From contig LR134390.1 in assembly GCA_900637705.1 (NCBI GenBank), positions 186,001 to 250,000 of the forward strand: a stretch of 64,000 nt of DNA, in the 5' to 3' direction. The stretch's first letter is position 1. Each line of letters opens with the position of its first letter. The position numbers and the translations under genes are program-made. Below, piece after piece: positions 1 to 64,000 of the stretch. The notes beneath the pieces were generated by a model that was not told the origin of the DNA, did not search any database, and saw only the letters and a program-made list of their open reading frames with translations. Origin of the DNA: Fusobacterium varium. GTDB taxonomy: Bacteria; Fusobacteriota; Fusobacteriia; Fusobacteriales; Fusobacteriaceae.

Positions 1-1052
1 CAACTATTTTTTATGCAGCAGTGGCATTTTTTATGCCTGAAAAAATAATGAATATATTTACAAAAGAAATAATTGTAATATCACTAGGAAAGAATTATTT
101 GAGAATGGTAGCATTAAGTTACATATTTACTACTATCTCTTTAGCTTTTGCAGCTTCACTCAGAAGTATAGGACAGACAAAAATACCTATGTATGGAAGT
201 TTAGTAGGTCTTGTATTTAATGGAATTTTAAATTATATATTCATATTTGGTAAGTTTGGAGCTCCTGCTATGGGAGTTGCTGGAGCTGCTTTAGGGACTA
301 CTGTATCAAGGTGTATGGAACTTTCTTTTATACTTTTTATTATATATAAAAATAAGAATATTGTAGCAGGAAATTTATCTCAGCTTTTAAATTTTGATTT
401 TTCTCTTGTGATAAAATTTTTTAAAACGGCTACACCAGTTATATTTAATGATGTAATGTGGATTGGTGGAATAACAGCATATTTTGTGGCTTATTCAAAG
501 TTAGGAACAAATGCTACTGCAACTATGCAGATAGCCAATACAATAAATAATGTATTTAATATATTTGGAATAGGTATAGCTTCAGCGTCTGCGATATTGA
601 TAGGGAACAAGATAGGAGCAGGTCTTGAGGAAGAAGCAAAAAAAGATGCTTTAAAAATATCAGTATTTGGAGTCATGATTGGAATAATAATAGGAGTAGT
701 ATTTTTTGTGGTAGCTCCACTTATAGCAATGCTGTTTAAAATAACTCCAGAAACATATCAGAATGTGATAGTTGTACTGAGGATAATGGCAGCAGCTCTT
801 CCTTTAAGATTTTTTGGAATAGTACAGATTATAGGTGTGCTTCGTGGAGGAGGAGATGTTCTCTATGCAATAGTAACGGAATTAGTAGCTGTCTGGTGCA
901 TTGGAGTTCCGTTATCATTTTTAGGAGCTGTATATTTTAAATTTCCAATAGTTTTAGTATATTTGATGGTGTGTTTAGAAGAGCCATTTAAAGTGGTAGC
1001 TACTGTTCCAAGACTTCGTTCAGGAAAGTGGATAAAAAATTTAATAAAGTAA
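1..1052 (+). CDS. MATE family efflux transporter, 5'-partial
   Basis: C-terminal part of a multi-antimicrobial extrusion (MATE) transporter, an inner-membrane cation-coupled exporter. The frame is open to the left edge, so the true start lies outside the window and about the first quarter of a usual 450-residue protein is missing. The visible part has many hydrophobic segments, glycine-rich loops (GAPAMGVAGAALGTTVSR) and the second-bundle sequence ASASAILIGNKIGAG, as in NorM/DinF-like proteins. The substrate cannot be told. It ends at TAA 1050-1052, followed by a terminator hairpin. A second, complete MATE gene lies at 23301-24653 on the other strand. Confidence 0.9.
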   Translation, partial: TIFYAAVAFFMPEKIMNIFTKEIIVISLGKNYLRMVALSYIFTTISLAFAASLRSIGQTKIPMYGSLVGLVFNGILNYIFIFGKFGAPAMGVAGAALGTTVSRCMELSFILFIIYKNKNIVAGNLSQLLNFDFSLVIKFFKTATPVIFNDVMWIGGITAYFVAYSKLGTNATATMQIANTINNVFNIFGIGIASASAILIGNKIGAGLEEEAKKDALKISVFGVMIGIIIGVVFFVVAPLIAMLFKITPETYQNVIVVLRIMAAALPLRFFGIVQIIGVLRGGGDVLYAIVTELVAVWCIGVPLSFLGAVYFKFPIVLVYLMVCLEEPFKVVATVPRLRSGKWIKNLIK

Positions 1053-1060
1053 TAAAGAAG

Positions 1061-1085
1061 GGCACTTCAGTTGAGGTGTCTTTTT
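1061..1085 (+). terminator. Rho-independent terminator after MATE gene
   Basis: GGCACTTC pairs with GAGGTGTC (two G-U pairs) around a short AGTT loop, followed by a T5 run. It sits 8 bases after the stop codon. Confidence 0.75.
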
Positions 1086-1260
1086 AATTTATCCAAAATT
1101 AAGAAAAGGAATAGATAAAATAGTAGTATTTTTGGTATGAGTACTGGAAATAAATGTAAAAAAATATAAAATAAATAAAAAGGCAGGGGGAAAATCTCTG
1201 TCTTTTTTTATACTTAAGAAATTTTTATAAAGTGACATAATTTCGTTTTTTATGCCGCAA

Positions 1261-1272
1261 ATACGTTTATTT
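1261..1272. promoter_or_regulatory. Candidate operator, left arm of 12-bp inverted repeat
   Basis: ATACGTTTATTT is the exact reverse complement of 1370-1381 and lies upstream of the -35 box of the galactonate promoter. It is a candidate site for the IclR regulator encoded at 3024-3770; the protein-site assignment is inference. Confidence 0.45.
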
Positions 1273-1312
1273 ATATACATAAAAAACTTTTTTAGAATTT
1301 TTTGTATTTTTA

Positions 1313-1341
1313 TTGACATAAAATAAAAAATATTATATATT
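1313..1341 (+). promoter_or_regulatory. Sigma-70-type promoter of the galactonate operon
   Basis: TTGACA (1313-1318), a 17-base spacer and TATATT (1336-1341). This near-consensus promoter lies 65 bases before the aldolase start and between the two arms of a 12-base inverted repeat. Confidence 0.8.
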
Positions 1342-1369
1342 TATATCAACTAAGTAATGTATATCCATC

Positions 1370-1381
1370 AAATAAACGTAT
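1370..1381. promoter_or_regulatory. Candidate operator, right arm of 12-bp inverted repeat
   Basis: AAATAAACGTAT mirrors 1261-1272. It overlaps a local palindrome (CGTATATACG) just ahead of the GGAGG ribosome binding site at 1396-1400, so a bound protein could block elongation or help loop the DNA. Inferred IclR-family site. Confidence 0.45.
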
Positions 1382-1406
1382 ATACGATATAAATGGAGGA
1401 GCGAAG

Positions 1407-2045
1407 ATGTATGAAGAATTATTGAAAGTATTGAGAAAAGAAAAAATAGTAGCAATATTAAGAGATGTTCCTTTAGAAAAATTTGAAAAAACATTAGAAA
1501 TTTTAAAAAAAGAAGGAATAAAGATTTTAGAAATAACATTAAACAGTAAAGATGTAGAGAAACAATTTGAAATACTTAAAGAAAAATATTTGAATGATTT
1601 TGTAATTGGAGCAGGAACAGTAGTAACCCTAGAGGGATTAAATTTTGCTGTAGAAAATGGAGCTAAATTTATACTTACACCTAATATAGATGAAGAAATA
1701 TTAAAAGAAGCAGAAAAGATTGGAATATTGTGTGTATGTGGATTTTTTACAGCTTCTGAAGCTATGAAAGCTAAGAAATACAGTTGCTGTAAAATTTTAA
1801 AATTATTTCCAGCAGGAGAAGTTCCATTTTCTTATTTAAAATCTCTTAAGGGTCCAATAAATGATCTTGAATGTATGGCAGTAGGAGGTGTTAACAGAAA
1901 TAATGTTTCTGAATTTTTAAAAGCAGGTTTCAGCTGTCTTGGTATAGGAAGTTCTCTAGTGGATAATAAACTAATAAAGGCAGGGAAATTTGATGAATTA
2001 AGAGAGAATATAATTGCTATAAAAAAAGCTGCTGAAAGTTTTTAG
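1407..2045 (+). CDS. eda: KDPG / KDPGal aldolase (Eda/DgoA family)
   Basis: Class I aldolase that splits 2-keto-3-deoxy-6-phospho-sugar acids into pyruvate and glyceraldehyde-3-phosphate in the cytoplasm. In this operon the natural substrate is probably 2-dehydro-3-deoxy-6-phosphogalactonate, so the role is that of DgoA. The 212 residues match the family length. Visible key residues are Glu42 in ILEITL, Thr71 in GAGTV, and the Schiff-base lysine Lys132 in LKLFPAGE. The start is ATG after a GGAGG site. It is the first gene of the operon, 16 bases ahead of the kinase start. Specificity between gluconate- and galactonate-derived substrates cannot be told from sequence. Confidence 0.93.
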   Translation: MYEELLKVLRKEKIVAILRDVPLEKFEKTLEILKKEGIKILEITLNSKDVEKQFEILKEKYLNDFVIGAGTVVTLEGLNFAVENGAKFILTPNIDEEILKEAEKIGILCVCGFFTASEAMKAKKYSCCKILKLFPAGEVPFSYLKSLKGPINDLECMAVGGVNRNNVSEFLKAGFSCLGIGSSLVDNKLIKAGKFDELRENIIAIKKAAESF

Positions 2046-2061
2046 CAAGGAAATGGTGAAA

Positions 2062-3012
2062 ATGAAAAAAATAGTAACAATAGATGCAGGAACTTCTAAT
2101 TTAAGAATCAGAATTGTAGAAGGAAAAAATATAATTTTCGAAAAAAAAGAAAATTATGGAGTAAAAATCGGAAAAGAAAAATTTAAAAATGAACTATATA
2201 AACTTTTAAAAGAATGTATAAAAGAAAATAAAATAGAGAAAGAAGAAATTGAATGTATAATTGCTTCAGGAATGATAACTTCTGCTTTGGGATTGATGGA
2301 AATAGAACATTTGTATGTTCCTGTATCTTTAGAAAAATTTTCTAAAAGTATGGTAAAAGTAAAATTCTTTGAATTTGAAATATATTTAATAACAGGAATA
2401 AAAGTAGAAAAAGAATATTTTAAAGAAGAACATCTAAAAAGTATAGATGTAATAAGGGGAGAAGAGGTAGAAGTATTTGGAATACTTGAAGAGATAAAAG
2501 TAGATGAACCAACACTTGTAATTCTTCCAGGATCACATAATAAATTTATAGAAGTATCTGATGGAAATATAGTGGACCTTCTTACAACTATGAGTGGAGA
2601 AATTTATGATGTGATGACCAAATATACTATATTGAAAACTTCTGTAGATGAAAAATTTGCTGATAAAATAGAAAAAAAATATTTAGAATTAGGAAATAAA
2701 ATAGGAAAAAAATATGGAATAAATCAAGGTTCATTTATGCTAAGAGGTTTAGATTTATCAGAAAAGCTTACAATAAATGAAAAATCTAACTATCTTTTAG
2801 GATTAGTTTTAAGTGAAGATATAACATCATTAGAAAAAAATGGTTATTTGAAAAAATATAAAAAGTTAATAATAGCAGGGGGGAATATAATTGCTAAAGG
2901 GTTATTTGAACTATTGTCAGAAATGAAGCTAGATAATGATATTCGGATAATAAGTTCAAATGAGTTAGCAACAAAGGGAGCATTAAAAATTTGGGAACAA
3001 AGCAAAAAATAA
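2062..3012 (+). CDS. dgoK: 2-dehydro-3-deoxygalactonokinase (DgoK)
   Basis: ATP-dependent kinase that phosphorylates 2-keto-3-deoxygalactonate at C6, feeding the aldolase encoded just upstream. The N-terminus VTIDAGTSNLRIRI is the phosphate-binding segment of the DgoK family; the central LVILPGSHNKFIEV and IIAGGNIIAKGLFELL near the end also fit. About 316 residues is normal length. The start at 2062 is preferred because AAGGA (2047-2051) lies 10 bases before it; an in-frame ATG at 2053 is too close to that site. It follows the aldolase gene directly and is probably translationally coupled. Confidence 0.92.
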   Translation: MKKIVTIDAGTSNLRIRIVEGKNIIFEKKENYGVKIGKEKFKNELYKLLKECIKENKIEKEEIECIIASGMITSALGLMEIEHLYVPVSLEKFSKSMVKVKFFEFEIYLITGIKVEKEYFKEEHLKSIDVIRGEEVEVFGILEEIKVDEPTLVILPGSHNKFIEVSDGNIVDLLTTMSGEIYDVMTKYTILKTSVDEKFADKIEKKYLELGNKIGKKYGINQGSFMLRGLDLSEKLTINEKSNYLLGLVLSEDITSLEKNGYLKKYKKLIIAGGNIIAKGLFELLSEMKLDNDIRIISSNELATKGALKIWEQSKK

Positions 3013-3023
3013 GGTGGGATATT

Positions 3024-3770
3024 ATGTTAAATAAGTCAACTTTGAAGACAATGGAAATACTTGAAAAAATTTCTAATTCAAAAAATGGAATGACAATAAC
3101 ACAGCTTTCAAAAGAATTGGAAATTCCAAGAAGTTCTGTAGATGATATAGTTAAAGCTTTAATTTTTAAGAAATATCTTTATTGCTGTGATGAAAGTCTG
3201 AAATTGTATCAGCTTGGAAATAAAATATTTGAACTTTCATTAAAAATGAGAAGCAAGAGAGAAGTACTGGATATAGTGACCCCATTTTTAAGAGAATTAG
3301 TTAATGAATTTAATGATACATTGTTTTTTGGTTTAAAAGATGGAGATGATATATTATATCTTTCAAAAATAGAAAGCTCAAAAACTGTGAGAACTACAGC
3401 AGTATTAGGAAGCAGAAAATCATTGTACTATACAGGGCTTGGAAAGGCTATCCTATCAACTTATTCTGAAAAAGATTTAGATGAATATATTGCCAGAACT
3501 AAATTAGAACCTAAAACAGACTATACAATAGTTGATTCAGATAAATTAAAAAAAGATATTTTAGAAACAAAAAAGAGAGGATATTCTATAGATTACAGAG
3601 AAGGAGATATAGAAGTTTCTTGTGTAGCAGCTCCAATATATCAAGAAGGAAAAATATTTGGTGCCATAAGTTTAGCAGGATTATATACAACAATAGATGA
3701 AGAGGAAACAAGAAAAAGAGGAAAAAAAATAAAAGACACAGCTGAAAAAATATCAGAAATTTTAAATTAA
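3024..3770 (+). CDS. IclR family transcriptional regulator
   Basis: DNA-binding regulator of 248 residues: an N-terminal winged helix-turn-helix (about residues 6-65; MTITQLSKELEIPRSSVDDIVKAL includes the recognition helix, quoted here by its ends) followed by an effector-binding GAF-like domain (about 80-245) with the family motif GLGKAILSTYSEKDL and a C-terminal SCVAAPIY. The start at 3024 has AAGGTGGG six bases upstream; an earlier in-frame start at 2991 would overlap dgoK and has no good site. It lies inside the galactonate operon, so it is the likely local regulator answering to the sugar acid or its product. Confidence 0.9.
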   Translation: MLNKSTLKTMEILEKISNSKNGMTITQLSKELEIPRSSVDDIVKALIFKKYLYCCDESLKLYQLGNKIFELSLKMRSKREVLDIVTPFLRELVNEFNDTLFFGLKDGDDILYLSKIESSKTVRTTAVLGSRKSLYYTGLGKAILSTYSEKDLDEYIARTKLEPKTDYTIVDSDKLKKDILETKKRGYSIDYREGDIEVSCVAAPIYQEGKIFGAISLAGLYTTIDEEETRKRGKKIKDTAEKISEILN

Positions 3771-3789
3771 GAAATTAGGAGGAATGAGG

Positions 3790-4760
3790 ATGAAAAAGTT
3801 ATTAATAGTTTGCATGTTTATTGTTTTATCAACGTTTGGATATGCTGAAAAAGTTATGAGAGTAGGGCTGGGAGTTCCAGAGTCGCATTTTGAATATAAA
3901 GGAATGGAACTTTTTAAGAAAAATCTTGAAGAGAAGACAAATAAAGAAATAAGAGTAGAACTTTATCCATCAAATCAAATTGGAGTTGATCAAGAGGTTT
4001 TAGAACAAATCAAATTTGGAGCAGCTCATATGAATCTTCCAGATCCAGCAGTATTAGGAACATTTGTAAAAGAATTTCAGTTTCTATCTTTTCCTTTCAT
4101 ATTTGATACTCAGGAAAAAGCTATGGAAGTATGTAATGGCGAATGGGGAGATGAACTATTAAAGAAATTAGAAAAAGCAGGATATGTAGGACTAGGATTT
4201 GGACCATTTGGTTTTAGACATGTAACTAACAATGCAAGAGAAATAAAATCTATTGAAGATTTTAAAGGATTGAAAATTAGAACAATGCAAAATCCGTTAC
4301 ATTTAAAAGTATTTAGAGCTTTGGGAGCAAATCCTACACCAATGCCATTCAGTGAACTATTTTCTGCTCTTCAGCAAGGTGTTGTAGATGGACAGGAAAA
4401 TCCAATGATGAATATTTATTCTCAAAAAATTTCAGAAGTTCAAAAATATGGAACTATGACAGGACATGTATATAGTTGGGTTGTATTAGTTGTTGGAAAA
4501 ATTTCTATGATTCATTGACACCAGAGCAACAAACTATAATGCAGGAATCTGCTGATATAGCTATAGCTTATATGGCAGAATCAGTGGCAAAAGATGATGA
4601 AACAGCAAGAGAAGAAATGGCAAAAACAGGGTTAGTATTTGTAGAACCTTCTGAAGAGTTTAAAACAAAAATAAAAGAGATAGTAGCTCCAATATTAGAA
4701 AAAGAAGGAGATAAAATCAATAAAGATATGTATAAAAAACTTAAAGAAGCAACAAAATAA
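3790..4760 (+). CDS. dctP: TRAP transporter substrate-binding protein DctP (frameshifted in this sequence)
   Basis: Periplasmic receptor of a TRAP transporter, delivering a carboxylate (here probably a hexonate such as galactonate) to DctQM. A signal peptide of about 19 residues ends FGYA. Family motifs are GFGPFGFRHVTN, IKSIEDFKGLKIRTMQNP with the carboxylate-binding arginine, and VVDGQENP. The frame breaks at an A5 run (4497-4501): the first part ends at 4518 and the rest, continuing NFYDSLTPEQQ, is in another frame to 4760. One extra A restores a single protein of about 323 residues, the usual DctP length. The start at 3790 suits AGGAGG at 3777-3782 better than the ATG at 3784. Confidence 0.88.
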
Positions 4761-4784
4761 ATTTTTGATGAATAGGAGATAAAG

Positions 4785-5249
4785 ATGGGCGAAAGAAAAG
4801 AATTTGAGTACTATGTAATAACTGGAGCAATGTTGTTGCTTGTACTTATGGGAGTGCTGCAAATATTATTCAGATTTGTTCTCAATTTTTCTTTATCATG
4901 GACAGAGGAGTTAAGCAGATATTTATTTATCTTGATGGTCTATACTGGAGCTTCATTAGCTCTAAAAAGAAAAAAGCATGTTAGAGTGGAATTGATAGAT
5001 ATTTATGTAAAGAGTAAAATAAAAAAATATATTTTTATATTTAATGATATAGTAATGATTTGGTTGTTATTATTAGTAGGTTATGCAGGATTAAAAATCT
5101 CTATGACAACATATGAGATGGAACAGTTATCTCCTGCTTTGGGATTGCCTATGTACTTAGTTTATGGAATAATTCCGCTGACTTTCTTATTTGGAGCTTG
5201 CAGAGCTTTCCAAGTTTTGATTGCTGAAATCAAAGGAGGAAAAGAATAA
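4785..5249 (+). CDS. dctQ: TRAP transporter small permease DctQ
   Basis: Small membrane subunit of the TRAP transporter, 154 residues with four predicted membrane helices. The conserved stretch SLSWTEELSRYLFILMVYTG lies at the junction of helices 1-2 as in DctQ proteins. It is preceded by a TAGGAG site, starts 24 bases after DctP and ends two bases before the DctM start. It works with DctP (receptor) and DctM (channel) in sodium-driven uptake. Confidence 0.92.
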   Translation: MGERKEFEYYVITGAMLLLVLMGVLQILFRFVLNFSLSWTEELSRYLFILMVYTGASLALKRKKHVRVELIDIYVKSKIKKYIFIFNDIVMIWLLLLVGYAGLKISMTTYEMEQLSPALGLPMYLVYGIIPLTFLFGACRAFQVLIAEIKGGKE

Positions 5250-5251
5250 CA

Positions 5252-6535
5252 ATGCAAATATTTATGATAATGATGATAATATTTATAATTGCTATATTTA
5301 TAGGAATTCCCATTGCATACTGTATAGGTATTTCTGGACTGGTAGGATTGTTTATCAGTGGAATAAGTGTAGAATTTGTAGCCAAAACAGTTTTTACAGG
5401 ATTGGATAGTTACACATTTCTAGCTATACCAATGTTTATCCTTGCAGGGCTGATAATGGAAAAGGGTGGAATATCCAATAGGCTGATAAAACTTGCCACT
5501 TCATTAGTAGGAAATGTTTATGGGGGATTAGGAATAATAACAGTTATAGCTTGTTTCTTCTTCGCTGCTATTTCAGGATCTTCTCCAGCAACAGTTGCAG
5601 CTATTGGGGCAATGATGATTCCAGCAATGAAAGAAGAAGGATATGATACAGCTTTTGCAGGAGCTTTAACAGCGGCTTCTGGTTCTATGGGAGTATTAGT
5701 TCCTCCATCAGTTACAATGATAATATACGCAATTACAGCAGAGGTATCAATAGGAGAATTATTCCTTGCAGGATTTGTACCTGGAGCACTTTTAACAGTG
5801 TGTTTGATAGTTACTGTATATATAATAGCTAAAAAGAATAACTACAGAAGTAAAAAAGTTGAAAGATTGTCAGGTAAAGATTTTCTTAAAGCTGTTTGGA
5901 ATGCTAAATGGTCAATGTTAATTCCATTTATAATCCTGGGAGGAATATACAGTGGAATATTTACAGCAACTGAATCTGCAATTGTAGCAGTTGTTTATGC
6001 TTTAGTAATAAGTATATTTGTTCATAAGGAATTAAAATTCTCACAAGTGCCTATTATAGTAGCACAGGCAGCTTTGACAACATCAACTGTAGTAATAATT
6101 TTAGGGTTTGCAATTGCCTTTGCAAGATATTTAACAATGGCACAAATTCCACAAGAGTTTGCAAAAGAGATATTGAGTTTAACAAATAATGTATATGTAA
6201 TATATTTGATGTTTATAGTTTTGGCATTTGTAGCTGGAACTTTTATGGCAATAGAAGCACAGATTTTAATTTTTACTCCAATGTTCCTTCCAATATTAAA
6301 GAATTTAGGAGTAGATCCAATACATTTTGGAATAATATTTATAATTTCAGCTCAAATAGGATTCTTAACACCACCTGTTGGAGTAAATCTATTTGTAGCT
6401 CAGGGAATATCTAATTGTTCAATAGTAGAACTTTCTAAAAGGATATTGCCATTCTTGGCTGCAATGACTTTTGCACAAATGGTACTATTGATATTTCCTG
6501 ACATAGTAATGTGTTTACCTAGATTATTTTTTTAA
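5252..6535 (+). CDS. dctM: TRAP transporter large permease DctM
   Basis: Large membrane subunit (427 residues, about 12 helices) that forms the transport pathway. Family signatures are SGSSPATVAAIGAMMIPAMKE in the first half and GFLTPPVGVNLFVAQGIS near the end. GGAGG lies 11 bases before the ATG, inside the end of DctQ. With the flanking DctP, DctQ and DgoD genes, the likely substrate is D-galactonate or a related hexonate; this is inferred from context, since TRAP permeases do not reveal their substrate. Confidence 0.94.
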   Translation: MQIFMIMMIIFIIAIFIGIPIAYCIGISGLVGLFISGISVEFVAKTVFTGLDSYTFLAIPMFILAGLIMEKGGISNRLIKLATSLVGNVYGGLGIITVIACFFFAAISGSSPATVAAIGAMMIPAMKEEGYDTAFAGALTAASGSMGVLVPPSVTMIIYAITAEVSIGELFLAGFVPGALLTVCLIVTVYIIAKKNNYRSKKVERLSGKDFLKAVWNAKWSMLIPFIILGGIYSGIFTATESAIVAVVYALVISIFVHKELKFSQVPIIVAQAALTTSTVVIILGFAIAFARYLTMAQIPQEFAKEILSLTNNVYVIYLMFIVLAFVAGTFMAIEAQILIFTPMFLPILKNLGVDPIHFGIIFIISAQIGFLTPPVGVNLFVAQGISNCSIVELSKRILPFLAAMTFAQMVLLIFPDIVMCLPRLFF

Positions 6536-6549
6536 GGAGATGTGATTAA

Positions 6550-7701
6550 ATGAAAATAGCAAAATATGAATTATTTGAAATTCCACCAAGATGGTTATTT
6601 TTGAGAATAGAAACAGATACTGGATTAGTTGGATGGGGAGAACCAGTAGTAGAGGGAAGAGCAAGTACTGTAAAAGGTGCAGTAAAAGAATTAATGGATA
6701 ACTATATGATTGGAAAAAATCCACTGGCAATAGAAGATCACTGGAATGTATTATACAGAGGAGGATTCTATAGAGGAGGAGCTATTATGATGAGTGCCCT
6801 TGCTGGAATAGACCAAGCCCTTTGGGATATAAAAGGAAAATATTTAAATCAGCCAGTGTATGAATTAATGGGTGGAAAATGCAGAGATAAAATGAAGGTT
6901 TATTCTTGGATAGGTGGAGATAGACCCAATGATGTAGCAGCAGCAGCTAAAGAAAAACAAGATCAAGGATTTACTGCAATAAAGATGAATGCTACTGAAG
7001 AGCTACAATTTATTGATTCATACGAAAAAATAGATGCTGTTTTAGAAAGAGTAGAAGCTATAAGAAAAGCAACTGGAAAATATTTTGGAATTGCTGTGGA
7101 TTTTCATGGAAGAGTTCATAAACCTATGGCCAAGATATTGGCTAAAAAATTAGAACAATATGATTTGATGTTTATAGAAGAACCAGTTTTATGTGAGAAT
7201 AAAGAATCTTTTAGAGATATTGCCAATGCTACTTCTATTCCAATAGCAACAGGAGAAAGACTATTCTCAAGATGGGATTTTAAAGATATATTATCTAGTG
7301 GATATGTAGATATAATACAGCCAGATTTATCACATGCTGGAGGAATTACAGAAGTTAAAAAGATTGCTTCAATGGCAGAGGCATATGATATAGCAGTAGC
7401 TCCACATTGTCCATTAGGACCAATAGCTCTTGCTGCATGCCTTCATTTAGATGCAACTACATATAATGCTGTAATTCAAGAACAAAGTATGGGTATTCAT
7501 TACAATAAGGGAAAAGATGTTTTAGATTATGTAAAAAATAAAGAAGATTTTAAATTTACAGAAGGATATGTAAATATTTGCTCAAAAGCAGGATTAGGAG
7601 TAGATGTTAATGAAGAACTTGTAAGAGAACTTTCTAAAACTCCTCATAATTGGAAAAATCCTATATGGAGACATAAAGATGGTTCATTTGCTGAATGGTA
7701 A
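6550..7701 (+). CDS. dgoD: D-galactonate dehydratase (DgoD)
   Basis: Enolase-superfamily dehydratase converting D-galactonate to 2-keto-3-deoxygalactonate, the substrate of DgoK. All 383 residues align by eye with E. coli DgoD, including the N-terminal capping part ([15 protein letters not shown]) and [21 protein letters not shown]. Metal ligands are visible as Asp184 (VDFHGRV), Glu210 (FIEEPV) and Glu236 (ATGERL); the catalytic histidines are His186 and His286 (APHCPLGP). The C-terminus matches WRNPLWRHEDxSxAEW of the family. It is the last gene of the operon, 14 bases after DctM, followed by a shared terminator. Confidence 0.96.
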
Positions 7702-7708
7702 AAATAAA

Positions 7709-7745
7709 GGGATAGATGAAAATTTTTCATCTATCTCTTTTTGTA
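7709..7745. terminator. Bidirectional terminator between dgoD and the lipoprotein gene
   Basis: A near-perfect stem (AGATAGATG-type arm with CATCTATCTC-type arm, A/T core) followed by a T run on the plus strand and with an A-rich 5' flank that serves the minus strand. It lies between the convergent gene ends at 7701 and 7747. Confidence 0.8.
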
Positions 7746-7746
7746 T

Positions 7747-8276
7747 TTACATTTCTAATATTATTTTATTTAAAACTTCTAGAGGAGATAAATCACGAAA
7801 TTCATCTCTCATCTTTTTTTTCTTTGCTTCTATCTCAGCTTTTTCTTCTGGGGTAAGAGCGTTGGGATCATACTCTGGAGGAGCCATATATTTTCTTATA
7901 TTATATTTTGATACTACTCTATCAACAGGATCAAAATAGATTGTAAGAATAGTTTCTTTAAGAGAATCCTCATTTTTTAATATTTTTTAGGAAGAAGTTT
8001 TTTTAATATGTCTTTATGTTCGTCAGTATTATTTAAATAATAACTTCCATTATAATAAGTTATACCATAAAATCTATTTTTTTTAGCAATAACAAAATCG
8101 GGCTTTCCAAAAAATTCTCTCATTTCTTTTTCAGTAGATCTATATGGTATTATAACAGGATTCAGAGATCTTTCTACGTGGAAGACGAGCATTTTTTCTG
8201 TTATAGAAGAACAGCCAGTCAAGAAAAAAATACAAATAATAACATAAAAAAGTCTAAGAAATTTATTTGAATTCAA
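7747..8276 (-). CDS. Putative lipoprotein with BamE/SmpA-like domain (frameshifted in this sequence)
   Basis: The N-terminal part (8276-7977) has a lipoprotein signal, FFLTGCSS, with the lipidation cysteine near residue 22. It breaks at a T6 run (7983-7988 on the plus strand). Adding one base joins it to a second open stretch ending at TAA 7747-7749, giving about 176 residues. The order EKEMREFFGKPDFV, then RFYGITYYNG, then ILTIYFDPVDRVVSKYNI resembles the helix-GxPd-strand-strand layout of BamE/SmpA-type outer-membrane assembly lipoproteins. That function is a guess from pattern only. The tail is charged (PEEKAEIEAKKKKMRDEF). The start is probably TTG, eight bases after GGAGG. Confidence 0.6.
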
Positions 8277-8679
8277 GAGAATATCCTCCTTAAATTATAT
8301 ATGTTTTTCTATGAAAATTATAACATATAATTATGGCTTTTTTAGAAAATTTCAAAATAAAAATATAAAAAAAATATAAATATGGTATCATAAATTATTA
8401 AGACAAATTTTAGAAAAAATAGAGTGAAAATGATATTAAAAATAGACAGAGAAAAAATTTAAAAAGAATGCTTTGAATTATTAATACCTATTTTAATTTT
8501 AAAGAGGGACAGTATAATTCTTATAAAAAGTATTTTAGAGATGAAAATATTTTGAGATTAATTAAAAATATGATAAAAATAGTAGAAAAATTTCTTTCAA
8601 GAAGATATGTTGAAATAGATAAATTTAGGAGAGAATTATTTATTTTTAGAAAATTACATAGATCCTGTAAAAATAAAGT
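8277..8679. other. A/T-rich region without a supported gene
   Basis: It contains the upstream region and ribosome binding site of the minus-strand lipoprotein gene at its left end. A plus-strand open stretch (about 8477-8680, reading through YKKYFRDENILRLIKNM) has no start codon with a ribosome binding site and runs antisense into the next gene. It may be an eroded gene fragment, but nothing supports a function. Confidence 0.5.
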
Positions 8680-8702
8680 GAGGCTGGATTTTAACCAGCC
8701 TC
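8680..8702 (-). terminator. Terminator after small glycine-zipper lipoprotein gene
   Basis: Perfect 8-bp stem GAGGCTGG / CCAGCCTC with a 7-base loop, followed on the minus strand by ACTTTATTTTT. It lies 7 bases after the stop of the 8710-8904 gene. Confidence 0.8.
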
Positions 8703-8709
8703 AAATACT

Positions 8710-8904
8710 TTATTTAGTTTTATCAGATATAATTGCTCCAGATGCAGCGCCAACACCAGCACCTACTATAGTACCAGTATTACCTCCAATTATATGTCCT
8801 GCTACAGCACCAACTGCTGCACCAGTAGCTATATGTTTTTCAGTACGAGTACAACCTGCGAATACGATGGTTAATACAGCCATTATTAAAAAAGTTTTTT
8901 TCAT
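8710..8904 (-). CDS. Small glycine-zipper outer-membrane lipoprotein
   Basis: A protein of 64 residues: signal peptide MKKTFLIMAVLTIVFAGC with a clear lipobox (VFAGC), then glycine-zipper repeats GAAVGAVAGHIIGG and GAGVGAASGAIIS. This is the layout of OsmB/YMGG-type small lipoproteins, thought to insert in or line the outer membrane. The start is ATG at 8904, preceded by AAGGAGGG; an in-frame ATG at 8946 is upstream of that site and is rejected. It is monocistronic with its own terminator. The exact role is unknown. Confidence 0.8.
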   Translation of the reverse strand: MKKTFLIMAVLTIVFAGCTRTEKHIATGAAVGAVAGHIIGGNTGTIVGAGVGAASGAIISDKTK

Positions 8905-8978
8905 TTTTATCCCTCCTTTTGTAATGAAATAAGTTACCCTTCTCATTAAGAGATATACAAAAAAATTATATTTATCCT

Positions 8979-9290
8979 TTATAATTTAATGATAACATAT
9001 TTTTTACCTTTATAGATAATATTTTCTTGAATTTTTTTATTTATCTTTTCAAATTTTCTATGAGTATACTTTCTAGCATGCTTAGGAGGATAATCTTCAA
9101 AAGTCCTAGATGACATAAGCGCAATAGTAAGATCAAGTTCAGCTTTATCAGGAGTTACAAGATAATCTTCACCAGAAAAAGAAAAAAGTATTCCAGGGTA
9201 CATATGATCATTTTTTATTTGTTTAAAGTTAAAGGTTTTTCCTGTTTTATTAACAAGAAATTGTCCAAGGGCATTTATTCTATCTATCAT
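8979..9290 (-). CDS. Hypothetical protein, coupled to flavin reductase-like gene
   Basis: A soluble protein of 103 residues that I do not recognise. It has no signal peptide or membrane segment and no cysteine. Its start overlaps the stop of the upstream gene by four bases (ATGA), so the two are translationally coupled. The sequence runs MIDRINALGQFLVNKTG, then NDHMYPGILFSFSGEDYLV and a basic C-terminal half rich in Lys and Arg. The tight coupling suggests a shared task with the flavoprotein. Confidence 0.7.
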   Translation of the reverse strand: MIDRINALGQFLVNKTGKTFNFKQIKNDHMYPGILFSFSGEDYLVTPDKAELDLTIALMSSRTFEDYPPKHARKYTHRKFEKINKKIQENIIYKGKKYVIIKL

Positions 9291-9943
9291 TTATTTTTCA
9301 CCTTCTTTTTTCCTGATTTTTTATTTTTTAATGATTGAGAACCAAATTTTTTTGAAATAGATTTTTTTTCAATAGTTTTCTTTTTAGCAACAGAATAGCC
9401 AAAACTTCCAATAGCTTCTTTAGGCATTGGAAAGTATTCACCATGAGAATAACTTATAAGATTTGCCCATTCAAAATGAATTTTTTCATTTTCATCAAGA
9501 AGTCTTGAATCTATATGAGAACAAAGTACTTCTGCAAGAAAGAGCTCATGTGTTCCTAATGGAATTATATTTTTAACTTTACATTCTATATTTACAGGAC
9601 ATTCATCAATATATGAACTTTTTACCTCTGTACCTTCTATCATGGTAAACTTCATTTCTTCTATTTTATTGTTGGTTCTTCCAGAACGAACACCACAATA
9701 GTCTGTTTCTCTGGTAAGTTTTCTAGTTGGAAGATTTACTGTAAATTCCATAGTTTCTTTTATATATTCATATGAAAGTCTTTCAGGCCTGATAGAGATA
9801 GATAACATAGGAGGTTTTGTACAAATAGTACCAGTCCATGCTACAGTGAAAACATTTTCTTTACCTTCAGAATTTCTACTTGTAACAAGAACTACAGGAA
9901 CGGGATTAAGTACAACGCTTCCCTTAAATAGGTTTTTTTTCAT
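9287..9943 (-). CDS. Flavin reductase-like (FMN-binding split barrel) protein
   Basis: Flavoredoxin / flavin reductase-like protein of 218 residues. The split-barrel pattern is visible: NPVPVVLVTSRNSEG (strand 1), NVFTVAWTGTICTKPPMLSISI (FMN-binding region), then FTVNLPTRKL and the DYCGVRSGR loop. Such proteins bind FMN and move electrons between NAD(P)H and flavin or low-potential partners. The last 30 or so residues are an unusual Lys/Ser-rich tail (KKKTIEKKSISKKFG and following), which may bind nucleic acid or partners. The start ATG has AAAGGA upstream. Coupled by ATGA to the hypothetical gene downstream. Confidence 0.85.
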   Translation of the reverse strand: MKKNLFKGSVVLNPVPVVLVTSRNSEGKENVFTVAWTGTICTKPPMLSISIRPERLSYEYIKETMEFTVNLPTRKLTRETDYCGVRSGRTNNKIEEMKFTMIEGTEVKSSYIDECPVNIECKVKNIIPLGTHELFLAEVLCSHIDSRLLDENEKIHFEWANLISYSHGEYFPMPKEAIGSFGYSVAKKKTIEKKSISKKFGSQSLKNKKSGKKKVKNK

Positions 9944-10029
9944 AATATATCCTTTCTTTGATTATTTCATTTTTAGAAAATTATAACATTTTTTCTTAAT
10001 TGCTACAAATAATAAAATAAGGATTGTTG

Positions 10030-10058
10030 TTGCTTATAGAAAAACCATATGATATACT
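10030..10058 (+). promoter_or_regulatory. Promoter of minCDE
   Basis: TTGCTT (10030-10035), a 17-base spacer and TATACT (10053-10058), 34 bases before the minC start. Confidence 0.6.
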
Positions 10059-10092
10059 AAGATTATAAAGTTGAGTGAAAAAGGTGAAACTT

Positions 10093-10755
10093 ATGAATAA
10101 TTATGTTATTTTAAAAGGGAAAAAAGACAGATTAGTGATACATTTAAATTCAGAAGTAGATTTTTTGACTCTTAGAGACAGCTTAGTCGAAAAAGTAAGA
10201 GAGGCTAGGAATTTTATTGGAAATGTTCAGTTGGCTATTGAATTTAGCAACAGGATATTATCAGAATTAGAGGAAAATGTACTAATTGATCTAATAAAAT
10301 TAAATAGTGATATTAATATCACTTATGTATTTTCTGAGAGTGGCTCTGAAAAAAAAGACAAGATAAAATTCTTTAAGGCTGTAACAGAAGAAGGACCTAC
10401 AAAATTTTTTAGGGGTACTTTGAGATCTGGAAGTAAGTTGGAATATGATGGAAACATAGTAATTTTAGGAGATGTGAATCCTGGAGCACTAGTAAGAGCA
10501 AGAGGGAATGTAATAGTTCTTGGATATTTAAATGGTACTATATATGCTGGTCTTGATGAAGATTCAGATGCTTTTATAGGAGCTAATTTTATGAATCCCA
10601 TTCAAATGGTAATTGGTGCAGTTACTGCAAAGCCTATGCAAAAAGAGATTCTTGATACCAACAAGATAGACAGAAAAGGTGGATTCAAAATAGCTTACAT
10701 CAAAAACAATGAAATATTTATCGAAGATTTTAGCACACGTTCATTTTGTGAATAA
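10093..10755 (+). CDS. minC: Septum site-determining protein MinC
   Basis: Inhibitor of FtsZ ring formation, about 220 residues. The N-terminal domain (about 1-100) starts MNNYVILKGKKDRL; the C-terminal beta-helix domain (about 115-215) carries the strongly conserved RSGSKLEYDGNIVILGDVNPGA and LGYLNGTIYAG, which bind MinD. The ATG at 10093 has AAGGTG six bases upstream; a GTG at 10075 is an alternative start. First gene of minCDE; 29 bases before minD. Confidence 0.95.
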   Translation: MNNYVILKGKKDRLVIHLNSEVDFLTLRDSLVEKVREARNFIGNVQLAIEFSNRILSELEENVLIDLIKLNSDINITYVFSESGSEKKDKIKFFKAVTEEGPTKFFRGTLRSGSKLEYDGNIVILGDVNPGALVRARGNVIVLGYLNGTIYAGLDEDSDAFIGANFMNPIQMVIGAVTAKPMQKEILDTNKIDRKGGFKIAYIKNNEIFIEDFSTRSFCE

Positions 10756-10784
10756 CCAAAAATTTATGTTGGGAGTGGATTAAG

Positions 10785-11576
10785 ATGGCAAAGGTGTTTG
10801 TAGTTACATCAGGAAAGGGAGGAGTAGGTAAAACAACTACTACTGCTAACCTTGGAGCTGGTCTGGCTCTTAAAGGCAATAAAGTGCTTTTAATAGATAC
10901 AGATATTGGGTTAAGAAATCTTGATGTTGTAATAGGGCTTGAAAATAGAATAGTTTATGATTTAGTTGATGTGATAGAAGGAAGATGCAGAATAGCACAG
11001 GCTCTTATTAAGGATAAGAGATGTTCTAATTTGTGTCTTTTGCCAGCTGCACAGATTAGAGATAAAAATGATATAAATGGAGATCAGATGAAAACTCTGA
11101 TAGAAGCTTTGAGAAAAGATTTTGATTATATAATAATAGATTGCCCTGCTGGAATTGAGCAAGGTTTTAAAAATGCAATAGCAGCAGCAGACGAAGCTAT
11201 TGTAGTGACAACTCCTGAAATATCTGCAACAAGAGATGCAGATAGAATAATTGGATTATTAGAAGCTAATGATATAAGAAATCCAAAGCTTATAATTAAT
11301 CGTATAAAAATGGATATGGTAAAAGCAGGGAATATGCTTGGAGTAGAAGATATTTTAGATATTCTTGCAATACCTTTGCTTGGAGTTATTCCCGATGATG
11401 AAAATATAGTTATATCAACTAATAAAGGAGAACCTTTAGTATATAAAGGGGAGTCTTTAGCAGCAGAAGCATATAGAAATGTGGTATTAAGAATGACAGG
11501 GAAAGAGGTTCCTTTTCTTGATTTAGATGTGAAGCAGGGATTCTTTGATAAACTAAAAATGGTTTTTGGAAAGTAG
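10785..11576 (+). CDS. minD: Septum site-determining ATPase MinD
   Basis: Membrane-associated ParA/MinD-type ATPase of 263 residues that recruits MinC and is released by MinE. The deviant Walker A SGKGGVGKTT (residues 9-18) has both signature lysines. Switch I and II regions appear as DTDIGLRNLDVVIGLENR and IIIDCPAGIEQGF. The C-terminus (KQGFFDKLKMVFGK) forms the amphipathic membrane-targeting helix. Start ATG follows GGGAGTGG. Middle gene of the minCDE operon. Confidence 0.97.
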   Translation: MAKVFVVTSGKGGVGKTTTTANLGAGLALKGNKVLLIDTDIGLRNLDVVIGLENRIVYDLVDVIEGRCRIAQALIKDKRCSNLCLLPAAQIRDKNDINGDQMKTLIEALRKDFDYIIIDCPAGIEQGFKNAIAAADEAIVVTTPEISATRDADRIIGLLEANDIRNPKLIINRIKMDMVKAGNMLGVEDILDILAIPLLGVIPDDENIVISTNKGEPLVYKGESLAAEAYRNVVLRMTGKEVPFLDLDVKQGFFDKLKMVFGK

Positions 11577-11583
11577 GTGTATT

Positions 11584-11856
11584 ATGGGAATTTTTGATTT
11601 TTTTAAAAAAAGTGATACTCAATCTAAAAATATTGCTAAAGACAGACTTAAATTAGTTTTAATTCATGACAGAGCAATGTTACCTTCTGGTGTACTTGAA
11701 GATATGAAAGATGATATAATAGCTGCAATATCAAAGTATGTAGATATTGATAGGAATAGTTTAAATATAGAAGTGGCTCAAAGTCCAGAAAATAAAAGAA
11801 GAACAACTTTGATAGCCAATATACCATTAATAATAAAAAAAACTGAAGAAGAATAA
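11584..11856 (+). CDS. minE: Cell division topological specificity factor MinE
   Basis: Small protein of about 90 residues that stimulates MinD ATPase and drives Min oscillation. The N-terminus MGIFDFFKKSDTQ is the membrane-binding helix, followed by the anti-MinCD region (AKDRLKLVLIHDRA) and the dimerisation domain. The start at 11584, eight bases after the minD stop, fits the conserved N-terminus; an in-frame start at 11566 inside minD would add a non-conserved leader. Last gene of the operon, followed by a terminator. Confidence 0.94.
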   Translation: MGIFDFFKKSDTQSKNIAKDRLKLVLIHDRAMLPSGVLEDMKDDIIAAISKYVDIDRNSLNIEVAQSPENKRRTTLIANIPLIIKKTEEE

Positions 11857-11890
11857 TAAAAATATTATGATAAATAAGAAATGGCAAAAT

Positions 11891-11937
11891 AGAAAAAGAC
11901 AGAATTTAGAGAGAACTCTATTTTCTGTCTTTTTTCT
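11891..11937. terminator. Bidirectional terminator between minE and MarR gene
   Basis: AAAAAGACAGAA pairs with TTCTGTCTTTTT around an A/T-rich interior that includes GAGAG/CTC. A T run follows on the plus strand and the mirror-image run on the minus strand. It overlaps the last codons of the MarR gene. Confidence 0.75.
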
Positions 11938-12489
11938 TCCTATTTTTTAGAAGATTTTCATTTTTAAATTTATTTATTTTTATAAAAAAATCAAAAATAG
12001 TTTTAAGTTCGCTATCAGTAAAATTATCTTCTAGAAATAGTTCTATTTCTTTTTCTTTTTTTAAAAACTGCTTGTATATATTTAAATATATTTTTGTTCC
12101 AGATTTTGTAAGTGAAAGAAATACCTCTTTTTTATTAGGTGGCATTTGAAAAGTTTCTATAAGGTCAATAGAGTGAAGCTTTTTAATAGCTTTGCTAGTG
12201 TATCCTTTACTACTTTTCATTTTTTTTGATAATTGAGTAATATTTATATTTTCATTAGAACCAATATGATAAATAAATTATAATCAGATATATTAAGATT
12301 AGAAATTATATCTATTTCTAAAAACTCGTCCTCTTTTTCAGATAGATATTGAAATTCTTTCATACTTAGATATATTTCTGGGATAAATCTATTTCTGGGT
12401 TCTCTGGAAAGAAAGTCTTTATAAAATTCATGGCTATCTTCTATTAAATTAAAAAATTTTTTTACAACTTTATTAGAAATTTTAATCAC
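11918..12489 (-). CDS. MarR family transcriptional regulator (frameshifted in this sequence)
   Basis: Two adjacent open stretches (12489-12244 and 12220-11918) join into one protein of about 190 residues if one base is added near 12276-12278, reading SDYNFIYHIGSNENINITQLS. The joined protein has the MarR winged helix: ITQLSKKMKSSKGYTSKAIKKL is the helix-turn-helix (about residues 80-105), followed by a wing with KKEVFLSLTKSG and a C-terminal dimerisation helix. It has a longer N-terminal arm than usual MarR proteins. The start is probably GTG 12489. It is divergent from the PTS gene, with paired operator-like sites between. Confidence 0.72.
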
Positions 12490-12507
12490 CCTTTCCGAAA
12501 AAAGATA

Positions 12508-12521
12508 GTTTCCTTAGAAAC
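12508..12521. promoter_or_regulatory. Candidate MarR operator 1
   Basis: GTTTCCTTAGAAAC: inverted repeat GTTTC-N4-GAAAC. It overlaps the start region of the MarR promoter, just downstream of its -10 box, as expected for autorepression. The same pattern recurs at 12593-12606. Confidence 0.55.
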
Positions 12522-12550
12522 ATTATACAATTTAAAACCTTATTTTACAA
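12522..12550 (-). promoter_or_regulatory. Promoter of the MarR-type gene
   Basis: On the minus strand, TTGTAA (12550-12545), a 17-base spacer and TATAAT (12527-12522). Confidence 0.6.
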
Positions 12551-12592
12551 GGAAACTCGAGAGAAAAAATTGTTATGATTGAAAATAGGAAT

Positions 12593-12606
12593 GTTTCTTA
12601 TGAAAC
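12593..12606. promoter_or_regulatory. Candidate MarR operator 2
   Basis: GTTTCTTATGAAAC: the same GTTTC-N4-GAAAC inverted repeat as 12508-12521, upstream of the PTS promoter at 12653-12681. Two copies in one divergent intergenic region suggest one regulator acting on both genes. Confidence 0.55.
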
Positions 12607-12652
12607 AATAAAAATTAGTTCTAATAGAGAAAATAAATTCAAGAACCGTATA

Positions 12653-12681
12653 TTGACAGCAATTTTGCAGTAAAGTATACT
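12653..12681 (+). promoter_or_regulatory. Promoter of the PTS EIICB gene
   Basis: TTGACA (12653-12658), a 17-base spacer and TATACT (12676-12681). A further TATAAT at 12685-12690 is too far from this -35 box. Confidence 0.75.
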
Positions 12682-12732
12682 TAGTATAATAAAATAACTT
12701 AGAATTTTAATTTTTTAGGAGGGAGCTTGATT

Positions 12733-14346
12733 ATGAAAAAAGGATTTTCTCTTTTACAGAGAGTAGGAAGGGCATTTATGTTGCCAATTGCAGTTCTCCC
12801 CATGGCAGGAATACTATTGGGAGTAGGAGGGGCTTTTACAAGTAGTGCTATAGTAGACACATATAATTTAACTTTTTTAGAACCAGGCACATTACTTAAT
12901 CATATTTTAATATTGTTTTTAAATGCAGGAGCATTTATTTTTGCTAATTTATCAGTTATATTTGCTGTAGGAGTAGCAATAGGTCTTGCACATCAAAATA
13001 AGGAAACAGCTGCACTTTCAGCACTTTTAGGTTTTCTTCTTTTTCATACAGTGATAGGAACAGTTCTGGGATTTATGGGACAGACAGCAGATACTACAAC
13101 AGTTCAGGCACTTATGACCAAAGGAATGACTTATGGAGAAGCTATTGGAAAAGCTTCTTTATATACAAAAGAATTGGGAATATTTACACTTCAGACTGGA
13201 GTTTTAGGGGGAATAATTTGTGGATGTTTTTCAGCATTTATAACAAATAGATTTTCAAATAGAACTTTACCTGACTATCTTGCATTTTTTAGTGGAAACA
13301 GACTTGTACCAGTATTAACAATGGTATTTTTTATACCATTAGGAGTCATAGTCCCATTTATATGGCCTACAGTTTTTGGAGTAGTTGTAAAAGCAGGAGA
13401 AGCATTTACAGCCATGGGTCCACTGGGAACTTTTCTTTATGGAATGACAGGAAGACTTTTGAATGTATTTGGACTTCATCATGCAGTTTATCCATTATTC
13501 TGGTATACTGAACTTGGTGGAACTATGGAGATAGCAGGGCAGATGATAGCAGGAGGACAAAAAATATTCTTTGCTCAATTAGCTGATCCATCTACTATTC
13601 ATTATTCAGCAGATGCAACAAGAACTATGACTGGAGGATTTCTGCCAATGATGTTTGGACTTCCAGCTGCTGCCCTTGCGATGTATAGATGTGCTGATGC
13701 AGACAATAAAGCAAAAATAAAAGGAATACTGGTTTCAGCAGCTTTGACATCTTTTCTTACTGGAATAACAGAGCCAATAGAATTTACATTCCTGTTTGTT
13801 GCTCCACCTTTATATGTAATTCATGCAATATTAGAAGGGATATCTTATGGACTTATGCATTTCCTTAATGTAGCAGTTGGAATAACTTTTTCAAGAGGAA
13901 TAATAGACTTTACATTTTTTGGACTACTTCAAGGAATGGCAAAGACTTCATATCAATGGATATTGATATTAGGTCCAATATATTCAATAGGATATTACTT
14001 TATTTTTAAATTTATGATAGAAAAGTTTAACTATATGACTCCTGGTAGAAAAGGTGGAGAAAATAAGCTTTATACAAGAAAAGATTATCAAGGAAAAACT
14101 GATAATGATGATTTTATTGATGAAATAGTAAAAGCTCTAGGGGGAGCAGATAATATTGAGGGAATAGATGCTTGTATCACAAGATTAAGGGTCACAGTAA
14201 AAGATGAAACTAAAGTCGTTGATGATAATGCTTGGAAAGAGTTGAAATCTCAAGGAGTAATAAGAGCAGGAAAAGGAATACAGATAATATATGGAACTCA
14301 AGCAGAAATTTATAAAAATAAAATAATAAAAAAATATAAATTATAA
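12733..14346 (+). CDS. PTS glucose/maltose-family EIICB permease
   Basis: Sugar transporter of the phosphotransferase system that imports and phosphorylates a glucose-type sugar. The EIIC membrane domain (about residues 1-415) opens MKKGFSLLQRVGRAFMLPIAVLP and carries the signature GITEPIEFTFLFVAPP. The EIIB domain (about 455-537) has the phosphorylated Cys481 in IDACITRLRV. About 537 residues is close to MalX/MalB-type EIICB proteins; no EIIA domain is fused, so EIIA must come from elsewhere. Start: ATG 12733 with AGGAGGG upstream; TTG 12727 is possible. No glycosidase is adjacent, so glucose versus maltose cannot be settled. Confidence 0.9.
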   Translation: MKKGFSLLQRVGRAFMLPIAVLPMAGILLGVGGAFTSSAIVDTYNLTFLEPGTLLNHILILFLNAGAFIFANLSVIFAVGVAIGLAHQNKETAALSALLGFLLFHTVIGTVLGFMGQTADTTTVQALMTKGMTYGEAIGKASLYTKELGIFTLQTGVLGGIICGCFSAFITNRFSNRTLPDYLAFFSGNRLVPVLTMVFFIPLGVIVPFIWPTVFGVVVKAGEAFTAMGPLGTFLYGMTGRLLNVFGLHHAVYPLFWYTELGGTMEIAGQMIAGGQKIFFAQLADPSTIHYSADATRTMTGGFLPMMFGLPAAALAMYRCADADNKAKIKGILVSAALTSFLTGITEPIEFTFLFVAPPLYVIHAILEGISYGLMHFLNVAVGITFSRGIIDFTFFGLLQGMAKTSYQWILILGPIYSIGYYFIFKFMIEKFNYMTPGRKGGENKLYTRKDYQGKTDNDDFIDEIVKALGGADNIEGIDACITRLRVTVKDETKVVDDNAWKELKSQGVIRAGKGIQIIYGTQAEIYKNKIIKKYKL

Positions 14347-14350
14347 TAGT

Positions 14351-14382
14351 AAAAAAGAGGATATTTTCAAAATATCCTCTTT
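14351..14382. terminator. Bidirectional terminator between PTS and porin genes
   Basis: AAAAAAGAGGATATTTT pairs with AATATCCTCTTTTTT around a CAA loop. It lies between the convergent ends at 14346 and 14394. Confidence 0.88.
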
Positions 14383-14393
14383 TTTTAATTAAA

Positions 14394-15476
14394 TTAAAAT
14401 ACAGTAGTCATTCCAACGGTAACAGTAGGCTGCCATCTCCAGTGACTTGCTGATTTTTCAGATTCTATTTCCCAGTTTCTATATTCTGCACCAGCAACAG
14501 CATACACACTGAAAGCAGGAATAACTTGATAAGTTCCCTGAATTCCTGGGTAAGCATATAGAGAATAAGAAGCTTTTTGGCTATTTTCATTTTCATGTCC
14601 ATAAAGTTTGTATTGACTCCAGTTATATTGATCATATCCACCTTCAAATACAAAGTCTAGCATGAATTTTTCATTACTACTAGTATAAAGATTTGTTACA
14701 TTATATAAATATGCTTCTACATCAATGGTAAAATCTTTATCTTTTTCTTTTCTCCCACTATCAAATCCATATTTTTTTCCTAGAAAATTTTGCTGAGCAA
14801 AAATATTCAACTCGAAAGCAAAATTTAGAGGTAATTCAGTCATTGATTCTAAGTTAATTCCTAGTTTGTTAATATAGTCATCATCATTTGAATCTGCCCA
14901 TTCATATTCATATTTTGGTCCAATAGTGAAATCAGTAGTCTTGATATAGTCATTATTGAACATATATTGAGCTAAATTAAATCCAGCCCAATATTCTATT
15001 CTCTGAGCTTCATCAGCACTTACATTTTCATATTCTATTCTAGATATGAATTCGATTTTAGAATCTCCAATAGTTCCATGATTATAGAAATAATCTAATT
15101 TTATTTCATTTCCATCTTCACCCTTTTGTTTTGGATCATCTGAACTATGATTCCAATTGGAAAATGATTTAACTTCAAATGCGAAAGATTGATTTTCAGT
15201 CATTTGAATATCTCCAGAAAGATTAATTTCAGTATAATTATTTTTAACTTCATTATTTCTATAATTTAGTTCCTCAGCTTTTCCATAAAATCTAGTTTCT
15301 AGATTTAATACACCATTAGGTCTAAATCCTTCCTCTTTATCTCGGTAAACAATAACCTCTTTCTCAACTACTTGTATAGGAGCTTCTTCAACTGTAGTAG
15401 GAGCTGGAACAGTTTCTTTTGCAGATGCAGATATAACAACAAGTAAAGAACCTAGTAAAAGAATTAATTTCTTCAT
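14394..15476 (-). CDS. Outer-membrane beta-barrel porin, FomA-like
   Basis: A 360-residue outer-membrane protein. The signal peptide MKKLILLLGSLLVVISASA is followed by a short Pro/Val-rich linker with VVEKEVIVYRDKEEGFRPNG, the same arrangement as in fusobacterial FomA-type porins. The rest alternates polar and aromatic residues as in beta strands, and the protein ends in phenylalanine (TVGMTTVF), the usual BAM-recognition residue. It probably forms a diffusion channel. GGGGAAA lies before the ATG. Monocistronic, convergent with the PTS gene. FomA-type identity is by pattern; other fusobacterial barrel families are possible. Confidence 0.8.
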   Translation of the reverse strand: MKKLILLLGSLLVVISASAKETVPAPTTVEEAPIQVVEKEVIVYRDKEEGFRPNGVLNLETRFYGKAEELNYRNNEVKNNYTEINLSGDIQMTENQSFAFEVKSFSNWNHSSDDPKQKGEDGNEIKLDYFYNHGTIGDSKIEFISRIEYENVSADEAQRIEYWAGFNLAQYMFNNDYIKTTDFTIGPKYEYEWADSNDDDYINKLGINLESMTELPLNFAFELNIFAQQNFLGKKYGFDSGRKEKDKDFTIDVEAYLYNVTNLYTSSNEKFMLDFVFEGGYDQYNWSQYKLYGHENENSQKASYSLYAYPGIQGTYQVIPAFSVYAVAGAEYRNWEIESEKSASHWRWQPTVTVGMTTVF

Positions 15477-15607
15477 TATATTTCCCCTTTCAAAATATTT
15501 GTTTTAATAATGAAAATAATATCATTTTTTTTGTTTAAAGTAAAATTCAATAAAAAACTAGTAAGTATTCAAAAATTTATAATACAAATAGTTTGAATTG
15601 AAAAATA

Positions 15608-15636
15608 AAAATGGTTCATTTATATGAACCATTTTA
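15608..15636 (-). terminator. Terminator after the GT39 gene
   Basis: AAAATGGTTCAT pairs with ATGAACCATTTT around TTAT. On the minus strand it is followed by TATTTTT. It lies just after the glycosyltransferase stop at 15645. Confidence 0.82.
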
Positions 15637-15644
15637 ATAACTTT

Positions 15645-17115
15645 TTAATTAGTATAAAGATAATAATTTTTATTGTTATAAATAAGTTTAAAACTTTTAT
15701 TTTCTTCAATATCATCTTTATATTTTTTTCTGCTGACTAAGAATATTTTTTTATTTTCAATTTTAGAGAGATTTTCTTTATTTTCAATCTCTCTTATATT
15801 TTTATTTATTTCATAAGAAGCATTTAAAAAATCAGGGAATTTATAAGCAACTATTTCAAAATTGTTTTCTCTCGTGAGAGAAATAATATTTTTTAAACTA
15901 AATTCATTATTATATTTTATAAGTATAAATGGAAAAATTAGATATAAAATAAAAATAGTACCAGATGTATATATTATCCAGTTATCTTTATTTTTTTTCT
16001 TATTGAATATAATATCAAGAAATAGAGGAATTACTAAAAGTCCTTCTGTAATTTTTATAAGGATATTTCTATACTTGTTATCTTTTATTTTTTCTATAAA
16101 AGCTAAACATAGAATTATAAATCCTGTATAAAGAGGAAGAAGATATATATCTAACTTTCCACTTAAAAAAGAAAAAAATACTAAAGGAATTATACTCCAT
16201 GCAAATCCAATTTTTTCAAGTAATGACCACGACAAGTATTTTTTATATTTTTTAAATAATATATGAGAGCACCTAAATATAACACTCCATAAGGATAGAG
16301 TATCAGAGGAAGCTTTTCAAAATAAAAATAAAATGGTCTTGAGTGAGTTTTAGCTTTTATCATACGTCCTACTGTTTCTTGTCCTAAAAGAAGTGATATA
16401 TATTCTTTTCCTTCAGGTTGAAGATATATTCCATAAAGCCATATTCCAATTACTGTTGCAATCAACAGAATCCCTTTAAAAAGATGTATTTCCTTAAGAA
16501 AAGATAATTTTTTTTCTAGTATGAGAAAGGTTAATATAGTCAATAGAGGAACAACAAATCCTGCACCTCCTTTTACTAAGATTGCAGCAGCTATACTTAG
16601 ATACATAAATATGAGTTTTGTAATAGTTATTCTATCTTTTTCTAGATATAGTGTAAAAAATATATATAGAGAGGATAGTATAAAAAAACTCATAAGCATA
16701 TCCATTCTTAAAAATAATGATATTCCTAAGAAATATGGAATAGTCATTAAAATTATAGCAGTAAAAAAGCCAGTTTTTTCATCTTTTAACTTTGTAAGAA
16801 GTTTAAAAGATAAAATTGATATTCCAAAAGAGGGAAGCAGACTTCCAACTAAAAGAGATAGTGAAAAAATAAATTTTTAAAATATGTTTTAAAAAATATC
16901 AATATCCAAAAATATAGTGGGGGCTTGTCTGGATAAAGCTCTGAAAAATATTTTAGTATAAGATAATTTTTTGCTTGTATCATATCATCAGTTACTACAA
17001 AATATTTTAGTTCATTTCTAGCATCAGGATATCTAAAAAAAGCTAAAGGAATAAAAATAATAAAATAAATAAAAATAATGAAAAGGTAGTATTTTCTATA
17101 GGGTTTATTTTCCAT
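15645..17115 (-). CDS. GT39/ArnT-like membrane glycosyltransferase (two frameshifts in this sequence)
   Basis: Three open stretches join into one polytopic protein of about 490 residues if one base is added at 16864-16869 (A6) and one at 16239-16244 (T6). The N-terminus has a first membrane helix, then DARNELKYF, with the acidic residues expected of the GT-C catalytic loop, and YPDKPPLYFWI, the KPPLxYW motif of the PMT/ArnT family. Many membrane helices follow, then a C-terminal soluble part. Such enzymes move sugars from lipid-phosphate donors to lipid A or proteins outside the membrane. The start ATG has GGAGG upstream. It follows the HAD gene by about 50 bases, so may be co-transcribed with the efflux genes. 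Confidence 0.75.
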
Positions 17116-17167
17116 ATTTCCTCCAAATATAAAAATATTTTATATGGAAAAGTATCTCATAATAAGA

Positions 17168-17979
17168 TTAAATTTTAGTAAAAATAAATTTATTTATAAG
17201 TTCTGCTATTCCACCTTCGTCGTTAGATGAAACAATATAATCTGTAATTTTTCTTATTTCTGGCTGGGCATTGGCAACAGCAACAGAGGTTCCAGCAGCT
17301 TTTAACATTGGGAGATCATTAAATGAATCACCAACAGCAATTACTTCTTCTATTTTTATTCCTAGAATATCAGCTAATTTTACAATAGCAGTTCCCTTAT
17401 CTACTCCCAGTTTTGTAACTTCAAGGAAGAAAGGTTTAGATATGGCTATACTATATTTATCTCCATATTCTTTTTTTAATTCAACTTCTACTTTTTTAAG
17501 ATATGAAGGTTCTGCCAGAAGCATACATTTTATAGCATTTTTATTTACAGCTTCTTTAAAGTCTTTTACTTTTCTATGTTTCATTTTAGTAAGAGTTACT
17601 TCTACATCTATATATTCACTGTCAGTTTCAGATATAATCTCATCATCTATATAAGTAAGAATATGGGTATTATATTTTTTGCTAAAGTCATACATAAGAT
17701 GGATATCTTCTTTGTTCAATGATTCTTCTAAAATATTTTTTGAGTAGCACAATCTGTAATGATAGATCCATTGAAAGAAAGGAGAAAACTTTTATAGTCA
17801 GCAAGATGTAATTCTTCAGCTAATTCTTTCATGGCAAAAGTAGGTCTTCCAGAAGCTGGGATAAATTTTATACCTGCTTTTTGAGCTTTCATTATAGCTT
17901 CTTTATCAATAAGAGATATTTTCTTCTCAGAATTTAAAAGGGTATCATCTAAATCTGTAACTATCATTTTATATTTCAC
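17168..17979 (-). CDS. Cof-type HAD family phosphatase (frameshifted in this sequence)
   Basis: Cytoplasmic HAD-superfamily phosphatase of the Cof/YidA (IIB cap) group, about 270 residues once one base is added at the T6 run 17736-17741. Motif I is VTDLDDTLLN (nucleophile Asp9), motif II lies around FIPASGRP, and motifs III-IV are KGTAIVKLADILG and VIAVGDSFNDLPMLKAAG. Substrates are usually sugar phosphates or cofactor phosphates and cannot be assigned. The start is GTG 17979, six bases after GGAGG. It is 47 bases downstream of the EmrB-like gene, probably in the same transcript. Confidence 0.82.
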
Positions 17980-18026
17980 AATAATCCTCCATAAAAAGTT
18001 TTCTTATAATTATAGCAACATGGAGA

Positions 18027-19520
18027 TTATTTTACAATAGATTTTCTAGCCATAAATATCAATGGAATAAGGAAAAGTATCATTAAACCGCTGCCTATGA
18101 TTATATCATTTACTCCCATGAGAGCAGATTGTTCTGTTATCATTTGATTAATTAAAGCAAGTTTTGTCTGTATAGGACCATTCATTTGATGAATATAATT
18201 TACATAATTTGGATTTCCATTATTGATAGAAGCAACTAAATCCTGATGGTGCATAGATATTCTATGATCCCAGAAATTTATAGCAAGTGAAGTTCCAAAA
18301 CTGTTTCCTATATTTCTAGTAAAATTATATAGTCCTGAAGCTCCTGCCATATCTTCAGGTTGAATATTTGATAAAGTAATAGTATTTAATGGAATAAAAA
18401 ACATTCCAAGACCGATTCCTGTTAAAAATCTGGAAACTGAAATATAGGCTGGAGTTACATCTGGAGTATAATTTCCTGTGAGTACAGCAGTTATTGAAAA
18501 AAGAATAAAACCAGCAACCACTACTTTTCTTGCATCAAGTCTATTGAGGATACTTCCCAATATAGGAGCAGTAAAGAGTATAGAAAGTCCCAGAGTAGAT
18601 GTAGTCATACCACTCTGAAGGGCAGTATATCCCATATAATTTTGAAGCCATAGTGGAATAACAACAACAGAGGAAAAAAATGCAATTGATGATATTGAAA
18701 GACTAACAGCTCCAATGGCAAAATTTCTATTGAGAAATAGTTTTACATTAACTACAGGATTATCCTGGTGCCATTCCCAGATAACTAATATTACAATAAA
18801 TATAAATGATGTAAGGGCAAGAATTATTATAAAAGGACTTGAAAACCAGTCTAAATCATTTCCTTTATCTAGCATTATTTGTAAAGAGGATATTCCTAGA
18901 GCAAGAAATATAAGTCCCCATTTATCTATAGGAACTTTTTCTGTTTTATCTTTATATCCCTTTTTCTTAAAAATGGAATGAACTATAAAAGTAGATATTA
19001 TTCCAAATGGAAGATTTATGTAAAAACACCATCTCCATGAAAATGAATCAGTTATCCAACCACCTATTACAGGGCCAAGTACAGGAGCAAGAACAACTGT
19101 CATAGACCATATTCCAAGAGCCATGGCTTTTTTTTCTTTTGGATAGAAGCTTAACATAAGAGTTTGGGAAAGAGGAATCATACTGGCACCAACTATTCCC
19201 TGAAGAACTCTTGCAAAAAGTAGAAAACCAAATGAAAAGCTTATACCACAAAGCATACTTGCAGTTGTAAATAAAAGAGTGGCTACTGTATATTGCTTTA
19301 CTATTCCAAATCTTTTAGTCAGCCACCCAATCAAAGGAAGAAAAATGGCTTCAGAAACAGCATAAGATGTAATTACCCATGTTCCTTGAGTTGGAGCTAT
19401 TCCAAAATCTCCTGCTATATGTGTGAGAGATACATTTACAATTGTACTGTCTAATACATTCATAAATGAACCTATTGCCAGAGCTAAGGTGGCTAGTATG
19501 AGTTCAAAAGATATTCCCAT
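18027..19520 (-). CDS. DHA2 family drug:H+ antiporter, EmrB/QacA type
   Basis: Inner-membrane component of a tripartite efflux pump: 14-helix major facilitator transporter of about 497 residues. Visible motifs are FMNVLDSTIVNVSL (helix 1, motif D1), the loop WLTKRFG (motif A), and LGPVIGGWI (motif C, antiporters). ATG 19520 is six bases after GGAGG; a TTG at 19535 precedes that site and is unlikely. It follows the EmrA-like gene by 11 bases. The three genes OMF, EmrA and EmrB in order span both membranes. Substrates are probably hydrophobic drugs or bile-type compounds, by family analogy. Confidence 0.92.
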   Translation of the reverse strand: MGISFELILATLALAIGSFMNVLDSTIVNVSLTHIAGDFGIAPTQGTWVITSYAVSEAIFLPLIGWLTKRFGIVKQYTVATLLFTTASMLCGISFSFGFLLFARVLQGIVGASMIPLSQTLMLSFYPKEKKAMALGIWSMTVVLAPVLGPVIGGWITDSFSWRWCFYINLPFGIISTFIVHSIFKKKGYKDKTEKVPIDKWGLIFLALGISSLQIMLDKGNDLDWFSSPFIIILALTSFIFIVILVIWEWHQDNPVVNVKLFLNRNFAIGAVSLSISSIAFFSSVVVIPLWLQNYMGYTALQSGMTTSTLGLSILFTAPILGSILNRLDARKVVVAGFILFSITAVLTGNYTPDVTPAYISVSRFLTGIGLGMFFIPLNTITLSNIQPEDMAGASGLYNFTRNIGNSFGTSLAINFWDHRISMHHQDLVASINNGNPNYVNYIHQMNGPIQTKLALINQMITEQSALMGVNDIIIGSGLMILFLIPLIFMARKSIVK

Positions 19521-19531
19521 GACATGCCTCC

Positions 19532-20752
19532 TCAATTTTTACCTATATTTGCTTTTATTATCTGATTGATTTCTGTATTCATTATTTCTTCATTAATTAA
19601 ATAAAGATTTGAAGATTTTTCAGTATAAGGCAGTATGTTTTTGGTTTCTTTTCCTATATCAATAACAGCTTCTATTGAACTTCCTACAGGAATCATGCCA
19701 TTTTTTTTAAGGCTGTCTTTATCTATGACTATACGAACAGGAACTCTTTGAACAATTTTTATCCAGTTTCCAGTTGCATTTTGTGCTGGGAGCAAAGAAA
19801 GAGAGCTTCCTGTACCAGCTGATAATCCTTGTACATAACCAATATATTTTTTTCCGTTGATGTCACTTACAAGTTCAGCTTCATCTCCTGGTTTTACCCC
19901 TTTTAGTTGTGTTTCTTTTAAATTTGCATCTACCCAAACATTATTTAAATCTATAATAGTCATAAGCTCTTGTGAAGGAGAAATTTTTTGACCTAAAAAT
20001 ACAGATTTCTTAGCAATAGTTCCAGATTCAGGAGCAAATATTTTCGTTCTCATAAGATTAACATAGGCATCTTTATATGCTGCTATTGCTTGTTGGACAT
20101 CTGGATGATTATATATTGAATTACTGTCAGCTTGTATTTTTGCATTTTCTAAAGCTTTTTTACTTTGATTTAAAGATGAAATAGCTATATTTAAATTATT
20201 TTTGCTTGTTTCATACTGATGTTTACTTATTAATCCAGCATTATATGAAGCTCTATCCATAGCAAAATCAGTTTCTGCTTTTTTTAGTTGACTTTCTTTT
20301 ACTTTCACATCATCTTCAGTTTGGGCTGCATTTGAATAAAGACTTGAATATGCACGAACAGATTTTCCGAGATTTGCAGTAGCATTTTCTAATGCTATTT
20401 TATAATCTGTATCATCTATAACTGCAAGGAGTTGCCCTTTTTCAACAAACTGAGTATCCTCAATATAAATTTGTGTAATAGTTCCTCCAACTTGGGAAGT
20501 AATTACATTTTGATTTCCATTAACATAGGCATCATCAGTTTTTACATAATTTCTTCCATATAAAAGCCAATAAGCTCCATATATTATTCCTATTACTGCA
20601 AGTATAATAAGAAATATAAAAATTTTTTTCTTTGCTTTACCTATTTTTACTTTTTTATCTTCAGATTGATTTTCTGTAACTTTGGGAGAGTCAACAGGTT
20701 TATCTTTTTCTGTTTCCTCTACATTATCTTTAGTCAATATTTTATTTTCCAT
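19532..20752 (-). CDS. EmrA/HlyD family periplasmic adaptor
   Basis: Membrane fusion protein linking the EmrB-like exporter to the outer-membrane channel, about 406 residues. A charged cytoplasmic N-terminus is followed by one membrane helix (about residues 45-68, IFIFLIILAVIGIIYGAYWL), then the HlyD barrel start YVKTDDAYVNGNQNVITSQV, a biotinyl-lipoyl-like half (GQLLAVIDDTDY), a coiled-coil hairpin (about 115-210) and the returning half (IFAPESGTIAKKSVFLGQKI). ATG 20752 has GGAGG five bases upstream; the ATG at 20764 overlaps that site. 14 bases downstream of the outer-membrane factor gene. Confidence 0.92.
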   Translation of the reverse strand: MENKILTKDNVEETEKDKPVDSPKVTENQSEDKKVKIGKAKKKIFIFLIILAVIGIIYGAYWLLYGRNYVKTDDAYVNGNQNVITSQVGGTITQIYIEDTQFVEKGQLLAVIDDTDYKIALENATANLGKSVRAYSSLYSNAAQTEDDVKVKESQLKKAETDFAMDRASYNAGLISKHQYETSKNNLNIAISSLNQSKKALENAKIQADSNSIYNHPDVQQAIAAYKDAYVNLMRTKIFAPESGTIAKKSVFLGQKISPSQELMTIIDLNNVWVDANLKETQLKGVKPGDEAELVSDINGKKYIGYVQGLSAGTGSSLSLLPAQNATGNWIKIVQRVPVRIVIDKDSLKKNGMIPVGSSIEAVIDIGKETKNILPYTEKSSNLYLINEEIMNTEINQIIKANIGKN

Positions 20753-20766
20753 ATTATCCTCCATTT

Positions 20767-22187
20767 TTATTTATAAATTTCATATGCTCCACCAAGAGAG
20801 TTTATAAGTTGTAGCTGTTGAGTATATAAATTAAAATGCTGTTGCTCATTGTCTAGCTTACTGCTATACCAGCTATATTTTTTAGAAAGATAGTCATACT
20901 TTGAAATAGTTCCAATTTCTAATCTTTTTTTATCCCTTGAAAGTAAATTTGTCTGTGTTTTAAAATTCTTATCAGAATCATTTAAAGTATTCCATAAAGT
21001 TTTAGTTTTATAAAGTTCATTGTCTACATCATTATATGCATTAATAATTGCTTTATTGTATTCTTCTATAAAAATATTCATATCAGTTCCAGCTATTTTA
21101 TATGTACTTTTGATAGCACCTGAATGAAATATAGGAAGATAAATACTTGGACCTATAAAACCTAAAAGGGAATCTTTTCTCAATATTTTATTAAAATTGA
21201 TACCTTCAAAACCATATTGACCTGTGATAGAAAATTGTGGATAAAAATCTGCTTTAGCAGCTTCTAAATGTTTTTCTTGACCTTTTATCAACATGAGATA
21301 ATATTCTACATCTGGTCTGTTTATGATGATGTCAGAAGATATAGAAGAAGGAATATTAACTTTTTCTTTAAATTCTGGGGTTAATTCTTGAGAATTTTTT
21401 TGTAGAAGAGAATATATTTCATCACTGTGTTTGTTACTTGATAAAATATTCAAATTATTTATTGTAAGCTGCTTATTGAGTTCATTTTCTTTAAGAAGCA
21501 TATCAACTGTTCTTATTTCATTTTGAGCAGCCCATACATTATCTTCTGTTCCATTTCCTATTTTTAAATTTTTTTCTTGTAGTTTTTCTATTTCAATGAG
21601 AATATTTTTTGTTCAGTAAGAATAATATTTTCTTGGTATAAATATTTCCAATATAGATAAAGTCTAGCTACTCTGTTAGATAAATCTAACTCTATCCATT
21701 TTGAATTTAATTTTACAGCTTCTGCTTTGTATTTTTGTTCTGTTATTAATGAATTAACTTTGTTAAATAAATCAATGTTGTAATCAGCTTGAAGCCCAAT
21801 ACTTCCAATGTTAATTATTTTTCCTCCAAAAGGTGGTGGAGTAGTTCCGTTTTTTCCAAGCTTTTCTCTTTTTAAATCTCCAGCTAAATTTATTGTTACA
21901 CCTGAATCAGATTTTGCAAGATTTACAGCTTCATCAGCTTTTAAAATATTAAGTTTAGCTATTTTCAAATCTTCATTTTCTTTCAAGACAAAATTTATTA
22001 ATTGATTAAGTACTGGATCATTGTATATTCTCCACCAGCTTGTATTTGAAAAAATAAGCTTCTGATTTTCAAAAACACCAGTAGAAATATTATTAGAAGT
22101 AATAATTTCATCTTTTGTAATTTTTGGTATTGGTGAACAGCCTAAAAGTGTTGATAATATAAGTATTAAAACAAATTTTTTATTCAT
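20767..22187 (-). CDS. TolC/NodT-type outer-membrane factor lipoprotein (frameshifted in this sequence)
   Basis: Outer-membrane channel of the tripartite pump, about 473 residues after adding one base at the T6 run 21605-21610; without it the frame ends at 21588 and resumes to 20767. The signal peptide ends LSTLLGCSP, a lipobox with Cys17, as in NodT-type factors. OMF features are WWRIYNDPVLNQLINFVLKEN, the first long helix (LKIAKLNILKADEAVNLAKS), the internal repeat INRPDVEYYLMLIKGQEKHLEAAKADFYPQFS, quoted here by its ends, and IEEYNKAIINAYNDVDN. The ATG has AAGGAGG upstream. First gene of the efflux operon. Confidence 0.85.
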
Positions 22188-22670
22188 CTCTCCTCCTTAA
22201 ATAAAGTCTAAGATACTATACTCTTCTAAATTAATTCAAAAATCCTTTTTAACATTATAATTTTATATTTAATAACGAAAAAAGATAAATGAAATTTAAT
22301 ATATTTGATAAAAATATTCTAAATCCATTTTAAAATATTGTACAAAAAATTAAAATAAAACTAATGAAATTAAGAAATTAATAGTATCGATGTTTGAAAA
22401 AAAGATTATAAAAAAAATATATCTTTAAAACTTTGGTTTAAAGAAAAGATATAGTTCGGTAAAAGAACTTTATGTTTTTTAAAAAAGAAAATGTGATATA
22501 ATGTAATTAAAATGAGACTTTTGATGAAAAAACAGAACATATTTTTATTAAAGAAATTTTATAAAATAATAGAATTATAGTTTGAAATGAAATTTATAAT
22601 TTTAGCAAACAAAAAAATGTTTTTAAGCAAGAGGACTCTAAGTTTTATTAAAAGATCATGAGGGGGAAAA
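22188..22670. other. Divergent intergenic region
   Basis: 483 bases between the efflux operon and the FadA-like gene. Very A/T-rich. A TATAAT at 22497-22502 could serve the plus-strand genes but has no good -35 box. A 22-codon open frame at 22511-22579 lacks a ribosome binding site. No repeat, RNA gene or operator could be supported. Confidence 0.6.
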
Positions 22671-23036
22671 ATGAAAAAAATATTACTAGGTTGTTTTCTA
22701 CTTACAGCATCAATAACAATATTTGCTGATTCTAATGTTTTATCTACATTAGATCAGTTAGAACTTAATTTTCAACAGCTTGAAGCTGAGGAAAAAGCTA
22801 TGTATGAGAAAAGAAAATCAGAAGCTGAAGAAGCTCAAAGAACCCTTGCTCAGCAAAGGGAAACATATCAGCAGATAGTTATACAGGAAAAACGTATTGC
22901 TGATGTAAAGAATAATAGGTATTATAAGGATCAGTATAATCAACTTGCTAAAAAATATGCTGATACTAAAAAAGCTTTAGAAGAAGATATGAGAAGACAA
23001 GAAGAAATAATTAATTTATTTGAAATGATTAAATAG
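22671..23036 (+). CDS. FadA-family adhesin
   Basis: Secreted small alpha-helical adhesin of 121 residues. The signal peptide MKKILLGCFLLTASITIFA is followed by a long helical hairpin: LSTLDQLELNFQQLEAEEKAMY, then EEAQRTLAQQRETYQQI, and the highly characteristic NNRYYKDQYNQLAKKYADTKKALE, quoted here by its ends, and ending with a short helix. Fusobacterium nucleatum FadA has the same layout (129 residues). FadA forms filaments on the cell surface and binds host cadherins; whether this homologue does so is unknown. GAGGGGG precedes the ATG. The small DNA-binding-like gene follows after 18 bases. Confidence 0.9.
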   Translation: MKKILLGCFLLTASITIFADSNVLSTLDQLELNFQQLEAEEKAMYEKRKSEAEEAQRTLAQQRETYQQIVIQEKRIADVKNNRYYKDQYNQLAKKYADTKKALEEDMRRQEEIINLFEMIK

Positions 23037-23054
23037 GGAAAAGGGGAAAGATTT

Positions 23055-23261
23055 ATGATGGGAGAAAAAGAAAAAGTTAAACCAACAAGAGGAAGACCAC
23101 TTGGAAGTGGTGTGAAAAAATACAGAATTTTAGGTTGTAGATTTACTAGAGAAGAATATACATTTATAAATAAGAATTTGAATAGATTAAGGAGAAAATA
23201 TCAGACTAATAGCAGAGTTTTAATGGAATTATTTAAAGTTTATAGTCAAGAAATAAATTAA
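23055..23261 (+). CDS. Small basic protein, possible DNA-binding (AT-hook / ribbon-helix-helix-like)
   Basis: A 68-residue basic protein with no recognised family. The N-terminal arm KPTRGRPLGSGVKK contains an RGRP AT-hook core. The remainder, KYRILGCRFTREEYTFINKNLNRL, looks like a ribbon-helix-helix strand plus helix (R-x-F-T-x-E-E-Y pattern). Both point to DNA binding, by pattern only. It has AAGGGG upstream, 18 bases after the FadA-like gene, and a terminator 14 bases after its stop, so it is probably co-transcribed with that gene. Confidence 0.65.
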   Translation: MMGEKEKVKPTRGRPLGSGVKKYRILGCRFTREEYTFINKNLNRLRRKYQTNSRVLMELFKVYSQEIN

Positions 23262-23274
23262 TATTAAGTAGAGA

Positions 23275-23299
23275 AAAAAGCGGTAAAACCGCTTTTTTT
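23275..23299. terminator. Bidirectional terminator after FadA operon
   Basis: AAAAAGCGGT pairs with ACCGCTTTTTT around AAA. It lies between the convergent genes ending at 23261 and 23301. Confidence 0.88.
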
Positions 23300-23300
23300 A

Positions 23301-24653
23301 TTATGTGCTTTTTAACATAGTATTTCTTTTCCAGTTTCCATATTTCATATAAATTGTGCACATTATTAATGAGATAAAGGTAGCTAAAGGAGCTCCAAAT
23401 CCTATCTCATAAAGTGTTATATCTTTTATTCTGCTTAGAATAAAAGAAACAGGGATTCTTATAAAAAATGTAGCTATAAGACTATGTATCATTGGAAAAA
23501 TAGGATGACCACATCCACTGAAAAAAGAATTCATACAGAAGATAAAACAGACAAGAATACAATCTATACTATATGATCTTAAATACATTGCAGCTGTCTG
23601 TATAACTTCTTTATCATTAGAGAAAAGAGCAGTAATATTTTCTGGGGATATTTGTGAATAGATATAAAAAGCAATACCTAAAACTAAAGAACATCCAATT
23701 CCAAAATAAAGCGATTTCTGTGCTCTGTCTATTTTTCCAGCTCCGATATTTTGGGCAGTCATCACAGCTATAGCAGAAGCAAAAGCTGTTGGAGGAAGCA
23801 TAGCAAATACAATAATTTTTTCAACTACTCCTACAGCAGCTGAAGCTGTGAGTCCCATGGTATTTATAATGGCCGTAATAAGTAAAAAAGATATGTTTAT
23901 AAGTCCATCTTGTAATGCAATAGGAAATCCAAGATGAAATATAATCTTAGCCTTTTTAGGAAATAACCAGATATATTTTTTACCAAATTCAAAAGGGAAT
24001 CCTTTTTTCCATAAAAATGAAATTGCAAGAAGAAAACTTATTCCCTGAGCACCAATAGTGGCAATGGCAGCTCCTATTGCTCCCAGTTTAAAAAAATCAA
24101 TAAGAATGACATCAACAGCTATATTTATAATACAAGCAATAATTATGAAATATAGTGGAGTTTTTGAATCACCCATTCCTCTTAAAATACCACTTATAAC
24201 ATTATAACCTATTATGAATGGAATACCACATGAACATATAAAAATATACTGCTGAGTATATTTGAGAGCTTCAGCAGGTGTATGCATTATTTTTGCAATA
24301 GGATTAGTAAATAATATCATAAGAAGAGTAAGGACTATAGAAGTCAAACTGAATACACATATGATAGTTCCAATAGTTTTTGCCATATCCTTTTCTCGTT
24401 TTGCTCCAAGATATTGTCCAATAAGAATAGTACCTCCAGTAGTTATACCTAAGATAACTCCTGTAATTGTCTGCATTACCTGACTTCCAATAGCTACAGC
24501 AGATACAGCAGCAGAATTTGCATACTGTCCAACTACAAAAAGATCAGCAGCTCCATAAAACGCTTGGAGAAGACTCGCTATAAGAAAAGGAAATGAAAAT
24601 TTTAGTAAGTTTTTGAAAATATTCCCTTCAATTAATAAGTTTTTTTGTTCCAT
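23301..24653 (-). CDS. MATE family efflux transporter
   Basis: Complete MATE exporter of 450 residues with about 12 membrane helices. The opening IEGNIFKNLLKFSFPFLIASLLQAFYGAADLFVVGQY and the matching second-half sequence LGFPIALQDGLINISFLLI (both quoted in part) show the two-bundle repeat of the family; GTILIGQYLGAKRE and VMTAQNIGAGKIDRA are the paired loop motifs. Substrate unknown. GGAGG lies 12 bases before the ATG. Its mRNA leader carries a strong terminator hairpin between promoter and ribosome binding site (24676-24730), so expression is probably set by attenuation. Confidence 0.93.
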   Translation of the reverse strand: MEQKNLLIEGNIFKNLLKFSFPFLIASLLQAFYGAADLFVVGQYANSAAVSAVAIGSQVMQTITGVILGITTGGTILIGQYLGAKREKDMAKTIGTIICVFSLTSIVLTLLMILFTNPIAKIMHTPAEALKYTQQYIFICSCGIPFIIGYNVISGILRGMGDSKTPLYFIIIACIINIAVDVILIDFFKLGAIGAAIATIGAQGISFLLAISFLWKKGFPFEFGKKYIWLFPKKAKIIFHLGFPIALQDGLINISFLLITAIINTMGLTASAAVGVVEKIIVFAMLPPTAFASAIAVMTAQNIGAGKIDRAQKSLYFGIGCSLVLGIAFYIYSQISPENITALFSNDKEVIQTAAMYLRSYSIDCILVCFIFCMNSFFSGCGHPIFPMIHSLIATFFIRIPVSFILSRIKDITLYEIGFGAPLATFISLIMCTIYMKYGNWKRNTMLKST

Positions 24654-24675
24654 AAATAAAAAATCCTCCTGTAAT

Positions 24676-24730
24676 TAAAAAAATGCTGGACAAAACAGTT
24701 GGGGTTTTATCCAACCATCTTATCCAGCAT
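24676..24730 (-). promoter_or_regulatory. Transcription attenuator in the MATE mRNA leader
   Basis: On the minus strand ATGCTGGATAAGATGGTTGG pairs along about 20 positions (some G-U) with CCAACTGTTTTGTCCAGCAT around an 8-base loop, followed directly by T7. It begins about 28 bases after the expected transcription start and ends 23 bases before the MATE ATG, so it is a leader terminator and not a gene-end terminator. The signal that opens it is unknown. Confidence 0.7.
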
Positions 24731-24764
24731 ATAAATTTTTTATATACCCTCCGATGAACAATTT

Positions 24765-24793
24765 AGTATACAATATTTAAGATAAATTATCAA
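24765..24793 (-). promoter_or_regulatory. Promoter of the MATE gene
   Basis: On the minus strand TTGATA (24793-24788), a 17-base spacer and TATACT (24770-24765). Confidence 0.7.
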
Positions 24794-24937
24794 GGGGAAC
24801 ATTATATGTATATTGATAGAAATAAAAAAATATCTTATTGTCCTTAACAGTTAGACCTGAATGAAAAATCATGATATAATTACCTAGAAAAACAGTCATA
24901 AAAAGAGGCAGGGGAAGACAAATTATATAAAGTATGC

Positions 24938-24943
24938 TATAAT
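24938..24943 (+). promoter_or_regulatory. -10 box upstream of pilT operon
   Basis: TATAAT 32 bases before the pilT start. The matching -35 region (AAGACA at 24915-24920, 17-base spacer) is weak. Confidence 0.45.
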
Positions 24944-24974
24944 ATAAAGTAAAAATTATTTAAGGGAAGGTATA

Positions 24975-25979
24975 ATGATTTTATTAGATATCTTAGAAAA
25001 AGGTCAAGAAAAAAGAGCATCAGATATTCATCTGGTAAATAAAGAAAAAGTAATTTATAGAATAAATGGAAAACTGATGCGAGATGAAGAAAATGATGAA
25101 GTTTCAGAGAAATTTTTAATGGAGTGTATAAAAGAAATATTGACAGAGAAGCAAAGAGAGATATTTAAAGAAATTAAAGAAATAGATACAGCTTTTGAAG
25201 ATGTAAAAAAAAGAAGATATAGAATAAACCTGTATAATGAAAAAGGAATGCCTGCATTTTCTATAAGAGTTTTAACAAAGAAGATACAAAGTTTTGGAGA
25301 ATTAAATCTTCCAGAAATATTGAAAGATATGATAAAATATGAAAATGGTCTGGTACTTGTAACTGGAGCTACAGGAAGTGGAAAAAGTACAACTTTAGCA
25401 GCTATGATTGAAGAAATAAATCAAAAAGAGGCCTTAAGTATTGTAACGATTGAAGATCCTATTGAATATATTTTTGAAAATAAAAAAAGTTTTATAAGGC
25501 AGAGGGAAATAGGAACTGATACTTTATCTTTTGCTAATGCTTTAAAAAGTGTTCTTAGACAAGACCCAGATATAATAATGGTTGGAGAATTAAGAGATGT
25601 AGAAAGTATAGAGGCTGCACTTACAGCAGCTGAAACAGGGCATCTTGTATTTGGAACTCTTCACACTAATGGAGCAGTAGAAACAATCAACCGACTTATA
25701 GATGTTTTTTTAAAAGAAAAACAGGAACAGATAAAGATACAACTTAGCTCAGTATTGAAAGGAATTATAAGTCAGCAATTATTGTTAGATAAAGAAAAAG
25801 AAATTATACCAGCTTTTGAAATACTTTTTATAAATACTGCAGTATCTAATTACATTGCTACTGGAAAAGTAAATCAGATATCTACTGTTATAGAAACTGG
25901 ACAAAAATATGGAATGATTTCTATGAGAGAATATCTTTCTAATATGTATAAAAATGGAGTTATAGATAAAAAAAGCTGA
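24975..25979 (+). CDS. pilT: PilT-like type IV pilus retraction ATPase
   Basis: Secretion-superfamily ATPase of 334 residues. It has the N-terminal PilT domain (RASDIHLVNKEKVIYRINGKL), Walker A GATGSGKST (131-139), an Asp box and Walker B region (RQDPDIIMVGELRDVESIEAAL), and the His box TGHLVFGTLHTN. The region between them matches PilT more than PilB/GspE, which are much longer. PilT powers pilus retraction for twitching and DNA uptake. No other pilus gene is nearby. GGGAAGG precedes the ATG. First gene of a long plus-strand operon; 22 bases before hemZ. Confidence 0.88.
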   Translation: MILLDILEKGQEKRASDIHLVNKEKVIYRINGKLMRDEENDEVSEKFLMECIKEILTEKQREIFKEIKEIDTAFEDVKKRRYRINLYNEKGMPAFSIRVLTKKIQSFGELNLPEILKDMIKYENGLVLVTGATGSGKSTTLAAMIEEINQKEALSIVTIEDPIEYIFENKKSFIRQREIGTDTLSFANALKSVLRQDPDIIMVGELRDVESIEAALTAAETGHLVFGTLHTNGAVETINRLIDVFLKEKQEQIKIQLSSVLKGIISQQLLLDKEKEIIPAFEILFINTAVSNYIATGKVNQISTVIETGQKYGMISMREYLSNMYKNGVIDKKS

Positions 25980-26001
25980 AAAAATTTGATTTGGAGGAGA
26001 A

Positions 26002-27420
26002 GTGTTAATTAATTCAGATTTTGAAATAAACATTAGAAGTATAGAGGAATTTGCAAGAGTAATGGTACCAGAAGCACTTGATAAAACTATGAATCTTTCT
26101 ATGAAAGAAACTTCTGATACTATAGAAATAACTATGGAGATAGATGGGAGAAAAGGAAATTTTATTTATGCAAATCAAGAAGATAAAATAGATGAACAGA
26201 AACAGACTATGGTAAAAATACTTTTGTTGAAAGTATATGAAAAAAAGTATTCTTGGGGTGGACTTATGGGAGTAAGACCTACAAAAGTATTAAGAAGACT
26301 TCTATCTTTAGGATATTCATATAAAGAAGCAGAAGAAATGCTAAGGAACTTCTATATTGTAAGTGATGAGAAAATTGAACTTCTTATAAACACAGTAAGA
26401 AAAGAGATGGAATTTTTGAACAGAGAGTATATAAATCTCTATATAGGAATACCTTTCTGTCCAACTAAATGTAAATATTGTTCATTTGCATCTTATGAAA
26501 TAAGTGGAGGAGTTGGAAGATATTATAAAGGATTTGTAGAAACTCTGTTGAAAGAAATAGAAATGGCTGGGAAATTTTTGAAAGATGAAGGATACAAGAT
26601 AGAGTCTATCTATATAGGAGGGGGAACTCCAAGTACGCTTACAGAAGATGACTTAGAAAAAGTTTTAAAGAAAATAAATGAAAATATTGATATGAGTTAC
26701 TTAAAAGAATTTACTTTTGAAGCTGGAAGAGAAGACTCACTTACTGAAAAAAAATTAGAGCTTGTGAAAAAATATGGTGCTGATAGAATAAGTTTGAATC
26801 CTCAAACATTTAATGAAAATACTTTGAAAAAAGTAAATAGAAATTTTAATAGAGAAAATTTTGATAGATATTTTAGAATAGCTAAAGAAATGAATTTTAT
26901 AATAAATATGGATTTGATAATAGGGCTTCCAGATGAAAATACAGAAGATGTACTTTATACTTTAAATGAATTGGAAAAATATGACATAGAAAATCTTACT
27001 ATACATTCTCTGGCATTTAAAAGAGCATCTAAACTTTTTAAAGAGGATAAAAACAGAAAAGAATTGGATAGAGAAATAATAGAAAAAAGAATAAAAGAAC
27101 TTATAGAGAAAAAACAGATGAAACCTTATTACATGTATAGACAAAAAAATATTATGGAATGGGGAGAAAACGTAGGTTATGCAAAAGAAGGAAAAGAATC
27201 TGTATTCAATATAGAGATGATAGAAGAAAATCAATCAACTATGGGATTAGGTGGTGGAGCTATTACTAAAATAGTAGTAAAGGAAACTGAGTTTAGAGAT
27301 TATATTGAAAGAATAATTAATCCTAAAGACCCAGCACTGTATATAAAAGAAATGAAAGAAAGAATGGAGAGTAAATATAAATTATTTAAAAAAGGAGAAA
27401 TTATAGATGAAAATCTGTAA
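26002..27420 (+). CDS. hemZ: HemZ/HemN-like radical SAM protein (coproporphyrinogen dehydrogenase family)
   Basis: Radical SAM protein of 472 residues. The cluster-binding motif is IPFCPTKCKYCSF (CxxxCxxC), in the usual HemN/HemW position after an N-terminal domain of about 145 residues containing GLMGVRPTKVLRRL, which is typical of HemZ. SIYIGGGTPSTL and the C-terminal GLGGGAITK also fit. HemZ proteins are annotated as oxygen-independent coproporphyrinogen III oxidases, but HemW-like haem chaperone activity is possible. The start is GTG 26002 after GGAGG. Its end overlaps the ComEA-like gene by 14 bases. Confidence 0.88.
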   Translation: MLINSDFEINIRSIEEFARVMVPEALDKTMNLSMKETSDTIEITMEIDGRKGNFIYANQEDKIDEQKQTMVKILLLKVYEKKYSWGGLMGVRPTKVLRRLLSLGYSYKEAEEMLRNFYIVSDEKIELLINTVRKEMEFLNREYINLYIGIPFCPTKCKYCSFASYEISGGVGRYYKGFVETLLKEIEMAGKFLKDEGYKIESIYIGGGTPSTLTEDDLEKVLKKINENIDMSYLKEFTFEAGREDSLTEKKLELVKKYGADRISLNPQTFNENTLKKVNRNFNRENFDRYFRIAKEMNFIINMDLIIGLPDENTEDVLYTLNELEKYDIENLTIHSLAFKRASKLFKEDKNRKELDREIIEKRIKELIEKKQMKPYYMYRQKNIMEWGENVGYAKEGKESVFNIEMIEENQSTMGLGGGAITKIVVKETEFRDYIERIINPKDPALYIKEMKERMESKYKLFKKGEIIDENL

Positions 27421-27928
27421 AGGAATGTTTATTGCGGTTATGCTTGCAATTATCAGCAGTTTTACTTTTGGAGAAGAATCTGTAAAACCATTTAAACTGA
27501 TAATGAGTGAAAATATGTTAGAAAAAAAGGATAATCTTATTGATATAAATACTGCTTCTAAAGAAGATATGGTATCACAAGGAATTGGAATAGGGTATGC
27601 CAATAAGATTTTAAATTATAGAGAAAAAACAGGTGGCTTTGAAAAATTGGAAGAGCTGAAAAGAATAAAAGGGATAGGAGAAGCAACTTATGAAAAACTA
27701 TCTAAAAAATTTAAAATAGAGAATGAGGTTGAGAAAAATCCTCTTTATATAAATGAAGCTAATGATGAAGTTTTAAAATATTTTGGTTTCGAGAAAAAAG
27801 AGATTAAAAAGATTAGAGAATATATTAATAAGAATAATAGAATAGATAATAATCTTCAGTTGATGGAGATACTTTCAAAAAAAAGATATGAAAAATATAA
27901 AAAAATAATTAAATATGATAAATTTTAG
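27407..27928 (+). CDS. ComEA-like helix-hairpin-helix protein
   Basis: Exported protein of 173 residues. The N-terminus MKICKGMFIAVMLAIISSFTFG is a signal peptide or anchor. Residues about 45-105 form a helix-hairpin-helix domain, LIDINTASKEDMVSQGIGIGYANKIL then LKRIKGIGEATYEKL (first part quoted by its ends), the DNA-binding unit of ComEA competence proteins. A second partial copy follows (NPLYINEANDEVLKYFGF). It may bind incoming DNA at the cell surface. It overlaps hemZ by 14 bases, with AAGGAG 10 bases before the ATG, and precedes hslO by 11 bases. Confidence 0.8.
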   Translation: MKICKGMFIAVMLAIISSFTFGEESVKPFKLIMSENMLEKKDNLIDINTASKEDMVSQGIGIGYANKILNYREKTGGFEKLEELKRIKGIGEATYEKLSKKFKIENEVEKNPLYINEANDEVLKYFGFEKKEIKKIREYINKNNRIDNNLQLMEILSKKRYEKYKKIIKYDKF

Positions 27929-27939
27929 AGGTGATATAG

Positions 27940-28833
27940 TTGAGTAAAATAATAAGAGGAGTAAGTAAAAATGCTAGATTTTTTCTAGTAGATTCAACAA
28001 ATATAGTACAGGAAGCATTAGATATACATAAATGTAGTCCTACTGCAATAGATGCTTTTGGAAGACTTCTTACAGCAGGAGTTATGATGGGAAGTACTCT
28101 GAAAGGTAAGGATTTATTGACTTTAAGAACAGATACAGATGGGCCGTTAGACAATATGGTAGTAACTGCAGATTCTGATGGTGGAGTAAAAGGATATGTT
28201 TCTAATCCTTTAGCTGATGTTGTGTTAACAGATAATGGAAAATCGAATGTTGGAGCTTTAATAGGAAAAGGAATGTTGAGAATAATAAAAGATATGGGGT
28301 TGAAAGAACCTTATGTTGGAATGTCACCAATAGATTCTGGAGAGATAGCTCAAGATTTAGCTTATTACTTTTTTAATTCAGATCAAACTCCAACTGTAAT
28401 TGCGTTAGGTGTGAAATTAAAAGATGAAAAAACAGTGGCTTGTGCTGGAGGATATATGATACAGCTTCTTCCAGGAGCAGAGGAGTGTTTTATAGGAGCT
28501 TTGGAAGAAAAAATACAGGCAATAAGACCTATGACTGAACTTATGATGGGAGGAATGGATCTTAAAAGAATATTAAAATTGCTGTATGAAGATATGAGTA
28601 GTGAAGATAATGAAAAACTTATTGAAGAATATGAGATATTGGAAGAAAAAGAAGTAAGTTATAAATGTAACTGTGATAAGGATAAATTCTATAGAGGTCT
28701 TATTACCTTAGGTAAAAAAGAATTGAATGAAATATTTGAAACTCAGAAATTTTTAGAAACTGAATGTCATTTCTGTGGAAAAAAATATAAATTTACTAAG
28801 GAAGATTTTAAAGAGATATTAGAGGTGAAGTAA
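27940..28833 (+). CDS. hslO: Redox-regulated chaperone Hsp33 (HslO)
   Basis: Cytoplasmic holdase of 297 residues activated by oxidation. The N-terminal core contains RTDTDGPLDNMVVTADSDG and VKGYVSNP. The C-terminal zinc switch has the four cysteines as YKCNCDKD and ECHFCGKKY (CxC...CxxC). The start is TTG 27940, preceded by GAGGTGAT; no ATG is nearby. The tatD gene starts one base after its stop codon. Confidence 0.95.
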   Translation: MSKIIRGVSKNARFFLVDSTNIVQEALDIHKCSPTAIDAFGRLLTAGVMMGSTLKGKDLLTLRTDTDGPLDNMVVTADSDGGVKGYVSNPLADVVLTDNGKSNVGALIGKGMLRIIKDMGLKEPYVGMSPIDSGEIAQDLAYYFFNSDQTPTVIALGVKLKDEKTVACAGGYMIQLLPGAEECFIGALEEKIQAIRPMTELMMGGMDLKRILKLLYEDMSSEDNEKLIEEYEILEEKEVSYKCNCDKDKFYRGLITLGKKELNEIFETQKFLETECHFCGKKYKFTKEDFKEILEVK

Positions 28834-29590
28834 ATGAAACTTATAGATTCACATGCTCATATGGATTCAAATGAGTTTGATTCAGATAGAGCAGAGGTAT
28901 TTCAAAGAATAAAAGATAATATGGATTTTATAGTCAATATAGGTTACGATATAGAAAGTAGTAAAAAAGGAGTAAAATATAGCAAGGAATATGACTTTAT
29001 ATATGCTGCTGTAGGAATACACCCTGATGATATAGAAGGATATAATGATGAGCTTGAACAAGAACTTGAAGAGCTGGCTAAAGATGAAAAAGTACTTGCT
29101 ATTGGAGAGATAGGACTGGACTATCACTGGATGACTCGTCCAAAGGAAGAACAACAGGAAATATTCAGAAGACAGATGAAAGTAGCAGAAAGAGTTGGAA
29201 AACCAGTGGTAATACATTCAAGAGATGCTATAGAGGATACTGTAAAAATATTGAAAGAGTTTCCTTCAGTAAAAGGAATATTTCATTGTTATCCTGGCTC
29301 AGTAGAAACTGCTCTTCAGGTAATGGATAATTATTATTTTGGAATAGGAGGAGTACTCACTTTTAAAAATGCAAAAAACTTGTTGAAGTGGTTAAAAATA
29401 TACCTTTGGAGAAACTGATTCTTGAAACTGACTGTCCATATATGGCTCCTACTCCTTTTAGAGGAAAGAGAAATGAACCAATATATGTAGAATATGTTGC
29501 TAAAAAATAGCTGAGATAAAAGGAATAACATATGAGGAAGTAGCAGAAGCTACAAATCTAAATACAAGAAAAGCCTATAACATGATATAG
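28834..29590 (+). CDS. tatD: TatD family metal-dependent DNase (two frameshifts in this sequence)
   Basis: TIM-barrel hydrolase, about 252 residues when one base is added at each of two A6 runs, 29373-29378 and 29502-29507. Metal ligands are visible in DSHAHMDSNEFDSDR (His7, His9), the conserved Glu in AIGEIGLDYHW, His in VVIHSRDA and IFHCYPGS, and the final Asp in ILETDCPYMAPTPFRGKRNEP, which lies in the part beyond the first shift. The C-terminal tail EVAEATNLNTRKAYNMI completes the family. ATG follows GAGGTGA. TatD proteins act in DNA repair and quality control. Confidence 0.9.
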
Positions 29591-29605
29591 GAATGAGGGG
29601 AAAAA

Positions 29606-30422
29606 ATGATAATTTGTCCTGTTTGTAAAAAAATATTAGATAAAGATGGAAAAACATATAGATGCGAAAATAACCACTGTTTTGATGAAGGAAAGCAGGG
29701 ATACTTAAATCTTCTTCTTTCAAATCAAAAGCACAGTAAAACTCCTGGTGATGATAAAGAGATGGTACTCAGCAGAAAAGGTTTTTAGAAAAAGATTATT
29801 ATAAGATAATATCAGAAAAAGTAAATGAATTAGTTTTAGATAATAGAACCTCTGATGATGTAGAGATTTTGGATATAGGATGTGGAGAGGGATATTATAC
29901 TGGAAGATTAAAAAAATTCTTAACGAAAGAGGAATAAAATCTAATATAACTGGTATAGATATTTCAAAAGAAGCAGTGATATGTGCTGCAAAAACATATA
30001 AAAACATAGAATGGATAGTGGCTAGTGCAACCAACATTCCCTTAAAAGACGAATCATTGGACTTTATAATCTGTATGTTTGCAAAGATAATACCAGAAGA
30101 AAAAATGAGAACACTAAAAAAAGGTGGAAAATTGATAGTAGTTTCTACTGGAGAAAATCATCTACTTGAATTAAAAAAAGTTGTGTATGATCAAGTGAGA
30201 ACAGAATTTTATTCTCCAGTAGAGGATTTAAAAATATTTAAACATATAAAGACAGTAAATTGTACTGGGAAAACTTTTATAAAAGAAAATGAAAGTATAA
30301 GAAATCTTTTTGATATGACTCCATATAAATGGAGAAGTCCAAAAGAGGGTGTAGAAAAGCTTTTTATGCTAAATGAACTAGAGATAACTATTGATGTAAA
30401 TGTAGATATTTTTGAGAAATAG
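29606..30422 (+). CDS. rlmA: 23S rRNA (guanine-N1)-methyltransferase RlmA-like (two frameshifts in this sequence)
   Basis: SAM-dependent methyltransferase, about 272 residues (E. coli RlmA 269) when one base is added at 29782-29786 (T5) and at 29910-29916 (A7). An N-terminal zinc finger is shown by CPVCKK and CENNHCFDEGKQGYLNLL. DKEMVLSRKGF is conserved in the family. The SAM motif is ILDIGCGEGYYTG, then TGIDISKEAV and SLDFIICMFAK. The C-terminus has MTPYKWRS. The substrate is G745 or G748 of 23S rRNA by family. GAGGGG precedes the ATG. Confidence 0.88.
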
Positions 30423-30443
30423 TAATCCTCAAGGAGAAAAAAT

Positions 30444-30812
30444 ATGATTCTAGGGATAGGAAACGATGTTGTAGAAATAGCAAGAATAGAAAAAGCCATA
30501 TCTAATGAAAAATTTATAAAGAGAGTATATACTGAAAAAGAAATAGAAATAATAGAAAAAAAAGGAAATAAAATAGCTAGCTATGCTGGGAGATTTTCAG
30601 CAAAAGAAGCAATATCTAAAGCATTGGGAACGGGGATAAGAGATTTTAATCTAACTGATATAGAAATATTGAATGATGAATTGGGGAAGCCATGCGTTAT
30701 ATTTAAAAATAAATTAAAGGATAGAATGGTGGATATGAAAATAGAGATTTCTATTTCTCATTCTAAAGAATATGCAACGGCAGTAGCAGTTATGTTTAAA
30801 AAGGAGTGCTGA
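30444..30812 (+). CDS. acpS: Holo-[acyl-carrier-protein] synthase
   Basis: Transfers 4'-phosphopantetheine from CoA to acyl carrier protein. The 122 residues carry the two magnesium-binding signatures: GIGNDVVEIARIEKA (Asp8) and GRFSAKEAISKALG (Glu55), with the C-terminal ISISHSKEYATAVAV. AAGGAG precedes the ATG. The next gene starts 2 bases after its stop. Confidence 0.95.
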   Translation: MILGIGNDVVEIARIEKAISNEKFIKRVYTEKEIEIIEKKGNKIASYAGRFSAKEAISKALGTGIRDFNLTDIEILNDELGKPCVIFKNKLKDRMVDMKIEISISHSKEYATAVAVMFKKEC

Positions 30813-30814
30813 AG

Positions 30815-31279
30815 ATGGAAGTAAACAAAGAATTTTATATTGAACTTGAAGAATTTATTAATGGATTAAAAGATAAAAAGAATGATGTAAAAATACTTAA
30901 TTTTGTATTGGAAAAGTTAGATGCTATTCCAGTAGAAGTTCAAAAATTTATAGCAGAAAAGACAGGATTACTTGAAATATCAATAGAAAATACAATTAAT
31001 TTTTATCCTAAATTTAGAAATAAAGTTAGTGGAAAACAGCTAAAGGAAGTTTCTGTATGTGTAGGAATGACTTGTGGAGTATATGGAAAAGGATTTTATG
31101 AAGAACTTGCTGAAATACTTGAAATAGATGAAAAAGGGATATCAAAAGATGGAAAAATACTTTTGACAACAAAAAGATGCTTTGGAAGATGCAATAAGGG
31201 ACCAAATGTTTCCATTGATGGAGAAATATATAGTATGATGACTATGGCTGAATTAAAAAGAAGATTGGAATTAAAATAA
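30815..31279 (+). CDS. NuoE-like [2Fe-2S] thioredoxin-fold protein
   Basis: Thioredoxin-like 2Fe-2S ferredoxin of about 154 residues. The four cluster cysteines are in CVGMTC (Cx4C) and CFGRC (Cx3C) followed by NKGPNVSIDG, as in the NuoE/HoxE/HydC family. The N-terminal helical part (about 1-75) includes IPVEVQKFIAEKTG. Such subunits carry electrons in NADH dehydrogenases or electron-bifurcating hydrogenases; no partner subunit is encoded nearby. ATG 30815 has AGGAG eight bases upstream; the GTG at 30806 overlaps that site. Lies between acpS and prfB. Confidence 0.85.
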   Translation: MEVNKEFYIELEEFINGLKDKKNDVKILNFVLEKLDAIPVEVQKFIAEKTGLLEISIENTINFYPKFRNKVSGKQLKEVSVCVGMTCGVYGKGFYEELAEILEIDEKGISKDGKILLTTKRCFGRCNKGPNVSIDGEIYSMMTMAELKRRLELK

Positions 31280-31300
31280 AATATAACCAAGGAGGAAGAA

Positions 31301-32403
31301 TTTGGATATACTGGATATAAAGAGAGAATTCTCTGAATATAAACAAAAAATAATTGATATAAGGGGGTCTCTTTGACTTAGAAAAGAGAGAAAAAAGAAT
31401 ATCAGAACTAGAAAAAATGACTATGGAAGAAAGTTTTTGGAATGATAAGAGAAGTAGTTCTGCAGTTATAAAAGAAATGAATGAAGAGAAAGAAATTATA
31501 GCTGAGTTTAAAAAATTAGAATCAGAAGTAGGAGAAGAGGAAGTATTAATAGATTTTGTTGAAATGGGAGAAACAGATTTTCAAGCTGAACTTGAAGAAA
31601 AACATATGATACTTGGAAAAGACATTGATCACTTTGATACAAGACTTCTTCTAGATGGAGAGTTTGATTCTAATAATGCTATTGTAACTATTCATTCAGG
31701 AGCTGGAGGAACAGAAGCTTGTGATTGGGCAGATATGCTTTATAGAATGTACTCAAGATGGTGTAATGAAAAAAAATATAAAATAAGTGAAATGGATTTT
31801 ATGCCTGGAGATAGTGTTGGAATAAAATCTATAACTTTTCTTGTAGAAGGAAGCAATGCTTATGGATATATGAAAAGCGAGAAGGGAATTCACAGACTTG
31901 TAAGAATATCTCCTTTTGATGCTAATAAAAAAAGACATACATCTTTTGCTTCAGTAGAAGTCATGCCAGAAGTAGATGAAAGTGTAGAGGTAAATGTAGA
32001 TGCTGGAGATTTGAGAATAGATACATACAGAGCCAGTGGAGCTGGAGGTCAGCATGTAAATATGACAGACTCAGCAGTAAGGATAACACATATTCCAACA
32101 GGAATAGTAGTTACATGTCAAAGGGAAAGATCTCAATTAAATAATAGAGAAACAGCTATGAAAATGTTGAAATCTAAATTAATTGAACTTGAAATGAAGA
32201 AAAAAGAGGAAGAATTGAAGAAAATACAAGGAGAACAAAGCGAAATAGGTTGGGGGAATCAAATAAGATCATATGTATTCCAGCCTTACACTTTAGTAAA
32301 AGATCACAGAACAGCAGCTGAGTCTGGAAATATTAAAGCTGTTATGGATGGGGATATAGATATTTTTATAAATACATATTTAAGATGGAATAAAACAAAA
32401 TAA
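31301..32403 (+). CDS. prfB: Peptide chain release factor 2 with programmed +1 frameshift
   Basis: Release factor for UGA and UAA stop codons. The programmed site is AGG-GGG-TCT-CTT-TGA-C (31362-31377): an internal Shine-Dalgarno-like AGGGGG, the slippery CTT, and an in-frame TGA; after a +1 shift the frame continues DLEKREKRISELEK to 32403. The main part has the tripeptide SPF (VRISPFDANK), specific for RF2, and GAGGQHVN with the catalytic GGQ. The start is probably TTG 31301, six bases after AAGGAGG. Between the start and the programmed site there is one extra A (run 31318-31321) that breaks the leader MDILDIKREFSEYK; probably a sequence error. Confidence 0.92.
31362..31377 (+). promoter_or_regulatory. 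prfB programmed frameshift site
   Basis: AGGGGGTCTCTTTGAC. Ribosomes pausing at the TGA when RF2 is scarce slip by +1 at CTT-T. It matches the E. coli prfB site except for one codon (TCT for TAT), and is an autoregulatory circuit known across bacteria. Confidence 0.92.
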
Positions 32404-32472
32404 TTCTTTAAAAAAGATTAAAATTGTGGTAAAATTTGTATTAAATTATTAAAACTAAGAGGGGTGGAAAAA

Positions 32473-33987
32473 ATGGAAAAGAGAGTAAGAACTAGAATAG
32501 CACCATCACCTACTGGAGATCCTCATGTAGGGACTGCGTACATAGCACTTTTCAACTTAGCATTTGCACATATTAATAACGGAGACTTTATTTTAAGAAT
32601 AGAGGATACTGATCAAAATAGATATACTGCTGGTTCAGAACAGATGATTTTTGACGCATTGAAGTGGCTTGATTTAAATTATGCAGAGGGACCAGACGTA
32701 GGAGGACCCTATGGACCATATAGACAATCAGAAAGATTTGAACTTTATGGTGAATATGCAAAACAGTTAGTAGAAAAAGGTGGAGCATACTATTGCTTCT
32801 GTACACAAGAAAGACTGGAAAAATTAAGAGAAAGACAAAAAGCTATGGGAAAAGCTCCTGGATATGATGGACACTGTAGATCATTAACTCAAGAAGAGAT
32901 TCAGGCAAAACTAGATGCAGGAGAACCATATGTAATAAGATTAAAAATGCCTTATGAAGGTGAAACTATTATAAAAGATAGATTAAGAGGAGATATTGTA
33001 TTTGAAAATAATAAAATAGATGATCAAGTACTTTTGAAGGCAGATGGATTTCCAACTTATCACCTTGCTAATGTAGTAGACGATCATTTAATGGAAGTTA
33101 CTCATGTAATAAGAGCAGAAGAATGGATAGCCTCAACACCTAAACATATCCAATTGTATAAAGCTTTTGGGTGGGATGCGCCAGAATTTATTCATATGCC
33201 ATTACTTAGAAATGCAGACAGAACAAAAATATCTAAAAGAAAAAATCCTGTATCTTTGAATTGGTATAGAGATGAAGGATATCTTAAAGAAGGTATAGTA
33301 AACTTCTTAGGGCTTATGGGATATTCATTTGGAGAAAATAAAGAAATATTTACTTTGGAAGAATTTAAAGAGAATTTTAATATAAATAAAGTATCTCTTG
33401 GAGGACCTGTATTTGATCTTGTAAAACTTGGTTGGGTAAATAATCAACATATGAGAATGAAGGATCTTGATGAGCTTTCTAAGTTAGCAGTTCCTTTTTT
33501 CCAACAGCAAGGACATGTAGGAGAGAATGTTTCTGAAAAAGAATATGAAGCTATTGTGAAAATAGTTGGAATACTTAGAGAGAGTGCTCAAACTTTAAAA
33601 GAAATTGCAGTAGAGGCAACAGCTTATTATCAAGATGATTTTGAACTTCCAGAAGTAACAGAAGAAATGAATAAAAAAGAGAGAAAAAGTGTAGAGAAAT
33701 TATGTTCTTCTATAGAAGATCCAGTAGGAAAAGATTCTATAAAATTATTTATGGAAAAGCTTGAAAAATGGGAAAAAGATGAATTCACAGTTGATGAAGC
33801 AAAAGACCTGTTACATCATACAATGGATGAAATAGGGGAAGGACCAGCAAAAGTATTTATGCCATTAAGAGCAGTAATTACTGGTCAGGCTAGAGGAGCT
33901 GATCTTTTCAATGTTCTTTACATAATAGGAAAAGAAAGAACATTAAAAAGAATGAAGGCTATGATAGCTAAATACAATGTTCTTTAA
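32473..33987 (+). CDS. gltX: Glutamate--tRNA ligase
   Basis: Class I aminoacyl-tRNA synthetase charging tRNA-Glu (and perhaps tRNA-Gln for later amidation). About 504 residues. The HIGH-type motif is [15 protein letters not shown] and the KMSKS-type motif is [13 protein letters not shown]. The catalytic core contains [15 protein letters not shown] and [15 protein letters not shown]. The helical anticodon-binding domain fills the C-terminal third. ATG 32473 lies 8 bases after AGAGGGG; the GTG at 32464 overlaps that site. Followed by a terminator. Confidence 0.96.
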
Positions 33988-34001
33988 TATTCAAGATAAA
34001 G

Positions 34002-34029
34002 GGAAAGAGTTTTTACTCTTTCTTTTTTT
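34002..34029 (+). terminator. Terminator after gltX
   Basis: GAAAGAGT pairs with ACTCTTTC around TTTT, followed by T7. Confidence 0.82.
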
Positions 34030-34058
34030 GTAATATTTATGTAAAAGCAGAAATTGTT

Positions 34059-34086
34059 TTTACATGAAGAGAATTTATGTTATAAT
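34059..34086 (+). promoter_or_regulatory. Promoter of the TPR gene
   Basis: TTTACA (34059-34064), a 16-base spacer and TATAAT (34081-34086). Confidence 0.6.
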
Positions 34087-34127
34087 ATTTTAAAGGTAAA
34101 TCTTTTTAATAGGAGGATGATCACAAG

Positions 34128-34706
34128 TTGTTAAAAACAGAATTATTAAAAACTGAGATATTCAGGGATTATAGTGATAAAGATCTGGTTAAAGAGGAAG
34201 AAGCAGTAAGATTTTCACTTTTGGAAAATCCTCAAAACATAGAAAATTTAAAAAGTTTGGCAGCAATATTATATTATAAAAGAGATTATAACGGAGCAAT
34301 TAAATTATATGAAAAAATAGTAAAGGCAAATCCAGAAAATGCAGATTATACAGCTTTCTTAGGATATCTTTACCATGAAAATGAAAATTATGAAAATGCT
34401 ATAGATTATTTTAATAAATCGCTGGAAATAGCACCAGATAATTCATTTGTTCATTTTCTGCTTGGAAATGCATACTCTAGAGCTGGTCTTATAAAAGAAG
34501 CTATTAATAGTTATGATTTTGCTATATTTTTAGACTTAGATATTTATACAGCACATTTGGATTTTGCAAAAAAATATGAAGCGATAGGGCAAAAACAGAG
34601 AGCTTTAAAAGAATATGTTATAGCTTATGAAATAGATCCTAGAGAAAAGAATATTATCAATAAGATAAATGAACTAAAAGCAGATATAGTATCTAAGAAA
34701 TATTAA
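34128..34706 (+). CDS. Tetratricopeptide repeat protein
   Basis: A 192-residue soluble protein built of about three to four TPR units from residue 45 on: AAILYYKRDYNGAIKLYEKIVKANPENADY, quoted by its ends, then YLYHENENYENAIDYFNKSLEIAPDN and NAYSRAGLIKEAINSYDFAIFLD. TPRs mediate protein-protein contacts; the partner is unknown. No signal peptide. The start appears to be TTG 34128, 11 bases after AGGAGG; an ATG at 34117 gives only five codons. It has its own promoter and terminator. Confidence 0.82.
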   Translation: MLKTELLKTEIFRDYSDKDLVKEEEAVRFSLLENPQNIENLKSLAAILYYKRDYNGAIKLYEKIVKANPENADYTAFLGYLYHENENYENAIDYFNKSLEIAPDNSFVHFLLGNAYSRAGLIKEAINSYDFAIFLDLDIYTAHLDFAKKYEAIGQKQRALKEYVIAYEIDPREKNIINKINELKADIVSKKY

Positions 34707-34715
34707 AAATTTCTA

Positions 34716-34750
34716 ATAGAAGGAAAAGTGTTTCTTTTCTTTCTATTTTT
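34716..34750 (+). terminator. Terminator after TPR gene
   Basis: ATAGAAGGAAAAG pairs over 13 positions (one G-U) with CTTTTCTTTCTAT around TGTTT, followed by T5. Confidence 0.85.
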
Positions 34751-34783
34751 GCTTTTTAATATTTAATTTTTAAAGGAGAGAAA

Positions 34784-35329
34784 ATGATATATAGTGTTTC
34801 ATTAGTATTTATACTAATAATATTTTTATTTATAGGTATGACCTTTGGATTTAATAGAGCAGTAGCTTTTATTCCGGTTCTTTTTATCATTTTTTTACTT
34901 GTTGCATTTCTTGGATGGTTTGCAATAAATTTTTTCTGGCTAATACTTCTTGTAATGCTGATAAATTATATTAAAAATCAGAGTCAGCCTAAGAGTACAA
35001 AAAAAAGGACATATTATTATAAATTTGAGAGAACAGAAGATTTTGATGATTTTTTTCGTCAGGCAGGACAGCAGAGTGGTGGATATTCTTATGGAGGAAA
35101 TAATGGAAACCCATTTGGCTATGCTGAAGACAAAACTAAATATTATAAAATTTTAGGTGTTAACTCTAATGCAACAAAAGAGGAAATAAAAAAGGCATAT
35201 AGAGAACTTGTAAAACAGCACCATCCTGATAAGTTTACTAATGCAAGTGAAGCAGATAAAAAATACCATGAGAATAGGATAAAAGAGATAAATGAAGCTT
35301 ATGATAAATTGTCAAAAGATTTTTCTTAG
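34784..35329 (+). CDS. Membrane-anchored J-domain protein
   Basis: A 181-residue DnaJ-type co-chaperone tied to the membrane. Two membrane helices fill residues 1-65. A Tyr/Gly-rich linker follows (FFRQAGQQSGGYSYGGNNGN). The J-domain is at the C-terminus (about 118-180): YYKILGVNSNATKEEIKKAY, with the HPD motif in KQHHPDKF that stimulates DnaK ATPase, and ENRIKEINEAYDKLS. The C-terminal J-domain after membrane helices resembles DjlA/DjlC-like proteins and suggests DnaK recruitment at the membrane. AAAGGAGAG precedes the ATG. Confidence 0.88.
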   Translation: MIYSVSLVFILIIFLFIGMTFGFNRAVAFIPVLFIIFLLVAFLGWFAINFFWLILLVMLINYIKNQSQPKSTKKRTYYYKFERTEDFDDFFRQAGQQSGGYSYGGNNGNPFGYAEDKTKYYKILGVNSNATKEEIKKAYRELVKQHHPDKFTNASEADKKYHENRIKEINEAYDKLSKDFS

Positions 35330-35330
35330 C

Positions 35331-35359
35331 TTGAAATGATTTATAAGCTATGCTATAAT
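35331..35359 (+). promoter_or_regulatory. Promoter of glmU-prs
   Basis: TTGAAA (35331-35336), a 17-base spacer and TATAAT (35354-35359), directly after the J-domain gene. Confidence 0.7.
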
Positions 35360-35419
35360 TATATGGGTTTAAGTTTAGTGAAAAATTTAACTTATTCTTA
35401 ACAGATGAAGGAGAAAAAA

Positions 35420-36769
35420 ATGAAATTGAAAACATTGATTCTTGCTGCTGGAAAAGGTACTAGAATGAAGTCGGAACTTCCTAAAGTTATTCATGAAGTA
35501 AATGGTATTCCAATGATTTCTAAGATAATAAAAGTTTTAGAGATTTTAAAACCAGAGGAAAATATACTCATTTTAGGTCATAAAAAAGAAGAAGTTCTGA
35601 AAGTAGTAGGAGAAAATGCAGACTATGTAGTACAAACTGAGCAACTTGGAACAGGGCATGCAGTGCTGCAAGCAAAGGATAAATTAAAAGACTATGATGG
35701 AGATGTAATGATACTTTGTGGAGATACTCCTCTGTTAAGAGAAGAAACTCTTAAGGAACTTTATAAATTTCATAAAGATACAGATTCGGTAACAACTATA
35801 CTTACCTCTATTTATGATAATCCATTTGGATATGGCAGAATAGTAAAAGAAAATGGACTGGTAAAAGCAATAGTTGAAGAAAAAGAGGCAGATGCTGAAA
35901 TTAAAAAAATAAAAGAGGTAAATGCTGGAGTATATTGTTTTAAAGGAAGAGAACTTTTTGAAGCTCTTTCAAAAATAACTAATAATAATGAAAAAGGTGA
36001 GTACTATTTGACTGATGTAATAGGAATACAAGTTGGAGAAGGAAAACAAGTACAAAGTTATGTATTGAGTGATAATATAGAAATATTAGGTGTGAATTCA
36101 AAAGTAGAACTTGCTCAGGCTTCTAAAGTATTGAGAGATAGGAAAAATATAGAGCTTATGGAGAAAGGGGCTATTCTTATAGATCCAGCTACTGTATATA
36201 TAGAGGAAGATGTAGAGATAGGAAGAGATACTATTATTTATCCAGGAGCAGTTTTACAAGGGAAAACAGTAATTGGAGAAAATTGTCAAATTTTAGGAGC
36301 TAGTAGAATAGTTGATAGCATTTTAAGAAATAATATTAAAGTGGAAAGTTCTGTTATAGAAGATAGTATATTAGAAAATGGAGTAACTATAGGACCTTTT
36401 GCACATTTAAGACCAAAAAGCCATCTAAAAGAGAAAGTACATATAGGAAACTTTGTAGAAGTAAAAAAATCTGTTTTAGAAAAAGGGGTAAAAGCTGGAC
36501 ATTTAACATATTTGGGAGATGCACAGATTGGAGAAGATACAAATATTGGTGCTGGAACTATAACTTGTAATTATGATGGAAAAAACAAGTTCAAAACTAT
36601 TGTAGGAAAAAATTCTTTTATAGGAAGTGATTCTATGCTGGTAGCTCCAGTGATTATTGGAGAAAATGCTCTAGTAGGAGCAGGATCAGTAATAACTAAA
36701 GATGTTCCTGATAACTCGTTGGCTGTATCAAGAAGTAAACAAATTATTAAAAATGATTGGAGGAAATAA
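35420..36769 (+). CDS. glmU: Bifunctional GlmU (GlcN-1-P acetyltransferase / UDP-GlcNAc pyrophosphorylase)
   Basis: Makes UDP-N-acetylglucosamine for peptidoglycan and LPS. The N-terminal pyrophosphorylase domain (1-230) has [20 protein letters not shown], and the C-terminal left-handed beta-helix acetyltransferase domain (about 255-449) has hexapeptide repeats plus [28 protein letters not shown], quoted by its ends, with the catalytic His, and [11 protein letters not shown]. About 449 residues, normal. ATG 35420 follows AAGGAG at the right distance; the ATG at 35405 lies before that site. Three bases ahead of prs. Confidence 0.96.
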
Positions 36770-36772
36770 AAA

Positions 36773-37750
36773 ATGGTTAAATCTGAAAATGTTAAGATTT
36801 TTGCTGGGACATCAAATGTGGCTTTAGCTACAAAAATTGCTGAGAGGTATGGACTACCACTAGGAGAAGCAGAAGTAGTTAGATTTAAAGATGGAGAGGT
36901 TTTTGTTAAAATTGATGAAACAGTTAGAGGTAGAGATGTATTTGTTGTACAATCAACTTCTGAACCTGTTAATGAAAATTTAATGGAACTTTTAATCTTT
37001 ATTGATGCATTAAAAAGAGCATCTGCAAAGAGCATTACTGTGATTATTCCTTATTATGGATATGCAAGACAAGACAGAAAATCTAGTCCTAGAGAACCAA
37101 TTACTTCTAAATTGGTAGCAAATTTATTAACAAAATCAGGGGCTAACAGAATTGTTGCCATGGATCTACATGCTGATCAAATTCAAGGATTCTTTGACAT
37201 TCCAGTAGATCATATGCAGGCTTTACCATTAATGGTAAAATATTTTATGAAAAAGGGACTTTATGGAGATGATGTAGTAGTAGTTTCTCCAGATATTGGT
37301 GGAGTAAAAAGAGCTAGAAAGTTAGCTGAATGGTTAGATTGTAAAATAGCTATTATTGATAAAAGAAGACCAAAACCAAATATGTCAGAAGTTATGAATC
37401 TTATAGGAGAGGTTCAAGGAAAAACTGCTATATTTATAGATGATATGATTGATACAGCTGGAACTATTACAAATGGTGCTGCTGCTATAATTGACAGAGG
37501 AGCAAAAGAAGCTTATGCTTGCTGTACACATGCAGTATTTTCTGATCCTGCTATTGAAAGATTAGCAGAATCTCCTTTAAAAGAAGTTATAGTAACTGAT
37601 TCTATTGCTTTACCAGAGAGAAAGAAATTAGATAAAATAACTGTTCTTTCAGTTGATGAAATATTCTCAGAAGCTATTAGTAGAATCGTAAATAATCAAT
37701 CAGTTTCTGAATTATTTGAAAAAGCTGAAACAAAAAGAAATGTTAAATAA
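36773..37750 (+). CDS. prs: Ribose-phosphate pyrophosphokinase
   Basis: Makes PRPP from ribose-5-phosphate and ATP. Of 325 residues. Signatures: [22 protein letters not shown] at the N-terminus, [17 protein letters not shown], the metal-binding [18 protein letters not shown], and the PRPP loop [17 protein letters not shown] precedes the ATG. The glmU-prs pairing is common in low-GC bacteria. Confidence 0.97.
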
Positions 37751-37786
37751 TCCAGTTGCAAAGGCAAAAAAATAATTTTTTCTAAT

Positions 37787-37815
37787 AAAAGCTAGTAGTT
37801 TTACTAGCTTTTTAT
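37787..37815 (+). terminator. Terminator after prs
   Basis: AAAGCTAGTA pairs with TACTAGCTTT around GTTT, followed by T-rich TTTATTTG. Confidence 0.8.
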
Positions 37816-37874
37816 TTGTATATATGATAAAATTATGGATATTTTAATAATGATATGTTAGGTTAGGTGTATAA

Positions 37875-38525
37875 ATGGATAGAATTAAATATACTTCTTT
37901 AAATGCTGACTATAATAAAATAGGAAAATTGTTAAAAGAGGGAAATTTGATAATTTATCCTACAGATACTGTATATGGTGTTGGAGGGATAATAGAATCA
38001 GATGAATCTATAGCTAAAATTTATAAAGCTAAAGAAAGAAGCTTTAAATCACCTCTCATTGTTTTAGTGAGTGATGTATCTAAAATAGAAAAAATAGCAT
38101 ATATTGAAGAAAAGAATAGAGAGAAAATAGAAAAATTAATAAAAGAATTCTGGCCTGGAGGACTTACTATTATATTAAACAAAAAAGATAATGTTCCTGA
38201 TATAATGGTATCAGGCGGGAAAACTGTAGGAGTTAGAATGCCTAATCTTGATACTGCTTTAAAAATAATAGAAGCAGCAGGAGGATTATTGCCAACTACA
38301 AGTGCAAATATATCTGGGGAAACGACACCTAGAAGTTATGATGAACTTTCAGAAGAGTTTAAAGAAAGAGTAGAAATATTAGTTGATGGAGGAAGGTGCC
38401 CAATAGGAAATGCCTCAACTATAATAGATATGAGTGATAAACCAAAAATTCTTAGAACAGGAGCTATATCTATTGAAGATATAGAAAAAATTATTGGAAA
38501 ATTAAATGGGGAGGAAATAAATTAA
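37875..38525 (+). CDS. tsaC: Threonylcarbamoyl-AMP synthase (Sua5/YciO/YrdC family)
   Basis: Makes threonylcarbamoyl-AMP, the precursor of t6A at tRNA position 37. A single YrdC domain of 216 residues: NLIIYPTDTVYGVGGIIESD, IYKAKERSFKSPLIVLV, WPGGLTIILNKKDNVPD, VGVRMPNLD and LLPTTSANISGE. There is no C-terminal Sua5 domain, so this is the short TsaC form. The next gene's ATG overlaps its TAA (TAATG). Confidence 0.93.
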   Translation: MDRIKYTSLNADYNKIGKLLKEGNLIIYPTDTVYGVGGIIESDESIAKIYKAKERSFKSPLIVLVSDVSKIEKIAYIEEKNREKIEKLIKEFWPGGLTIILNKKDNVPDIMVSGGKTVGVRMPNLDTALKIIEAAGGLLPTTSANISGETTPRSYDELSEEFKERVEILVDGGRCPIGNASTIIDMSDKPKILRTGAISIEDIEKIIGKLNGEEIN

Positions 38526-38962
38526 TGAAAACACAAAGAGTAAATCCAAATGCAATGAATCCTATGCAGATGAATAATATGTCATCTATGATGGGAATGA
38601 TGAACAGCATTCAAAAGATAGGGAAAGGTAAAAGAAAATACTCTATTATGCTGGACAAAAATAATAAAAAATTTCTGGCAAAATTTATAGATGAAGTAAA
38701 AAAACAATTTGCTTCTTCACCTTTAGGGACACAGGGGCAAGGAGTTAGTGACTTTTTTGATTATGTAAAAAAAATGTGTGAAGATAAAAATCAAATGGAA
38801 CTTAAAGTTAGTTTTGAGGAATATGAATTCCTTAAAAAGATGGTTATAGATTCTATAAAAGGAATGGAAGCTATGGAGTTCAAATGGTATCAACTTATTA
38901 AAAAAGGTATGATAAAAATGATGGTAAAACAATATAGAGAACTTCTAACAAAATTAAAATAA
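38525..38962 (+). CDS. Conserved-looking hypothetical protein, Met/Asn-rich N-terminus
   Basis: A 145-residue protein that I do not recognise. The N-terminal 30 residues are Met/Asn-rich (MNPMQMNNMSSMMGMMNS), then a basic, probably helical body: KKFLAKFIDEVKKQFASSP, then FFDYVKKMCEDKNQMELKV and a C-terminal helix. No signal peptide or membrane segment. It overlaps tsaC by one base and precedes murI by 23 bases, so it is translationally coupled. It has coding-type composition and GGGGAGG before the start. Confidence 0.72.
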   Translation: MKTQRVNPNAMNPMQMNNMSSMMGMMNSIQKIGKGKRKYSIMLDKNNKKFLAKFIDEVKKQFASSPLGTQGQGVSDFFDYVKKMCEDKNQMELKVSFEEYEFLKKMVIDSIKGMEAMEFKWYQLIKKGMIKMMVKQYRELLTKLK

Positions 38963-38985
38963 AAATACCTTTATAAAGGGGAGTA

Positions 38986-39777
38986 ATGACGAAAGAATAT
39001 AGTATTGGAGTATTTGACTCTGGAGTTGGTGGCACAACTGTACTAAAGATAATGGCAGAAATATTACCCCATGAAAATATAATATATTATGCTGATAGTG
39101 GTAATGCTCCATATGGTAAAAAAACAGTAGAGGAGTTGCAAAGTCTATGTTTTAATATAATGGACTTTTTTCTGAAAAATAGATGTAAAGCAGTTGTTAT
39201 AGCTTGTAATACTGCTACTGCTGCTGCTTTAACTGCAATAAAAGAAAGATACGATATACCTGTGATTGGAGTTATAAATCCAGGAGCAAAAGCAGCTGCA
39301 AATATGAGCAAAAATGGACATATTGCTGTATTAGCAACACCTTTTACTGCTAATTCAAATGCTTATGGAGAGGAGATAAAAAAAATTTCTAAAAAAGTTT
39401 CAGTGTACCAAGAGGGATGTTCTGAGCTATGCACTATGATAGAAGAAGGCTGGGAAAATTTTGAAAATAGAGGCGATATTTTAGATGGGCATATATCCCA
39501 ATTTCCAGGGTCAGCAGATACACTGGTATTAGGTTGCACTCATTATCCTATTATAAAAGAAGATATAGAAAAATATTTTTCTGGAAAAATAGTTGATCCA
39601 GCAAAAGAAACTGTTATTGAACTTGTTGAAGCATTGAGAGATGATGATTTGTTAAATGATTCTAAAGATAGAGGAAAAATAGAATTCTTTGTCAGTGGGA
39701 ATAAAGAACAATTCAGAAAAATAGCAGAGAAATTTTTAGGATTTGAGGTTAAAAAACTTTATCAAATAGAGAAATAA
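38986..39777 (+). CDS. murI: Glutamate racemase
   Basis: Cofactor-independent racemase providing D-glutamate for peptidoglycan. 263 residues. N-terminal IGVFDSGVGGTTVLK, the first catalytic cysteine in VVIACNTATAAAL and the second in LVLGCTHYPII, with YADSGNAPYGKKTVEEL between. AAAGGGGAG precedes the ATG. Last gene of the tsaC operon. Confidence 0.96.
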   Translation: MTKEYSIGVFDSGVGGTTVLKIMAEILPHENIIYYADSGNAPYGKKTVEELQSLCFNIMDFFLKNRCKAVVIACNTATAAALTAIKERYDIPVIGVINPGAKAAANMSKNGHIAVLATPFTANSNAYGEEIKKISKKVSVYQEGCSELCTMIEEGWENFENRGDILDGHISQFPGSADTLVLGCTHYPIIKEDIEKYFSGKIVDPAKETVIELVEALRDDDLLNDSKDRGKIEFFVSGNKEQFRKIAEKFLGFEVKKLYQIEK

Positions 39778-39786
39778 TTAAATAAA

Positions 39787-39840
39787 GAGGCTGTTGCAGC
39801 TTAATGATTTTTTGATCATTAGACTGGACAGCCTCCTTTT
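39787..39840 (+). terminator. Large terminator after murI
   Basis: Outer stem GAGGCTGT / ACAGCCTC and inner stem TAATGAT / ATCATTA with an imperfect middle, followed by CTTTT. The outer stem resembles the conserved ends of some insertion sequences, but no transposase is present. Confidence 0.65.
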
Positions 39841-39935
39841 AATTACTATGTAAGTTTTATTCTATAATTTTACCATTATGAAAATATTCAATCTAATTTA
39901 TTGGAATTAAAGAATAGAAAGAAAAATTTAAAATC

Positions 39936-40922
39936 TTATTTATAAGCATTTCCTATAAGCCCTACAGCCTCTTTTGCTCTCATTATTTTTTCTCTTGCAA
40001 TAGCTCTTGCTTTTTTAGCACCTTCATAAAGAACTTCCTGTACATAATCGCTATTTTCTACTAAATGTTCTCTTCTTTCTCTTGCTTCTCCAAAATATTC
40101 AAGGATAGCATTTAAAAGTTCAGTTTTAGCATGACCATAACCAAAATTTCCAGCAAGGAACTTTTCTTTAAGTTCATTTTGTTTTTCAATAGAAGCAAAA
40201 AGAGCATAAAGTTTAGCTATATTATTATTTGGATCTTTTGGCTCTTCCAAAGGAGTAGAATCAGTAACTATGCTCATAACTTGTTTTTTTAATTCTTTTT
40301 TTGAAGCAAACATATTTATTGTGTTTCCATAAGATTTACTCATTTTTTGACCATCTGTTCCTGGAATAACTGCAAGATCATCCATTATGAGAGGATCAGG
40401 AAGTTTAAAGAGATCTACACCATACTGCTGATTAAATTTCATAGCTATATCCCTTGTCATTTCAAGATGCTGTTTTTGATCTTTTCCTACTGGGACAACA
40501 TCAGTATCATATATCAGAATATCAGCAGCCATAAGCACAGGATAAGTCATAAGACCTGCATTTGGAGTAAAACCCTTAGCAATTTTATCTTTATATGAAT
40601 GTCCTCTTTCCAGCAATCCAACAGGGGTAACATTTGAAAGAAGCCAAGAAAGCTCAACATGTTCTGGTATGTCAGATTGGAGAAATATAGTAGATTTCTC
40701 AGGATTTAATCCAAGAGCAAGATAATCTAATACAATATTATATGTATTTTCTTTTAAAGATTTTGGATCAGTAAGAGAAGTAAGTGAATGATAGTCAGCA
40801 ATAAAGTAGAAACCTTCAAATTCACCACTGTTTTGATTTTTTACGAACTGGCTGATTGCACCAAAGTAGTTTCCAAGATGAAGGATTCCGCTAGGTTGAA
40901 TACCAGATAAACTTCTTTTCAT
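39936..40922 (-). CDS. trpS: Tryptophan--tRNA ligase
   Basis: Class Ic aminoacyl-tRNA synthetase of 328 residues, the normal bacterial length. MKRSLSGIQPSGILHLGNYFG holds the HIGH-type motif (quoted in part), KMSKSYGN follows GTDGQ, and the tryptophan-binding region has LMAADILIYDTDVVPVGKDQ and QHLEMTRDIA. ATG 40922 lies after AGGAGG at good distance; the ATG at 40964 precedes that site and is rejected. Monocistronic, convergent with murI, divergent from the ROK kinase. Confidence 0.96.
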   Translation of the reverse strand: MKRSLSGIQPSGILHLGNYFGAISQFVKNQNSGEFEGFYFIADYHSLTSLTDPKSLKENTYNIVLDYLALGLNPEKSTIFLQSDIPEHVELSWLLSNVTPVGLLERGHSYKDKIAKGFTPNAGLMTYPVLMAADILIYDTDVVPVGKDQKQHLEMTRDIAMKFNQQYGVDLFKLPDPLIMDDLAVIPGTDGQKMSKSYGNTINMFASKKELKKQVMSIVTDSTPLEEPKDPNNNIAKLYALFASIEKQNELKEKFLAGNFGYGHAKTELLNAILEYFGEARERREHLVENSDYVQEVLYEGAKKARAIAREKIMRAKEAVGLIGNAYK

Positions 40923-41069
40923 AGAAATTCCTCCTAAAACTAAATATATTCTACATAGTACCATATATATAAAAAAAATTCAATGATACAGCTCTTTTTA
41001 AAAAAGAGGTAATGTAGTATAATGAAATAGATAAATGGGAAAATAGAAAGAAAATTTTGGAGGGATAAT

Positions 41070-42017
41070 ATGGATTATTATGTGGGAATAGACTTGGGAG
41101 GAACAAATACTAAAATAGGACTGTTGAATATAGAAGGAGATATTTTAAAGAGTTCTATAATAAAAACACTTTCATCAGAAGGTGTGGACAAGACTATGGA
41201 AAGAATATGGGGAGTAATACAGGAGCTCGCAAAAGAAACAAATATAAATGTAGAAGATATAAAGGGGATAGGAATGGGAATTCCAGGACCTGTTGAAGAG
41301 CAAAGTATAGTAGCTTTTTTTGCAAATTTTCCTTGGGGAACTAATGTAAATATAAAAGAAAAGCTTGAAAAAATAACAGGAATAGAAACAAAGTTAGATA
41401 ATGATGCAAATATTATAGCATTAGGAGAAGCTAAATATGGAGCTGCAAAAGGAAGTAAAAGTAGTGTAACAGTCGCACTAGGGACAGGTATAGGAGGAGG
41501 AATATATGTAAATGGAATGCTTATATCTGGATTTAAAGGTGCTGGTGGAGAAATAGGTCATATGAAAATAGTAAAAGAAGGAAGATTATGTGGCTGTGGA
41601 CAAAGAGGTTGTTTTGAAGCATATGCTTCTGCAACTGGGTTAATAAGAGAGGCAGTGTCAAGGCTTACTGTAAATAAACAAAATCTTCTTTATACAATGA
41701 TAGAAGGGAATATAGCAGGACTTGAAGCAAAAGATATATTTGATGCTGCTAAAGAAGGAGATGCTTTTTCACTAGATTTGGTAGATTATGAGGCAGAGTA
41801 TTTAGCTATGGGAATAGCTAATATTTTAAATATAATAAATCCTGAAACTATAGTTTTAGGTGGAGGAGTTGCATTAGCAGGAGATATTTTATTGAATCCT
41901 CTTAGAAAAAAATTAGAAAAATATGCTCTTCCAGTTACTTTGGAAGATTTAAAAATAGTTCAGGGAATTTTAGGAAATGAAGCTGGAATAAAAGGCGCAG
42001 TTGGACTTTTTTCATAA
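41070..42017 (+). CDS. glk: ROK family glucokinase
   Basis: ATP-dependent glucose kinase of 315 residues. The ATP-binding DLGGTNTKIGL motif is at the N-terminus, VALGTGIGGGIYVNG in the middle, and the ROK zinc motif follows: GHMKIVKEGRLCGCGQRGCFEAYAS, quoted by its ends, with the CxCGxxGCxE signature. GGAGG precedes the ATG. It lies directly upstream of mglBAC, where it would phosphorylate glucose or after epimerisation galactose-derived sugar brought in by that transporter. Repressor-type ROK proteins carry an N-terminal helix-turn-helix, absent here. Confidence 0.92.
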   Translation: MDYYVGIDLGGTNTKIGLLNIEGDILKSSIIKTLSSEGVDKTMERIWGVIQELAKETNINVEDIKGIGMGIPGPVEEQSIVAFFANFPWGTNVNIKEKLEKITGIETKLDNDANIIALGEAKYGAAKGSKSSVTVALGTGIGGGIYVNGMLISGFKGAGGEIGHMKIVKEGRLCGCGQRGCFEAYASATGLIREAVSRLTVNKQNLLYTMIEGNIAGLEAKDIFDAAKEGDAFSLDLVDYEAEYLAMGIANILNIINPETIVLGGGVALAGDILLNPLRKKLEKYALPVTLEDLKIVQGILGNEAGIKGAVGLFS

Positions 42018-42073
42018 AAATTGAATTATTTCTTCTTAGTTTATAAAGTTTTTGTAATTTTTACTTAAAGTTA

Positions 42074-42102
42074 TTGACAAAGCTTGAATAAAAGATTATA
42101 TT
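42074..42102 (+). promoter_or_regulatory. Promoter of mglBAC
   Basis: TTGACA (42074-42079), a 17-base spacer and TATATT (42097-42102). An untranslated leader of about 100 bases follows before mglB. Confidence 0.75.
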
Positions 42103-42210
42103 TAATAGTGAAAGTATAATTTTAAAATCTTAGTTTCATAAAACAAATCTAAAGTTCTAAAATAAAACAAAACAGAGAGTCTTTATAAAAACTTAGGAGG
42201 TATTTTAGCT

Positions 42211-43248
42211 ATGAAAAAGACAAGTTTAATATTAGGGGCATTATTACTAGCAGCAGGTTTGGCTGGATGTGGTGAGAAAAAAGAAGCTGCTCCAGCAGAT
42301 ACAGCATCAGCACCAAAAGCAGAAAAAAAATTAAGAATAGGTTTTACAGCTTATAAATTTGATGATAACTTTATTGCATTGTACAGAAAGGTTGTACAAG
42401 ATGAAGCTAAGAAAATGGAAGATAAAGTAGATTTAACAATGGTTGATTCTCAAAATAGCCAACAAACTCAAAATGATCAGATAGATGTAATGCTTTCTAA
42501 AGGAATAGATGCATTAGCAGTTAACTTGGTTGACCCAGCAGCTGGGCAAACAGTAATGGAGAAAATTAAAGCTGAGAATGTTCCTGTTGTATTTTATAAT
42601 AAAAAACCAGCAAAGGAAGTTTTAGCAGCTTATGATAAAGCTTATTATGTAGGAATTGATCCTAATGCTCAAGGGATAGCTCAAGGGGAACTTATCATGA
42701 AAGCTTGGAAAGCCAATCCAGATTTAGATTTGAATAAAGATGGAAAAATTCAATATGTAATGATTAAAGGAGAACCTGGACATCCAGATGCTGAAGCAAG
42801 AACAATTTACTCAATAAAAACTTTAAATGACAATGGAATAGAAACTGAAGAATTACATTTAGATACTGCAATGTGGGATACTGCACAGGCAAAAGATAAA
42901 ATGGATGCATGGTTGTCAGGACCTAATGGAGATAAAATTGAAGTTGTTATCTGTAATAATGATGGAATGGCTCTAGGAGCTATTGAATCAATGAAAGCTG
43001 TTGGAAAGAAACTTCCAGTATTTGGAGTTGACGCTTTACCAGAAGCAATTGTTAAAATTGAAGCAGGAGAAATGGCAGGAACTGTTCTTAATGATGCAAA
43101 AGGACAAGGAAGTGCTACTTGGGATATGGTAGTTAACTTAGCAGAAGGAAAATCTCCAACTGAAGGAACTGACAGAAAATTAGATGAAAAAGAAATTTTA
43201 ATACCTAGTATTGGAATTGATAAAGATAATGTTGCAGAATTTAAATAA
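42211..43248 (+). CDS. mglB: Galactose/glucose-binding lipoprotein MglB
   Basis: Substrate-binding lipoprotein of the galactose/methyl-galactoside ABC transporter, 345 residues. The signal [20 protein letters not shown] has a lipobox with Cys20. An Ala/Glu linker leads into the periplasmic-binding fold: [66 protein letters not shown] and [14 protein letters not shown], all typical of MglB. AGGAGG precedes the ATG. A stem-loop after the gene may separate its expression level from mglA. Confidence 0.94.
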
Positions 43249-43284
43249 GATAAAATTATATAAATAAATTATTTTTAGGAAGAG

Positions 43285-43319
43285 AAGGGGGATTGTTTTA
43301 TAGACACATCTCCCTTTTT
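43285..43319 (+). terminator. Stem-loop between mglB and mglA (probable partial terminator)
   Basis: AAGGGGGATTGT pairs imperfectly with ACACATCTCCCTT, followed by TTTTT. Its position after the binding-protein gene suggests it lowers transcription into mglAC or stabilises mglB mRNA. Confidence 0.6.
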
Positions 43320-43363
43320 CCAGAAAAAGAATATAGAAAAGTTAGTAATAGTAAGGAGACAAT

Positions 43364-44866
43364 ATGAATGATTTAGAATATATACTAGAAATGGATAATA
43401 TTTCTAAAGAGTTTCCGGGGGTAAAAGCGTTAGATGGGGCTAATTTAAAAGTCAGACCTCATTCTGTTCATGCGCTCATGGGTGAAAATGGTGCTGGAAA
43501 ATCAACTCTAATGAAATGTTTATTTGGAATTTATGAAAAAGATAGTGGAAAGATACTATTTGAAGGGAAAGAGATAAATTTTACTTCTGCAAAAGAAGCT
43601 CTTGATAATGGAGTATCAATGGTTCATCAAGAACTCAATCAAGTACTTCAAAGAAATGTACTTGATAATATATGGCTTGGAAGATATCCTCAAAAAGGAT
43701 TTTTTATAGATGAGAAAAAAATGTATAATGATACAAAAAAAATATTTGAAGAACTTGAAATAGATGTAGATCCACATTCAAAAGTAGCAGATCTTGCAGT
43801 TTCAGAAAGACAAATGATAGAAATAGCAAAAGCAGTATCATATAATTCGAAAATAATTGTGATGGACGAGCCTACTTCTTCACTTACTGAAAAAGAGGTA
43901 GAACATCTATTTAAAATAATTAATAAACTAAGAGATAAAGGGTGTGGAATAGTATATATTTCTCATAAAATGGAAGAGATAAAAGCTATATCAGACGATA
44001 TTACTATTCTTAGAGATGGTAAATGGATAGCAACGGAATCGGTTGCGAATCTTTCAACTGATCAAATAATAAATATGATGGTAGGAAGAGATTTAACTAA
44101 TCGTTTTCCACCAAAGGACAATGTAGTAAAAGAATGTATTTTAAAGGTAGATGGACTTACAGCTGCAAAGCAACCTTCTATTAATGATATTAGTTTTGAG
44201 CTTCATAAGGGAGAAATATTAGGAGTGGCAGGATTAGTCGGAGCAAAAAGAACTGATATTGTGGAAACAATATTTGGTATAAGGGAAAAAGCATCAGGAA
44301 GTATATTTTTAAATGGAAAAGAAGTTAAGAATAAGACTCCTAATGAGGCAATAGAAAACGGATTTGCATTAGTAACAGAAGAACGTAGAGCTACAGGGAT
44401 ATATAGTATGCTTAATGTTGGGTTTAATTCTACTATTTCAAATTTAGACAGATATTTAAGTAAATTTCGTTTGTTAAGTGATAAAGATATTAAAAAGGAT
44501 ACTCAATGGGTAATAGACAGTATGAGAGTAAAGACACCTTCTCAATCAACAAGTATAGGATCTCTATCTGGAGGAAATCAGCAAAAAGTAATATTGGGAA
44601 GATGGCTATTAACTGAACCAGATGTGCTTATGCTAGATGAACCTACAAGAGGAATAGATGTTTTAGCAAAATTTGAAATTTATCAACTTATGATAGAACT
44701 TGCTAAAAAAGATAAAGGAATTATTATGATTTCTTCTGAAATGCCAGAACTTTTAGGAGTGACAGACAGAATACTTGTAATGAGTAATGGAAGAGTTGCA
44801 GGGATAGTAAAAACATCTGAAACATCTCAAGAAGAAATAATGACTTTATCAGCAAAATATCTATAG
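43364..44866 (+). CDS. mglA: Galactose ABC transporter ATP-binding protein MglA
   Basis: Double-domain ATPase of 500 residues. The first nucleotide-binding domain has Walker [21 protein letters not shown] (Q-loop) and Walker [12 protein letters not shown]. The second has a degenerate Walker A ([14 protein letters not shown]), as usual for MglA/RbsA proteins, with [15 protein letters not shown] and [12 protein letters not shown] intact. AAGGAG precedes the ATG. Works with MglB and MglC. Confidence 0.96.
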
Positions 44867-44882
44867 AAAAAGGGAGAAAAAA

Positions 44883-45902
44883 ATGAATATACGTACAAAA
44901 GATGGAAAAATTGATTTTAAAAAATTATTTATACAAAGTGGACTTTATCTTGTTCTTTTCTTAATGCTGGTTTTAATAATTGCTAAAGAACCTTCATTTT
45001 TAAGTATAAGAAACTTTAAGAATATTCTTACTCAATCATCTGTAAGAGCAATCATAGCTCTTGGAGTTGCTGGATTAATTGTAACTCAAGGAACAGACCT
45101 TTCAGTAGGAAGACAAGTAGGATTTTCAGCTGTTATTTCAGCAACATTATTACAGGCAACTACAAATGTAAATAAAGTATTTCCTAACTTAGGGGAATTT
45201 CCAGTAATTGGAGCAATTATTATTGTAATGATTGTTGGTATGGTGATTGGATCAATAAATGGTATTATAGTTGCAAAACTTAATGTTCACCCATTTATTG
45301 CTACTTTAGGAATGATGACTATTGTTTATGGAATTAACTCATTATATTATGACTATGTTGGAGCTTCTCCAATATCAGGATTTAGTAAAAGTTACAGTTC
45401 ATTTGCACAGGGATATATAGGAACTCCGAGTTTTAATATGTCTTATCTCATAATATATGCAGCAGTTGCTACTGCAATAATGTGGATATTATGGAATAAA
45501 ACAAAATTTGGTAAGAATGTATTTGCAGTTGGTGGAAATCCAGAAGCAGCAAAAGTATCAGGAGTAAATGTGGCTTGGACACTTGTTAAAATATATGCTT
45601 TATCAGGTATGTATTATGCTTTTGGTGGATTGCTTGAAGCTGGACGTATTGGTTCTGCAACAAATAACTTAGGAAATATGTATGAAATGGATGCTATAGC
45701 AGCCTGTGTTATTGGTGGAGTTTCATTTTATGGAGGAGTTGGAAAGATATCTGGGGTAATAACAGGAGTTATCATCCTTACTGTTATCAACTATGGTTTG
45801 ACTTATGTAGGAGTAAGTCCATACTGGCAATATATCATAAAAGGTATGATAATTGTAGCAGCTGTGGCATTTGATGCTATCAAATACTCAAAGAAAAAAT
45901 AG
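44883..45902 (+). CDS. mglC: Galactose ABC transporter permease MglC
   Basis: Membrane component of the galactose ABC transporter, 339 residues with about ten helices. Conserved stretches: VRAIIALGVAGLIVTQGTDLSVG, quoted by its ends, AKLNVHPFIATLGMMTIVYG, FAVGGNPEAAKVSGVNV and GVSFYGGVGKISGVI, all BPD_transp_2 family. AGGGAG precedes the ATG, 16 bases after mglA. A strong terminator follows. Confidence 0.96.
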   Translation: MNIRTKDGKIDFKKLFIQSGLYLVLFLMLVLIIAKEPSFLSIRNFKNILTQSSVRAIIALGVAGLIVTQGTDLSVGRQVGFSAVISATLLQATTNVNKVFPNLGEFPVIGAIIIVMIVGMVIGSINGIIVAKLNVHPFIATLGMMTIVYGINSLYYDYVGASPISGFSKSYSSFAQGYIGTPSFNMSYLIIYAAVATAIMWILWNKTKFGKNVFAVGGNPEAAKVSGVNVAWTLVKIYALSGMYYAFGGLLEAGRIGSATNNLGNMYEMDAIAACVIGGVSFYGGVGKISGVITGVIILTVINYGLTYVGVSPYWQYIIKGMIIVAAVAFDAIKYSKKK

Positions 45903-45936
45903 TTGAAACTTAATATACAGAGAAAATAAATTTTAT

Positions 45937-45966
45937 GCCTAACTTTCAAAAGTTAGGCTTTTTTTA
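45937..45966 (+). terminator. Terminator of mglBAC
   Basis: GCCTAACTT pairs with AAGTTAGGC around TCAA, followed by T7. Confidence 0.9.
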
Positions 45967-45987
45967 CAGATATCTTTCATCCTCACA

Positions 45988-46016
45988 TTGACAAAGTATC
46001 GAATCTACAATATAAT
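45988..46016 (+). promoter_or_regulatory. Promoter of the AraC-type gene
   Basis: TTGACA (45988-45993), a 17-base spacer and TATAAT (46011-46016): a fully consensus promoter. Confidence 0.82.
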
Positions 46017-46056
46017 TATATAGACAAAAAATAATATAATCAACAAATATATAGAC
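46017..46056. repeat. Direct repeat at the AraC-type promoter
   Basis: TATATAGAC occurs at 46017-46025 and 46048-46056, 31 bases apart (about three helical turns), each followed by an AATAATATAA stretch. Such direct repeats are typical AraC/XylS sites; autoregulation is inferred. Confidence 0.45.
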
Positions 46057-46093
46057 TAATAATATAACTATAACGACTAAAGAAGGGAATAAT

Positions 46094-47014
46094 ATGCAGT
46101 GTACCAAGATATTGACAGATGAAAATAATAAAGAGTTGGCTGTACATGGAAATTATGAATTTCCATGTGCTGTATATTTTTCATATGTATCGAAATATAC
46201 AGCTGGGGAGATAGATTGGCACTGGCACAAAGAGATAGAGATAATAAATATATATCAAGGAACACTTTATGTAGAAATAGAAAATAAAAAATTTATTCTA
46301 TCAAAGGGAGATAGCCTTTTTATAAATTCTGAAGAGATGCATTTTATGAAAATGAATACAAAGGAAGAATGTGTAATAATATCTTTCGTATTTAATAAAT
46401 CACTAATATGTGGTGATAAAGGAAATAATATAGAACAAAAATATATAGATCCTCTTATTAATTGTAAAGAACTTTCAGCTTTGGAATTAACTAAAGAAGA
46501 TTCAAAAAAATTAGCACAAGCATATTATTCTTATTCAAATAATATTTTAGGTTATGAAATAATAGTAAGAAATATATTAAGTGAGATTCTTTTAAATATA
46601 ATAAGAAAGAACCAGAAACTTTTAGAAAAATCAAGTAATAATAGTAATACAGATAAAGAAAGAATTAAACGTATGCTTGCCTTTATATATAAAAATTATT
46701 CTGAGGATATAAGTCTTGCTGATATAGCAAAAGAAGCATTTATTGGAGAAAGGGAAGCTTTGAGATGTTTTGCAAGAACTATCGGAATATCTCCAATAGA
46801 ATATTTGTTAAAGTATCGAATATACACAGCAGCAGAAATGCTGAGAAATAGTGAACAGCCAATTGCAGAGATATGTTTGCAGACAGGGTTTAATAGTCCA
46901 AGTTATTTTTCAAAAGTTTTTTGTCGAATGTTGGGAACAACTCCAAGAGAGTACAGGAAAAATAAAGTAAAATCAGATATTAAAAATAAAATCTTTTTAC
47001 TGGATAATAAATAA
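46094..47014 (+). CDS. AraC family transcriptional regulator with cupin sensor
   Basis: 306-residue regulator. The N-terminal cupin-like domain (about 20-130) contains DWHWHKEIEIINIYQG and LSKGDSLFINSEEMHF; the C-terminal AraC domain (about 190-290) has two helix-turn-helix units, ISLADIAKEAFIGEREALRCF and EICLQTGFNSPSYFSKVFCR (the first quoted in part), ending GTTPREYRK. AAGAAGGG precedes the ATG. Downstream of mglBAC, so it may control galactose uptake, but it has its own consensus promoter. Confidence 0.9.
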   Translation: MQCTKILTDENNKELAVHGNYEFPCAVYFSYVSKYTAGEIDWHWHKEIEIINIYQGTLYVEIENKKFILSKGDSLFINSEEMHFMKMNTKEECVIISFVFNKSLICGDKGNNIEQKYIDPLINCKELSALELTKEDSKKLAQAYYSYSNNILGYEIIVRNILSEILLNIIRKNQKLLEKSSNNSNTDKERIKRMLAFIYKNYSEDISLADIAKEAFIGEREALRCFARTIGISPIEYLLKYRIYTAAEMLRNSEQPIAEICLQTGFNSPSYFSKVFCRMLGTTPREYRKNKVKSDIKNKIFLLDNK

Positions 47015-47031
47015 ATATTTTAGAATAAATT

Positions 47032-47068
47032 TACCTCATCTGCAAAATAATAGGATGAGGTATTTTTT
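47032..47068 (+). terminator. Terminator after the AraC-type gene
   Basis: TACCTCATC pairs with GATGAGGTA around a 13-base loop, followed by T6. Confidence 0.82.
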
Positions 47069-47161
47069 ATGATATTTTTGTACATAGATTGAGAGGAATT
47101 ATAATTTATATTATGTTAAACTTTATTTACTATTGATAGAAATTAAATAAGGGAGTAATCT

Positions 47162-47690
47162 ATGGAGATAATTCAAATAAAAATCTTATAAAAAAATATA
47201 AAAATGAAAAGAAAGTATTGGATATAAAAGGACTTACAGTGAGGCAGGGAGAAATTTTTTCTCTTTTAGGACCTAATGGAGCAGGAAAATCAACTCTGAT
47301 AAATATATTAACTACTTACCTTGATTATAATTCTGGGGAAATAAAAATTTCAGGAAAAGATTTAAGAAAAGAATATTATGAAATAAGAAAAAAATAGCTT
47401 GTGTAGCACAAAATATTTCTATTGATGAATATCTTTCTTTAAAAGAAAACTTAATTTTTCAAGGAGAGTTGTATGGAATAGAAAATCATAAAATAAATGA
47501 AAGTATGTGTGCAGTATTTAAATGTATGCCACCTTTTTCAGAAAATTCACAAAAAATTTACAAAAGGTTTTATACTGAATGGTTGCCATATTCAGGGTAT
47601 ACCTATGGAGAGGTTGCAGATATAGAAGTTTATCCTGATAATAATGAAAATAGTATGGAAATATGGTTTTCTATAAAGTTAAAAAAGTAA
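47162..47690 (+). pseudogene. Decayed chimera: ABC ATPase N-terminus joined to GyrI-like effector domain
   Basis: With one base added at 47179-47183 (A5) and one at 47388-47394 (A7), a single frame of about 176 codons runs from ATG 47162. The first 100 or so residues are an ABC-2 type ATPase start: [32 protein letters not shown], quoted by its ends, with Walker A, then the Q-loop VAQNISIDEYLSLKENL. Signature motif and Walker B are missing. The last 60 residues match instead the end of a GyrI-like/AraC effector-binding domain (CAVFKCMPPFSENSQ, YTEWLPYSGYTYG, DIEVYP, EIWFSIK). An internal deletion has probably fused two genes. Confidence 0.7.
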
Positions 47691-47794
47691 AAAAATGTTG
47701 TAGAATAAAAAGAATTGTGATATACTTTTTAAGTAAAAAATATTTACAAATAAAAAAAATATCCAAAGAAAAACGTGCAATTTTTCTTTAAAAT

Positions 47795-47822
47795 AAAAGA
47801 CGATTTTTTTTCGTCTTTTTTT
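47795..47822 (+). terminator. Terminator before pyrG
   Basis: AAAAGACGA pairs with TCGTCTTTT around T7, followed by T5. Confidence 0.82.
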
Positions 47823-47859
47823 GATTATTGAAAATAAAATTACTTTATGGAGGATATTT

Positions 47860-49467
47860 ATGAAAGAAACTAAGTACATATTTGTAACAGGTGGAGTGGT
47901 GTCATCACTAGGAAAAGGAATAACAGCATCATCATTAGGTAGGTTATTGAGAGAAAGAGGATATAATGTAACTATCCAGAAATTTGATCCCTATATTAAT
48001 ATTGATCCAGGAACAATGAATCCATATGAACATGGAGAGGTTTTTGTAACTGATGATGGAGCTGAAACAGATTTAGATCTGGGACATTATGAAAGATTTA
48101 TTGATCAGAATCTTACAAAATATAATAATATAACAACAGGAAAAATATATCAATCAGTTATAAACAAAGAGAGAAAAGGGGAGTATCTTGGAAAAACAGT
48201 TCAGATAATTCCTCATATTACAAATGAGATAAAATCAAAAATAGAAATAGTAGGTAAAGCTAATGGTTCTGATATAGTTATAACAGAAATAGGGGGAACA
48301 GTAGGAGATATTGAATCTAATCCATTTTTGGAAGCTATAAGACAATTCAGGTATGATGTAGGAAGAGAAAATGTTATCTATATTCATGTGACACTTCTTC
48401 CTTATTTAAAAGCAGCAGGAGAATTAAAAACTAAACCATCTCAACATTCAGTAAAAGAACTTATGGGACTTGGAATAAGACCAGATATACTTGTATGCAG
48501 AACAGAACATCCTATCAGTGATGATATCAGAAGAAAACTTTCTATGTTTTGTGATATAGATATAGATGCAGTAATTGAAGCTCAAGATGCAGGAACTATA
48601 TATGAACTTCCTCTTGTGATGGAGGAAAAAGGTTTAGCAAGAACAGCTTGTAAAAAACTTGGAATAGAAGATAGAAAAATTGATCTTTCATCTTGGAGAA
48701 AAGTTGTAGACAGAATAAAAAATCCAAAAGAAAAGATAAAATTGGCAGTGGTGGGAAAATATGTTGAACTGAAAGATGCCTATATAAGTGTAAATGAAGC
48801 TATAGAAAATGCAGCATATGAACAAGGATATAAAGCTGAAATCGACTATATTCAAGCAGAGAATCTTGACTTGAAAAAACTTAGTGAATATAATGGAATA
48901 CTTGTGCCAGGTGGATTTGGAAATAGAGGAATTGAAGGAAAAATGGAGGCAATAAAATTTGCCAGAGAAAATAAGATTCCTTTTTTGGGAATATGTCTGG
49001 GAATGCAGCTTGCAGTAATTGAATTTGCTAGAAATGTAATGGGAATGTCTGGAGCAAATTCTACAGAATTTGATAAGGATACTAAATATCCAGTTATAGA
49101 TATTATGGTTAATCAAAAAAATGTAGAAAATATGGGTGGAACAATGAGATTAGGTGCATATCCATGTGTGTTGAAAGATGGAACTTTAGCAAAAGAACTC
49201 TATAATGAAGAACTAATACATGAAAGACATAGACATAGATTTGAATTTAATAATGAATTTAAAGACAGGATACAGGAAGCAGGACTTCTAATATCAGGAA
49301 ATTCTCCTGATGGAACACTTGCAGAGATAGTGGAGCTTTCAAGAGATATTCATCCTTTCTTTATAGCAGGACAGTTCCATCCAGAATTTAAAACAAGACC
49401 AAATAATCCTCACCCATTATTTAGAGGATTTGTGCAGGCAATATATAAAAAGCAGTATAACAAATAG
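47860..49467 (+). CDS. pyrG: CTP synthase
   Basis: Amidates UTP to CTP using glutamine, 535 residues. The N-terminal synthase domain opens [20 protein letters not shown] and has [22 protein letters not shown] (quoted in part); the C-terminal glutamine amidotransferase domain has the nucleophile in [18 protein letters not shown] and the His/Glu pair in [13 protein letters not shown] lies 8 bases before ATG 47860; the more upstream ATG 47821 falls before that site and is rejected. Confidence 0.97.
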
Positions 49468-49485
49468 AAACATATAAATAGGAGG

Positions 49486-49545
49486 CTATCTCATAAGCAG
49501 AAGAATATTTTAAAAATTTTATCTGCTTATTTGATAGTTTTTTTT
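49486..49545 (+). terminator. Terminator after pyrG
   Basis: CTATC(TC)ATAAGCAG pairs with CTGCTTAT(TT)GATAG around an A/T-rich loop, followed by T8. Confidence 0.75.
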
Positions 49546-49650
49546 ATAAAATGATTCTGATTTTAGGATTATACTTTGTAAAGAAAATATAGCTAATATA
49601 AGTATTTTATGATAAAATAAAGGGAAGTCTTAACTAACAGGTGATTAAAT

Positions 49651-51360
49651 ATGTTTTTGCCTACAACGATGGAAGAGGTAAGAAAATTAGGATGGGATTC
49701 TCTGGATATAATATTGGTGTCTGGAGATACATATATAGATTCTTCCTATAATGGAAGTGCATTGATAGGAAAATGGTTATATAAACATGGATTTAAAGTT
49801 GGAATAATAGCTCAGCCAGATATCAACAGTGATAAGGATATTAAAAGATTAGGAGAGCCTAATTTATACTGGGCAGTTTCAGCAGGGTGTGTAGATTCCA
49901 TGGTAGCCAATTATACAGCAACAAAAAAGAAAAGAAAAAGTGATGATTTTACACCAGGTGGAGAAAATATAAGAAGACCAGACAGAGCTTCTATTATATA
50001 TACAAATCTTATAAAAAGATTTTTTAAAAATGGAAATGCTCCTGTAGTTTTGGGTGGAATTGAAGCAAGTTTGAGAAGAATTACCCACTATGACTATTGG
50101 AGTAATAATTTGAGAAGACCTTTGATATTTGATGCAAAGGCAGATATTCTTTCCTATGGAATGGGAGAAAAATCTATGTTGGCTCTGGCTCAGGCACTGA
50201 AAGGTGGAAGAGAATGGAGAAACATAAGAGGATTAAGTTATATAGCTAAAGAAAAAAAAGACAGTTATTTGGAGTTGCCATCTTTTGATGAGTGTGTAAA
50301 GGACAAGAGAGAGTTTGTAAAAGCTTTTGATATATTTTATCATAACTGTGATCCAATTACTGCTAAAGGGTTATGTCAACTTTGTGGAGATAGATATTTG
50401 ATACAGAATCCTCCAAGTGAAAATTTTACCTCTGAGGAACTGGACAGCATTTATTCTATGGATTTTGAAAGAGATGTACATCCTTATTACAAAGCTATGG
50501 GAGAAGTAAGAGCTTTAGATACTATAAGGACTTCTGTAACTACTCATAGAGGTTGTTATGGAGAATGTAATTTTTGTGCAATAGCCATTCATCAAGGAAG
50601 AACAGTTATATCAAGAAGTCAGGATTCTATTGTGGAAGAGGTAAAAGAGATAGCCTCTGCTCCTAAATTTAAGGGATACATAGCAGATGTAGGAGGACCT
50701 ACTGCAAATATGTATGCCATAGAATGCAGTAAAAAATTAAAGTTGGGAGCTTGTCAGGACAAGAGGTGTCTTTATCCTCATAAATGTCCAGCATTGAAAA
50801 TAGATCATAACAGTCAGATAGAACTTTTAGATAAATTAAAAAATATTGATAAAATCAAAAAAATATTTATTGCATCTGGAATAAGATATGATATGATTTT
50901 AGATGATAAAAGAAATGGACAGATGTATCTTGAAGAAATAATAAAAGATCATGTGTCTGGACAGATGAAGATAGCTCCTGAACATACAGAGGATAAAGTT
51001 TTATCTCTTATGGGAAAACAGGGAAAAGCGCCTTTAAAAGAATTTAAAGAAAAATTTTATAAAATAAATAGTAAATTAGGGAAAAAACAGTTTTTAACTT
51101 ATTATTTGATAGCAGCTCATCCAGGGTGTGATGAAAAAGATATGCTTGATCTGAGAAGATTTGCCTCATCTGAACTAAGGATAAATCCAGAGCAGGTACA
51201 GGTATTTACTCCTACACCATCTACATATTCTACACTTATGTACTATACAGAAATGGATCCTTTTACAAATAAGAAACTTTTTGTAGAAAAAGATAATGGA
51301 AAGAAGCAAAAACAAAAGGATATTTTAATTCCTAGAGAAAATAATAATAAGAGAAGATAA
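49651..51360 (+). CDS. YgiQ family radical SAM protein (UPF0313)
   Basis: Radical SAM enzyme of 569 residues and unknown reaction. The N-terminal B12-binding-like part starts FLPTTMEEVRKLGWDSLDII, with LGGIEASLRRITHYDYWSN, characteristic of YgiQ. The 4Fe-4S motif is THRGCYGECNFCAIAIHQGR (CxxxCxxC). Further cysteines occur in CQDKRCLYPHKCPAL and AHPGCDEKDM. The length is slightly below the 600-700 residues of many homologues. AGGTGAT precedes the ATG. Its stop is 29 bases before der. Confidence 0.92.
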   Translation: MFLPTTMEEVRKLGWDSLDIILVSGDTYIDSSYNGSALIGKWLYKHGFKVGIIAQPDINSDKDIKRLGEPNLYWAVSAGCVDSMVANYTATKKKRKSDDFTPGGENIRRPDRASIIYTNLIKRFFKNGNAPVVLGGIEASLRRITHYDYWSNNLRRPLIFDAKADILSYGMGEKSMLALAQALKGGREWRNIRGLSYIAKEKKDSYLELPSFDECVKDKREFVKAFDIFYHNCDPITAKGLCQLCGDRYLIQNPPSENFTSEELDSIYSMDFERDVHPYYKAMGEVRALDTIRTSVTTHRGCYGECNFCAIAIHQGRTVISRSQDSIVEEVKEIASAPKFKGYIADVGGPTANMYAIECSKKLKLGACQDKRCLYPHKCPALKIDHNSQIELLDKLKNIDKIKKIFIASGIRYDMILDDKRNGQMYLEEIIKDHVSGQMKIAPEHTEDKVLSLMGKQGKAPLKEFKEKFYKINSKLGKKQFLTYYLIAAHPGCDEKDMLDLRRFASSELRINPEQVQVFTPTPSTYSTLMYYTEMDPFTNKKLFVEKDNGKKQKQKDILIPRENNNKRR

Positions 51361-51389
51361 ATAATTTTAATTAAATAGGGAGGTATATA

Positions 51390-52715
51390 ATGAAGCCTAT
51401 TGTTGCAATCGTTGGAAGACCAAATGTTGGAAAATCGACACTTTTCAATAATCTGGTTGGTGACAGAATAGCTATAGTTGATGACATGCCAGGTGTTACA
51501 AGAGACAGACTATATAGAGAAACAGAATGGAACGGAGTGGAATTTGTTGTTGTAGATACTGGAGGTCTTGAGCCAAGAAACAATGAATTTATGATGACAA
51601 AAATAAAGGAACAGGCAGAAGTTGCTATGAACGAAGCTGATGTTATCCTTTTTGTAGTTGATGGAAAATCAGGAGTTAATCCTCTTGATGAGGAGATAGC
51701 ATATATCCTTAGAAAAAAACAGAAGCCTATCATTTTATGTGTAAATAAGATAGATAATTTTCTTCAGCAGCAAGATGATGTCTATGATTTCTGGGGACTT
51801 GGATTTGAACATCTTATTCCAGTTTCAGGAGCACATAAGGTAAACCTTGGAGATATGCTGGATATGGTAACTGAAATGATAGAGAAAATCGACTTGCCTG
51901 AAGAGGAAGAAGATGTATTGAAACTTGCTATTATTGGAAAACCAAATGCTGGAAAATCTTCATTGGTGAATAAATTATCTGGTGAAGAAAGAACTATTGT
52001 AAGTGATATAGCAGGAACTACAAGAGATGCTATTGATACTATAGTTCAATACAAAGATAATAAATATATGATAATTGACACTGCTGGTATCAGAAGAAAA
52101 TCAAAAGTAGAAGAAAGTCTTGAATATTATTCAGTATTGAGAGCTATAAAAACTATAAAAAGAGCAGATGTATGTATTCTTATGCTTGATGGAAAAGAGG
52201 GACTTACTGAGCAGGACAAGAGAATAGCAGGAATAGCTGCTGAAGAACTTAAACCAATAGTTGTAGTGGTTAATAAATGGGATTTAGTAGATAAAAATAA
52301 AGTTTCTATGAAAAGTATGAAAGAGGAGCTTTATGCAGAGCTTCCATTCTTATCATATGCTCCAATAGAATTTGTTTCAGCCCTGACAGGACAGAGAACT
52401 ACTAAAATACTTGAAATATCAGATACAATTTATGAAGAATATACAAAAAGAATTTCTACTGGTATCTTGAATACAGTATTGAAAGAAGCAGTATTGATGA
52501 ATAATCCACCTACTAGAAAAGGTAGAGTAGTAAAAATTAATTATGCTACACAAGTTTCAACTGCACCACCAAAATTTGTATTATTCTGCAATTATCCAGA
52601 ACTTATTCATTTCTCATATGCTAGATATATTGAAAATAAATTCAGAGAGGCATTTGGATTTGATGGATCACCTATTCTTATTAGCTTTGAAAAGAAAAAT
52701 GCAGAAAAAGACTAG
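51390..52715 (+). CDS. der: Ribosome biogenesis GTPase Der (EngA)
   Basis: Double GTPase needed for 50S subunit assembly, 441 residues. G domain 1 (about 1-165): GRPNVGKSTLFN, then DTGG and NKID. G domain 2 (about 175-345): GKPNAGKSSLVNKL, then DTAGIRRKSKV and NKWD. The C-terminal KH-like domain contains NNPPTRKGRVVKINYATQV. GGGAGG precedes the ATG. Confidence 0.97.
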   Translation: MKPIVAIVGRPNVGKSTLFNNLVGDRIAIVDDMPGVTRDRLYRETEWNGVEFVVVDTGGLEPRNNEFMMTKIKEQAEVAMNEADVILFVVDGKSGVNPLDEEIAYILRKKQKPIILCVNKIDNFLQQQDDVYDFWGLGFEHLIPVSGAHKVNLGDMLDMVTEMIEKIDLPEEEEDVLKLAIIGKPNAGKSSLVNKLSGEERTIVSDIAGTTRDAIDTIVQYKDNKYMIIDTAGIRRKSKVEESLEYYSVLRAIKTIKRADVCILMLDGKEGLTEQDKRIAGIAAEELKPIVVVVNKWDLVDKNKVSMKSMKEELYAELPFLSYAPIEFVSALTGQRTTKILEISDTIYEEYTKRISTGILNTVLKEAVLMNNPPTRKGRVVKINYATQVSTAPPKFVLFCNYPELIHFSYARYIENKFREAFGFDGSPILISFEKKNAEKD

Positions 52716-52721
52716 AATAAA

Positions 52722-52754
52722 AAAAGCTCCCTTGGTTCATTCAAAGGAGCTTTT
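52722..52754. terminator. Bidirectional terminator between der and VOC gene
   Basis: AAAAGCTCC pairs with GGAGCTTTT, with CTTG/CAAA extending the stem around the loop. T runs flank it on both strands, and the convergent genes end at 52715 and 52758. Confidence 0.82.
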
Positions 52755-52757
52755 CTG

Positions 52758-53126
52758 TTATCTCTTAGGTACTATTTCTATCCAATATCCATCAGGGTCA
52801 GTTATAAAATATATTCCCATAGCAGGGTTTTCAAAAGCTATACATCCCATTTCTTTATGTTTTTTATAAGCAGCATCATAATCATCAGTAACTAAAGCTA
52901 AGTGAAATTCCTCATCTCCAAGGTCGTAAGGCTCTTCTCTATCTCTCATCCAAGTCAGTTCCAAAGAGAAGTTAGTTTTTCCATCTCCCAAATATACAAG
53001 GATAAAACTTCCATCTTCTGCTTCTTTTCTTCTTACCTCTTTAAGTCCAAGAGCTTCTTCATAGAATTTTAAACTTCTATCTAGATCAAAAATATTAAAA
53101 TTAAAATGGTTAAATGTAAAGTTCAT
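52758..53126 (-). CDS. VOC family protein (glyoxalase I-like)
   Basis: A 122-residue glyoxalase/bleomycin-resistance fold protein. It has the paired beta-alpha-beta-beta-beta modules: FNHFNFNIFDLDRSLKFYEEALG and EFHLALVTDDYDAAYKKHKEMG (first quoted in part), with metal-ligand candidates His7, Glu in FSLELTW, His in EFHLAL, and Glu in YWIEIVP. Those are the glyoxalase I positions, so lactoylglutathione lyase-like metal catalysis is likely, though the thiol substrate is unknown. AGGAGG precedes the ATG. Confidence 0.88.
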   Translation of the reverse strand: MNFTFNHFNFNIFDLDRSLKFYEEALGLKEVRRKEAEDGSFILVYLGDGKTNFSLELTWMRDREEPYDLGDEEFHLALVTDDYDAAYKKHKEMGCIAFENPAMGIYFITDPDGYWIEIVPKR

Positions 53127-53479
53127 ATATTACCTCCTGAGAAAATTATTATATATATTTAGAGTATCTCAAATGAACAGTATTGTCAATTAAAAAGAGA
53201 ATGACTTCTAGTTGAAATATAATTTTAGAACTTTTCCAGTATAAATATTTGTTATTAATTTCGATCTTAAAACATAGAAGACAGATGAAGGTTTACAACA
53301 GTTCCACTGTTGCATCTCAGTAATTATAGCAGTTAAAATTTAACTGCTTAATTACTGGAAACTCATTGCATTCAAACATACTGTTTTTCACGTTTTATTC
53401 TCTTCATTAATTACACAAATTTTTATAATTTCCAAATTTCTAAAATATAATCTAACTTTTTATTCATTCTCTTTAAATT
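53127..53479. other. Intergenic region with two hairpins
   Basis: 353 bases with no supported gene. It contains a perfect short inverted repeat CAACAGT-TCC-ACTGTTG (53297-53313) and next to it a long hairpin (53318-53357). Neither has a T run on either strand, so they are not standard terminators. Confidence 0.6.
53318..53357. repeat. Long inverted repeat
   Basis: CAGTAATTATAGCAGTTAAA pairs with TTTAACTGCTTAATTACTG along 19 positions with one bulge and essentially no loop. It may be a repeat-element remnant or mRNA 3'-end structure of the acid-sugar operon. Confidence 0.55.
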
Positions 53480-54747
53480 TTAAATGCTGTGTTTCTCTAA
53501 AAATTCATTGATTCTCTCGATGATGTTTTCTTCTCCAAATCCACCAGCTTTAGTGATGACATTTATAGCAGTTTCTTTTCCAACTGCTTTAGTAAATACA
53601 ACACCTGGGAAAATTTCACTCACAGGGATTATGTATTGACATTCTATATTTTTTAGAATACCTATAAGAGTATCTCCACCAAAAACTATCATATTTCTGA
53701 TATTTTGTTCTTTTATTAAATCAGAAACAAGCTGCCCTGTACTATTTGCTATATTAGATGTTAAATTTTCCATAGAGATACTGTTTTTTTCTGTATATTC
53801 AATAGCTTTTTTTATTACATCTTCAGAATCAGAAGTTTTTAAAAGAAATTTATTGTTATTATTTATTTTTTCTTTGAAATATTCCTTGGTATTTATGTAG
53901 TTATCAGAATTTTTATAATTTTCTAAAATTATATCATTGAAGTTTAAAGTATCTGAGCAATATCCAGTTTTTTCTGCATACTTACATTGTTTAAGGGAAG
54001 TAATATTTACACTTCCACATACAAAAAGAACTTTGTTGTCTTCTAAAATTATATCTTCTTTTTTAGTATCTGTTTTAATATAGTGTGTAAGTATCTCTGC
54101 AAATCCAGCATTTCCAATGGTATAATTCAATTTATTTTTATCATATAGAATTTTTCCGATATTTTCCATATCTTCCATATTTTGTGAATCAAAAATATAA
54201 ATATTTTTTTCTTTATCAATTTTTGAAGGAAAATCTGTGTTTATATCTTTTATTTCTACATTTATATTTGACTGCTTATTTATTATATTGGGAATAAAAC
54301 TGTCTGTTACAGGATTCAATATATCCATGGCAAATTGAGTTTCTGATAGTTTTACATCATTTACATAAAGTATTCCATCTTTAACAGTTCTTTTGCTGAG
54401 AGGAAAAGCAGGTATAAATGAAACTTCATTGATATCCAATCCTTCCATAAATCCTTCTATTTCACTTCCAATGTTTCCTCTTAAAGTAGAATCAGTTTTT
54501 TTATAGAAAAATTTTATTTTTTTCTTATCAAATTTAGAGAGAACTGATTTTACTCTTTTTTTGCTTCAACAGCTGAGATATGTCTACTTTCAGTATCAAT
54601 AACTATTACATCTGCATCTTTAGAGATTTCTTCTGTATTAAAATTCAAATCAGCTGTAACAATGGTAGAGATATTTTTCTTTGAAAACTGGACACCTGTA
54701 TCTAAAGCACCAGTTAAGTCGTCAGCAATAATTACAAGTTTTATCAT
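53480..54747 (-). CDS. Four-carbon acid sugar kinase, DUF1537 family (frameshifted in this sequence)
   Basis: Kinase of the DtnK/OtnK family, which phosphorylates D-threonate, D-erythronate or related acids at C4. About 422 residues after one base is added at the T7 run 54556-54562. The N-terminal domain has MIKLVIIADDLTGALDTGVQF and, beyond the shift, FYKKTDSTLRGNIGSEIEGF, the sugar-binding motif. The C-terminal nucleotide-binding domain has LFVCGSVNITSLKQ, NMIVFGGDTL and EIFPGVVFTKAVG. PdxA2 in the same operon is the known partner. AAGGAG precedes the ATG. Last gene of the operon. Confidence 0.87.
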
Positions 54748-54763
54748 AAGAACTCCTTATTGA

Positions 54764-55666
54764 TTATTTCATTCCTTTAGCAGTATTTTCTTCAAGTACT
54801 TTTTTGATAGCTTCTATTCCAGCTTCTGGAACTTGGCAGAAAGGTTTTCTGCATTTTCCAACAGGATAACCAAGTAAAGATACAGCTGTTTTTACAATAG
54901 TGTTTGGATTTCCAAATTTAAAACAATCTCTGAAAGAACGGATACTATCTTGTATTTCTCTTGCTTTATCTAAATTTCCTGCTATAAAAGTATCATAAAT
55001 AGAAGCCATTGTAGAAGGGAAAACATTGGCACAGCCTGCTATTCCTCCTCTTCCTCCAGCTAAAAGGCACCATAAGATAAGAGAGTCATTTCCTGACAAT
55101 ACAGCAAAATCTTTTCTATATCTTGTTTTTTCTATATATTGAAGCATATTGTCAAAATTTCCACTGCTGTCTTTTACTCCAACTATATTTGGAATTTTAC
55201 TTAATTTTTCAACTGTAGCAGGAGCTAAAGCATTCCCTGTTCTTGCAGGAATATTGTATAGAACTATTGGAAGATCTACAGCTTTGGCTACTTCTTTGTA
55301 GTGTTCATAAAGTTCATCTTGAGATGCAGCAGCAAATGAAGGTGTGATAATAGAAAGAACATCTACTCCTATTTCTTTAGCTTTTAGAGATAATTCGATA
55401 GTTTCTTTTGTACTTATACAACCAGTTCCACCATAAACTGGAACTCTTCCTTTTGCTTCGTCTACAACTATTTTTAAGACTTGTTCTTTTTCTTCATGGC
55501 TTAAAATATAAGCTTCTCCATTTGTTCCAAGAGGAAATAATGCATGTATTCCTGATTCAATTTGGCGATTTACCTGATTTCTTAATTCTTTTTCATTTAT
55601 TGTTTCATCATCATTCATGGGAGTTAATAAAGGTACTATAACTCCTTTTATTTCAATATTTTTCAT
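54764..55666 (-). CDS. DapA/NanA-family class I aldolase
   Basis: TIM-barrel lyase or synthase of 300 residues in the dihydrodipicolinate synthase/N-acetylneuraminate lyase family. Visible residues: GTNGE (47-51, the pyruvate-binding GTTGE-type motif), Tyr137 in YNIPARTG with Arg142, and the Schiff-base Lys165 in GVKDSSGN. The family makes or breaks C-C bonds with pyruvate. True DapA is unlikely in this setting; an aldolase for a keto-deoxy acid or 4-hydroxy-2-oxoglutarate-type compound fits better. GGGGGAAAG precedes the ATG; 16 bases before the kinase gene. Confidence 0.88.
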   Translation of the reverse strand: MKNIEIKGVIVPLLTPMNDDETINEKELRNQVNRQIESGIHALFPLGTNGEAYILSHEEKEQVLKIVVDEAKGRVPVYGGTGCISTKETIELSLKAKEIGVDVLSIITPSFAAASQDELYEHYKEVAKAVDLPIVLYNIPARTGNALAPATVEKLSKIPNIVGVKDSSGNFDNMLQYIEKTRYRKDFAVLSGNDSLILWCLLAGGRGGIAGCANVFPSTMASIYDTFIAGNLDKAREIQDSIRSFRDCFKFGNPNTIVKTAVSLLGYPVGKCRKPFCQVPEAGIEAIKKVLEENTAKGMK

Positions 55667-55684
55667 TTGTACTTTCCCCCTTGA

Positions 55685-57211
55685 TTAAATAGTGATTTCT
55701 TTTTCAAATTCTTTAGATTCTTCTGGATAATCTAGTCGCATATGAGTTCCTCTGCTTTCTTTACGTTCAGAAGCAGCTTTTAACATAAAATAAATAGACT
55801 CTGCTATTTGTAAAGTTTCTGTATCTCTATTTAATTCACTGTTTTTTAACATATTAGAAATTGTTTTTTTAGCTTCTTCCAATATTTTTCCATCTCTGTA
55901 TATTCCCAAAGCTTTAACAGCTATCTCTTTTAATTGAGGAACATATTTATTATATATTTCTTTATCCATGTTATATTCAATAGGAAATTCTTTCTTTTCT
56001 CCTGTTTTATCTGCTATAGCTTTAACAACTGCTTCTCCACAAAGTAACCCTGAGAGAACTGCTTGACTGGCTGCATTTCCAGCACAACGACAAGCACCAT
56101 GAATTCCACCGCAAGCTTCACCAATAGCATATAATCCTTTAACAGTAGATTCATAGTTGCTGTCAACTTTAATTCCTCCAGAAAAACTATGAGCCATAGG
56201 ACTTACTTCCAGCAGTTGTTTATTGAGATCTACCCCATTATCCATCAAACGATTAAAAAACCAAGGATAAGCTTTAAGTATTTCTCTGTCTATATGCCTT
56301 AAATCGACATAAACTCCACCATGTTCAGTTCCATTTCCAAGATTAACCTCTTTCCATATTTGTTTATTTAATAATGTTTTTGGCGAACCAGCCTCTCCTT
56401 GTGGTCTTACTTTTAAAAGGAATCTTTCACCTTTAGAATTCAATAGATGAGCTCCTTCTCCAAGCATAGCAGTAGGACATGGTTCCCCAACTGCTCCAGG
56501 AGGATATGTTACAACCATAGGTTCATATTCTAAAAATTCTACATCTATTAAATCTGCACCAGCTTTTTTAGCTATTGACAGAGTATTTCCTTTGATATCC
56601 ATTGGATAAGTGGAAGAACCAAACAGATTTCCTACCCCTCCCCATGCAGCTATTACAGTTTCAGAATAAATATTTTCAAGATTTCCTTTTTTGTCTTTAA
56701 CAGTGATTCCATAAACTTTATTTTTTTCACTTAAGACTTTTACACATTCATATCCTTCATAAAACTTAATTCCTTTTTCTTTTAAAGAAGTTATTAATTT
56801 ATCAACAATTTCTACTCCTATTAATTCTTTAGTTGAGCAAAGTGATCTTGGAAAAGTATGCCCAGATACATGTCTTAATTTAGTTGTTCCATCTGGGTTC
56901 TTAGCAAATTCTACTCCCCATCTTGTAAGTAAGTCATATCCATTAAGAGTATTCTCTGCCATTTCTTTTACTAGTTTTTTATTAGCTATTCTATAACCAG
57001 CATTGAACATATCTTCAGCATATTTTTCAATAGTATCTCCATAAGGATTGTCTGGTAAAACAAAATTAATAGCTGCTATAACAGGACTTCCACCATAGCC
57101 CTTAGTATAAATTGCAATATCTCTTATACCAAGTTCATACATTCTAGCAGCAGAGGCCAGAGCAGCCAGTCCCATTCCAGCAATAACAACTTCATGGTGT
57201 ATATATTCCAT
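55685..57211 (-). CDS. FAD-dependent oxidoreductase, fumarate reductase/succinate dehydrogenase flavoprotein-like
   Basis: Flavoprotein of 508 residues. The FAD-binding Rossmann motif lies at VVIAGMGLAALASAARM (8-24). The capping region holds RHVSGHTFPRSL. Catalytic-type motifs are SPMAHSFSGGIKVD (337-350, His341) and IHGACRCAGNAASQAV (370-385, Arg375), matching the HxxGG and HGxxR...N motifs of FrdA/SdhA/AprA enzymes. No signal peptide is present, so it is cytoplasmic. Its role here is presumably oxidation or reduction of the imported acid or its unsaturated product. GGGGAT precedes the ATG. Confidence 0.85.
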   Translation of the reverse strand: MEYIHHEVVIAGMGLAALASAARMYELGIRDIAIYTKGYGGSPVIAAINFVLPDNPYGDTIEKYAEDMFNAGYRIANKKLVKEMAENTLNGYDLLTRWGVEFAKNPDGTTKLRHVSGHTFPRSLCSTKELIGVEIVDKLITSLKEKGIKFYEGYECVKVLSEKNKVYGITVKDKKGNLENIYSETVIAAWGGVGNLFGSSTYPMDIKGNTLSIAKKAGADLIDVEFLEYEPMVVTYPPGAVGEPCPTAMLGEGAHLLNSKGERFLLKVRPQGEAGSPKTLLNKQIWKEVNLGNGTEHGGVYVDLRHIDREILKAYPWFFNRLMDNGVDLNKQLLEVSPMAHSFSGGIKVDSNYESTVKGLYAIGEACGGIHGACRCAGNAASQAVLSGLLCGEAVVKAIADKTGEKKEFPIEYNMDKEIYNKYVPQLKEIAVKALGIYRDGKILEEAKKTISNMLKNSELNRDTETLQIAESIYFMLKAASERKESRGTHMRLDYPEESKEFEKEITI

Positions 57212-57256
57212 ATTTATATCCCCTTTTTATTATTTTTATAATTTTGAAATAGATTT

Positions 57257-59145
57257 TTATGCATTTACTGGAACTTTTTTCTTTTTAATAAGTCCACTTG
57301 CAATGATATATATACCAATTACAAGACCAATTACATCTGTTATAGGTTCCGGAGCTATCATACATAGAGCACCAATAAATAGGATTGCCCTATTGAATTT
57401 GTTAAGTGGAGCTACCATGTATCCTGATATTGCCCCAGCAAGAAGGTATGTTCCAAAGAAAAGAATAGCTGTAGCTTTAGCAATTTCAGCTGGAGTTCCC
57501 ATCAAAAGAAGTTCTGGATTATAAACAAATACAAATGGAACAAGGAAAGCAACTAATGCATACATAAATCCTGTAAATCCTGTTTTTAATGAATCAGCAC
57601 CTGCTATTCCAGCAGCTGTATAAGAAGCAAGACATACTGGAGGAGTAATTTGAGCCATTATTCCAAAGTAAAATACAAACATATTGGCAGATAATGGATT
57701 TACATTAAGTTTTATCAAAACAGGTACAAAAAGTATATTTGATACAAGGTAAGCTGCAACTGTAGGGAGAGCCATACCAAGAAGCATACATCCAAGCATT
57801 GCTATCATAAGAGCTATACTTAAGTGAGATGTACCTATTTGAGCTATTATATTAGAAAATCTTGTAGCAAGTCCTGATTGAATTACTACACCAATGATTA
57901 TTCCACAAGCAGCAGTAGGAATAGCAATATTAGAAGCTTGTTTAACTCCATCTATAGCTGTATTTGCTGTTGTTTTAAGAGTTTGATAATATTTTCCACC
58001 TTTATAAAATTTACTGAATAAATTACATAGTAAAACTGTAAATATACCAACCATTCCACTTCTCATTAATGATTTTCCTGAAATGATATATATAACTAAA
58101 ACTATTGCTGGAATTATCATATAAACTCTTTCAAGAAGAGGATCTTTTATTTCAATAGTTACAGCCTCTTTATCAGAGTCAATAGCTTCTTTTTTAGCCA
58201 TGAATGTAACAAGGAAGAATACTGATCCATAGTATGCAAGAGCTGGAATAATTGCTGCAAAAGCTACTGTTTTATATGGAACTCCCAGCATTTCAGCCAT
58301 AATAAATGCTCCAACTCCCATAATAGGAGGCATTATCTGTCCACCTGTAGAAGCAACAGCTTCAATAGCTCCTGCTTGATGAGGGGCATATCCTACTCTT
58401 TTCATCATAGGAATAGTCATAACACCAGTAGTAGATACATTGGCAACAGCACTTCCAGAAATCATTCCCATGAGTCCTGAAGAAATAATAGCAGCTTTAG
58501 CTGGACCACCAGCACTTTTATTAGAGAATTTCATTCCAAAATCTATAAGGAGCTGACCTCCACCACATTGAGAGAAAAATGCTCCAAACAGAATAAAATA
58601 GAACAAACTTGTAGCAGAAGTGTAAAGAGGTGTTCCAAAAATTCCTCCAGAACCAAGCATCATAGTTTCAGTAAAGCTTCTCATATTTGTACCTTTGAAA
58701 TATAATATTCCTGGACAATACATTCCTAGCCAGTCATAGATTATAAATAGAAGTATAAATATGAATAGTATTTTTCCAAGAGTTCTACGAACAGCTTCAA
58801 GTAAAATTATTATACAAATGACAGTTGCTATTTTATCCAAGTTAGTGACAATATCTACATATTGTACTCTGATACTAAGACGAGGAAATTCAACAATTGT
58901 ATAATAGAGAAGAAAGACTATACCTGCAAAAAATGGGATATCTAATAAAGTCATCCATTTTTTCCAGAATTTTTATCAGCAGGATTTATTATAAAAATTA
59001 CTAAAAGAGCCAAAATCAAGTGCATTGGATTTTGAAGCATAGGGTCCAATGGCTTTATTAAAGCTAAATATAATTGAAATCCAATGAAAATGACAACAAT
59101 TGTATTTAAAATATAATTGCGTATATTATTAGAACTTTTTTCCAT
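57257..59145 (-). CDS. TRAP transporter permease, 4TM/12TM (DctQM) fusion (frameshifted in this sequence)
   Basis: Fused small and large permease of a TAXI-type TRAP transporter. The open frame from 59145 ends at 58951 after two membrane helices (ILNTIVVIFIGFQLYLALIK). A second frame starts at 58954. Adding one base at the T6 run 58958-58963 reads SGKKWMTLLDIPFFAG and gives a single protein of about 629 residues, the normal length for this fusion. DctM-like signatures are SGSAVANVSTTGVMTIPMMK, ASTGGQIMPPIMG and AQITPPVCLASYTAAGIAG. An alternative is two genes with ATGA overlap, but the family layout argues for one. Confidence 0.87.
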
Positions 59146-59162
59146 TTTATCTCCTTTTTATA

Positions 59163-59187
59163 TAAGGGTGATCAAAGATCACCCTTA
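59163..59187. repeat. Stem-loop between TAXI receptor and permease genes
   Basis: TAAGGGTGATC pairs perfectly with GATCACCCTTA around AAA. On the minus strand no T run follows, so it is a stable intercistronic hairpin, probably protecting the receptor mRNA and giving more receptor than permease. Confidence 0.65.
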
Positions 59188-59217
59188 ATGTTATATTACA
59201 TTCAATTGAAATTAATT

Positions 59218-60239
59218 TTATTTTAAATATCCTTTTTCTTTATAATATTTTTCTGCACCTGGATGTAATTTTACTCCAGTTTGTGCAGGAGTTCCTGCTG
59301 TTGCAGGATCGAAATAAGATAAAGCTGCAAGTTGAGAAGCAAGTTCATCTTTTCCTTCACAAAGAGATTTAGTTAAAGCATAAGCAGTATCATCATCCAT
59401 ATTTTTATGAACCATTATAACTTGCTGAGAACCAACAGATTTAATAACATTTGTCTGTCCATTCCAAGTATTGGCATCAATATCAATATAGTCAAATCCT
59501 TCACCTGCAAGTTTTTTTAGAGTATCTTCACTCAATTGAGGGAAATACATAGCTTTAGTCATACAAAGTTCAGTAGTATTAGCTTGTCCAGCTGCAACAT
59601 GGTCAATAGTCATATCAGCTTTACCATCTTGAAGATAAATTTTTATAGCATCTCCACCTAGTAAATCAACACTTCCACCCCAAGATCTGATATCATCAAA
59701 TGTAACACCAAAAGTTTCAAAAAGTTTAACTCCAGCCAAATTTCCAAGAGTACCTATTTTTTAATAGCTATTCTTACTGGATATTTTTTCTCTATTAATT
59801 CTTCTACTGTTGTAATTCCAGTTTTATCAACAAATTCTTTTGTGAACAAAACATTTAAAAAGTCATGTCCTAATCCACCGGCTATAACTCTTGTAGATTT
59901 AGTAGGTTCTTTTCCTAAAATTCCAGTTTCTTCTGACCATTTAGCAGGGCCTGCATTACTCATTATAATATCGCATTGTTCATTTTCCAGAACTATTGGA
60001 GCTCCAACTCCTCCAGGAGATTCAGTAGTAAGATCAATATTTGATCCTTCAGGAAGTCCTTTTAAGAATACATTAGATATAGCAGATGCATACTGATATG
60101 CTCCTGTTCCTACTTCTTGAGTTGCAAATGTCAAATGAACTTTTTTTCCAGTTGTTGCTGCTGTTGTATCTTCCGATTTTTTCTCACCACAAGCTATAAA
60201 TGTTCCACATAAACATAACATTAATAACAATTTTTTCAT
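59218..60239 (-). CDS. TAXI family TRAP transporter substrate-binding lipoprotein (frameshifted in this sequence)
   Basis: Receptor for the fused TRAP permease, about 340 residues after adding one base at the T6 run 59757-59762, where RIAIKK is followed in the other frame by IGTLGNLAGVKLFETFGV. Signal MKKLLLMLCLCGTFIAC has a lipobox with Cys17. TAXI features: FATQEVGTGAYQYASAISNV, the ESPGGVGAPIVLENEQCDI region, and DHVAAGQANTTELCMTKA. TAXI receptors usually take dicarboxylates or amino acids such as glutamate; the ligand here is unknown. GGGGG precedes the ATG. Confidence 0.87.
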
Positions 60240-60261
60240 GACTTACCCCCAATTTTATATT

Positions 60262-61299
60262 TTATTTTATGTTGTTTTCTGCTAACTTAATTCCATAATC
60301 AATTGCATTTATAAGACTTAATTCATTTGCTGTTCCAGTTCCTGATTGATCAAAAGCTGTACCATGATCTACAGAACTTCTTATTATAGGAAGACCTAAA
60401 GTTATATTTACACCAGCAACAGCTTCCCATTTTTGTTCTTTCTGGTTATATACAAATCCTACAACTTTTAGAGGAATGTGTCCCTGATCATGATACATGG
60501 CTACAACAATGTCATACCATCCTCCACGAGCTTTAGAAAAAATAGTGTCAGGAGGAATAGGTCCTATGACATTGATACCTTCCTGCTGAGCTTTTTCTAT
60601 TGCAGGAATAATTTCATCTATTTCTTCTGTACCAAAAAGTCCATTTTCACCACAGTGAGGATTAAGTCCTGCTACTCCAATTTTAGGATTTTTTATTCCA
60701 AGTTTTTTACAAGCCTCATCAGCTATTTTAATAACATCATATACTCTTTCTTTTTTACATCTGTCACAAGCCTCTCTTAGAGATACATGTGTGCTAACAT
60801 GGACAACTCTTAAATTTTCATGAGCAAGCATCATTGTATATTTTTTTGTTTTTGTAAAATCAGCATATATTTCAGTATGTCCTGAATAATGATGCCCTGC
60901 AAGATTAATAGATTCTTTATTGAGAGCATTTGTAACAGTAGCATCTACCTCATTGTTTTGTGCCAATTCTATTACTTTTTTTACATATTGAAAAGCTGCA
61001 TTTCCAGCTTCTTTTGAAACTTTTCCAATTTCAAAATCCTCAGGGTTTACGATTTTCATATCATAAACATCTACAGTTCCATACTGAAAAAGTGCTTCAG
61101 CTACATTTTTAACAGGGTGTATTTTTAAATTAGTTAATCCTGTATATTCAATAGCTTTTTTCATTACTGAAGCATCTCCTATAATTATAGGTCTGCATCT
61201 GTTATAGATATCTTTGTTATTTAAAGCTTTAAGTGATATTTCAGGTCCTATACTTGCTGGATCTCCCATAGTGATTCCTATTATAGGTAGTTTACTCAA
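60262..61299 (-). CDS. pdxA2: 4-phospho-D-threonate/erythronate 3-dehydrogenase, PdxA2 type
   Basis: NAD-dependent dehydrogenase of about 345 residues in the PdxA family. IGITMGDPASIGPEI is the N-terminal signature, AGHHYSGHTEIYADFTKTK the substrate loop, and metal-binding histidines lie in VAMYHDQGHIPLKVV and RSSVDHGTAFD. Next to a DUF1537 kinase, PdxA2 enzymes oxidise 4-phospho-D-threonate or -erythronate at C3, with decarboxylation to dihydroxyacetone phosphate; vitamin B6 synthesis is less likely as no pdxJ is near. Start TTG 61299 is eight bases after AGGAAGG; GTG 61308 overlaps that site. Confidence 0.88.
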   Translation of the reverse strand: MSKLPIIGITMGDPASIGPEISLKALNNKDIYNRCRPIIIGDASVMKKAIEYTGLTNLKIHPVKNVAEALFQYGTVDVYDMKIVNPEDFEIGKVSKEAGNAAFQYVKKVIELAQNNEVDATVTNALNKESINLAGHHYSGHTEIYADFTKTKKYTMMLAHENLRVVHVSTHVSLREACDRCKKERVYDVIKIADEACKKLGIKNPKIGVAGLNPHCGENGLFGTEEIDEIIPAIEKAQQEGINVIGPIPPDTIFSKARGGWYDIVVAMYHDQGHIPLKVVGFVYNQKEQKWEAVAGVNITLGLPIIRSSVDHGTAFDQSGTGTANELSLINAIDYGIKLAENNIK

Positions 61300-61312
61300 T
61301 TTTTTCACCTTC

Positions 61313-62470
61313 CTAATTTAAAACTTTTAGATAAATATTTTTGATATCATTTAAATTTAGTTCTTTTAAATTATTTGAAAGAAGTCTTGTTACTTTGCTT
61401 CCTGCTTCAACCAAGAAATCAAGATCATCTATAGTCACTCCAAATTCTTTTAAGCTAACAGGTATTTCTGTGACTTCAACAATATTTTTTATTTCATTTA
61501 TAATATATTCAGTTTTTTCTTCAGATGTATTTTTATACATATCTGGTCTTAAACGGTTACATATTCTTGAAAATTGCTCCAAGCAAGCATCTTTATTAAA
61601 TTCCATTACTGGACTCATCATTATTGCATTAGAGATTCCATGAGGGATATGATATTTTCCTCCTAATGGATAAGAAAGTGCATGAACAGCTGTAGTTCCT
61701 GATGAAGTTATTGCTATTCCACCATAAAATGCTCCTATAAGCATATTAGTTTTTGCTTCCATATCATCTGGATTTAAATAGGCTTTTCTTATATTATTGA
61801 ATATAAGCTCTCCACCAGCAAGAGCATATAAATCACTGAAAGGATTAGCTTTTTTAGAAGTAAGACATTCTACACAATGGGCAAGAGCGTCTACCCCAGT
61901 GGAAGCAATAAGCTTCTTGGGAAGTTTTTCTATCATTGTTGGATCTAATATAACATAATCAGGAATAAGACTATTATTTACGATTCCCACTTTAAGACCT
62001 TCTTCTGGAATAGAAACTATTGAATTGCATGTTGCTTCTGAACCAGTTCCACAAGTTGTAGGAATCATTAAAGATTTTATCTGTTTATTTCCTAAAGCTG
62101 GATTTTTTAAAAGATCTTTCACTGTGTAAGAGGCATTTTTTAAAATTGAACATAGTTTTGCAATGTCCATTACGCTTCCTCCACCTACTGCAATGATAAA
62201 ATCACTTTTATACTTATTCAGTTCTTCCATAACCTTTTCTACATCCTGATAGCTTGGTTCAGTAGCTAGATTATCAATTATATTATAGTTAATTTTAGTA
62301 TTTTCAATTTTTTCTATTATTTTAGAAAAGAAACTACTTCCTCTAACACCTTTGTCTGTAAATACTATAACATTAGAAACCTTTTCTTTGTTTAAAACAG
62401 TTTCAATATAATCTACACTCCCTAATCCACTATAGACATTAGAAGGGATATTTAAATAATATGATTTCAT
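61313..62470 (-). CDS. Iron-containing alcohol dehydrogenase
   Basis: Group III (iron-type) alcohol dehydrogenase of 385 residues. The NAD-binding motif is AVGGGSVMDIAK (94-105); metal ligands are Asp194 and His198 in GVDALAHCVE, His263 in AVHALSYPLG, and His277 in HIPHGISNA. Such enzymes interconvert aldehydes or ketones and alcohols; here it may oxidise an acid-sugar hydroxyl or dispose of a reduced end product. It is the first gene of the acid-sugar operon, under a good promoter and candidate operator. GGGGGAAA precedes the ATG. Confidence 0.93.
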   Translation of the reverse strand: MKSYYLNIPSNVYSGLGSVDYIETVLNKEKVSNVIVFTDKGVRGSSFFSKIIEKIENTKINYNIIDNLATEPSYQDVEKVMEELNKYKSDFIIAVGGGSVMDIAKLCSILKNASYTVKDLLKNPALGNKQIKSLMIPTTCGTGSEATCNSIVSIPEEGLKVGIVNNSLIPDYVILDPTMIEKLPKKLIASTGVDALAHCVECLTSKKANPFSDLYALAGGELIFNNIRKAYLNPDDMEAKTNMLIGAFYGGIAITSSGTTAVHALSYPLGGKYHIPHGISNAIMMSPVMEFNKDACLEQFSRICNRLRPDMYKNTSEEKTEYIINEIKNIVEVTEIPVSLKEFGVTIDDLDFLVEAGSKVTRLLSNNLKELNLNDIKNIYLKVLN

Positions 62471-62507
62471 TTTTCCCCCTTGTAACTTTTCAAAAATACT
62501 TTTTGTT

Positions 62508-62520
62508 AAATGTCGACAAT
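62508..62520. promoter_or_regulatory. Candidate GntR/FCD operator in the acid-sugar operon leader
   Basis: AAATGTCGACAAT with the palindrome TGTCGACA, 10-20 bases after the expected transcription start. The core AAATGTCGAC recurs upstream of the GntR gene (63447-63456, opposite strand). GTCGAC is rare in such A/T-rich DNA. Confidence 0.6.
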
Positions 62521-62535
62521 CAACTTTATACTTGA

Positions 62536-62564
62536 ATGATAACTCTTATAAATTGATTTGTCAA
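62536..62564 (-). promoter_or_regulatory. Promoter of the acid-sugar operon
   Basis: On the minus strand TTGACA (62564-62559), a 17-base spacer and TATCAT (62541-62536). Confidence 0.75.
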
Positions 62565-62659
62565 TAGAAAATTGAAAAAAATATTCTGAAAAATTACAAA
62601 AAGGCTTTATATGAGTATATTTATACTTAAAAATGAATAGAAAGAATAAAGTGTGGAAA

Positions 62660-62702
62660 TAAAAAAGGATTAAATCCTAGAAGATATAGAACTTAATCCT
62701 TT
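62660..62702 (-). terminator. Terminator after the GntR gene
   Basis: AAAGGATTAA pairs with TTAATCCTTT around a 19-base interior. On the minus strand it is followed by TTTATTT. It separates the regulator gene from the structural operon. Confidence 0.75.
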
Positions 62703-62712
62703 ATAGTATTTT

Positions 62713-63393
62713 TTATATTTCATCTTTTTTTAAAAGATAATTTATAAGAACTTCTCCAGAGTTCATTATATGATTTTTCATTTCATTTTCTGCTTTTTCT
62801 TTATCTTTAATTTTAATTAATTCTATAAGGTTATCATGCACCCCATATTCAATAGAAAGACTAGAATTTATCAACATATTATATTTTGACATTCTCATAT
62901 AGAGCTTTGTCTGAAGTACAAAATTTTCTATTAATTTTTGAAGTTTTGAATGATTTGATCTTTGGCATATAAGACTATGAAAAGTTACATCACAATTAAT
63001 AAAATTTTCTACATCTTGCTTTTTTAAACTTTCTGTCATGGTTTTAGAAAGAGATGTTAGAGTTTGGATATCTTCCTTTGTCATATTATCTATGGCAAGT
63101 CTTACTGCCATTCCTTCTAAAAGAGCACGAAGTGAATAAGTTTCCTCAATGCTTTTTTTATTTAATGTAGCAACAGTAGCCCCTTTTTTAGGAATATATT
63201 CAACAATTCCTTGTGCTGCAAGTTCTCTGATAGCTTCTCTTATTGGAGCTCTGCTAATATTCATTTCAGTAGCAATAGTTTGTTCAATTATTTTTTCTCC
63301 TGATTTAAGTTCTCCTGTTGCAATGGCTGTAATAATTGAATTTATTACTTCAACATATAAATTTGTATTTGTTATTGGCTTAAAAGTACCCAT
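62713..63393 (-). CDS. GntR family regulator, FCD (FadR-type) subgroup
   Basis: A 226-residue regulator. N-terminal winged helix (about 10-72): LKSGEKIIEQTIATEMNISRAPIREAIREL, quoted by its ends, typical of GntR. The all-helical C-terminal FCD domain (about 80-215) binds a carboxylate effector through a metal, with Asp and His ligands around NFINCDVTFHSLICQRS and a later His in AENEMKNHIMNSG. It is likely the repressor of the adjacent operon, released by the acid sugar or a product. CGGAGAGG precedes the ATG. Confidence 0.92.
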   Translation of the reverse strand: MGTFKPITNTNLYVEVINSIITAIATGELKSGEKIIEQTIATEMNISRAPIREAIRELAAQGIVEYIPKKGATVATLNKKSIEETYSLRALLEGMAVRLAIDNMTKEDIQTLTSLSKTMTESLKKQDVENFINCDVTFHSLICQRSNHSKLQKLIENFVLQTKLYMRMSKYNMLINSSLSIEYGVHDNLIELIKIKDKEKAENEMKNHIMNSGEVLINYLLKKDEI

Positions 63394-63840
63394 TTTCCTC
63401 TCCGTCCTTATATACTATAATAATATTATTTTGTAGTTTGTAGAAAGTCGACATTTATTTTTATGAAAAAAATTTATACTGTAAAAAATATTCAGTTGTA
63501 TAAATCAGTAATTTTTTGATTGAAATTAAAAATAGCTTTAAAGTATTAATATAAATTATTGTAACATTTTTTTATTATCTATCAACTTAATTAAAAATTA
63601 AAATAATTAAAAAGAATTATAGGATTATATTAAAATGTTTAAACAGTATTTTTATTTATAGATTTACTTTTAAAATTTTGATGAGAGAATAGTTTTATTA
63701 AATTTTAGTGTTTAGAATATTAAAATGAATTTACTTTTCAATTTCTAAAATTTATTAAAAATAAAAACTAAAAAATTTTGATTTTAGATTTTTAAGAAAG
63801 ATGGTATAATATATAGTCGAAATTTAAAAGGAGGAGAAAT
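63394..63840. other. A/T-rich intergenic region
   Basis: 447 bases without a supported gene. It holds the upstream region of the GntR gene including a second GTCGAC-containing site (63444-63456), and a TATAAT at 63805-63810 with AAAGGAGGAG at about 63827-63836 serving the right-edge gene. The middle is featureless. Confidence 0.6.
63444..63456. promoter_or_regulatory. Candidate GntR/FCD operator upstream of its own gene
   Basis: AAAGTCGACATTT, whose minus strand reads AAATGTCGACTTT. It shares ten bases with the site in the operon leader (62508-62517), suggesting that the regulator also controls itself. Confidence 0.5.
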
Positions 63841-64000
63841 ATGAATATTTATTACATCTATCACAGTTGCTTTGTAGTTGAGAATTCTGAGTATATTTTA
63901 ATTTTTGATTATTACAAGACTCCACGAAAGAAAAAAAATTCAATAAACATAAACGATTTTGTTATAAGTATGGATAAAAAAGTAGTAATTTTTTCTTCTC
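63841..64000 (+). CDS. MBL-fold metallo-hydrolase-like protein, 3'-partial
   Basis: The first 53 codons of a protein that runs past the right edge. MNIYYIYHSCFVVENSEYIL followed by IFDYYKTP matches the N-terminus of a group of metallo-beta-lactamase-fold hydrolases (pattern YHSxFxVE...LIFDYY). The metal-binding HxHxDH motif would lie beyond the window, so this is tentative. AAAGGAGGAG lies at the right distance before the ATG. Confidence 0.65.
   Translation, partial: MNIYYIYHSCFVVENSEYILIFDYYKTPRKKKNSININDFVISMDKKVVIFSS

Follow-up and report, generated by a model that had tools for sequence, protein, structure and literature searches.

Upstream of a MATE exporter gene on the minus strand of the Fusobacterium varium window (the whole 64,000-nt stretch of DNA analysed here), a sigma-70-type promoter is followed by a 20-bp hairpin and U7, and the question raised by this locus is what purpose a terminator serves in that position, and what would allow RNA polymerase to pass it. 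Computation on the window and its relatives yields a conserved element with two mutually exclusive folds, a defined placement relative to promoter and terminator, and a link to exporter genes of several superfamilies. The element is probably a small antitermination riboswitch, a candidate for a widespread class controlling multidrug exporters. The features of the locus, in the order of transcription and all on the minus strand, are as follows.

24765–24793, minus strand: sigma-70-type promoter, TTGATA (24793–24788), 17-nt spacer and TATACT (24770–24765), matching 10 of 12 consensus positions
24753–24756, minus strand: 5' strand of P0, CAUC, near the predicted transcript start, pairing with GAUG in the minimum free energy (MFE) fold of the 5' half
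24749–24752, minus strand: GGAG, the 5' strand of the conserved internal loop, which second units of tandem leaders retain as well
24726–24748, minus strand: P1 hairpin, 10 bp in the window, with a GGY/RCY base and a variable upper stem
24720–24725, minus strand: GGAUAA, the 3' strand of the same loop, doubling as part of the terminator 5' arm
24716–24719, minus strand: 3' strand of P0, GAUG, also within the terminator 5' arm
24683–24730, minus strand: intrinsic terminator hairpin, mutually exclusive with P0/P1, from the fold and the pairing in relatives
24677–24683, minus strand: terminator U-run, seven T, the first being the last base of the stem
24665–24669, minus strand: ribosome binding site of the MATE gene, GGAGG
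23301–24653, minus strand: MATE family efflux transporter, 450 aa, ATG at 24653, the predicted regulated gene

The terminator stem-loop (24730–24683) has 20 pairs, 7 of them G-C, and a loop of 8. The MFE of the 90-nt window leader was −30.8 kcal/mol, against −14.9 ± 3.0 kcal/mol in 200 shuffles (z −5.3), none of which was equally stable, and two terminator-like sites, one nested in the other, were found within 24500–25000, where 0.1 were expected. The 450-aa product was identified as a MATE protein (TIGR00797, 223 bits; PF01554, E 5e-58), and the transcript start is predicted 1–3 nt upstream of CAUCGGAGGG. An initial annotation of the window had read the region as a promoter followed by a hairpin of about 20 bp and T7, all ahead of the MATE ribosome binding site, and the coordinates, the fold statistics and the count of terminator-like sites bear this out. 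Further along the same strand, at 20767–22187, frames of 199 and 244 aa resemble a single outer-membrane efflux protein split in two, possibly a frameshifted gene, and are adjoined by an HlyD-like adaptor (19532–20764), as judged by eye from the list of open reading frames.

Within the genus, the leader is 90–93% identical in three other genomes, and a fourth genome (G019, locus L042) carries a diverged copy upstream of a MATE gene whose product is 43% identical to that of the window. Between the window and G019 leaders, CAUCGGAGGGUA and GCUGGAUAAGAUG are identical, and the stem between these two conserved blocks and the apical stem differ, with pairing retained. The exact core was present in 5 of 98 Fusobacteriota genomes (the window's genome and four relatives), and an RNA-model search of the same 98 genomes gave 11 matches at E ≤ 0.1, comprising 5 real copies (bits ≥69.7) and 6 judged junk by inspection, with no further credible copies.

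A search core was derived from the two diverged Fusobacteria leaders (CAUCGGAGGG...GGAUAAGAUG), and the pattern CATCGGAGGGN{12,42}GGATAAGATG was scanned over a collection of 84,980 species. The pattern occurs once in the window and was absent from all 100 window shuffles, ruling out a chance or repeat origin of the motif. Genomes of Bacteroidota, Bacillota and Spirochaetota contained it at no fewer than 119 loci, the matches listed including Bacteroidales, Lachnospiraceae, Oscillospiraceae, Clostridium, Lactobacillales, Negativicutes, Treponema and Brachyspira, and when the matches listed were set in register nearly all resembled the window leader. Terminator arms paired at ≥7 of 9 positions in 118 of 124 sequences (the 119 matches listed plus 5 Fusobacteria), the six pattern matches with a weak arm being L069, L091, L097, L106, L136 and L171; L136 was rejected as a chance match in coding DNA.

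Relaxed patterns matched in 24 of 391 Clostridia genomes (by inspection, 4 canonical copies and one variant, L240), 16 of 295 Bacteroidales genomes (6 canonical copies, by inspection) and 24 of 300 Negativicutes genomes (22 canonical copies, by inspection), counts that are not unbiased frequencies because some genomes were already known positives. Some Negativicutes copies have a loop one G shorter. An RNA-model search of 22 of the 24 Negativicutes loci matched 20, the two missed (L347 and L351) both being judged false, and a first RNA-model look at 398 genomes of the phylum of G111 scored only 11 candidates per genome and does not constitute a census. In IMG/VR, a loop-relaxed pattern gave 17 matches, one of them real (L326) and with the canonical loop, and no loop variants of the motif were seen in that scan; a plasmid scan gave one match, in Bacteroides finegoldii NZ_OY725936.1, where a MATE transporter is annotated downstream of the motif. 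The Clostridia variant L240 (1500–1577) has a C-U mismatch in P0 and no exporter behind it, the next frame lying on the opposite strand, and looks like a decaying orphan copy.

Secondary structure was analysed in an alignment (A6) of 63 sequences, hand-picked from 111 after removal of near-duplicates and the six weak-arm matches. The terminator helix was paired in 97.8% of 630 cells over these 63 relatives, with 27 double-changed cells against 3.3 ± 4.1 in shuffles (0 of 500 shuffles as high), and carries a variable apical hairpin in both the folds and the alignment. At the P1 base (GGY/RCY) 98.9% of cells were paired, the pairs at columns 11–38 being U-G in 32, C-G in 19, U-A in 10 and other in 2. 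The upper part of P1 is variable in sequence; among the matches listed, mean MFE of the P1 hairpin was −6.3, compared with −2.4 with shuffled linkers (n = 123), and 98% of the 123 were more stable than the mean of their own shuffles. For the 5' half of 118 sequences, mean MFE was −10.1 kcal/mol both freely folded and with P0 forced, and mean P(A2–U49) was 0.95. P0 (CAUC/GAUG) showed no covariation in the main set, being invariant because the search pattern fixed both strands, and no compensated P0 variants were recognised with the relaxed pattern in the 391 Clostridia and 295 Bacteroidales genomes. For full-length leaders, mean MFE over the 118 sequences was −31.5, and the terminator fold was obtained in all eight examined, including the window. 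The terminator 5' arm is the 3' half of the 5' hairpin, and since GCYGGAUAAGAUG is used by both folds, the two cannot coexist.

The suggestion in the initial annotation of a leader terminator that something must disrupt, with room for a small ligand-binding fold, gains backing from the conservation, pairing and competing folds of the relatives. A plain terminator, merely lowering constitutive expression, would account for the stable terminator that exists, but would leave unexplained why the 5' half is so strictly conserved beyond the terminator and why it has a competing fold, and is scarcely credible.

Under the riboswitch reading, the first ~41 nt would fold co-transcriptionally into one hairpin, consisting of P0, the asymmetric GGAG/GGAUAA loop and P1. 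A ligand, probably a toxic small molecule removed by these exporters, would lock the GGAG/GGAUAA loop, and the ligand-held hairpin would keep GCYGGAUAAGAUG occupied, so that no terminator forms and the exporter is transcribed. In the ligand-free RNA, CUUAUCYRGC would instead capture GCYGGAUAAGAUG, the terminator would form, and transcription would stop. Three elements of this scheme are inferred: cellular termination, direct sensing of a small molecule, and an effect that turns expression ON.

Tandem arrangements bear on the 5' hairpin. A second unit follows the first in L226, L231 and L359–L364, and in some Negativicutes leaders a second such hairpin is located inside the terminator. A strict script found a complete second unit in 3 of 6 tandem loci tested (L361, L362 and L364 failed), and examples read CCUGUAGC-GGAG-P1-GAUAAA-GUUGCAGG in L359, AUAUC-GGAG-P1-GAAGUAA-GAUAU in L360 and AUUGUCC-GGAG-P1-GAACAA-GGGCAGU in L363 (the same site as L226). 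Since the P0 strands of these second units differ from CAUC/GAUG and yet pair, they provide independent support for P0, the only such support.

By tblastn, 107 of the 119 matches listed are followed immediately by a co-directional MATE gene and none has one upstream; among the matches listed, GAUG and the start of MATE are a median of 56 nt apart. Downstream proteins of ≥300 aa among the matches listed (n = 89, possibly including a few non-MATE proteins) formed 9 single-linkage clusters at 40% identity, and the element is therefore not riding on a single gene lineage. The 12 non-MATE loci of the 119 comprise three with ≤302 bp of downstream DNA (L073, L083 and L144), the false L136, a Bcr/CflA MFS exporter (L102), a DHA2 MFS exporter (L131), three genes not known as exporters (L100, DUF554; L070, B3/4 protein; L056, HD protein), and three whose downstream gene has no assigned family (L059, L075 and L099). 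Additional loci precede a Bcr/CflA MFS (L223), an MFS_1 (L226) and an SMR gene (L231).

In Negativicutes, the downstream gene is MATE by profile in L342, L343, L344, L346 and L357 and by eye in L345; it is MFS by profile in L341, L350, L352, L359 and L360 (MFS_1 in the last four), by identity of site in L348, L353 and L363 (the same sites as L102, L223 and L226), and by eye in L356, L361, L362 and L364; it is DUF554 in L349 and L354 (= L100), and has no assigned family in L355. Most assigned non-MATE genes are exporters (Bcr/CflA, EmrB-like, other MFS and one SMR), alongside DUF554 and one ABC-F. The riboswitch-type hallmarks of a conserved core, covarying helices (P0 itself being fixed by the search), an expression platform and a consistent place before functionally related genes are all present.

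Several of these loci were observed individually. The DUF554 membrane protein lies behind the element in two Negativicutes genomes (L100/L354 and L349) and may be an uncharacterised exporter. In L231 (1500–1601, minus strand), a tandem, partly degenerate element precedes the SMR (Qac/Ebr-like) exporter gene. In L358 (Negativicutes, leader ~1360–1546, minus strand), the motif and an apparent second unit precede a ribosomal-protection-like ABC-F gene (349.7 of 380 bits, slightly below the cut-off), the only non-transporter resistance-type target seen. A possible lead is the Porphyromonas gingivalis MATE gene PG0827, which is reported to respond to iron limitation with a 920-fold induction (PMC10434189).

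No neighbour family recurred among the 63 next genes and 87 upstream genes of the loci listed, and a travelling gene cluster was rejected on this basis. The same neighbours bear on a protein-based switch. BglG/LicT-type proteins bind a hairpin overlapping a terminator, and the leader RNA might likewise be bound by a conserved antiterminator protein: it shares with the ribonucleic antiterminator a hairpin that has an asymmetric internal loop and overlaps the terminator 5' arm. However, PTS genes are lacking, no regulator or antiterminator protein family recurs beside the exporter genes among the 63 + 87 neighbours, and a core near-invariant across Bacteroidota, Bacillota, Fusobacteriota and Spirochaetota would demand that every one of these phyla has a highly conserved protein; we regard this reading as improbable.

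Promoter placement was consistent with a hairpin at the very start of the RNA. A sigma-70 promoter (≥9 of 12 positions) lay ≤60 nt upstream in 79 of 123 relatives among the matches listed, against 3 of 119 control windows, and the distance from the end of the −10 box to CAUC was 9 or 10 nt in 61 of these 79, so that the hairpin begins at about nucleotide 2–4 of the RNA in Bacillota and Fusobacteria. TAnnTTTG, the Bacteroidetes −7 box, was found within 45 nt in 27 of the 123 relatives. In 24 Bacteroidales loci (among L054–L172), GTTTTGTAATCCT stands immediately 5' of CATCGGAGGG; their transcripts probably start further upstream than in Bacillota, and this conserved 5' extension may be functional.

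The initial annotation had also raised a leader peptide, with a seven-codon frame opening at the 5' arm of the hairpin and GGAGGG rather far upstream. The hairpin-arm ATG (ATGCYGGATAAG) is present in just 23 of 123 relatives, the 7-codon frame in 18 of those, frame lengths are scattered, and the apical TRARA falls in different frames in 44, 15 and 1 sequences and is absent from 63 (n = 123); a conserved leader peptide was accordingly rejected. The GGAGGG is the conserved core of the element. A ribosome-based attenuator, in which disturbed translation would lead to opening of the terminator, either through translation of a short leader frame or through ribosome binding to the GGAGG core, could appeal to GGAGG being a perfect Shine-Dalgarno sequence (invariant by pattern), to the AUG inside GAUG, with a 3-codon frame from it in 50 of 123 relatives, and to the ABC-F gene behind L358. 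Frames of other lengths from that AUG are scattered, however, the TRARA loop is read in different frames, the distance from GGAGG to AUG is far from normal spacing, and second units of tandem leaders retain GGAG with no AUG in P0, leaving such an attenuator very unlikely.

The riboswitch candidate was compared with known RNA classes. The initial annotation could name no matching class, and this held in Rfam 15, which gave no gathering match in the window and none at the motif in 18 diverse loci; at the evalue threshold, the window returned weak unrelated families, e.g. CRISPR-DR66 at 28.6 of 45 bits. In the controls, guanidine-I was found and guanidine-IV leaders were missed in 6 of 6 cases (L184, L186, L187, L192, L194 and L199), so that silence in Rfam says little about novelty. 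No description of the motif was recognised among the papers listed by literature searches, where one given solely in a figure or supplement would escape.

According to PMC7736828 and PMC11611296, guanidine-IV (GGAM-1, mepA motif) shares with the element a short leader, an intrinsic terminator platform, ON logic (predicted here), exporter genes including MATE, and a range of several phyla including Fusobacteria. It differs in its core, a CCGGG hairpin loop and an AGGU terminator loop, and, as those two sources describe it, in its hairpin-loop pseudoknot topology and in sugE as the main gene (PMC7736828, PMC11611296). Guanidine-IV leaders were observed before sugE-type (PF00893) genes of Lactobacillales in L184, L186, L187, L192, L194, L199, L206, L208 and L175. 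A guanidine-IV model, made from 8 leaders upstream of such genes in Lactobacillales, scored the held-out leader L199 at 45.9 bits but matched the motif neither in the window nor in any of 36 further loci that carry it, and with filters off gave the window only 4.7 bits; the motif model matched 0 of 9 guanidine-IV leaders, and the AGGU...G conserved in the terminator-hairpin loop of guanidine-IV was absent from the window and the 63-row alignment. Guanidine-IV membership was therefore rejected by cross-model search in both directions.

The element could still be an already described motif in another guise, the likeliest being Gd4v, an orphan guanidine-IV variant found mostly with transaminase and GNAT genes, as its authors describe it (PMC9788692). 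Their description has in common with the element the orphan status, a terminator topped by a hairpin, frequent MATE targets, enrichment in gut bacteria and Negativicutes examples (PMC9788692), and ACCGG/AGGU of guanidine-IV weakly resembles CAUCGG/AGAU over this short stretch. Yet transaminase genes make up >50% in the account given there (PMC9788692), against a listed set here in which 107 of 119 are MATE, and the two hairpins with a pseudoknot described for Gd4v (PMC9788692) contrast with a CAUC that is placed at the 5' end instead of in a hairpin loop and has no GU after it. Point mutants in its second loop are reported at the adjacent G57 and U58 (PMC9788692), and neither this conserved G57-U58 nor the two-hairpin pseudoknot is found in the 63-row alignment, a comparison made by that paper's description only. 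No Gd4v examples near ornithine-cyclodeaminase genes were recognisable in 120 Negativicutes genomes. Together with the guanidine-IV model scores, these differences make identity with Gd4v unlikely, and the predicted ON riboswitch family, present in many gut bacteria and set apart from Gd4v by description, is apparently undescribed.

As to what such a riboswitch might bind, the in vitro selected FMN aptamer reportedly has an internal loop of GGAUA/GAAG. Set against the GGAUA/GGAG of the element in the same strand order, this loop matches at 8 of 10 positions, a likeness equalled, in a crude test, by 10 of 240 composition-preserving permutations and 468 of 200,000 uniform random loops. The aptamer is artificial, however; its A25 is G in the element, its U14–A23 is missing, and its GGAUA is not kept in the second units, which have GAUAAA, GAACAA or GAAGUAA. 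The loop one G shorter in some Negativicutes copies also counts against the likeness. The MATE proteins Bfe and YeeO are reported as flavin exporters (PMC5655446). A more specific proposal, that gut bacteria of several phyla use the new class, singly and in tandem, to detect a planar heteroaromatic toxin or a flavin-like compound by way of the FMN-aptamer-like loop and to switch on the MATE, MFS or SMR protein that removes it, is unlikely to hold. Rfam, which includes the yjdF family, matched the motif neither in the window nor in the 18 loci. The yjdF riboswitch reportedly senses diverse aromatic nitrogen compounds (abstract of PMC4793209).

MATE, MFS and SMR proteins share function and not sequence, and a common toxic ligand is therefore favoured for the riboswitch candidate. 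If the candidate is what it appears to be, it would point to an unrecognised common toxic compound in the gut environment; guanidine's recognition as a metabolite came by the same route. It would also help to establish what 'multidrug' exporters really transport, and would supply a compact switch in which a ~41-nt sensor overlaps the terminator and which exists in natural tandem versions.
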